NCBI GenBank assembly: GCA_949130485.1
Contig: OX422183.1
Span: 18,631,934 to 18,695,933, forward strand
Direction: 5' to 3'
Length of the DNA: 64,000 nucleotides
Source: Agelas oroides
Lineage: Eukaryota > Porifera > Demospongiae > Agelasida > Agelasidae
Shown: piece by piece, positions 1-64,000 of the stretch
Layout of the letters: each line of letters starts with the position of its first letter
Numbering within the stretch: the first letter of the stretch is position 1
Position numbers and translations under genes: made by a program
Notes under the pieces: model-generated
Databases searched by the model: none
What the model was told of the DNA's origin: nothing
What the model saw: only the letters and a program-made list of their open reading frames with translations

Positions 1-590
1 GTGTAAACAAGCGTTTATGCAAATTTTGGGGACCTGAGCATACACAAACAGTGTATATACCAGGCTCTCTTGTCTCCTCTCATGCGCATGAGCCTGATGG
101 GAACAAGGCTAGGTGATTTAATAATAAGCATTGACAAAACATACAAGATAATTTACACTGTAAACAACATAGTTTATAATTACTTCCTGTATTGTATGGA
201 ACATGCAGCAGAATTTCCTGTGGAAAATAGTACCATCCGTTACTATAGAAACAAGGGTGAAGTGGAGAGTGTAGAAGCATAGCATTCTTAATTTAGGGAC
301 AATGTAGCTTTATGCACCCAGGACTCCACTGTAGCTGCTGTTGCTTTCTGTACAAACAGCAAGGTACGTACGTAAAAGGTGCCATGTGCAGTGATGTACT
401 TGGACATCCATTAGACATCTGGAGGCATGGCCATTCTCAAACGGTCATGTGTTTGCAACTGTATCAATTGAGTGCCAGGCATTATGACTCGGATAATAAT
501 GTGTCCAGCTAGTCTATGGATAAATGTACTAATGCATGTAGTTTAGGAGAATAATAGTATCACCAACTTGCGTTAACTTTCCCACTGCAG
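1..590. other. 5' flank of duplicated unit A, no gene seen
   Basis: I see no supportable gene here. Positions about 120-560 match about 22935-23320, the flank in front of unit E, so this is duplicated sequence. Short open frames are broken between the copies. A splice acceptor (ctgcag) ends the stretch and leads into the first unit A exon at 591. Confidence 0.6.
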
Positions 591-3326
591 CCACAAAGAG
601 AGAGCAGCACAGTCAAAGGAACAATTGTTGTAACCAGGCCTGTTGTTTTCTGGGACCCTACAGTGGTCTGACAGGATTTGCCTATGGTTTAATTTGGCAT
701 GGAGCAGCTTGGTGGATTATGTTAGCAGTTACTGCCTCCAGACCTATAAATGGTGGTAAGTTTACCTTTTCTGTGTTGTGCATTGTACATCACAACATAG
801 GTTCCAGTACATACATACATGCAGGTATTTTTATAGAAATGTAGTTTAGGGGGGGAAATTGCTTTTGTGGGGAGAGAAAACATGAAAAACATCCAGCTGG
901 CCGCTTAGTGGCCAGCCACCTATGGGGGTCTGGTGGCATGCTCCCCCAGAAAATTTTTTGAAATTTAGGTGTCTGGGATCACGGCTTCTCAGACCCATTG
1001 TAACTATAGAGCCAAAATACATTTCATGACCATGGTCTACATTCGGAGAGGCAAAAAATTCTAGTGCCTACTGGGTAAATTTGTTATTGTTTGGGGGGGG
1101 ATTTAAATCTTAGGGGGGGATATTTCCCCCCTAAAGGCCCTGAAAAAAAAAACACTGCATACATGTGTACCTGCCCAGACCCACCTTCTACATTCAAAGC
1201 AGGTCTGGGCATAAAACTCATCATCATACATGCGTCATAATCAGCATAGATCATACTTGAATCGTATGTCGTACATTGTACTTTTAGCTTTTATACTTCA
1301 GGAGACAAACATTTCAGTTTTTACTGCTCCACCATCTGCAGTTGGTCATCAATTGTGCTGGAAATACATTGTGTGGTGATACTACCCTAGTGTTGCATGT
1401 TTTCAAATATATTTTATTAATGTATCAAAATACATTCTCTGATGTAACTATTGTTTCAAGCTTACTGTCCACTGACATGAAGAGTTTTATGGAAAGCCTG
1501 AAGGTAGTACAATCATCCATGACATTCAGGTAGTTTTTTCTGCATTGTGAGCGACCAAAAATATGTCCTTGACAGCACACACACACTCTATGTTACTAGC
1601 TACTGACAGTTGTTGTTGATGGCATATATGTTTCTGCTTGGGCAGTGTAAAGTTTTCAGCTGGATTCTTTAAATCCACTGACCTAGGTACAACCATCTTG
1701 TTGGCAGTGTAAACATGGATGCTAGCTAAGGCTATCTTGTGTCCCAGCAGCACTCTCACAGTCATGTTGAGAAATGGATAAGCTTTGGAGGTTCTCAAAC
1801 ATCATGTGGTTGGCTTTAATAAACTGTCAATCAAGGCCTTGTGCTATCCCTACATATATAGTCTACGGACTCACTAATACAATACAATTATTCTCTATTT
1901 TTACTTCATAATTAAGATAATTATGGTTGCATTACTTATAAATATCTCACCATATTCCACTCTAGTTGAAAGGTGTTTTCTAGTATGATGTTACTCACAC
2001 ATGTGAATGATTGATCCTCTCCATTCCAGGCTCATGGAGCCGCATTGTCCTTGATGCTGTCACTAGTGTTATCACTCGAGAAGTCATTGTGGCATTCTGT
2101 TCCTCTGTTGCTGCCCTCATCATTGCCATAGTGGCTGTGATCTTCCTCCTTGCCTCCCGCAGACGTGAGCACTTACTTATTACAGTGCTGAAATTGTAGT
2201 ACTGCTTGCCAGTGGTATAGCAAAACTTCTGTGGGATTTGCACAAGCATTGTAGTGGGGCATGAGTTCCTTTATAATATGATGAAACTGAGGAATGTACT
2301 GGATTTAGAACTCCACAGAGACCTATCCTAGACACCTGCACACAGAGTATGAGTGTGTTTAGAAGGGGATGTAACCCTGTAGCTCCCAAGTGTTTAATAT
2401 CTATAATCCAATCAAATTATTTGCTGTGTTGGCAACAATCTACCTAAATTTCAATATTTCAATGCATTTATATGATAATTTCACAGAATCAGTACAGTTC
2501 CAACACTTAATTCCTCGGCATAATTAAATTCGTCACAATTATGCATGTGTTATTTGTTTTCATAGGTAAAGATGATTGTGAGGGTGAAAATGGTCAGATT
2601 GAAAATTCCTACAAAGTTGCTGATGAGAAGGTAATCCAAACATTTGTCATCGTTTTTCCCTTTGTGTGCAAGTGCAATGTAGGATAAACAAATTGGTTGT
2701 CCATTAGTAATAGTTATATCCCTCCCTGGGGGGTGGTCGTTTTACACATTGGTGTCAGGCGTAGCCCGACACCAATGTGCAAGACCACACCCCAGGGAGG
2801 GATATAACTATTATATAACCTGTTACCTAGGCAGCATCACTGTACAAGAGAGATATGGGCAACATTCTTAGATGTTGCCTGGGTAACGGGTTATATGTCT
2901 GCCTGTCAGTCACTTTAACTGTCCCAAGAAGTTTGAAAGATCACTCAAACAGGTGTTTAATGACACATACATGCTGATTCAAATGTACGTGTATATTAGA
3001 CCACTTATGAATAATTAATGAGCCCAGAAGCTTTGATGTTCAATTATAGTCTGGAAGTATTCATATTCACTAAAATACCCCAGAGCAACTTAAACACCTC
3101 TCTTGGTGGTCTAAGTCAGTTAGACACCTCGTACAGGTTTCCCTCGGTTTTGACAACTTTAGCAGTTAGTATAATTACCTTGGCTTCACCTTGGTAATTA
3201 TGTTAACTGCTGCAGTTGTCACAACCTCATAAAAACCTGTACTTGGTATCTAACCTATACTTATTTCACAGGTAGCACTGATTGTATTGCTTGTTTGTAT
3301 TTCCATTTTTAAAGGAGGACTACTAA
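591..3326 (+). CDS. Unit A: 3' exons of a small membrane-protein gene (unknown family)
   Basis: I infer exons at 591-755, 2030-2164, 2566-2630 and 3315-3326. Exon 591-755 (165 bp, phase 1 at both ends) begins TKREQHSQRNNCC and then has a hydrophobic run (GFAYGLIWHGAAWWIML). Exon 2030-2164 (135 bp, phase 1 at both ends) ends in a strong membrane helix (SSVAALIIAIVAVIFLLAS) followed by RRR. Exon 2566-2630 gives an acidic tail (KDDCEGENGQIENS), and a final tiny exon would read EDY-stop. The phases 1-1, 1-1, 1-0, 0 are compatible. The last acceptor reads aaag instead of the acag of sister units. A possible further exon at about 1300-1513 is stop-interrupted here. I do not recognise the family. 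The unit may be a decayed copy, and no start codon was identified. Confidence 0.45.
822..1157. mobile_element. hAT-like non-autonomous transposon (336 bp, 8-bp target duplication)
   Basis: The element starts CAGGTATTTTT and ends AACACTG, with imperfect inverted ends that include a run of Gs after TTTA on both sides. It is flanked by the 8-bp repeat CATACATG at 814-821 and 1158-1165. The paralogous sites in units B (about 5113) and E (about 23553) have one CATACATG and no element, so the boundaries are exact. An 8-bp duplication and CAG ends are typical of the hAT superfamily. There is no coding capacity. Confidence 0.85.
1526..1798 (-). other. Conserved minus-strand open frame of 90 codons, uncertain
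   Basis: This minus-strand frame reads smoothly (for example RVLLGHKIALASIHVYTANK and VDLKNPAENFTLPKQKH). It recurs in unit C (about 12755-12942) and unit E (24429-24701), and is broken by an indel in unit B. It begins with TTG rather than ATG, so if real it is an internal exon. It lies opposite the intron of the plus-strand unit. Few substitutions separate the copies, so conservation alone does not prove coding. Confidence 0.2.
2708..2897. repeat. Twin-hairpin insertion (190 bp) in unit A
   Basis: Unit B lacks this segment at the equivalent site (after ccattag near 6806). It consists of two adjacent foldbacks. The first, about 2710-2812, pairs ATAGTTATATCCCTCCC with its complement around a four-base turn. 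The second, about 2813-2896, pairs ATAACCTGTTACCTAGGCA with its complement, with a few mismatches. It is probably a small transposon or a composite of two. Confidence 0.6.
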
Positions 3327-3465
3327 GGAGTAACACCAACACAGTTCACATAGACTAAAAACTCACAGTTAGATGGTAGAGTAGTTTGTAGTTAAACTTA
3401 GAGATAAACTCAGCACTTTATGCAGTCATGCATGGATGGTATGAAAGATTGTCACCTATTTTACT

Positions 3466-3797
3466 CGGCGTACGAGATTTCGAAATCCACTGGATTTCAC
3501 GGATTTCAGTTTGGATTTCTGCCGACAGGTTTCTTCTTGTATGTTCTTGGATATTTTAGTTATAGTTCCCAGCTTAGCAAAAATTTTTAGTTAGTTGTAG
3601 TTTTGGTTAAAACTAAATTTTAAAAAGGCCATACTAAAATGTATTTAGTTAAAGTTATAGTTAACTAAAACAACACTGTCGGACAGTGTACGATTCTTTT
3701 GTGACGGACCCCTCGGTTCGGCCTTCCAGCTATATTTCGTATGAATGCGTTCACGTGACCAAAAGTGGGCGTGGCAACCCAAAAATTTCCGCCACTG
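3466..3797. mobile_element. Truncated copy of the 661-bp CAGTGGCGGA element
   Basis: From cggcgtacgagatttcg onward the sequence matches the internal and right part of the complete element at 19495-20155, ending in ccgccactg. The left half is missing: unit A sequence joins it directly at about 3465. The internal 18-bp repeat present three times in the complete copy is single here, and part of the right arm is deleted. Confidence 0.65.
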
Positions 3798-3834
3798 ACT
3801 CTGGTGCATGGCAAGAAGTTACCATGCGCCATAG

Positions 3835-4135
3835 AACTCCATACATAAGGACCAAACTTTGGACATTTTTATAAAATCAATGGTAAGGCTCAAAATGTCC
3901 ATACTGCAGATTTGGGTTACTTGGGCTTCCAAGATTACCTTTAAAAATTTGCAGCTCTGTAGCATCAAAATTAAGGGAAGCCACGCCCCCTGTGACGTCA
4001 CATGCAGCCGCTCCATCAGTGCCGAAGTTTTCATTTCTGGTCAATTAAAAGTTATTCCGTATTCCGTTATTCCGTTCCGTATTCCGCGTTTTACCGACTC
4101 CCTATTTGAACCAAGTCTGTTCTTCAGAAGGTAGC
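3835..4135. repeat. Right arm of a large foldback element (solo copy)
   Basis: This stretch matches 20170-21110 minus the 618-bp insertion there. It contains repeated attccg motifs and ends with ttttaccgactccc. At 18.8-21.1 kb the same sequence pairs with an inverted left arm. Here only one arm remains, next to a truncated transposon, so this is a rearrangement junction. The site ggtaagg near 3882-3888 is the unoccupied form of the insertion at 20246-20863. Confidence 0.65.
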
Positions 4136-4887
4136 TGGCTTTGTTTACATATCTCACCTCTACATCCCTCCCACCCAGCTTCCTGTTTATGTACCTATCA
4201 ATGTTATGCGCCACTGCCACCAGTATTGGCTATAGTGGAGCAAGATGGGAATTTGACTCATTAAGTCATCAATTGTCCCATATATACTAGTCAGATGATT
4301 CATTGGGGTGAGCCTGAGCAAGCAGCACACGGCTGATGTTCTATTTTGTCATGGCACACAGCAGGATTGTCACTGTCTGTTTGCGGTTATAAGCCAAACT
4401 TGATAATGCATGAATAGCTAGCTGAAGTCCTCACCAAAGGTAGGTGTCACAAATTGCATCCAGTGACATTTCAGAGTGCTGCTGGACTATAACCGTAGCC
4501 TTCATGTTTGCTACAATCATTGGGATCCCAATTGGCATATCACCCAACTGCACAAATCCAAGATATATGTAGAGAGGATTTAATAGATGCATCCATGTTG
4601 CCCGGGATTTATGCCCAACTCAGAGGGTGGAGCCTGAGCATAATGATGATTTTTGTAAACTAAAAAATCCGAGATTATGATGCATTATGTGTTACATTCT
4701 CCAACCTGATGGGTCATTGGTATCATTAGCAAACAAACATACAAGGTAATTTATAGTCTGGTTCCCAGGCTCTCGTGCAGGGAGAACAAAATAGAGCCTG
4801 GTACACGCTGTGTGTCCAGCTAGTCTATCGATGGATGCACTAATGCATGTAATAATAATATCACTTGCATTAATTTTCTCACTGCAG
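4136..4887. other. Duplicated flank of unit B with a decayed membrane exon
   Basis: The segment is collinear with about 21115-21892. Positions about 4463-4546 can be read as SECCWTITVAFMFATIIGIP, the counterpart of the intact membrane exon at 22530-22628. An 18-bp loss relative to that exon removes the basic HKSKKG end, so this copy looks degenerate. No other gene is seen. Confidence 0.45.
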
Positions 4888-7231
4888 CCACAAGAAAAGA
4901 GCAGGGCAGTCAAAGGACCAATTGTTGTAACCAGGCCTGTTGTTTTCTGGGACTCTACAGTGGTCTGACAGGATTTGCCTATGGTTTAATCTGGCATGGA
5001 GTGGCTTGGTGGATTGTGTTAGCAGTTACTGCCTCCAGACTTATAAATGGTGGTAAGATTATACTTTTTCTGTGTTGTGCATTGTGCATCACAACATAGT
5101 TTCCAGTACATACATACATGTGTACCTGCCCAGACCCCCCTTCTACATTCAAAGCAGGTCTGGGCATAAAACTCGTCATCATGCATGCGTCATAATCATC
5201 ATAGATCATACTTGAATCGTATGTTGTACATTGTACTTTTAGCTTTTATACTCCGGGAGACAAACATTTCAGCTTTTACTGCTCCATCAGTTGCAATTGT
5301 GCTGGAAATACATTGTGTGGTGATACTACGCTAGTGTTGCATGTTTTCAAATACATCTTATCAATGTATCAAAATTCATTCTCTGATGTAACTATTGTTT
5401 CAAGCTTACTGTCCACTGACATGAAGAGTTTTATGAAAGCCTGCATGAAGGTAGTAAAACCATCCATGACATTCATATTACCAGCTACTGACAGTTGTTG
5501 TTGATGGCATCTGTTTCTGCTTGGGCAGTGTAAAGTTTTCAGCTGGATTCTTTAAATCCACCGACCTAGGTACAACCATCTTGTTGGCAGAGTAAACATG
5601 GATGCTAGCTAAGGCTACCTTGTGTCCCAGCATGCACTCTCACAGTCATGTTGAGAAATGAAAAAGTTCTCAAAAATCATGTGGTTGGCTTTAATAAACT
5701 GTCAATCAAGGCCTTGTGCTATCCCTACATATATAGTCTACGGACTCACTACTACAAGACAATTATTCTCTATTTTTACTTGCCTTTAGCTCTTAATTAA
5801 GATAATTATGGTTGCATTACTTATAAATATCTCACCATATCTCACCCTAGTTGAAAGGTGTTTTCTAGTATGATGTTACTTGCACATGTGAATGATTGAT
5901 CCTCTCCATTCTAGGCTCATGGAGCCGCATTGTCCTTGATGCTGTCACTAGTGTTATCACTCGAGAAGTCATTGTGGCATTCTGTTCCTCTGTTGCTGCC
6001 CTCATCATTGCCATAGTGGCTGTGATCTTCTTCCTTGCTTCCCGCAGACGTGAGGACTTACTTATTACAATGCTGAAATTGTAGTACTGCTTACCAGTGG
6101 TATAGCAAAATTTCTGTGGGATTTGCACAAGCATTGTAGTGGGGCATGAGTTCCTTTATAATATGATGAAACTGAGGAATGTACTGGATTTAGAACTCCA
6201 CAGAGACCTATCCTAGACACCTGCACACAGAGACCTATCCTAGACACCTGCACACAGAGACCTATCCTAGACACCTGCACACAGAGACCTATCCTAGACA
6301 CCTGCACACAGATACCTATCCTAGACATGCACCTGCACACAGAGACCTATCCTAGACACCTGCACACAGATACCTATCCTAGACACCTGCACACAGAGAC
6401 CTATCCTAGACACCTGCACACAGAGACCTATCCAAGACACTTTGCACACAGAGTATGAGTGTGTTGAGTGTGTTTAGAAGGGGATGTAACCCTGTAGCTC
6501 CCAAGTGTTTAATATCTATAATCCAATCAAATTATTTGTTGTGTTGGCAACAATCTACCTACATTTCAATGCATTTATACATGTAATTTCACAGAATCAG
6601 TACAGTTCCGGCTCCTCGGCATAATTAAATTTGTCACAATTATGCATGTGTTGTTTGTTTTCATAGGTAAAGATGATTGTGAGGGTGACAATGGTCAGAT
6701 TGAAAATTCCAAATTTGCTGATGAGAAGGTAATCCAAACATTTGTCATTGTTTTTCCCTTTGTGTGCAAGTGCAATGTAGGATAAACTAATTGGTTGTCC
6801 ATTAGTCTGTCTGTCAGTCACTCTGACTGTCCCAAGAAGTTTGAAAGATCACTCCAACAGGTGTTAATGACATGTACATGCTGATGCAAATATATGTGTA
6901 TATTAGACCACTCATGAATAATTAATAAGCCCAGAAGCTTTGATGTTCAATTAGTCTGGAAGTATTTATATTCACTAAAATACCCCAGAGCAACTTAAAC
7001 ACCTCTCTTGGTGGTCTAAGTCAGTTAGATACCTCGTACAGGTTTCCCTCGGTTTTGACAACCTTAGCAGTTAGTATAATCACCTCGGCTTTGCCTCGGG
7101 AATTATGTTAACTGCTGCAGTTGTCAAAACCTCGTAAAAACCTGTGCTCGGTGTCTAACCTATACTTATTTCACAGATAGCACTGATTGTATTGCTTGTT
7201 TGTATTTCCATTTTTACAGGAGGACTACTAA
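4888..7231 (+). CDS. Unit B: 3' exons of the small membrane-protein gene
   Basis: Exons correspond to unit A: 4888-5052, 5915-6049, 6667-6728 and 7220-7231. Phases again agree (1-1, 1-1, 1-0, 0), and the exon 6667-6728 is 3 bp shorter than in unit A but in frame. The membrane helix reads IVAFCSSVAALIIAIVAVIF and is followed by FLASRRR. An additional open stretch at about 5250-5453 (containing CAGNTLCGDTTLVLHVFKY) is stop-free only in this unit, although its presumed acceptor reads ccgg instead of tcag. The last exon has a good acceptor (tttttacag). Of the copies this is the most intact, but no start codon or upstream leader is visible and the function is unknown. Confidence 0.5.
6201..6452. 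repeat. 27-bp minisatellite, about nine copies
   Basis: The unit is close to acacctgcacacagagacc plus tatcctag, repeated head to tail with small variation. It lies in the intron between the membrane exon and the acidic-tail exon of unit B. Unit A has one copy at the same place (about 2310-2345), so the expansion is specific to unit B. Confidence 0.85.
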
Positions 7232-7432
7232 GGAGTAACATGAACACAGTTTGTATAGACTAAAAACTCACAGTTAGATGGTAGAGTAGTTAAACTTATA
7301 GATAAACTCAGCACTTTATGCAGTCATGCATGGATGGTATGAAAGATTGTCGCCTATTTTAACTGATTAGCAACCAAGTAGGCTGGATGTTATTTACTGT
7401 AAACAACAGTAGGTACTCATGAAAAATGATTT

Positions 7433-7520
7433 TGTTTTGTTGCTGCTGAAATTCGAACCCAATACCTTGTGAATACGAGTCAGATGCTCTTACCATTATA
7501 AGCCACTTGGACTTCAGGCA
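7433..7520 (-). repeat. tRNA-derived SINE-like sequence
   Basis: Read on the minus strand it has an A-box-like TGGCTTATAATGGTAAGAGC, an anticodon-arm-like section and a B box (GGTTCGAAT) at tRNA-like spacing. Acceptor-stem pairing is poor and the T stem is mostly wobble, so it is a degenerate tRNA-like promoter rather than a working tRNA. In X2 the same sequence is split by an inversion breakpoint. Confidence 0.55.
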
Positions 7521-8554
7521 GAGAGCGGAAGACAAGCTACATAGGCAGCATTGCCTAGAGACCTCAGCCAATTCTCACTCTCTCAGTGCTGACTACAGTG
7601 AAACCCCACCATACACTCCTTATAGTGAGTCTGATATGATACTCGGGTATGTACGAGCGGTACGACAGCATGACATCACGAGGAGGGGGCAGGGGGGTCA
7701 CAAGTTTATGTCACAATGACATTATTCAAACCCAAGATCTTCTGTATACTACCCGCTTGGACCAGATGTCCCCTTAGAACAGCCTTACGTCCATTAAGTT
7801 TATGCTTTTGTCTGCATTTCACTTTCACTGGCTCTTACTACTTTTAAAATGACTTATGTGATGTGATGAGGACACACTTTAGCATGAAGACACACCCAGT
7901 CACCATTGATGCTCTTAAATGCTCTCTTTCTTTCTGGCCACACTCAGAATTGCAATCATTCTACATTTTCTTTTCAAGTAGTATTGCTCTTGCCATCTCA
8001 CAATTGAAAACTGAACCATCAAAATGCAGCAGATATGTTATAATAATACATTTGAAAGACTTTAGGTGTTATTTTCTTTTGTCTTTAAGAACCTCCCAAT
8101 ATGTTTAAGACGAAACCTCTGAAAGGAGGACAACCTCTCTACAAGGGACAAATGGCCTATCCCCAATGTGTCCTTTGTTCGGAGGTTTTACTGTAAATCT
8201 TTGTAATAAGTCCTAATTATTTCACAGGTAGCACTGATTGTATTGCTTGTTTGTATTTTTGTTTTTACAGGAGGACTACTAAGGAGTAACACCAACACAG
8301 TTTGTACAGTTAGATTGGTAGAGTGGGTATAAGTAAAAATTATATAGTTCCAGTCAGCACTTTATAAAAGCATGGTGTGAAAGTTTGTGGTCTATTTCAC
8401 TTCAACAATTGTAACAGGTTATTGTGGTTATTGTGGAGGGTGATCAAGCTACAGCATGATAGTTACTGTAAGTTTCATGCACCATAAAACTAATCACAAT
8501 TATGGATTTGGTTGACTCAGAATGTACATAGGTGGAACCTTGAGACAGCTAATC

Positions 8555-8700
8555 TGGGCAAGTTGATACAGTGAAATGTTGTATGGATGATAACCCGTGT
8601 AAGTGTGCAGCCAAGTTGATACAGTGAAATGTTGTACGGATGATAACCCGTGTAAGTGTGCAGCCAAGTTGATACAGTGGAATGATGTATGGATGATAAT
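8555..8700. repeat. 53-bp tandem repeat (about three copies)
   Basis: The motif aagttgatacagtgaaatg followed by ttgtatggatgataacc recurs at about 53-bp spacing. The paralog in X2 (about 15510-15600) has two copies and the one near 26590 has one. Confidence 0.75.
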
Positions 8701-10077
8701 GATTTGTGCAACCCTGATTACTTCCGTTTTTACGTTTGTAGAACTAATTGCTTCCCCAAAAGAACATTTAATGTAGACCTCAGGACATTTAAACTGCACT
8801 TTACATGGTCACTAAATTATTTCAACTGTATTGATGTACATGTAGTCCATTTCTACTGTCACTCAATGACCACTTAAAACCATATACACTAATAGTTATG
8901 CTTAGATATGTTTGATGTGGTGCTTATAGCATGCCAGTGTTGTGTACCTCATCTGTCGTCAAATTCTTGGTCCACACACACAATTACTACTAGTACTTTT
9001 AATTTGCCCATGCAAAGAGAGATTGTGAAAGCAAGAAGTTAACCATGCACCTGAGTCCAAATAAAAGCAAATTTACTATTACAAAGATCACCAAAGCAAA
9101 CAACAGGAAGGAAAAACAGAAGAACATGCCTGCATGATCTTACATATCACTGCAATAACAAGCTGGTTGTTTTAACCACAGAGCTGTTACCTTTGTTGCA
9201 GTCAAGCTTGAGAGACAGTAGTTATGAGAAGTTTACTTTGGTATGCAAAATTAATTGCATAAGGCAACCCCCAGAGGCACCTGCCTAATTCATCTTACAA
9301 CCACAATTCACTGACAACCCTCAGAACATCTGTGAAGGAGTCACTACAAATATAGTCTTCAAAATTGCACTATTGAACTTACATGCTCTTAATGTAAGCA
9401 GGTGATTCCCTCACAGATATTCTAAGGGGTTGTGAGCATACCATTTCTGGACAGTTTGCTATAGATGTTAAGTTGGTGTAATTGTTGTTGTGATATTACT
9501 CAGCTTCGAATTGTTGATTGTTTGCAAAAAGAATCATTTAAAATGAACGGAAAATATACTCAGAAATGTCATGCTAAAAAGTGCACAAAGAAAAGAAGAC
9601 ACAAATGTGACGTAAATTTACAAAGCGTATCCATCCCAACATCCCTTTCACGCTTATAGTGCATTTGTGGTCACATTGCATCTTTGATTTAGGTATTACT
9701 AGTATTTACATGTCCACATAATTCCCACATGGAGACTCGCTGATATTGACACCCTAGCAGGGTTACTGACCTACTTTAACAGCTAATGAAGGCCTAAGGT
9801 GCTACTGGAACACTCAAGTGAACTACATTGTGTACCAACTGTAGCCTCATTTCCAGACATTCTCACTGTCCACTGTTTGACCAAAAGCTATCAAAATCTG
9901 GATGACGGGATGGTCTGGGAATGAAGCTATACAGACTGCACTTTATGAGGGTGCTACTCATATTGGAGGGGTTAATACCAAAAATTATTGTGTCATTTTG
10001 CTGCAAGTACAAATTATTGGTGAATCCTAGCTATAAACTAAGGCAGCAGACATTGTATTACTCATTGTTCAAGCTCT

Positions 10078-10452
10078 TCAGACTTGGTATCCAATCACAT
10101 ACACTTGACAAACTGCCCCGCTCCCTGATTCTGGTCCAGAGAACTGAGCATTCAGGGTTAGGTCAGGTGTCACTGGAAACCACATGTTTTCAGAGTTGTA
10201 AGACAAAGAATCTTGCTGATACACGCGGCCATACAGGTACTTCTTGTACTCCAGCACACCATCACTGGTCCACACAGCCACTTCTAGATCATCGTTCCTG
10301 TCAGTATTATATCCTGTCTGTAGAGTAATATAGATCAAGACCTCTTTGGCTAAACCTGGTAAACCAGCAGCTGTGAGGTTGAATCTTTGGATTGAAGATG
10401 GTTTATTGAGGTCCAAATCACCAAGTTTAGTTTTAGCAATCGGCTGCCACGC
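10078..10452 (-). CDS. Terminal exon of a secreted-type domain protein, unknown family (X1 copy)
   Basis: The minus-strand exon is 375 bp: an acceptor (ttag) before GCG, 124 codons and TGA. It starts AWQPIAKTKLGDLDLN, has the hydrophobic core KEVLIYITLQTGY, an aromatic segment YKKYLYGRVYQQ and SENMWFPVTPDL, and ends near QVYVIGYQV. Alternating hydrophobic residues and few charged clusters suggest a beta-sandwich. The X2 copy at 17023-17397 differs at only a handful of residues and has no stop or frameshift. A donor-like site at about 10661 lies upstream on the minus strand, but the phase could not be matched, so the 5' exons are unknown. I do not recognise the family. A lectin-like or adhesive role is a guess. 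Confidence 0.6.
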   Translation of the reverse strand, partial: AWQPIAKTKLGDLDLNKPSSIQRFNLTAAGLPGLAKEVLIYITLQTGYNTDRNDDLEVAVWTSDGVLEYKKYLYGRVYQQDSLSYNSENMWFPVTPDLTLNAQFSGPESGSGAVCQVYVIGYQV

Positions 10453-10798
10453 CTAAGGAATCAAGTAGATATTTTATTATTATCAGATCATATGATAGAC
10501 TATAGAATCATTCCACAAGGCCAAGATACACTTATATAGATACAAGTCATATTTGTCTATGCTGCAATGACCAGGAGGCAAAATCAACTCCAAACAGCTG
10601 AACTAGCTAGCTCACTGTAGTGCAAAGTTAAATTCATAGCATCTGAGCATTCCACTTACCATTCTGGTAGTTTGCTTGTAAATTCAAAAAAGGCAGTCTG
10701 CTCAGAGCTATACAGCTAGTTAAACTGCAGCAGTGAATCAGCTTTTGACATACACAGGGAAATACATTCCAACACACTTCTTTATATACCACACACAT

Positions 10799-11340
10799 CA
10801 CTACCAGGTAGTGACCAACAATTACCTATACTACCAGGTAGTGACAGTACCAGGTAGTGACCAACAATTACCACTAGCAGGTAGTGATGTTTGTGACTGA
10901 TAGTTACCACTAGCAGGTAGTGATGTTTGTGACTGACAATTACCACTACCAGGTAGTGATGTTTGTGACTGACAATTGCCACTACGAGGTAGTGATGTGT
11001 GTGACTGACAATTACCACTAGCAGGTAGTGATGTGTGTGACTGACAATTACCACTAGCAGGTAGTGATGTGTGTGACTGACAATTACCACTAGCAGGTAG
11101 TGATGTGTGTGACTGACAATTACCGCTAGCAGGTAGTGATGTGTGTGACTGACAATTACCACTACCAGGTAGTGATGTTTGTGACTGACAATTACCACTA
11201 GCAGGTAGTGATGTGTGTGACTGACAATTACCACTACCAGGTAGTGATGTGTGTGACTGACAATTACCACTACCAGGTAGTGATGTGTGTGACTGACAAT
11301 TTCCACAAACTGTCACTATCCAGTAGTGATGTTCACTATT
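10799..11340. repeat. 36-bp minisatellite with a palindromic core (X1 copy)
   Basis: About thirteen units of 36 bp, each holding CACTACCAGGTAGTG or a one-base variant (CACTAGCAGGTAGTG), joined by atgtgtgtgactgacaatta. The first form is a perfect 15-bp inverted repeat around a central A. The array is open in several frames only because 36 is divisible by three, so those frames are not taken as genes. X2 has about ten units at 17734-18125. Confidence 0.9.
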
Positions 11341-11614
11341 TAGTGTTTTCAGAATAATTTTTTTTTGCTAACTGCATGCATAAGGAAACCATGCAGAGAG
11401 GAAGCTTCCCGGACATCTTACAACCATGATCTTGCAGATATAGTAACCACTGAACAGCTTTGAAAGGGGTACACCTGTATGTATCAAAGACCACGCAATA
11501 ACTACAGATATTGTAAACACTGAATATCTGTGAGAGTCACCACAAATAATCTCCCACCTTCTACTGTAAATTTTGAATATTTCCCGAAATTTGCACTTTA
11601 TAGATATATGCATG

Positions 11615-12011
11615 AACAATCAACGAACCACATCTCCCTTATAAAACAGGCCTAGATGTTATGCAAAGTCACCCACTGCGCAGGACGTGTTTCGGCCAAT
11701 ACCAGGCCTCATCAGCTGCGCTGGGGTGACCGGGAGATGGGGACTGCTATCTCATGCACAGAATGCAGTCAGGTGGCTGGCCTTATTCAAAAGTCGGTAG
11801 AGACTCCTCGAAAGCACCGTCTCTTCGTGCAGCTGTTCTTCGTGCAGCTGTCTTTCGTTCGAAGGTCTTACGTAGCGATTGATCGTCACGTGTTATCGAC
11901 GCGTGCGTGCGCGCGCGCGCATACAGAGGCACTGGAGGTACCGGAAGTATTGATAATAAGGCACAAGGCAAACAGTGTAAGGCAAACAGTGCGTGTTTAA
12001 AGGCTGTGTGT
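11615..12011. mobile_element. Ribozyme-bearing insertion, retrozyme- or Penelope-like
   Basis: Alignment of X1 with X2 (18397-18400) shows about 395 bp present only in X1, between gcatg and gcctcagtggg. It is richer in CG than its surroundings (a cgcgcgcgcgc run near 11910) and carries one hammerhead ribozyme on the minus strand. Hammerheads of this minimal type I form are known from Penelope-like retroelements and from small non-autonomous retrozymes. I see no reverse-transcriptase frame, no second ribozyme and no clear target duplication. A loss from X2 rather than a gain in X1 remains possible. Confidence 0.55.
11668..11730 (-). ncRNA. Type I hammerhead self-cleaving ribozyme
   Basis: On the minus strand, stem I strand GTCACCC-CA-GCGCAG (11730-11716) is followed by the core CTGATGA (11715-11709), stem II GGCC, a seven-base loop and GGCC (11708-11694), and then GAAA (11693-11690). 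After CAC comes the cleavage triplet GTC (ending at 11684) and the returning stem I strand CTGCGC-AGT-GGGTGAC (11683-11668). Both halves of stem I pair perfectly around an internal loop, as needed for loop-loop contact with stem II. Helix III is only A-U and C-G with a two-base turn, too small for one molecule, so cleavage may need a dimer, as described for retroelement hammerheads. All conserved core bases are present. Confidence 0.88.
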
Positions 12012-12429
12012 GCCTCAGTGGGTGGCTGCTGCCAGGGTGTAGCGTCGGCTACCTGGAGCCCCTTCAGCTCCACCATGATAAGTTTATATTCACAAGGTAT
12101 ATATACAAGTTGGAAAACCAATGTGCTAGATGGTATTAGTGCTCCCCGACTTGACTCATCTTCTGATCATGCTGGTGCCATACCGATATTCTGCTGGCCT
12201 TGTAACTGGAATAAGCAGTTGAGACAAATAGAGAGAGGGTCGAAAATACGATGATACTCATTTGGCATTATTTTTTGTATTGTTCCACGCCCCTTTCAAT
12301 CAGCTACAATCCTTTACAGCTGCCCATGAGTCTTATTTTCTCCCAACAACTTAAGAGCTAGTCTCAATGACATATACTATAAACCACACCAGCTAGCTGG
12401 CTGGGTTCAAATAGTAATTATATATGTCT

Positions 12430-12755
12430 GGAGGTAGTTGAACGGGAGTCGGTAAAACGCGGAATAACGGAATAGTTTTTAATTGACTGGAAATGAAAAT
12501 GCTTTGAACTTTGCCGACACGGCACGTGCAATTGCAACCCATCGAGGTTGCTCTGTTACTGTTGTGTGCTGTAGAGGAACTATGAACATTGGGCCGACCC
12601 TCAACAGTTGCCCTATAGCCAGAACTAATCTGAAAAAAAAAAAAAACACCTTATGGTTGATTTTATAAAAATGTCCAAAGTTTCATCCTTAAGTATGGAG
12701 TACTATGGTGCATGGCAAGAAGTTACCATGCGCCATAGAACTCCATACATAAGTT
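12430..12755. repeat. Left arm of the foldback element plus 24-bp hairpin
   Basis: This stretch is the counterpart of 18830-19494. It begins with gagtcggtaaaacgcgg and ends in a palindrome at about 12696-12752 in which GTATGGAGTACTATGG pairs with CCATAGAACTCCATAC. At its end it joins the middle of unit C directly. The sequence gtactatggtgc here is the empty site for the element at 19495-20155. Confidence 0.65.
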
Positions 12756-13790
12756 GTTGTTGATGGCGTATATGTTTCTGCTTGGGCAGTGTAAAGTTTT
12801 CAGCTGGATTCTTTAAATCCACTGACCTAGGTACAACCATCTTGTTGGCAGTGTAAACATGGATGCTAGCTAAGGCTATCTTGTGTCCCAGCAGCACTCT
12901 CACAGTCATGTTGAGAAATGGATAAGTTTTGGAGGTTCTCAAACATCATGTGGTTGGCTTTAATAAACTGTGAATCAAGGCCTTGTGCTATCCCTACATA
13001 TATAGTCTACGGACTCACAATTATTCTCTAGTTTTACTTCATAATTAAGATAATTATGGTTGCATTACTTATAAATATCTCACCATATTTCACCCTTTCA
13101 AATTATTGTGTTGGCAACAATCCACCTACATTTCAATGCATTTATACACGATAATTTCACAGAATTGGTACAGTTCCGACACTTAATTCCTTGGCATAAT
13201 TAAATTCATCACAATTATGCATGTGTTATTTGTTTTCATAGGTAAAGATGATTGTGAGGGTGACAATGGTCAGATTGAAAATTCCTACAAATTTGCTATT
13301 GAGAAGGTAATCCAAACATTTGTCATTGTTTTTCCCTTTGTGTGCAAGTGCAATGTAGGATAAACTAATCGGTTGTCCATTAGTCTGTCTGTCAGTCACT
13401 CTGACTGTCTCAAGAAGTTTGAAAGATCACTAAAACATTTGTTTAATGACATGTACGTGCTGATGCAAATGTATGTGCATATTAGACCACTCATGAATAA
13501 TTAATAAGCCCAGAAGCTTTGATGTTCAATTAGTCTGGAAGTATTCATATTCACTAAAATACCCCAGAGCAATTAACTTAAACACCTCTCTTGGTGGACT
13601 AAGTCAGTTTTGACAACCTTAGCAGTTAGTATAATCACATCGGCTTCACCTCGGTAATTACGTTAACTGCTGCAGTTGTCAAAACCTCGTAAAAACCTGT
13701 ACTTGGTGCCTAACCTATATTTATTTCACGGGTAGCACTGATTGTATTCCTCATTTGTATTTCCATTTTTACAGGAGGACTACTAAGGAG
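12755..13790 (+). pseudogene. Unit C: 5'-truncated copy of the membrane-protein unit
   Basis: Only the 3' part remains: the acidic-tail exon 13242-13306 (KDDCEGDNGQIENS) and the EDY-stop exon 13775-13786. The exon with the membrane helix, present in units A and B, is deleted together with surrounding intron (compare the join near 13095). The unit therefore cannot make the family product on its own. Confidence 0.6.
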
Positions 13791-14027
13791 TAACACGAAC
13801 ACAGTTCATCTAGACTAAAAACTCACAGTTAGATGGTAGAGTAGTTTGTAGTTAAACTTATAGATAAACTGAGCACTTTATGCAGTCGTGCACGGATGGT
13901 ATGAAATATTGTCACCTATTTTAACTGATTAACAACCAAGTAGGCTTGATGGTATTTACTGTAATGAACAGTAGGTACTCATGAAACATATTTTTGTTGC
14001 TGCTGAAATTCGAACCCAAGACCTTGT

Positions 14028-14226
14028 CATGCTGTCGTACTACTCATACATACCCGATATCGTAGCAGGCTCACTATAAGGAGTGTATGGTGGGGTTTCA
14101 CTGTAGTCAGCACTGAGAGAGTGAGAACTGCCTGAGGTCTCTAGGCAATGCTGCCTATGTAGCTTGTCTTCCGCTCTCTGCCAGAAGTCCAAGTGGCTTA
14201 ATGGTAAGAGCATCTGACTCGTATTC
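14028..14226. other. Inverted segment relative to X1 (microinversion)
   Basis: The segment between ccttgt and acatcacgagg is the reverse complement of 7471-7672. One breakpoint falls inside the tRNA-like SINE, so its B box (near 14010) and A box (near 14195-14215) are now in opposite orientations. X1 keeps the SINE intact and is thus the likely original order. Confidence 0.8.
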
Positions 14227-14687
14227 ACATCACGAGGAGGGGGCAGGGGGGTCACAAGTTTATGTCACAATGACATTATCAAAACCCAAGACCTTCTGCA
14301 TGTGTACTAGCCACTTGGACGACCAGATAGTTTGTAGATGTCCCCCTAGAACAGCCTTACATCCATTAAGTTTATGTTTTTGTCTGCATTTCACGTTCAC
14401 TGGCTCTTACTACTTTTAAAATGACTTATGTGATGTGATGAGGACACACTTTAGCATGAAGACACACCCAGTCACCATTGATGCTCTTAAATGCTCTCTT
14501 TCTTTCTTGCCACACTCACAATCTACCAGGAGGTTTGAAGAGCAGACAGAAGTGGCCAGATGTGGCAAGAAGTATCTAGTGTATTTTGGGAGTAAATCTT
14601 TGTCCCCATCCCAGTATATCCAATAAGCTACCCTCTCTCACTTATACGTAAAAGAAAACATAGCTGTTATTTATAAAGCTTTCTTAC

Positions 14688-14889
14688 CTGTCAAAGAGAG
14701 CACGCAGCTCCTGCCTTTTGCAACAAGTGCAGTGTCCACACATTGCCATTGGCCTTCACTGAATTCATCAATGACCTTTCGTCCTGCAGGCCTATCACCT
14801 GATCCGCATGGGATTGGGTGAAAAGACAGCCTCCCATAACAGATACCTCCGTGGTGGTGGTCCTTTCTATTGTACTCGCAAATGAATGT
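14688..14889 (-). CDS. Orphan internal exon, Cys/His-containing, unknown family
   Basis: A minus-strand frame of 67 codons runs from about 14889 to a good donor (ctctttgacag then gtaagaaa). It contains CEYNRKDHHHGGICYGRL, then HPIPCGSGDRPAGRK and FSEGQWQCVDTALVAKG, a coding-like composition with five cysteines. There is no ATG, and an in-frame TAA lies just 5', so the acceptor must be within the first codons. The whole 400-bp neighbourhood is absent from X1. It may be a stranded exon of a gene once present in the ancestral block. I do not recognise the domain. Confidence 0.4.
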
Positions 14890-14943
14890 TTATTTAGTTA
14901 CTACATATGTCATAATTGCAATCATTCGGCATTTTCTTTGCAG

Positions 14944-15032
14944 GTAGTATTGCTCTTGCCATCACACAAGTGAAGACTGAACCATCAAAATGCAGCAGAA
15001 TATGTTATAATAACACATTTGAAAGACTTTAG
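14944..15032 (+). CDS. Possible terminal exon, unknown product
   Basis: After a pyrimidine-rich acceptor (ttttctttgcag) the plus strand reads GSIALAITQVKTEPSKC and SRICYNNTFERL, then TAG. The X1 copy (about 7979-8060) carries a one-base loss that shifts the frame, so at most the X2 copy could function. The phase (1-in) matches the membrane-protein family. The EDY-stop type exon follows at 15220-15231. Confidence 0.3.
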
Positions 15033-17022
15033 GTGTTATTTGTTTGTCTTTAACAACTTCCCAATATGTTTAAGATGAAACCTCTGAAAGGAGGACAACC
15101 TCTGGACAAATGGCCCATCCCCAATGTGTCTTTTGTTCGGAGGTTTTACTATAAATCTTTCCTAATTATTTCACAGGTAGCACTGATTGTATTGCTTGTT
15201 TGTATTTTTGTTTTTACAGGAGGACTACTAAGGAGTAACACCAACACAGTTTGTACAGTTAGATTGGTAGAGTGGGTATAAGCAAAAATTATAGTTCCAG
15301 TCAGCACCTTATAAAAGCATGGTGTGAAAGTTTGTGGTCTATTTCACTTCAACAATTATAACAGGTTATTGTGGTTATTGTGCAGGGTGATCAAGCTACG
15401 GCATGATAGTTACTGTAAGTTTCATGCACCAAAAAAGTGATCACAATAATTGTGGATTTGGTTGACTGAGAATGTACATAGGTGGAACCTTGAGACAGCT
15501 AATCTGGGCAAGTTGATATAGTAAAATGTTGTATGGATGATAACCCCGTGTTTAATTTGCAGCCAAGTTGATACAGTGAAATGATGTATGGATGATAATG
15601 ATTTGTGCAACCCTGATTACTTCCGTTTTTACGGTTGTGGAACTAATTGCTTCCCGAATGAACATGAATATAGACTTCAGGACATTTAAACTGTACTTTA
15701 CATGGTCACTAAATTATTTCAACTGTATTGATGTACATGTAGTCCATTTCTACTGTTACTCAACGACCACTTAAAAGAATATACACGCTTGATGTGGTGC
15801 TTATAGCATGCCAGTGTTGTGTACTTCATCTGTCATCAAATTCTTGGTTCACACACACAATTACTTCCAGTACTTTTAATTTGCCCATGCGAAAAGAGAT
15901 TGTGAAAGCAAGAAGCAGGCCATGTACTTGAGTCCAAAAAGTCCAAATAAAGCAAGTTTACTATTACAAAGATCACCAAAGCAAACAACAGGAAGGAAAA
16001 ACTGAAGAACATGATCTTACATATATATATCACTGCAATAACAAGCTGGTTGTTTTAACCACAGAGTCGTTACCTTGGTTACAGCCAAGCTGAAGAGACA
16101 GTGGTTATGAGAACTTTACTTTGGTATGGAAGATTAATTGCATAAGGCAACCCCCAGTGGCACCTGCCCAATTCATCAACCCTAACCCTTATACTTTGGT
16201 ATGGAAGATTAATTGCGTAAGGCAACCCTCAGAGGCACCTGCCCAATTCATCTTACAATTCACTGACAACCCTCAGAACATCTGTGAAGGAGTCACTACA
16301 AATAGTCTTCAAATTGCAGTATTGAACTTCCATGCTTTTAATGTAAGCAGGTGATTCTATTCTAAGGGGTTGTGAGCATACCATTTCTGGACAGCTTGCT
16401 ATAGATGTTAAGTTGGTGTTTGTAATTGTTGTTATGATATTACTCAGCTTCGAATCGTTGATGGTTTGCAAAAAAAACAAAAACATTAATGAACAGAAAT
16501 ATACTCGAAAATGTCATGCTAAAAGGTGCACAAAGAAAAGAAGACACAAATGTGAAGGTAAATTTACAAAGCGTATTCATCCCAACATCCTTTTCACGCT
16601 TATAGTGCATTTGTGGTTGCATTGCATCTTTGATTTAGGTATTACTAGTATTACATGTCCGCATAATTCCCACATGGAGACTCGCTGATATTGAGACGCT
16701 AGCAGGGTTACTGACCTGGAACTTTAACAGCTAATGAAGGCCTAAGGTGCTACCAGAACACTCAAGTGAACTACATTGTGTACCAACTGTAGCCTCATTT
16801 CCAGACATTCTCGCTGTCCACTGTTTGATCAAAAGCTATCAAAACCTGGATGACGGGATGGTCTGGGAATGAAGCTATACAGACTGCACTTTATGAGGGT
16901 GCTACTCATTGGAGGGGTTAATACCAAAAGTATTGTCATTTTGCTGCAAGTATACAAATTATTGGTGAATCCTAGCTATAAACTAAGGCAGCAGACATTG
17001 TATTACTCATTGTTCAAGCTCT

Positions 17023-17397
17023 TCAGGCTCGGTATCCAATCACAAACACTTGACAAACTGCCCCGCTCCCTGATTCTGGTCCAGAGAACTGAGCATTCAG
17101 GTTTAGGTCAGGTGTCACTGGAAACCACATGTTTTCAGAGTTGTAAGACAAAGCATCTTGCTGATACACGCGGCCATACAGGTACTTCTTGTACTCCAGC
17201 ACACCATCAGTGGTCCACACAGCCACTTCTAGATCATCGTTCCTGTCAGTATTATATCCTGTCTGTAGAGTAATGTAGATCAAGACCTCTTTGGCTAAAC
17301 CTGGTAAACCAGCAGCTGTGAGGTTGAATCTTTGGATTGAAGATGGTTTATTGAGGTCCAAATCACCAAGTTTAGTTTTAGCAATCGGCTGCCACGC
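17023..17397 (-). CDS. Terminal exon of a secreted-type domain protein, unknown family (X2 copy)
   Basis: This is the paralog of 10078-10452, again 124 codons plus TGA behind a ttag acceptor. Substitutions are few and mostly mild (S/T and S/A changes near the middle, T/N after the SENMWFPV segment, and a different final pair, RA for QV). Keeping an open frame in both copies supports real coding. The neighbouring intron and minisatellite are shared with X1. Confidence 0.6.
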   Translation of the reverse strand, partial: AWQPIAKTKLGDLDLNKPSSIQRFNLTAAGLPGLAKEVLIYITLQTGYNTDRNDDLEVAVWTTDGVLEYKKYLYGRVYQQDALSYNSENMWFPVTPDLNLNAQFSGPESGSGAVCQVFVIGYRA

Positions 17398-17733
17398 CTA
17401 AGGAATCAAGTACATATTTTATTATTATCAGATCATATGATAGACTATAGAATCAATCCACAAGGCCAACATACACTTATATAGATGCAAGTCATATTTG
17501 TCTATGCTGCAATGACCAGGAGGCAAAATCAACTCCAAACACCTGAACTATGTATAGCAAAGTTAAATTCATAGCATCTGAGCATTCCACTTACCATTCT
17601 GGTAGTTTGCTTGTAAATTCAAAAAAGGCAGTCTGCTCAGAGCTATACAGCTAGTTAAACTGCAGCAGTGAATCAGCTTTTGACATACACAGGGAAATAC
17701 ATTCCAACACACTTCTTTATATACCACACACAT

Positions 17734-18125
17734 CACTACCAGGTAGTGACCAACAATTACCTATACTACCAGGTAGTGACAGTACCAGGTAGTGACCAAC
17801 AATTACCACTAGCAGGTAGTGATGTTTGTGACTGACAGTTACCACTACCAGGTAGTGACTGACAAATACCACTACCAGGTAGTGATGTTTGTGACTGACA
17901 ATTACCACTAGCAGGTAGTGATGTTTGTGACTGACAATTACCACTACCAGGTAGTGATGTTTGTGACTGACAATTACCACTACCAGGTAGTGATGTGTGT
18001 GACTGACAATTACCACTACCAGGTAGTGATGTTTGTGACTGACAATTACCACTACCAAGTAGTGATGTTTGTGACTGACAATTTCCACAAACTGTCACTA
18101 TCAAGTAGTGATGTTCACTATTTAG
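17734..18125. repeat. 36-bp minisatellite with a palindromic core (X2 copy)
   Basis: About ten units homologous to 10799-11340. In this copy most units carry the perfect palindrome CACTACCAGGTAGTG, and one unit is shortened. Linker variants favour atgtttgtgactgacaat over the atgtgtgtg form common in X1. Confidence 0.9.
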
Positions 18126-19494
18126 TTTTTTCAGAATAATTTTTTTTTGCTAACTGCATGCATAAGGAAACCATGCAGAGAGGAAGCTTCCCGGACATCT
18201 TACAACCATGATCTTGCAGATATAGTAACCACTGAACAGCTTTGAAAGGGGTACACCTGTATGTATCAAAGACCACGCAATAACTACAGATATTGTAAAC
18301 ACTGAATATCTGTGAGAGTCACCACAAATAATCTCCCACCTTCTACCGTAAATTTTGAATATTTCCCGAAATTTGCACTTTATAGATATATGCATGTAGC
18401 CTCAGTGGGTGGCTGCTGCCAGGGTGTAGCGTCGGCTACCTGGAGCCCCTTCAGCTCCACCATGATAAGTTTATATTCACAAGGTATATATACAAGTTGG
18501 AAAAACAATGTGCCAGATGGTATTAGTGCTCCCCGACTTGACTCATCTTCTGATCATGCTGGTGCCATACCGATATTCTGCTGGCCTTGTAACTGGAATA
18601 AGCAGTTGAGACAAATAGAGAGAGGGTCGAAAAATACGATGATACTCATTTGGCATTATTTTTTGTATTGTTCCACGCCCCTTTCAATCAGCTACAATCC
18701 TTTACAGCTGCCCATGAGTCTTATTTTCTCCCAACAACTTAAGAGCTAGTCTCAATGACATATACTATAAACCACACCAGCTAGCTGGCTGGGTTCAAAT
18801 AGATCTACATAATTATATATGTCTGGAGGTAGTTGAACGGGAGTCGGTAAAATGCGGAATAACGGAATCTAGTAACTTTTAATTGACTGGAAATGAAAAT
18901 GCTTTGAACTTTGCCGACACGGCACGTGCAATTGCAACCCATCGAGGTTGCTCTGTCACTGTTGTGTGCTGTAGAGGAACTATGAACATTGGGCCGACCC
19001 TCAACAGTTGCCCTATAGCCAGAACTAAGGAGCACCGTGATCCTTAGCCGGCCTATCTGAAGGTACTACTACAAGTATTGAAGTTAGCTCAACACTGCTG
19101 AGCTGCTGAGGACTAAAATAAGTTATGAATTGTCTGAGCGATGCGTGAGATTAAACGCACAAACTGAGAGCAGCTGCCATGGCTGCAGCAAAATCCAAGG
19201 CTACTAACTCGCGCTTCTTCTAGCTGTATAGGGCAACTATCGAGGACTTCTACAAAGTGTTCATAGCTCCTATACAAGTCCAGATGCAGATAGCAGTGGT
19301 GGGACTACTTTGCTGGATAGTGGTGTAGAGCGGCTGCAAGGGGTGTGGCCTAAAATTATTCCTGTTGCTATGGAGATGCCAATTTTTTATGTCAATTTTA
19401 GTAGCCTAAATTACCCAAATCTGAAAAAAAAAACAACCTTATGGTTGATTTTATAAAAATGTCCAAAGTTTCATCCTTAAGTATGGAGTACTAT

Positions 19495-20155
19495 CAGTGG
19501 CGGATTTAGGGGGGGTAAGGGGGGTGCAAATGCACCCCCCTTTGGCGGCTAGTAATGTATTTTGCGTACATAACTGCACGAGTCCATCAAATGATTATGC
19601 AACAGTGGCATGCAGCAACAACAACCAGGCACAGTTACACATTCACGTATCAGTTCCTTACTGATCTCCAGACGTTTGACTAGGCCTAGAGTTGCTTCGA
19701 GATATTCAGTTCGGCCCGAGGGGTCGCCACGGCGCGCCTCGGCGTACGAGATTTCGAAATCCACTGGATTTCACGGATTTCAGTTTGGATTTCTGGATTT
19801 CAGTTTGGATTTCTGGATTTCAGTTTGGATTTCTGCCGACAGGTTTCTTCTTGTATGTTCTTGGATATTTTAGTTATAGTTCCCAGCTTAGCAAAAATAG
19901 TTGTAGTTTTGGTTAAAACTAAATTTTAAAAAGGCCATACTAAAATGTATTTAGTTAAAGTTATAGTTAACTAAAACAACACTGTCGGACAGTGTACGAT
20001 TCTTTTGTGACGGACCCCTCGGTTCGGCCTTCCAGCTATATTTCGTATGAGTGCGTTCACGTGACCGAAAGTGGGCGTGGCAACCCAAAAATTTCCGGCG
20101 CGCGAAGCGCGGCGGTGAATCAACCCCCCTTTCTAAATTTCTAGATCCGCCACTG
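19495..20155. mobile_element. 661-bp TIR element (CAGTGGCGGA ends, 5-bp duplication)
   Basis: Ends are CAGTGGCGGATTTAGG on the left and GATCCGCCACTG on the right. The flanks repeat ACTAT (19490-19494 and 20156-20160). The paralogous site near 12705 reads gtactatggtgc without the element, proving a clean insertion. Inside are G-rich then C-rich subterminal runs and an 18-bp repeat (near ggatttcagtttggattt) present three times. Non-autonomous. CAG ends and 5-bp duplications occur in hAT-related families, but the assignment is tentative. Confidence 0.85.
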
Positions 20156-20245
20156 ACTATGGTGCATGGCAAGAAGTTACCATGCGCCATAGAACTCCAT
20201 ACATAAGGACCAAACTTTGGACATTTTTATAAAATCAATGGTAAG

Positions 20246-20863
20246 CAGGCCCGTAGCCAGGATTTTCAGAAGGGGGTTACATGGATGTGTGATTGGTATG
20301 TATGCACACATAAGTATGCAAGACTAGGGGGGTCTGGGGGCATGCTCCCCCAGGAAATTTTTTGAAAATTAGATGCTCTGAGATTGCTTCTGAGGCCATT
20401 TTGGGACAGAAGCAGAGCCGTAGTAGCTACATGGCTCGCGGAGTATTGCATCCAATTTTTGGCTGTCCATGTATGCATTTGCTAAGCCAGCTGACTTTGA
20501 ATTTCCACGAAAGAAGGTACTAAGGTTGGCAGAACAGCAGATGGGGGGACATCACTATAAGGACAATTCTCGAGCGCCAGAACTAGCGATTTATTTACGC
20601 ACGTATTTACGCGCGTCCTTTCAACGCAGCGGCGTAAAACAGCTTCCGCGCGCGTTCCGCGCTGGTCCTCCACGAACAAATTCGCATAGCTGCAACTAGG
20701 CTCGTTTGGACAGCGGTGGTTCTCTATAGCAACGAGACTAGTGGACCATTTTCAAACAGTAGGACACTTAAAATGTACAGTTAAGCGGTGTATATAAAAT
20801 CTTTTGGAGGTCAAAAGGGGGGTTCGAGCGAACCCCCTCGAACCCCCCCTGCCTACGGGCCTG
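20246..20863. mobile_element. 618-bp TIR element (CAGGCCCGTAGCC ends, 5-bp duplication)
   Basis: Ends are CAGGCCCGTAGCCAGG and CCTGCCTACGGGCCTG. The flanks repeat GTAAG (20241-20245 and 20864-20868). The empty site survives at about 3884-3888. Subterminal features are a G-run, the motif ggcatgctccccc, and an A/T run, shared with relics near 31660, 38540, 41030 and 51240 and with a second complete copy at 38683-39311. Non-autonomous, with no usable open frame. Confidence 0.88.
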
Positions 20864-21115
20864 GTAAGGCTCAAAATGTCCATACTGCAGATTTGGGTTA
20901 CTTGGGCTTCCAAGATTACCTTTAAAAATTTGCAGCTCTGTAGCATCAAAATTAAGGGAAGCCACGCCCCCTGTGACGTCACATGCAGCCGCTCCATCAG
21001 TGCCGAAGTTTTCATTTCTGGTCAATTAAAAGTTATTCCGTATTCCGTTATTCCGTTCCGTATTCCGCGTTTTACCGACTCCCTATTTGAACCAAGTCTG
21101 TTCTTCAGAAGGTAG

Positions 21116-22320
21116 CTGGCTTTGTTTACATATCTCACCTCTACATCCCTCCCACCCAGCTTCCTGTTTATGTACCTATCAATGTTATGCGCCACTGCCA
21201 CCAGTATTGGCTATAGTGGAGCAAGATGGGAATTTGACTCATTAAGTCATCAATTGTCCCACATATACTAGTCAGATGATTCATTGGGGTGAGCCTGAGC
21301 AAGCAGCACATGGCTGATGTTCTATTTTGTCATGGCACACAGCAGGATTGTCACTGTCTGTTTGCGGTTATAAGCCAAACTTGATAATGCATGAATAGCT
21401 AGCTGAAGTCCTCACCAAAGGTAGGTGTCACAAATTGCATGCAGCGACATTTCTGAGTGCTGCTGGACTATAACTGTAGCCTTCATGTTTGCTACAATCA
21501 TTGGGATCCCAATTGGCATATCACCCAACTGCACAAATCCAAGAAAGGTTTAAATTGATATATGTAGAGAGGATTTAATAGATGCATCCTAGCCGGGGAT
21601 TTATGCCCAACTCTGAGGGTGGAGCCTGAGCATAATGATGATTATTGTAAACTAAAAAATCTGAGATTATGATACATTATGTGTTAGCTACATTCTCCAA
21701 CCTGATGGGTCATTGGTATCATTAGCAAACAAACATACAAGGTAATTTATAGTCTGGTTCCCAGGCTCTCATGCAAGGAGAACAAAATAGAGCCTGCATG
21801 GTTACACGCTGTGTGTCCAGCTAGCCTATCGATGGATGCACTAATGCATGTAATAATAATATCACCCACTTGCATTAACTTTCCTGCTGCAGCCACAAAG
21901 AAAGAGCAGGGCAGTCAAAGGACCAATTGTTGTAACCAGGCCTGTTGTTTTCTTGGACTCTACAGTGGTCTGACAGGATTTGCCTATATCTGGCATGGAA
22001 TGTCTTGGTGCATGGATTGTGTTAGCAGTTACTGCCTCCAGACCTATAAATGGTGGTAACTTTATTTTTTCTGTCACGGGTGTGCGTTGTGCATCACAAC
22101 ATAGTTTCCAGTACATTGTACCTGCCCAGACCCCCCTTCTACATTCAAAGCAGGTCTGGGCATAAAACTCATCATCATACATGTGTATAGATCATACTTG
22201 AAGTGTATGTCGTATATTGTACCTTTAGCTTTTATACTTCAGGAGACAAACATTCTTTTACTGCTCCATCAACTGCAGTTGGTCATCCATTGTGCTGGAA
22301 ATACATTGTGTGGTGATACT
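21116..22320 (+). pseudogene. Unit D: frameshifted first part of the membrane-protein unit
   Basis: The exon counterpart is 21893-22055, 163 bp instead of 165. Loss of ggttta and gain of four bases near 21985-22010 shift the frame after GFAYIWHGM. The following block (about 22240-22320) is cut by the CA tract. Sequence before the exon is the duplicate of 4136-4887. No functional product is expected. Confidence 0.55.
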
Positions 22321-22324
22321 ATGT

Positions 22325-22526
<202 letters not shown>

Positions 22527-22529
22527 AAG

Positions 22530-22628
22530 TTTCTGAGTGCTGCTGGACTATAACTATAGCCTTCATGTTTACTACAATCATTGGGATCCCAATTGGCATT
22601 GCTCTGATAATCCACAAATCCAAGAAAG
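22530..22628 (+). CDS. Membrane-helix exon (SECC type) of the duplicated family
   Basis: A 99-bp segment bounded by an AG acceptor and an aaag/gt donor gives phase 1 at both ends. It encodes SECCWTITIAFMFTTIIGIP and then IGIALIIHKSKKG, a single hydrophobic helix followed by a basic stop-transfer stretch. If the donor is skipped the frame ends after LIYVAFSERI. The copies at about 4463 and 21450 have lost the basic end. The adjacent CA tract has removed its natural upstream intron. Confidence 0.4.
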
Positions 22629-23567
22629 GTTTGATATATGTAGCATTCTCAGAGAGGATTTAATAGATGCATCATAAACTGGGATTTATGCCCAACTCTG
22701 AGGGTGGAGCCTGAGCACAACAATGTTTACTGTAAACTACAAATCTCTGGCTATGATGGATTACATGTTACATTCTCCAACCTGATTGGTCATTGGTATC
22801 ATTAGTAAACAAATGTACAAGTAATTTATAGCCTTGTTCCCGGGCTCTCATGCAAGGAGAACAAAATAGAGCCTGGTACACACTGTTTGCCCATGTGCCT
22901 ATTCTTTTGATAATTTGCATACTACTCTGCTACACAAAACATACAAGATAATTTACACTGTAAACAACGAAGTTTGGCATCATTACTTCCTGTATTATAT
23001 GCAACATGCAGCAGAATCTACAATTTCCTGTGAAAAAATAATACCCATCTGTTACTGGTGAAGTGGAGAGTGTAGAAGCATAGCATTCTTAATTTAGTGT
23101 TAGCATAGCTTTATGTACCCAGGACTCCACTGGAGCTGTTGTTGCTTGCTGTACAAATAGCAAGGTATGTACGTAAAAGGTGCCATGTGCATAGATGTAC
23201 TTGGACATCCATTAGACATCTGGAGGCGTGGCACATTCTCAAACAGTCATGTGTTTGCAAGTGTATCAATCGAGTGGCAGACATTATGACTTGGATAATA
23301 ATGTGTCCAGCAACTTTCTCACTGCAGCTGCAAGAAAAGAGCAGGGCAATCAAAGGACCAATTGTTGTAACCAGGCCTGTTGTTTTCTGGGACTCTACAG
23401 TGGTCTGACAGGATTTGCCTATGGTTTAATCTGGCATGGAGTGAGTTGGTGGATTATGTTAGCAGTTACTGCCTCCAGACCTATAAATGATGGTAAGTTT
23501 ACTTTTTCTGTGTTGTGCATTGTACATCACAACATAGGTTCCAGTACATACATACATGTGTACCTGT

Positions 23568-24050
23568 TTCGGGGAGACAATTTATTCACACAAGTTTGAC
23601 TACGCTCACGTGACGTGTGACATCTTAGATACATTCAGAGGCTACCAAACCAACGAAGACTGACAAACATGTTCACCACATTTTGTAAGAAGAAAAAAAA
23701 GTAGTGCATTCCCTGGCCCCAACCCTAACCCTAACCCCAACCCCAACCCCAACCCCAACCCCAACTCCAACCCCAACCCCAACCCCAACCCCAACCCCAA
23801 CCCCAACCCCAACCCCAACCCCAACCCCAACCCCAACCCCAACCCCAACCCCAACCCCAACCCCAACCCCAACCCCAACCCTAACCCTTTCCCTTAACCA
23901 TTTGGCCAACAAGCAACTTCGGTCGACCAACGTACAGTACAGCCTAGTAAACGGTAGCACCCCAGATTTATGAACAGCTCCTTGTTGATATCGAAATTCT
24001 GATGTATTTTGTTGTGACACATGACTTCCGTACTCTGTGACATAGTTTCC
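23568..24050. other. Insertion in unit E carrying a telomere-like array
   Basis: Relative to other units, about 480 bp is inserted after ccagtacatacatacatg, and the flank cagtatacatacatacatg recurs after it. The centre is the CCCCAA array described separately. The remainder has no recognisable feature. Confidence 0.55.
23716..23888. repeat. Interstitial telomere-like array, (CCCCAA)n flanked by CCCTAA
   Basis: Roughly 25 hexamers of CCCCAA with CCCTAA units at both ends (aaccctaaccctaacccc at the left, aaccctaaccc at the right). CCCTAA is the metazoan telomere repeat, while CCCCAA differs by one base and is the ciliate form. The simplest reading is a mutated telomeric seed that then expanded. 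Confidence 0.92.
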
Positions 24051-26279
24051 AGTATACATACATACATGTGTACCTGCCCAGACCCTCCTTCTTCATTCAA
24101 AACAGGTCTGGGCATGAAACTCATCATCCTACATGTGTCAGAATCATCATAGATCATACTTCAATCATATGTCGTACATTGTACTTTTAGCTTTTATACT
24201 TCAGGAGACAAACATTTCAGCTTTTACTGTTCCATCATCTGCAGTTGGTCATCAATTGGTCATCAATTGACATTGTGTGGTGATACTACCCTAGTGTTGC
24301 ATGTTTTCAAATACATTTTATCAATGTATCAAAATACATTCTCTGATGTAACTATTGTTTCAAGCTTACTGTCCACTGACATGAAGAGTTTTATGAAAGC
24401 CTGAAGGTAGTACAATCATCCATGACATTCAGGTAGTTTTTTCTGCATTGTGAGCGACCAAAATTATGTCCTTGACAGCACACACACACTCTATGTTACT
24501 AGCTACTGACAGTTGTTGTTGATGGCGTATATGTTTCTGCTTGGGCAGTGTAAAGTTTTCAGCTGGATTCTTTAAATCCACTGACCTAGGTACAACCATC
24601 TTGTTGGCAGTGTAAACATGGATGCTAGCTAAGGCTATCTTGTGTCCCAGCAGCACTCTCACAGTCATGTTGAGAAATGGATAAGCTTTGGAGGTTCTCA
24701 AACATCATGTGGTTGGCTTTAATAAACTGTCAATCAAGGCCTTGTGCTATCCCTACATATATAGTCTACGGACTCACTAATACAAGGACATAATACAATT
24801 ATTCTCTATTTTTACTTCATAATTAAGATAATTATGGTTGCATTACTTATAAATATCTCAGTTGAAAGGTGTTTTCTAGTATGATGTTACTAGCACATGT
24901 GAATGATTGATCCTCTCCATTTTAGGCTTATGAAGCCACATTGTCCGTGATGCTGTCACTAGTGTTATCACTCGAGAATTTATTGTGGCATTCTGTTCCT
25001 CTGTTGCTGCCCTCATCATTGCCATAGTGGCTGTGATCTTCCTCCTTGCTTCCCACAAATGTGAGGACTTACTTATTACAGTGCTGAAATTGTAGTACCA
25101 CTTACCAGTGGTATTGCAAAACTTCTGTGGGATTTTCACAAGCACATAGTGGGGCATGTTTCTCTTGCATAGTATAATGAAACTGAGGGGTCTATATACT
25201 GGATATTGAATTCCACATAAACCTGTCTAGACTCCTGCACACAAAGTGCAAGTGTGTCAACGGTTTAGAAGGGGATCTAATACCGCAGCTGCCAAGGTTT
25301 TCATTATATACTAGAGCCAGTCAAACTAGCAACTAGGAACTACTTAATGCATGCATACATAGTAAATCCACAAATTGGTAAGCTCTCTTTCAAGGATATT
25401 AACTTCCCATTTATTCCATGCTGATATGACTTACTGCTTGCAGAAAACTCCCACATTCCTATTCATACACCATAATTTAAAATTAGATTAAAAATTCTGT
25501 CTCACCCCACGACACTATACATACTTTCTGTTACTATAATTTTGAGCAAGTCAAGCACTATTATTGCACTGTAATCAGCAAACTCTGTCATGCTTGAGAC
25601 CATTACTGCTGAGCCAAGTGCTGAGTTATAGAGAGAGCAAAGTACTGAGACAAGTGCTTAGGGGTTAATGTACATAAGCACAGGAGGGTATAGTCAGTTG
25701 TAGTGCAAATATCTACGCAGCTTTATTTCTTTCACAGTTCCAACAGTTGTTGCACGTTCTCAGTATAAATAAATTCACCGTCACACATGATATGTTGTTT
25801 GTTTCATAGGTAAAGATGACGGTGAGGGTGACATTAGTCAAATGGAAACCTCCCAGAAAGTTGCTGATGGGGAGGTAATTCAACTGTTTGTCATTTGGCT
25901 TTGTTTTCCCCATTGTGCATGTGCAGTGTAGAATAAAGTATATAATTGATTGTCCATTACAGTCATTACTTCTGTCCAAAATATTTTGATTGAAATATCA
26001 CTCACCTTTAATGACACGTACATGCAACATTGACATTGCAAATCTTTGTATGTATAATATATGACATTGTCCTAATTATTTCACAGGTAGCACTGATTGT
26101 ATTGCTTGTTTGCATTTTTGTTTTTTATATACAGGAGGACTACTAAGGAGTAACCCGAATACAGTTCATGCCGACCAAAAACTCACAAATGGATTGGTAG
26201 AGTGCATGGTTTCTAGTTAAAATCAGTTACACTCAGTACTTTATGCATGCATGGTATGAAAGTTTGTCTTCTATCATAC

Positions 26280-26535
26280 ACCAAGAACTTGATCGCTATT
26301 ACCGAAGAATTTCTAATAATTTGTACACCCTATTAATTTGTACAGCCCCCTTTTCCAGGAAAAGAAAACAAACAGTAATTTATGTACCAAAAATTGCACG
26401 CGTTTTTCTTCTGTTCACTTCGTACAAATTCTCTATTTATTCGTACACCCCCCGTTTCTCGGAATATTCTGTAATTTTCATACTCTAATCAAATCGTACA
26501 GCTAAAATACGAATTATTCGAAATTATACGGTATG
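26280..26535. other. AT-rich insertion near the end of unit E
   Basis: This is absent from the X1/X2 counterparts (compare 8395-8500). It repeats the short phrase tttgtaca or ttcgtaca at irregular spacing and ends ttatacggtat. It is probably a transposon relic. No gene. Confidence 0.35.
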
Positions 26536-27050
26536 CATTTTGGTTGACTCAGAATGTACATTGGTTGAACCTTGAACCAGCTAATCCAGGCAAGTGGATA
26601 CAGTGAAATGATGTATGGTGATAATGATTTGTGCAACCCTGATTATTTCTTCAGTGTTTATGGCTGTATGTGGGACTAATTGCTTCCCCACTTCCATGCA
26701 AATGAACATAAATGTAGACCTGAAGACATTTATACTGCACTTTTACATGTATAGCCATACGCACTAATAAGGTTTAGATATGGTGCTTATAGCATACCAG
26801 TAGTGTATACCTCGTCTGTCTTCAAATTCTTGGTATGGTTCGTCCACACATACAGTACAACTACTACTGGTACTTGCAATTTGCCCATGCAAAGAGAGTT
26901 AGTGTGCTGTGAAAGCAAGCAGTGGGCGGGCCATGCACCTGAGTCCAGGTAAAAGCAAATTTACTACTACTACAACGATCACCAAAGCAAACCACAGGAA
27001 GGAAAAATAGAACATGAACAGTGCAGGACACCATGTGGTAACCAGGGATA

Positions 27051-27361
27051 TTACAGGAGTTCAAAGTTCACGTCTGCTGCTAGCACACTAAATCCACTAT
27101 CCCTCAATGAAACTACTACAGTCTCCCATGTCCTAGATGTTTGAGGACCAATGGTTGTAGTTAGCCATTGGTGAAACACTTTTTCACATGCTGGAGTACA
27201 CTGGAAGAAGACATCCTGTTGGATTGTTTTTACTACTGCTGCATCAAAGCCCATAGTGTAGGCTACTCTTTGCCACCTGTGAGACACCTGTTCAATAATC
27301 TTGATCTCTTTTCCAGATTGTCCAGTAAAGTGATGCAAATGGCCAAGAGTTGGGGTGTCAG
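27051..27361 (-). CDS. Receptor terminal exon: death domain
   Basis: The exon is 311 bp, entered in phase 1 and ending in TAA. Death-domain landmarks are visible: GKEIKIIEQVSHRWQRVAY with the conserved Trp of helix 2, MGFDAAVVKTIQQD, ACEKVFHQWLTTTIG with the helix 4 Trp, and TWETVVVSLRDSGFSVLAA for helices 5-6. The protein ends seven residues after LAA, as in other C-terminal death domains. Confidence 0.85.
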
Positions 27362-29860
27362 CTGCACGAGAGATAGTATAGCATTCAACACTTATACACT
27401 TCAGTGTACTGCAAGGATTATAGCAGCTTACTTCTTCTTGGAGTCTCCTTTTTCACAGAGCAAGTCCCTGAAGAGATAAACATAAATTACAAAGCCTCTA
27501 TACACTTCCTCAGCTCAACACAATCTATAACGTTTTGACTAGATGCGAGAAAGATGGAATATTTGACAGGCTAGAGGAAGACTGACATCAGAGCCAATGA
27601 TGTTTATTAGTGACATGGTCCTCTTAAATGTTATATCTTTTGCCAACAAGTCCAGAGAAGTGGTGATAGACAACTAACCCTTAACAGTCTCTGTTTATGC
27701 TCTGGTATAAGCCATACATATCTTGTTACTACCAGGTGATGAAGCCTTGTTACTTGTCAAATATGGCCCATTGTCATGCCCAGATAATGCATGTGGGCTC
27801 TAGGTACATAGCTACACAAAACTTGTGTACATACCAACAACAAACTATGTATGGCAATATTTACTAACCTTGTGTACTTGTGGTAGTTTGTATCGGAAGA
27901 TAAAGCAGAATAGACAGTGGCATTTGTAGACCCTTCAGATTAAGTATATACAGGAATTGTGACTCTTGACTGGAAGCTTGTGCTAACAGTTTGCATTCAG
28001 GAGGCTGTCGGCCAGGCCTAAAGTAACCAGCACTTTCCACTGTAATCTGCATATGATGGTGAAGAATAACATCCCTCACATGGGTATCAGTGTCACCAAT
28101 GCTTTTGTTTTCCAAAAAATGCTCAAAGAAATTTCATATATAGTGGGAACTGAATGCATGTGTCTAATGTAAATAAGATCCAGTATTTATATCTTACCAA
28201 AGGTGGATACACACAGGATCTAATATGCCATCCTTCCCTTGTGGTTTCACCATTCTTATCAATGTCTAACAACACTCGATCACTGCCAGTATCAAAAGTA
28301 GCTTCAGAGCCATACAGCTCATTTTGTCTCTCATAACGGTTTTCAAGAGCCTGTAGAAAGACGAAATATTAATAACAGACTCGAAGTAGCATTCATGTTA
28401 CATTACATGCATGCATCATTACCAGGCATTATAGGCATCATTACCTGTATGTGAACTTCCAGATTCTTGATCAGAATGAAATGGATGTACTTTGAACTCA
28501 GAGATACACTTTCCTGGTAGACTTTGATACAGTACCTTACTGAGAAGAGTGACATAATGCCTTGCCACACTATAGTAAACCATGAAAAGTGATGTAGCGT
28601 GATCCTTCCATATGTGCTCTCATTAGGAAAATGGCCACCATCAATATATTGAAGACTAGCTGTCTCCAACAGAGCAGAGGTACTGGTCACAAACTGTATC
28701 GTTTTTGGTTTACCTTCATTTAATTTATAGCAATGTTCAATTTCAATATCCACAGCTTTTCTTAGAATATTTGGAGATGGCACACTGATGTGGTAAATAG
28801 CACTGATGAGTTGGGTGTTCACCGGTAGTTCAAGATACTTATTGGGTAGGAATCCCTTCACAAAAATGGTACAGTTACTGACTCTTGAATTCAAAGCATT
28901 TCTGGGCACATGCAACTTGAAGCCAAAGCCCCTCCAGTGAAAAACTTGTGCCTCACTTCCACTGATCACAAAACTTGTCCACCCTGCAATTTCCTGCATG
29001 TGGCAAACAATAGTGGTTATGACATTAACTTCAAGCACCGTTGTCCATTCTTGGATGGATCTTTCTGCAATGCATAATACTATACTCTAAAAAGGTGCCA
29101 AAGATCTTTATCACAACTTGCATCAAACAGATGGTTCAATTCAGAACTTTATGGAGAGTACCATTTGTATAATTTGGAGTATATGATCAGGTAGATCATC
29201 AAATTGAATATTGTGCAGTCAAAGCGACTCACAGGAGAACCTTTTGGCCCAGGAACACCATGGATTACCTCATCAATGGGTTCTGTGGAGCCCTGTCCTC
29301 CCTGTGGACCAATTATTGGACCCATTGGACCCATAGGTCTTGTGTCAACTTTGGGTCCCTGCAGATAAGTGTGTGTGTGTGTGTGTGTGTGGAGAAGTAT
29401 GAGTTGTGGTTATTTCTCAGCAACACCGATGTCTAAACCATGCACCTTCATACATTAACAGTGACAGGCACTGGAGTACATGTGTGATGGAGAAATCAGT
29501 TTCTGCAGATGCTATGGGCTATGCAGAATTACAAAGGTAATTAATTAGAAAGGACACATACGTAATTAGATCATCTACAAGATGCACGTCACTATGAACT
29601 GTGGGCTTGTCCACAGACCTCTTTTTCTTGCAGTCCCTGTGGTCTTTCCATACCCTTGGACCCTGCATCTCCCCACATTTCCAAGTTATCCAATCCATCG
29701 TCACCCTTGTAGCTAACCAGACGCTGCATGTGTGTATGGTGTATGTGAGTACTGACCACTATATAATTATATGACATCATTTCATATCAAGCTATGATTA
29801 TGTACAGTGCTTTCTAGCTTCGAAACATGCACTATACTGCACCATATGTGTGTGTGCGTG

Positions 29861-29946
<86 letters not shown>

Positions 29947-32900
29947 ACTGACAAAAATGGAAACATCCAGTCACTAGTACAATCGACATCTCAACCTTTA
30001 CAGCAGTTGTACTTGCAGGTTAACAGCCAAGTTTGTTCTCAAGACCTGTTGGCATACTGGTATATCAGTATTAACTCGGCTGAATGCAAGTGCACAAGCT
30101 GCAGAATTGCCATTCAAAATATCATCATGCAAGAAATAATGTAGCTAGCTTTTTGGTTTAGTGAGAATGTCATGGCTCAGATAAATTTCACAGGAGCTGT
30201 TTCAGTGCAGTGTGCATGGTTTTTGATGCACAAAATGGCAGCAAAAACAACAGAAGGTACCAACAAGCCCTGTGAGCAAGTTGACTTGTAAGACTAGGCA
30301 CAGACAGCAGCAGGCTAAACCAAGAAGAACAATGTGGAACTTGGGGGTTCATTGCAGTGCAGCAGTATGATAAACACTATGATTGCATGAGACTATGGAT
30401 CTCACTTTTGTGCATGAATTGTACAAATATTTAGCCTCGTTCCCAGGCTGTTCCCGCCCCTAATTTTTTTGATCGCTTGCAGTATGCAAAAACGGAGGGG
30501 GAAGGCCTGGGAGAAAGAGTCACATGCATGACGTCAGGTAGACGTGAGAGTGGGGGCCATGCCCGATTGTTGTAACTCACAAAGTTTGCGTTGATCAGCC
30601 TTGAGTCTACTGGACAACGAGCTGTATTGGCACTGTCTTTTGAACGTTACAGTCTCAAGTTATTGGACAAGATATTATAAGAACCTCAAGATTCTTCATT
30701 GGGCACCGCCTCCCTTCACGCCTACCCTCATGTCTACCTGGCGTCACACACGTGACTCTTTCTCCCAGGCCTTCCCCCTCTGTTTTGCATACTGCAAGTG
30801 ATCAAAACCTAGAGGCAGGAATGGCCTGGGAACGAGGCTATTAGATATTGGTTATGGATTCATTTTAACAAATCCCACTTGACTAGGAAAAAAATTACCC
30901 CCCCACTATAAAGTACCCGCTATATGGAACAACTTACCTTTCTGTGTAGATGTATCAGGTACACAACTATCACAACAAACACAATGATCAGCAGTACACC
31001 AACAACTCCTCCAGTAGCTGCTCCAACAGCAGCAATAAGCTGAGCTGCAGATAGTTCCCAGATACATAATAAGAACATCTTTCATACAACAAATTGGAGG
31101 CTACTTGGTTAACTAAGTGTTGAGGAACGTATAACAGAGTATATACACATTTCAAGCAGACTGAAAAATGAAGATTACATTTTTAGATCAGTTTCCCCAA
31201 AAAATGTAGTCACTGAATGTGGCACAAGAGTGATAGGACTATTGGAGATCAATATTCCCAACTAGCAGGTGAACCGCACAACACGCTCAAAGCCATGAAA
31301 AGATTATTTTGACCTGCATGCAATTTGAGAATAACATTTTAGGTACAAACTGAAGCATTAAAAATGCCTGAGTTCAATATAACCAAACACATGCATCTAT
31401 TAGATGTTTTAGTGGTGTGTAATGTGGATTGTGGCTTGGAGTGTGGCATGAATTGGAGTGTGGTGAGGGGTATGGTATGGAGTATGAAATGGAGCTCTTG
31501 TAAAATGTGGCATGGAGCAATGCACAAAGTATGGCATGAAGCTCTTGCAGAAAATACCACTCTTTATGCCACATTCCACACCAGATCAGTCACATAGATA
31601 CTAGGATCCTGAAGTTGGCTAAGCATAGCATGGGCCCAGGTTGAAAACCTCTGCACCAAGCAGAAACATCTTGAGGCATCTGGGGCATGCTCCTGCAGAA
31701 AGTTTTGAAATTTTAATGCCACTCTGATCAATTCTGAAGCTATGCTAGTGCAGAACCAAGGTGACAGTAGTGAGCAGTCAATGTTTCAAGTTGAGTACTT
31801 TGTTAACCCTTTACCAACCGATGACACCTTTTGGCGTCATCAGTTTTTGGCCGCATGTTATCAGTTGGCACAATTCGTTTTGAAGATAGGTTCTGCGCTA
31901 GCAGAAAGGGTGGGAAAAGGGGAGGTGGGTGGGTGCACCGCTCTGGCTGACAGTGCATGGCGGCCGGGGAGCTGCCTGTAGAAAAGCCCTTGTCAATCCC
32001 GGGTGGGCCATTTCTCTGCTTTCTTGCACGAAGTAGAAGATGCTCCTTTCACCTTGTACGGACTCCATTTATGGCATTTTAGGCAGCTTTTAGTCTGGAG
32101 GAGCATGCTCTGGTCGGAGGGCCCTGACTATTGAACGCTCGCTAATGACTGGGTGTGGCCAAGGTTGTGAACCCACAGAGAATGTGTCAATAAAGCTTTG
32201 ACTTAAGTTTTCCAGTGCTAGCTCCAAGCAGAAGTGGAAATACGGACCAAGGAAGGTATCCATAGCCTAATAAAGACTTCAGGTAAATACCCTACGGTTG
32301 TTAAAGAGTTAACGGTTAGACTAGGTAAACAGTTGCTGAGATTAGTTGGGTTACGAGTTCAGTATTGTTCCTAAACTGCACTTTTTGTACTTGGAGGCTG
32401 AGAGCACAGGATAGCTAGCTAGGTCAGAGACCTGCTGTGGTGCTGTAGATGTACGCAGCAGCTGAAATATGCTAGCTGAATAGCACTCTGATTTTAGCTA
32501 ATTAATTTTGTAGGCGTAAATTAAGAGCTGAATTGCCTGAGCATGTGCTCATGGTTGTCTGGGTTTGGCCCCTCATTGCACCATACACTTTTGTTGACCC
32601 AGGTAATCCAGGCATATGGCAATTCAACTTTTATACTAACCCATGATGTATGAAGGTAAACCATTTAGCTAACATGTATACTTTCTCATTTTCACTACAC
32701 ATTGTATTGCATTCTCACAACAAACAAGCAAACAAACAAGCAAACAGACAAAAAACAAATACATTTAAACCTACGTGGAATATTTTCAGTGCAGCTCAGA
32801 TCAGCAGGGTTTGGACTCCACCCATTCCTAGTGCACACAGCTCTCATCCTTCCCTCTGGAACCAGACCTTGGTCACAGCTGTAGAACACCTCTGAACCCT

Positions 32901-35900
32901 CTGTTGTGTTAGTGTAGCTCTCCAGAGATCCACGTTGTGGAGCAACCGGTGGACCACAGTCAACTGAAATTAAAATGCAAAGATGTAATTTTCCCCCTAT
33001 ACTCATTTCAATTGGACCATGTTAGTGCACTCCAACTGTGTGTAGCACTTGCAATCTAAAACCAAAGATGTGCTTTTGAACTTTAAAAAAACTGGCAATG
33101 TGCAAGGTTATGCAGTGTGTGAATTAAACTGGATACATACTTACTGTGACAAGTGTTATGGTGCAACAATGACACTTCAATGAGGATGTAGGATGCAGTA
33201 CTAGTGGGACCACTCTCCCCACACAGGTTTACAGCTGCGATGGTGGCAGTAAAGGTAGTGCTAATCTGCACATTGTGTGGAGTCTCACTCACAGTAATCA
33301 GAGTACTGGTACATTCACCACATGTAGTTGTCATCACATGTAGACCAGATGTGGAGTTCACACTGATTATGTACAGGCCAATATCAAACTGATCAAGGTT
33401 CAGTGGTTGCAACCAACTAATACTGATGGTAGTAGTTCCTCCACCAGAGACTCTTTCAACTTGGTTCACAGTAACATTCAGTGGAGCAGTTGGTATTTCT
33501 GTCATAAGAAAACAATGTGGTGTTACGTATCTTAATTGTAAAATTCAGTTCAAAGTACATAAATTTGTTTATTATATTTCTAGCTCATGTGACCCTATAG
33601 TAAAGGGAGTAACTTATACATACATACAAGTCATACAATGAACTCTGCCATGTTTGTGTGCAAAATAACTATTTCAATACTACATGGAAAATCCATATCA
33701 GTATTACATGTCACACAAACTTGTGAAAGAGAATGAATCAGGGGTTTGTATGATATAATCTACTTGGACGCTGACACATATACAATGCACTTTGAATTAA
33801 GTCGGCATGTATTTTAGCTAAAGAAAACAATTATGTCAATATATCTTCCAAATTGTGTTTGTTTAGTTAGTTACATACATTTGTATACCAAAGATTTATA
33901 TGATCTGTGTGTAAGGCTGATACTAGGGAAAGGGGTTAACTCCAGGTAGAAATACTGTAATCAGTTATTTGTAAACAATGTCTAGCTATAGCATCTGACA
34001 ATATTCATCACTGTTACGCACCTGAAATCATGATACTTGCTTCCACATAATCTTGCTGCTGATTTCTACACTGTATAATAGTGTCTGTCCGTTGAAATGT
34101 TCGTGATGCATTCACTTGTAGAGTGGATGAGAAATTTGTGTTTAAACCAGCTCTTGTAACACTTGTCAGAGTAGCAAAAAATGGTGGTCTTGGCATAAAA
34201 GCGGGTGGTGTATCACCTACTGTATATGTAATTGAAGTGACTAGTGGGCTGTTCCATTCCAAATAAAGGGATCCAATCACTTGACAGGTGAAGAGCACAA
34301 TTTCTCCACCACAGGCATATCGTCTTCCATTGTCTGCTACACTAGAGCTCAGCACTACATTGCCTGCAACTAAAGAAGAATCCAGATGAGTATACTGAGT
34401 ATAGTATAGTATCAGCAGCATGCAATTAACAGCCAGTTTGTAACTACAAGCTCCACTCAGGGGCATTAAGGACTGGGTCCAGTGCTTCAGAGGCAGTATC
34501 ATGGCAAAATTTGAATCAATTTTATGACAAATGAAGAAGCTTAAAGTAATTGTTTAGTGTTGTTACATGTAGCCCCACCCTTATTGTTTACTGTGACATT
34601 ATTTTAGGCCACGCCCACAAACAGCTTAGCTGTACCAAGCCCCTCCCTTCAGGTATACCAGTGCAATAAATGTGATATGCGGAATTCGCGCGAGCAAAAT
34701 TTCACGTTTCTTTTTGCACCAAGACGTTCTATTTCAACTAGCCTAACTTTTTATCCGTGGGAATAGTCGATGTCGCTTTCCAACTGGCAATATGCCACGC
34801 CCACCGGGCATTTAAAGTTCCACTTCGTACCTTTAGCGGTAAGCTACGAACTTTTCCCACGGTGAGATCAAAGACAATTAGATTTCTGCTCCATCAAACC
34901 CAATAGTACACTCCAGTTCTCTCCTGAAGAATTCCGCATGAGTTACTTCCGGAAAAAGAACCGCCAAGCGGCCATTATTCAAGAGTAGCTGGCATGTGCT
35001 ACCCTACATGGTGCACGTGACTCCACTATAGTAGGGGTCCCGACAAAAAATCCAAGAGAACGAACGAACTTGACCCAAGTATGCTGAAATCCAAGAACCA
35101 AGTGACCCTTGTTTGTAAACTACAATTGCAATAGTTTCTATGACTTTCGTTCTTCCGAAAATAAATAAAGCGAACAGAGGGTTATGTGCCAAAATATGGC
35201 CATTATGCGATTTTTGATTTTATATGGGGGATTATATATGAACATACCTTTAACAGATATCCACGCGAGTGGTCCGGCTATTTTAATACTCTACCAATGG
35301 TAAATAATCAATTGCACTGGTGCTTGCTAAACTCTTGACAGCTATAAACTTGAGTGGTCCAGGCATTTTTTCACAAGATACATCAAGTGAAATCCATCAG
35401 CACCACTAGTTTCATAGCGAAGCTTCAAACGTCGAACTGCGCCCAATTTTTGGCACTTAACCCTTTCAAGTCCTGGACGAATTGGCTGAAAATAGCTTTG
35501 CAGCATCAACTTTTATAGTCCGGTTTTTATATATCTTAGATAGATACTTAGTTCTAGTACAACAGATTTGAAATCGGAGCACCTTCGATTTTTTCGTTGG
35601 GAGCCCTATTAACTATAGACGCTTTGAAAATTGCTGGAAGCGCTTTGCAGAACGACTTTTAGTGTTACAGACGTGGATATCGCATCACGTTTAGTCGAAC
35701 GAGGCCTAAAACGGTCCATCGGTACCAAAGGTACTTAATTACATTCCAAGGTTCCGCATTGTGATACAACCGCTTTCCGATAACGCCCGCCGCAAGTGTA
35801 ATTTAGGCAGCGCGCGCAAAACAGCTGGACCCAGTCCTTAACGCGCCTGAGCAACACCTCTCACTCCATTGGAATTGGTATACTGTATAACAGAACATTT

Positions 35901-36878
35901 GGAATGTTCAATGTTGTGGCATCCCTTATATTATGTAGGTGTGGTAGTCATACAATACTGCAAGGTTAATAGAAAAATGCCATGCTTCAGCTATGGAAAT
36001 TTCTAGTCTCGAGGTTTATGTACCTTAAGGAGCAATATTAATGGAGACATGTGTATTACAGCATGATTATAGCTACAAGCGAGTTTTGATACTCTTTCAT
36101 ACACTTTGTCTGCTCTCCTACAGTTGCTCTCCAAACGTTGACATGATTGTCCAAACCATAGCTTTTTACTTCCATCATTTTCAATGTAGATTGAAAAGTT
36201 TAGCTGTGCACAAACATTGTATCATAGTAGCGAAGTTCACCCTTATCTCCAATTTCATCTTATTCAAACTTAAAGGTACAAAACTATAGTATTAGCCTCG
36301 TTCCCAGGCTTCCCCGGTTTTTTGTTGTTGTTGTTGTTGTTGTTCTTCAGATTGCATTCAGTAAGTTTTGCCGCTCATCCACTTTCATGTGTACTGAATG
36401 CAATCAAAGAACAAAAAAAAACGGGGGAGGGCCTGGGAATGAAGGTAAAGTAAAATCCTAAAATTACTACCATTGTTACAGTATTTTCCTCGAAGAATGT
36501 GTGTCTAGAACACATCAAGGATGGAGGAAGAATCATACAAATGCCACTACGGCTCAGCCAGAGTCAGTCATGCAAGCTATTCAACAGGACCAAAAAAGCC
36601 AAATGATTAATTAGAAGCACCTAAAGATTTCACCTGCAAGTTGCCATACAATATTGTGCAAAAGGAATACCCTTATATGTTTGATCACAGTATATAATAT
36701 GGTACATGTATCTGCATACTCATTGCCTGTGAATGATGTTATGAGCATGTTGACTCTTTTGTTGTAGAGTATATATTGTTGCAGTGATATGAATGGTATA
36801 CACACACATTAGTATCTATTTACCTGTGCCATAGTTAAGATGGCTCAGCATCAGGAAGAATATCCACTTGTGACAAAT
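27051..36878 (-). CDS. Single-pass receptor: Ig, FN3, sushi, TM, ZU5, UPA-like, death domain
   Basis: Eleven exons on the minus strand (36824-36878, 34022-34369, 33145-33498, 32775-32963, 30938-31044, 29233-29358, 28445-29064, 28198-28350, 27869-28121, 27432-27467, 27051-27361) give about 850 residues. Extracellular exons are all phase 1 and each is one module. The intracellular half (ZU5, UPA-like, death) is the arrangement of UNC5 receptors and related death-domain signalling proteins. The ectodomain differs from UNC5 (Ig-TSP1). One junction (29233 to 29064) needs a weaker alternative donor for phase. The first exon is entered in phase 0 through an AG acceptor, so the true start is probably further upstream. 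By family knowledge it would act at the plasma membrane and signal through death-domain partners. Ligand unknown. Confidence 0.8.
27432..27467 (-). CDS. Receptor microexon: basic linker
   Basis: The exon is 36 bp, phase 1 to 1, between ctcttcag and gtaagc. It encodes TCSVKKETPRR, a basic hinge before the death domain. Its exact multiple of three makes it skippable without a frameshift. Confidence 0.55.
27869..28121 (-). CDS. Receptor exon: UPA-like region
   Basis: The exon is 253 bp, phase 0 to 1. It reads VRDVILHHHMQITVESAG, GRQPPECKLLAQASS and FLYILNLKG. The acceptor is ttgag, less typical than the others. A UPA domain is expected between ZU5 and the death domain, and alternating hydrophobics support it, but the identification rests on context. 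Confidence 0.6.
28198..28350 (-). CDS. Receptor exon: ZU5-UPA linker
   Basis: The exon is 153 bp, phase 0 to 0: ALENRYERQNELYGSEATF, then SDRVLLDIDKNGETTREGW, ending CVYPPL before gtaaga. It is probably the start of a UPA-like beta domain, on position and composition. Confidence 0.65.
28445..29064 (-). CDS. Receptor exon: ZU5 domain
   Basis: The exon is 620 bp (phase 1 to 0), starting RSIQEWTTVLEVNV. The ZU5 core is visible in GWTSFVISGSEAQVFHWRG, GFGFKLHVPRNALNS and CTIFVKGFLPNKYLELP, followed by LISAIYHISVPSPNILRKAV and an aromatic end HHFSWFTIVW. ZU5 domains of ankyrins, UNC5 and PIDD pack against UPA and death domains. The first part (VCHMQEIA) precedes the canonical domain. Confidence 0.8.
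29233..29358 (-). CDS. Receptor exon: Gly-Pro-rich juxtamembrane linker
   Basis: The exon is 126 bp, phase 0 to 0, from ctgcag to a good gtgagt donor. It reads GPKVDTRPMGPMGPIIGPQ and ends VIHGVPGPKGSP, a collagen-like composition without a strict Gly-x-y register. Using gtgagt leaves phase 0, but the ZU5 exon needs phase 1. A weaker donor (aaaag/gttctc) eleven bases earlier restores the frame. Confidence 0.55.
29599..29719 (-). other. Possible Gly-rich exon relic of the receptor
   Basis: The minus frame reads KGDDGLDNLEMWGDAGSKG then MERPQGLQEK, similar in style to the next exon. No convincing donor follows (gtctgt) and the frame stops soon after. It may be a decayed or alternative exon. 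Confidence 0.2.
29847..29946. repeat. (TG)n microsatellite in a receptor intron
   Basis: About 35 TG repeats after an interrupted start (tgtgcgtgcatg). A second short run of nine TGs lies at 29371-29390. Confidence 0.97.
30432..30840. mobile_element. 409-bp element with inverted ends of about 115 bp (TAGCCTCGTTCCCAGGC family)
   Basis: Both ends begin TAGCCTCGTTCCCAGGC when read inward, and pairing continues through the motifs cttgcagtatgcaaaa and ggcctgggagaaagagtca. Flanking nonamers acaaatatt and ttagatatt match at six of nine positions, compatible with an old 9-bp duplication. Non-coding. It lies in a receptor intron. Confidence 0.85.
30938..31044 (-). CDS. Receptor exon: transmembrane segment
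   Basis: The exon is 107 bp, entered in phase 1 and left in phase 0. It reads QLIAAVGAATGGVVGVLL then IIVFVVIVVYLIHLHRK. The GxxxG-like small residues early in the helix and the basic HLHRK after it give a type I orientation. Confidence 0.85.
31380..31575. repeat. Degenerate short tandem repeat (tatggcatggag-like)
   Basis: Phrases such as gtgtggcatgaattggag, ggtatggtatggagtatg, aaatgtggcatggagc and gtatggcatgaagctcttg recur at irregular spacing. Open frames on both strands follow from the repeat and are not genes. Confidence 0.6.
31795..32310. repeat. Dispersed repeat of about 450 bp, copy 1
   Basis: Phrases agcagaaagggtggga, ggggaggtgggtgggtg, gctcctttcaccttgta and gaaggtatc occur in the same order at 56620-57080. 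Identity is moderate, so the duplication is old. No inverted ends were found. Confidence 0.7.
32775..32963 (-). CDS. Receptor exon: sushi (CCP) domain
   Basis: The exon is 189 bp, phase 1 to 1. The four cysteines of a complement-control module are visible: VDCGPPVAPQRG, VFYSCDQGLVP, MRAVCTRNGWSPN and DLSCTEN. The Trp precedes the last cysteine as expected. The donor is gtaggt. Confidence 0.9.
33145..33498 (-). CDS. Receptor exon: fibronectin type III domain
   Basis: The exon is 354 bp, phase 1 to 1. It starts EIPTAPLNVTV, has the diagnostic Trp in ISISWLQP, the tyrosine strand LYIISVNSTSG, and ends with FTATIAAVNLCGESGPTS, the usual last strand. A CGEC pair in the middle is unusual and may form a local disulfide. 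Confidence 0.85.
34022..34369 (-). CDS. Receptor exon: Ig-like domain
   Basis: The exon is 348 bp, phase 1 to 1, 116 codons. It begins AGNVVLSSSVADNG, has the first-sheet cysteine in GGEIVLFTCQVIGS followed by YLEWNSP (Trp in the usual place), and the partner cysteine in TDTIIQCRNQ. The spacing fits an Ig-superfamily fold. Several N-x-S/T sites are present (NFSS, NASR). Confidence 0.75.
34456..35851. mobile_element. 1.4-kb TIR element in a receptor intron
   Basis: Ends CTCAGGGGCATTAAGGACTG and CAGTCCTTAACGCGCCTGAG are inverted repeats with few mismatches, and pairing continues through GGTCCAG. The interior is relatively CG-rich, has no long frame, and separates the Ig exon from the leader exon. 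No clear target duplication was seen. Confidence 0.65.
36293..36446. mobile_element. Small member of the TAGCCTCGTTCCCAGGC family
   Basis: Starts TAGCCTCGTTCCCAGGCTTC and ends ggcctgggaatgaaggta. The centre is an inverted repeat in which ttcttcagattgcattcagt pairs with actgaatgcaatc and aaagaac. It is the apparent founder of the tandem array at 37237-37760. Confidence 0.65.
36824..36878 (-). CDS. Receptor exon: hydrophobic leader (partial)
   Basis: The frame reads ICHKWIFFLMLSHLNYGT and ends in phase 1 before gtaaat. The hydrophobic centre suits a signal peptide joined to the Ig exon (phase 1 in). An in-frame TAG lies just upstream, so either a 5' exon supplies the start or translation begins at the internal ATG, giving a very short leader. 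Confidence 0.45.
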
Positions 36879-37236
36879 CTAAGTACAATCACAAGAAATT
36901 GAATGCATGAAAGCACATATATTGTCAATATGTGTACAGCCACATTATAAGGATGAAACCATTATCAGATGATTAAGTCAAACAAGGCAAAAAAAAGTGT
37001 TCTTTACTGTTTCATATGTAAGGGCTGTCCATATGTGGACATTCTGAATGATGTAGGTTACAATTGGGCTGAAGCAGTATATACGTTTTTGTTGACAACT
37101 TGATCTGGCTCTATTCATGTATTGTTGGCTAGACTAAAGTGATATTCACATGCTATAGTGCTAAACACTTGAGAGTATTTAAGCACAAGATTGAAATATT
37201 CATGCCTTGTTGGAAAGTTAAGCAGACAAGGGGCAT

Positions 37237-37765
37237 AACCCAACCATGACAAAAGGAGGTGGGGCAAGGCTTGGAGCTGCATGGATGCCAAACTGCAACT
37301 CGTTTTTTTTTTGGTGTTCTTCAGATTGCATTGAGTAAATTTTGCCGCTCATCCACTTTCGTGTGTACTGAATGCAATTGAAGAACAACAACAAAAAAAA
37401 ATGGGGGAGGGCCTGGGAACGAAGGTAAAGTAAAAATTACTACCATTGTAACAGTATTTACAGTATAACCCAACCATGACAAAAGGAGGTGGGGCAAGGC
37501 TTGGAGCTGCATGGATGCCAAACTGCAACTCGTTTTTTTTTCGTTGTTCTTCAGATTGCATTGAGTAAATTTTGCCACTCATCCACTTTCGTGTGTACTG
37601 AATGCAATTGAAGAACAACAACAAAAAAATGGGGGAGGGCCTGGGAACGAAGGTAAAGTAAAAATGACTACCATTGTAACAGTATTTACAGTATAACCCA
37701 ACCATGACAAAAGGAGGTGGGGCAAGGCTTGGAGCTGCATGGATGCCAAACTGCAACTCATCATG
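37237..37765. repeat. Tandem array of about 229 bp, 2.3 copies
   Basis: Copies start at 37237, 37467 and 37695 with aacccaaccatgacaaaagg. Each complete unit contains the hairpin core of the element at 36293-36446 plus a 90-bp flank, so a transposon copy and its neighbour were amplified together. The frames that repeat in it are artefacts. Confidence 0.9.
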
Positions 37766-38682
37766 CATGGATCAAACCAATCTCTTTTTTTTTATACTCT
37801 GAGACATACTAGGAATTCTAGCAATTTGCAGAAACGTGTATCTCATTTTGCATGTTTACGTGTCCAGTAACCATTACACAAGACCAAAGTTAGTTTGTAG
37901 CTATCTAGCCAGTCCAGTGTGTAACAGTATTACATTTGGAATAATCCATTGTACTATATAGGCTCGATAAATGCTTAACACAACATTTGTGGGTTGTTAT
38001 TAGTAGACAAACTTCCGCAATTGCAATCTTGTACCATTCAATTAATCTGGTACGAAAGTCATTGTAAGCATGAGTACAAGATGAAATACAATGACTAGTG
38101 CGTGCATAATCCCAAAGTAGTACATGCAAGAGTATATAGTACCCGCTTTGATAAAAAGAATGGCCCTTTTAGCTACTTCTAGAAACTATGAAATTGCTAT
38201 CAGCGATTGATAAAGTTTACAATCGCGAGTCTCACCAGTAGACATGGCAGTTTCCTCTCTACACCTCTGAAAACTTCCATGGGCTTGCACGTCTCCGACT
38301 ACGTAGGCCGCAATTTCGGGAGTACCGACCTCGTTCCCAGGCTCTTCCCGGACGCGCGCGAAAGAAGAATGCAAGCGACAAAAAGCTGGGCGGAGCCAGG
38401 AAACGAGGCTATACCAGCTGCAGGTACGCGCTCGGGCCGCAGGCTGGCTGGACCAAACTACAGGAATAGATGATCCTGCCGAGTACGTGACTGCGTGCGT
38501 AAGCGTAAGCACGCAGCAGCTAGGAAGGTCCTTCGGGAGCATGCCCCCCAAGGAAAATTTTTCAAATTTGATGCTCTGAATCGCTTCTGAGCCATTTTTG
38601 GACCCTTCTTCACCCTTATCTGTAGCTCTTGGCGGGCTGGATTCTGATTCAATTTGGCACGTCCACATGCGTCCAATATACG
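37766..38682. other. Intergenic stretch with transposon relics
   Basis: No gene seen. A small inverted-repeat element (cctcgttcccaggctcttcc to ggaaacgaggct) lies at about 38328-38412, and a relic with gggagcatgcccccc is near 38535. Confidence 0.55.
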
Positions 38683-39311
38683 CAGACCCGTAGCCAGGAT
38701 TTGTAGAAGGGGGGTTACATGGATGTCTGATTTGTATGTATGCGTGCATAAACATGCAAGACCAGGGGGGTGTGGGGGCATGCTCCCCCTGGAAATTTTT
38801 AGAGATAAGATGCTCTGGGATTGCTTCTGAGGCCATTTTGGGACAGAAGCAGAGCCGTAGTATATAGCTACATGGCTCGCGGAGCAGTTTTTGGTTGTCC
38901 ATGCATGCATTTGCTATGCCAGTAGACATCAAATTTCAACGAGAGAAGGTACTAAGTTTGGCAGAACAGCAGGTGGGGTGACATCACTAGACACTGTAGA
39001 AGGACATCTCTCGAGCGCCTGAACTAGCGATTTATTTACGCACGTATTTACGCGGCGCGTCCTTTCATCGCAGCGGTATAAACAGCTTACGCACGCGTTC
39101 CGCGCTGGTCCTCCATGAACAAACTCGCATAGCTGCAACCAGACACGTTTGGACAGCGGTGATTCTCAAAAGCAGAGAGACTAGTGGACCACTTTCAAAC
39201 GGTAGGAGACTTAAAATGTGCAGTTAAGCGGTGCATATAAAATCTTTTGGAAGTCAAAAGGGGGGTTCGAGCGAACCCCCTCGAACTCCCCACCCCCTGC
39301 CTACGGGCCTG
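38683..39311. mobile_element. Second complete copy of the CAGGCCCGTAGCC element
   Basis: Ends CAGACCCGTAGCCAGG and CCTGCCTACGGGCCTG, 629 bp, with the same internal landmarks as 20246-20863 (ggggggtgtgggggcatgct, atgctctgggattgcttct). Flanks atacg and atatg match at four of five bases, consistent with an older insertion than the other copy. Confidence 0.85.
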
Positions 39312-39539
39312 ATATGGTCTGGTCGCCTACTGGTTCGAACATCGCGTAAATTTCTGCACTAACACGAAATTAGCTCCAGACTCTCTCCACGCGTGCATCA
39401 AAAAGTTAGCTACATCTAGTCTTAGCCTCGTTCCCAGACCCCGTCAGCACAAAATTCGCGCAGCCGCGCAAGCGACGAACGTTGCACCTGGGACCGAACT
39501 AGGGTTGGGGGGGAAATACCATTCCATGTAATTGGAAGG

Positions 39540-40530
39540 AAATATACGGAGGGTACAAACTCTCGGTCACATGCGTACAACACTTCACATGGAAAGATGG
39601 TTGTGTATGCAGACGACATTGCTCTGTACCAAATTATTCAGTCTCCTGAGGACTACCTCCTGGTACAACATGATATTAATGCTGTCTCTGAGTGGATTAC
39701 TGCCAACTATCTGGCCTTGAACTATCGAAAATGTTGCCATCTACTCTTCTCACGTAAAAGATCTCCTACCCTTCCAGTTGCTCCACTAGAGGTCAATGGG
39801 AATTTTGTCAAACAAGTTAATGAATACAAGTATCTTGGAGTCATCCTAACCTCAGACATGTCGTGGTCATCTCACATCTCTGCCATCAGCTCTAAAACTA
39901 GAAAACTTATTGGGGTCCTTTATCGAAAGTTCTATCTCTATTCAGAACCACACACCCTCCTACGTTTGTACCAGTCATTGATTCGTCCACACCTTGAATA
40001 TGCTTGTAGTGTTTGGGATCCTCACCTGAAGAAAGACATTGAGAGGCTTGAGGGTGTTCAGAAGTTTGGGTTGAAAGTTTGTCTAAAGCGATGGCGATGT
40101 GGATATGAGGAACTCTTGCAACTCGCCAACCTTCCAACATTAGTCACAAGAAGAAAATGTTTAAAACTCTGCCTGTTCTACAACATGGTTAACAGGCTTG
40201 CTACTTTTCCAAACATTCCCACTGTTTTTAGATCCACTCCCTATGGCAATTCTATTCGGTCTATTAACTCCAGTTCCATGGTACAGCCACGTGCACATTC
40301 AAACTTCTATTCAAATTCATTTTTCCCCTCTTGTACTAGTTTGTGGAATAGTTTACCTTCAGATGTTAGTGCTATTTCTACCTTACCTGTTTTTAAACGT
40401 GCTATTGTAAATTTGTTTTAGTTTTGTCTTTTGTCTTTGTAGGTTATCAGTTTATATTAGCTTACTAGCTACTTCTGATGACCTGATATAACAAATTTGT
40501 TCAGTAAAAAAAAACACAAAAAAAAAACAC
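39540..40530 (+). mobile_element. 5'-truncated non-LTR retrotransposon
   Basis: A single open frame (39597-40421) is followed by about 100 bp of untranslated sequence and A-rich runs, as at the 3' end of a LINE. The 5' part, including most of the reverse transcriptase, is missing. Genomic sequence joins near 39540. It resembles the CR1/jockey group rather than an LTR element. Confidence 0.85.
39597..40421 (+). pseudogene. Reverse transcriptase C-terminal fragment
   Basis: The frame of 274 codons begins at the catalytic YADD box (MVVYADDIALYQII) and continues with the typical thumb region: NEYKYLGVILTSDMSWSSHI, SLIRPHLEYACSVWDPHL and RLEGVQKFGLKVCL. The end is SLWNSLPSDVSAISTLPVFK, as in many LINE ORF2 proteins. 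Upstream palm motifs and the endonuclease are absent, so it cannot work alone, although no stop interrupts the remaining frame. Confidence 0.9.
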
Positions 40531-41488
40531 TCTAGGTGTACATGTACATAGAGGGTGAGGCATGGCAAGAACCCTTACAAGAAAAACAGGGTTACACTGT
40601 TTAAAAATGTACACTATACTTATATAACAATGTGACTATAAAACAGGGTTCAAAACGACATCAAGGAATGGGGTGACCAGCTGGGGGAGTTTGGCATCGC
40701 TGACACTTAGCTTACAGGCGACAGGCATGCATATTTCCAGCCTGCACAAGCATGTGGCTGCTCGAAAAATCTTGGAAAGTCTCAAAAATTGGTCTGGCCA
40801 TGGCCTGAGCAACCGGACCGGCTCCGCCGGCCTTGCTAGCCTTTTTTATACTCTTCTTAAAATGAGTCGGATAAAAAGAGTCGTTCTCAACCTGTCTCCT
40901 CTGAAAGGATTGGCAGCCTGTGTCCAACTTGTGTGAAGTGTATACCTGTAGATAGGGGGAGTGTGTAAATACTGGACTGACCAAACAGGCGGCGGAAGAC
41001 AGGCAACATATGACTACGAAGTTGGGAAGGGGTCTTGGGGCATGCCCCTTGAGAGGTTCTATTGCTCTAAGATCATTTCTGAGGCCATCAAAACTTACTG
41101 CTCTGATGAGAACATCCAGTTCGCAGCACTAGTCCATACAGCGCTAGATAACTTGGGGCGTCGTTTGGGTCCAGGCTTCAGCCTCGTTTCCAGGGTTCAT
41201 GTTTCTTTAATCTTTGCTCACCTGTTGCCAATAATCACCATGACACCCCCACAAAGTTTTCAGTGGCAGGCGTTCGTGATTGTCCGATCAGAGGCAACAT
41301 GGCCTAGTCAGCTTCTTTAAGTCCACACCGGCTAGCAAGCAAACTCAAGACGAGCGAGTGTTTAGTCTAGGTTCGAACAGTGGCTAGTACACGCTGCACT
41401 TAGCAGCTGAACCACCAGTGCCCTGATAACAGCTTGTGTATTTTAGAATTGTCAAGGCTGTTGCTTTTGTAGTTTTGGTTTTGAACCC

Positions 41489-41562
41489 AAGGTTTCCATT
41501 TCAGATTTTGTCCTCACAGCTCCTCTTCTAAGCTGTGAGGCAAAATCTGAAATAGAAAGCCC
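41489..41562. repeat. Long near-perfect hairpin
   Basis: The arm ggtttccatttcagattttg followed by tcctcacagct pairs with agctgtgaggcaaaatctg followed by aaatagaaagcc. Only one or two mismatches occur in about 30 bp, around a nine-base loop (cctcttcta). It could be a tiny transposon or a structured RNA. Confidence 0.75.
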
Positions 41563-43179
41563 AGGTTCGAGACTAGCCACTTTCTCCCTGGGTACGTAGG
41601 TTCACTATTATGTAGCTACCATCACATATGCATGCAGTTTGAAAAAGTGGAAAGGCTTCTCAAGTGAAAATGATGTCAATCAACTTCACATGTCAACTAC
41701 TCATTCAACACTTGGTGTGCATGACAGTCCCTCCCATTTACCAAGATGTGTGTGGCATGTTACCTGTTAACTCTTATGAACCCCAGTGTGCCTATGCACA
41801 AATAAGTCTTCCTGCATGTATTTGCATGTTACATCCCTAATGTGCAATGGAAGAGTCCCGGGCCTTTGATTCTGAAGGAGCAGCCAACCAAACTTATTAT
41901 TGACCGTATTAAAATGGTGGACTAGTCCGACGTTAAATAGAAAAGATCTGGAAAAGCGGAGGATACCTTTTACCTATGAGGTACACATACGTCACTTTTT
42001 TTTTTTTACAAATTCAATGCTACTGTCTGTTTTAGAAATCATTTAACCCTTCTTAAATTTTTCACTGGACAGACAGACAGACAGACTGACAGACAGACTG
42101 ACAGACAGACTGACAGACTGACAAACGGACAAAACTGATTGCTTAACCCCTTCGCGCGCATGCGCGCGCGGGTAATTACTGTTTACTGTTTGGTATGTTA
42201 CAACCAAGAAGTGGATGGAAATTGACCTTTATCTTGCTAGCATGAACTGATATGTAGCAAAATAGAATGAAACACTGAAAATTTGAAGTTAAACCTATCA
42301 GTGTTTTCAAGTCTGAAGGGATAGAAGGAGGGCTGGCTACATCCTTGGTGCCTTCTTTTTTTTTGTACACAAAACAAAGGCATACAAAAATAAGGACTTC
42401 TATAAATTATATAACTATTCTTTATAAGCTTGAAATAAGAAATTGCACTGAAAGTTGCACTACAATGATTTTTACTCAAAACGCAAAAATCTGTAAAAAC
42501 ATGTGGGTCATTACAACATTTTCAATTTTTGTCTGACATCACTAACAGAAGGGTCATAACCTTCAAAATGATGAGTAGTGATACAGAAGCATGGTATTGC
42601 AGAGCTGTTGAAATATAGCAGCGATATCTGTGCAGTATGTACCACCTGGAGGCTGTAACCATAATATTCTGCATGCTATCATTGATAGCCTATAACACCA
42701 AGAAATGTACCACATACTAAGCCCTCTTGGTTGATACGTACTGTTAATGCAATCCAATGTCCCACTTGTACATCCCACTCTCAATTCCCATTGTCCCAAA
42801 GTCCCTCAATGTAAACCTATGCATATTTCTTGTGCATGCAGTACACTAGGGTAAACTTATCACATGCAGCAGTTGCTGGCCCCAGTTATGGTTGGGGGGA
42901 GTCTGTAAACACTGGACTAGACTATACTGGACTGACCTCAAATGTTGCAAATTGAATTTAAAAATCACATCTAATCTCACTGGTAGACTTGAAAGCAGTT
43001 CTTGGACTGTGTAACACAAGACTAGACAAAGACTTGTCTCTTTGCCATAGAAAGTTGTAACTTCTATATAGAACAAATACACCTAAGGATGGCTAACTAA
43101 ATCTGTACATAAAAGTGGTGCAGTTGTCAGTTGGGCTTGAGATCTACACATCTAGGTGCATGCTGGACTGCTGATATAT

Positions 43180-43610
43180 TGGGATGTCACTCACTGTCTC
43201 ATACAGCTCATGGAGAACGACGGAAGGCTAGGACGGACAAACAGGTGAGACAGACATAAAATACCATGGGACATCCTTGTTGTCCCATACATCTCTTGGA
43301 GAAGATTAATATTGTGTTCATCTCTTGTTGACCCATGTATCACCTATGAACAATGGACATATGGGTGCAACCAAGAGATTAAGAAACTTTGTGGGACATC
43401 ATTCTGTTACCGTCCCATACATCCCTTGGGAACTGAGGGATGGGATATGGATAGACAGGACATTCCTTACTGAAACAGACATCCCTTGGATTTGATCGAG
43501 GTGTGGATGGACAGATGGGACAAAAATTGTATTGACGGACGTGGGATGTCTCTTGCTGTGTCATTCATCCTTGGGGAACGAGGAGTGGGGAACAGAGAGT
43601 TTCTCATCAC
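43180..43610. repeat. Degenerate repeat region (gggacatc / catacatctcttgg phrases)
   Basis: Phrases such as gggacatccttgttgtccc, catacatcccttggga and ggacagatgggac recur about every 60-120 bp with heavy divergence. No coding potential was found. Confidence 0.45.
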
Positions 43611-44920
43611 AGTAACTGTTGTATAAGCAGCTATAACCTGTTACCTAGGCAACATATTGGAATGTTGATTAAATTCTACATTTACAGTGATGTTGATGCT
43701 TCATACATCCCACCAGGGTTGAGGGATAGTTTATATAAGTAAACAAGCCTGACAACTGTATGTCTATACAGGCACCCAGCACCCAAGCTGTACCCAATAT
43801 GTAGTGACTAATGTCCACTAGCTTGCTTTGTGCAAAATTTTATAAATCAGCAATGCTCAAATACCTATATAAAGTCAAAAAGCTTGTATGAAGTCCTGGC
43901 AATACTACAAACATTACAACGTAAGAAAAATGTTTACAATTCCAATTTGCATGCACATAAACATATTGAGACACTAGCTAATAAGCATGAACTGGTCAAG
44001 GTAGAAAACAATAATTTGTACATATAACACTGGATTATAATACAGCACAGTTGCTACAAAAGTTTAGCCGGGTCCTAATTTCATAGTTGTATGACTCAGT
44101 CCTGTTGGAATAAGAATTGAACTACTGTGAAGGCACGAAATACAGAATTACAGGTACATAATTCTTGCTTGCACTGTTATTAGTATCAGGTAATAGGTCA
44201 AATTTACATATGAGTGTGCATTCTCCTTTTGCTTGCTTCCATGCATGTCTCTACTGAAGTTTCAGTCACATTCTGAGTGGAGTAAATACTGTTTACCATT
44301 CTTGGCATGTGGTTCTGTGTACCTGGTACCTTCACTCTATTCAAATATAGTAAAAACCTTCCTAATATATACCTTCACTTGTGAGGATTATCATAAAATG
44401 TGTACTCTATCATACTGTAAGCTGGGTGGAGACGGGGTTAGCATCTATTAGAGTTATTGCTTACTTCATTACTGTCGTTAATTCGCCTGCTGCAATGTTT
44501 GTTCTTTAGCTCTCTTTATCCTGTGTTCATGTATGTGTGTGTGTGTGCGTGTGCACACGTGTGTGTGTGTGTGAATGTGAATGTGTGTGTGTGGGCATGT
44601 GTGTGTTATCCATGAAGGATGCAGTTGCATGCCTATATAAGTAACTGCAGGTGAATCTCCTATATGACCTTATACATACTGTGCAGAAGTGATGCTTGTG
44701 AAAAAAATTAGAGCATGGATACAATGTGCACCAAGAGGAATGGAAATGTTCATTTCGTGCTTTTGAATGAAACCAAAAACAGCAGCAAAATTCTCTGTTG
44801 ACCATGTCATCTGAATACTGCCATTTTCCAAAAACCTGAATCCATAAAATTTCATCCTATACCATACAACCCAGTGGTAATGTTAGAAGGAGCTTACAGG
44901 GCATCACATATCCCACATGT

Positions 44921-63605
<18,685 letters not shown>

Positions 63606-64000
63606 CTATACACAGTTAGAGAGATGATTCACAGTACAGCAGTCATACATATATTGCTAAACATATTCCTGACCCAACTTCCCGAACGAAGGGACATAAG
63701 ACTTTGCAGACCTTTGTATTCGCCACTTCCAATAATGAAGGTCAGTTTTTATCTAACCGACTATTGCTAGTGAATCTGATATGCAAAGTTGGTTCAACCA
63801 TTCAAGAACTTACTTTATGTAACCACCCACCCTTGATTTATCGTGCTTGACTTGTGATTAACATGTCACAGTTTCCCAATAAAAGTGACGAGTCAAGTGT
63901 TCTAGCTACGTACCTGTGTTACACAAGTTTGTGAAATTCATAGCATGAAGGCATGTGCCTATTCCTACGAATAATAATATTAAATTTTAAAAATATCACC

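Follow-up and report, generated by a model that had tools for sequence, protein, structure and literature searches.

The window, by which we mean the whole 64,000-nt stretch of Agelas oroides DNA analysed here, contains a complete and well-formed type I hammerhead ribozyme (HHR) fold on the minus strand at positions 11668–11730, as confirmed by the sequence, folding and a structural descriptor. The DNA around this fold is very likely the dead, 5'-truncated end of a young Naiad-type Penelope-like element (PLE) with about 3.55 kb per unit, which carries the type I HHR in its pseudo-LTR. The features are given below in window coordinates.

11610–12013, minus strand: very likely a 5'-truncated PLE fragment, most of one pseudo-LTR plus the tail, without an ORF (by alignment to element copy L009)
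11732–11739, minus strand: predicted outer stem, 5' arm CATCTCCC, pairing with 11638–11631 at a probability of at least 0.996
11668–11730, minus strand: type I HHR fold
11716–11730, minus strand: stem I, 5' strand
11709–11715, minus strand: catalytic box CTGATGA
11694–11708, minus strand: stem II, GGCC (11708–11705) and GGCC (11697–11694) with the 7-nt loop TGGTATT
11684–11693, minus strand: GAAA (11693–11690), helix III region CACG (11689–11686), T (11685) and C (11684)
11668–11683, minus strand: stem I, 3' strand; the predicted 5'-OH product starts at 11683
11610–11667, minus strand: tail, reaching to the common 3' end of the insertions 74 nt past the predicted cut
11631–11638, minus strand: predicted outer stem, 3' arm GGGAGATG, within the tail (by pair probability)

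The hammerhead fold

The CUGANGA and GAAA boxes, a UH before the cut, three helices and an open stem I, which characterize type I hammerheads, were all present. Stem I consisted of a core-proximal part of 6 bp (GCGCAG/CTGCGC) and an outer part of 7 bp (GTCACCC/GGGTGAC); the small, asymmetric internal loop between them leaves room for one C-G pair. Helix III consisted of an A-U pair plus one C-G pair over a 2-nt loop. The fold energy was -30.9 kcal/mol (z -3.13), and 0 of 200 shuffles were equally stable. A full descriptor requiring the core, a stem II of at least 4 bp, closure of stem III, the UH and a stem I of at least 5 bp gave one match in the window and none in 300 dinucleotide shuffles. 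The loose pattern CTGATGAN{4,34}GAAA, with 2 matches in the window against 1.39 expected, was at chance level. In its 151-nt context, the stem II pairs of the window HHR had probabilities of 0.93–0.94; stem II was less certain in the L009 copy (0.71–0.72).

The first-pass annotation had described a complete type I hammerhead at this place, with CTGATGA, GAAA, a GGCC/GGCC stem II with a 7-nt loop, a GTC triplet and a two-part stem I. All of these parts could be read in the sequence and were recovered by folding, and the cut position that it predicted, between 11684 and 11683, agrees with ours. The match to an Rfam hammerhead model, for which it proposed to search as a check, was seen only below threshold: no family reached its gathering score, and the best match, RF02275 Hammerhead_HH9, scored 21.6 bits against a cut-off of 52, with E-values of 0.0084 for 601 nt and 0.9 for the whole window (24.4 bits on the L009 copy). 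Core and stem I match this model in register, whereas helix III of the window-family HHR differs from it. Our own model R1 gave 97.6 bits on the window HHR, the window copy being itself one of the 24 rows of R1. The Rfam matches cHP, JPX_2 and mcrA in or around the HHR were taken as chance.

The element family in the genome

The exact 27-nt HHR core was found in 267 copies in the genome (259.3 Mb in 141 contigs), compared with none for the reversed control, and tails with at most one mismatch numbered 1068 and 1137, or about 1100. Two copies display the plan of the element. In L009, the ORF region is flanked by a pair of 416-nt direct repeats that match at 99.8% and each contain an HHR, the two HHRs lying 3553 nt apart; L010 comprises 1.64 units, its repeats match at 99.9%, and its HHRs are 3558 nt apart. 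This pseudo-LTR plan is described for Penelope-like elements in the excerpt of PMC8969392. As in PLEs, the family has pseudo-LTRs that arise from partial tandem units, copies truncated on the 5' side and a common 3' tail. As a separate observation, ten tail copies with identical flanks, spaced about 16–21 kb, occur at C1:1259455-1423687 of G000 (L029–L038), and we read these as one insertion multiplied within a long tandem repeat.

The window fragment aligned locally to the L009 copy over 404 window nt and was 97.3% identical to it over the BLAST match. It holds one HHR only, and no target-site duplication was seen around it by eye. The earlier assignment of the ribozyme to a retroelement is borne out by the 267 genomic cores and by the HHRs in pseudo-LTRs; as a refinement, the ribozyme does not stand by itself but belongs to a pseudo-LTR fragment of a PLE, without an ORF at this locus. 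At most, the window copy could act on host transcripts running through it.

The window copy retains the two boxes and every stem. At helix III, most copies seen have ACGCGT, which is self-complementary over 6 nt; in the window copy this is replaced by ACACGT, and the helix III palindrome is hence broken. The suggestion in the first-pass annotation that the ribozyme may act as a dimer therefore fits the family, with ACGCGT in most copies seen, better than it fits the window copy, with its ACACGT and single HHR. Among 65 unique HHR regions, which include loci chosen for an exact core (L001–L028) and so give too high an intact share, 52 keep all boxes and 6 have AAAA for GAAA. Mean column identity over 24 copies was 94%. 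In the same 24 copies, 2 double-change cells were found against 4.0 expected by shuffling; since pair changes were not above the shuffles, covariation gives no sign of selection on the fold. The changes at HHR pairs look like CpG decay.

A protein search gave at least 49 ORF matches (45 of 520 candidates scored). Nine of the matches listed span at least residues 2–1012, and 7 of these 9 are stop-free; the near-full-length ORF copies are 99–100% identical, which indicates that the family is young. In all 21 listed ORF matches on contigs C1–C3, an exact HHR core lies 218–723 nt 3' on the same strand, and in L009 the predicted HHR cut falls about 208 nt ahead of the first ATG of the frame. Within the element, the HHR would follow the ORF of one unit and precede the site where reverse transcription (RT) of the next unit starts.

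In L010, the frame is open over 1012 aa; in L009, it is interrupted by a single stop. A GIY-YIG endonuclease domain at aa 148–237 (24.7 bits, cut-off 22.6) precedes a reverse transcriptase domain, RVT_1, at aa 652–862, the latter scoring 24.4 bits and thus below its cut-off of 29.6. We aligned 38 proteins, the element and 37 homologues picked from 120 listed of 429 found. Cys449 and Cys451, located between the two domains, were invariant in 38 of 38, and domain searches detected GIY-YIG in 37 of these proteins, with RVT_1 detected in 31. The AlphaFold2 model had a mean pLDDT of 81 and a pTM of 0.64. When it was used in a PDB fold search, ranks 1–12 were all telomerase, with E-values of 1e-10 to 2e-8 and low TM-scores by query of 0.24–0.31. 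Provisionally, we therefore assign a Naiad-type layout to the ORF: a GIY-YIG nuclease at the N-terminus, followed by a CxC linker and a reverse transcriptase of the telomerase-like kind. An endonuclease ahead of the reverse transcriptase together with a CxC linker marks the Naiad and Chlamys elements, and the CxC linker motif is diagnostic for PLEs with an N-terminal endonuclease (EN+).

Insertion, 5' ends and the end of the element RNA

The copies have one common 3' end, 74 nt past the predicted cut, and 5' ends that vary; nearly all of 84 sampled rows ended within a few nt of this 3' end. At the 5' side, 46 of 60 junctions fell in a CATG/GCAT/ATGC window, compared with a background of 162 of 1100. 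The 60 junctions are those of 74 copies minus 14 without a 5' end or flank in the fetched stretch, and these 74 comprise every unique copy that carries the exact 3' pattern among the fetched loci, from which 17 further places are absent and in which long copies are somewhat under-represented. Judging from the shared 3' end and the junction motif, RT seems to begin at a set position within the unit, on TGCATG-like targets, and we infer that the end of the tail is this position.

Relative to the predicted cut, the 5' ends of the 74 copies lay at +35 or more in 8, +10 to +34 in 15, -8 to +9 in 15, -41 to -9 in 9, -100 to -42 in 14 and further in 13. Cleavage of the downstream HHR before RT would leave copies that were begun at the tail with their end at position 0. 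The 5' ends did not peak significantly at the predicted cut, where the interval -1 to +1 held 3 of the 74 against 1.5 expected (P 0.2), and 46 of the 74 copies start 5' of it, or 43 if ends within 4 nt are set aside. Many template RNAs were hence probably uncut at this place or religated. L009 and L010 extend past a second HHR. Three signals were rejected. A cluster of 5' ends at the cut in the first sample (84 rows, with duplicates) came from a tail pattern that is blind to shorter copies. An excess at -8 to +9 (15 against 9.2 expected, P 0.05, with the interval chosen afterwards) and a group of 7 copies at -6 to -8 were not accepted as cleavage footprints, neither being at the cut itself.

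The HHR and the tail fold together in the model of the 151-nt RNA, where the outer stem is predicted to close around the HHR. The energy of this fold was -58.5 kcal/mol (z -3.33), and 0 of 200 shuffles were equally stable. In the element RNA, the HHR and the 74-nt tail may make up a single structured end, from which the element protein would begin RT. Cutting of tandem transcripts by the ribozyme would give unit-length RNA, the two ends of which could pair through stem I, making religation possible, and insertion would then proceed mostly from RNA that is uncut, or religated, at the cut point. Rather speculatively, a Naiad-type PLE might have acquired or kept a type I HHR of canonical plan and built it into the RNA structure at which RT starts, with one module both setting the RT start and supplying circular or unit-length templates by cutting and religation; ACGCGU dimers, formed only in tandem transcripts, would then act as a sensor of tandem arrangement.

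It is also conceivable, though we consider it doubtful, that the HHR of the PLE has lost its cutting activity and persists solely as an RNA structure to which protein binds and at which RT begins. The lack of a significant 5'-end peak at the cut, the 46 of 74 copies that start upstream of it, and the position of the HHR within a larger stable structure adjoining the RT start would all agree with such a relic. The excerpt of PMC11167929 on PAc, a Poseidon element of Anolis carolinensis, points both ways. There, HHR mutants leave in vitro insertion unaffected and the main substrate is unprocessed RNA, much as the 5' ends suggest for the window family, yet the PAc HHR cuts in the presence of its protein. 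The catalytic boxes, moreover, are all intact in L010, which has an intact ORF, and in the 52 of 65 regions of the sample enriched for exact cores, which argues against a relic.

Far less probable is a non-autonomous metazoan retrozyme, that is, small tandems of type I HHRs giving circular RNA of 170–400 nt and mobilized by PLEs. Such an origin would account for the type I fold with its short helix III and for the many short copies without an ORF, and PLEs are proposed as movers of retrozymes in the excerpts of PMC7229834 and PMC7761336. A retrozyme unit is non-coding and about 150–450 bp long, whereas the HHRs of L009 and L010 are spaced 3553–3558 nt apart with an ORF between them. Furthermore, 21 of 87 exact cores on C1–C3 adjoin an ORF piece, the remaining ones being mostly short window-like copies as far as sampled, and the aligned short copies are 5' truncations of one sequence with a common 3' end. 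A chance resemblance to an HHR in unrelated repeat DNA is highly improbable: the bare box pattern is at chance level and the Rfam gathering score was unmet, but the full descriptor occurred in 0 of 300 shuffles, 12 further features of boxes and stems agree across both pseudo-LTRs of L009 and L010, and the sub-threshold hammerhead-model match is in the right register.

Relatives and known systems

PLEs with an N-terminal endonuclease (EN+; the Naiad clade) reportedly lack canonical HHR motifs. Naiad elements share with the window family an N-terminal GIY-YIG domain, a CxC linker and a C-terminal telomerase-like reverse transcriptase, as well as pseudo-LTRs and 5' truncation, and both are biased to short repeat-like targets, TGCATG in the window family and microsatellites in Naiad. 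In contrast to Naiad, said to be without a canonical HHR, the window family has one per pseudo-LTR; the HHRs of L010 and of each of the two L009 pseudo-LTRs run against this generalization, which is no definition of the clade. No paper treating Naiad and hammerheads together was found in the literature searched.

Two collinear relatives, L267 and L268, were 30–31% identical to the element protein over query residues 103–996 and 104–971, respectively. Among six relatives (L267–L272), repeats one unit apart were found in these two only. No HHR was found in any of the six with Rfam at E up to 5, with model R1 or with a looser descriptor; for the four without unit-spaced repeats (L269–L272) this absence says little, and for L267 and L268 it agrees with the lack of canonical HHRs in PLEs with an N-terminal endonuclease that is reported to be stated by Craig et al. 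2021. The record titles of all six name bacterial MAGs or mussel symbionts, and the identity to the element protein is 30–55%; judged by identity and record titles, they are probably host or eukaryote contamination. None of 23 pattern stretches in viral contigs was related. The pattern CTGATGAGGCC-loop-GGCCGAAAC occurred in at least 120 stretches of viral contigs, which we take to be phage hammerheads.

The excerpts of two reviews describe most hammerheads of PLEs as minimal forms that lack helix III or contacts between loops (PMC7761336, PMC6155905). They are also described as type I, lying in tandem pseudo-LTRs, with a proposed action as dimers (PMC7761336, PMC6155905, PMC7229834); the findings of Cervera & de la Pena 2014 and Lunse et al. 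2017 are given here as these excerpts report them. The window-family HHR is likewise type I and located in tandem pseudo-LTRs, whereas it keeps a closing helix III pair and an internal loop in stem I, unlike the minimal PLE hammerheads of these excerpts. Its plan more nearly resembles that of the newt and retrozyme hammerheads. The first-pass annotation had called this form, with its near-absent helix III, typical of animal retroelement hammerheads; this calls for caution, the reviewed PLE HHRs being more minimal.

With PAc, as excerpted in PMC11167929, the family has in common a tail signature and an HHR that lies shortly ahead of the internal point where RT starts. RT of PAc starts 111–118 nt into the ORF and its HHR cuts at 26, giving by subtraction 85–92 nt from cut to RT start, compared with 74 nt in the window family. 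The same excerpt places the PAc endonuclease C-terminally, whereas that of the window family is N-terminal, and has the PAc HHR span the start codon, whereas the predicted window-family cut lies ahead of the ATG. PAc prefers ATT sites; in the window family, the CATG at the 3' end is similar to the target.

According to the excerpt of PMC7761336, it is still a mystery what hammerheads do in PLEs. In a young family with seven stop-free near-full-length ORFs among the matches listed, a clearly folded HHR and an RT start 74 nt away, this role would be directly testable. If the reported lack of HHRs in PLEs with an N-terminal endonuclease holds, the association with HHRs is not confined to PLEs with a C-terminal endonuclease, and it was either gained separately or is older than thought.

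Other features were observed elsewhere in the window. Two 36-bp tandem arrays at 10802–11306 and 17737–18088, about 6.9 kb apart, share the same 46-bp edge, and a 230-bp unit is present in 2.3 tandem copies with 97% matches at 37235–37759. A long hairpin at 2705–2816 matched mir-1294 with 41 bits against a cut-off of 90 and may be a small inverted-repeat transposon. On the plus strand at 39597–40421, a 274-aa frame begins with a sub-threshold match to RVT_1 (23.5 bits against 29.6) and appears to be a piece of another retroelement.
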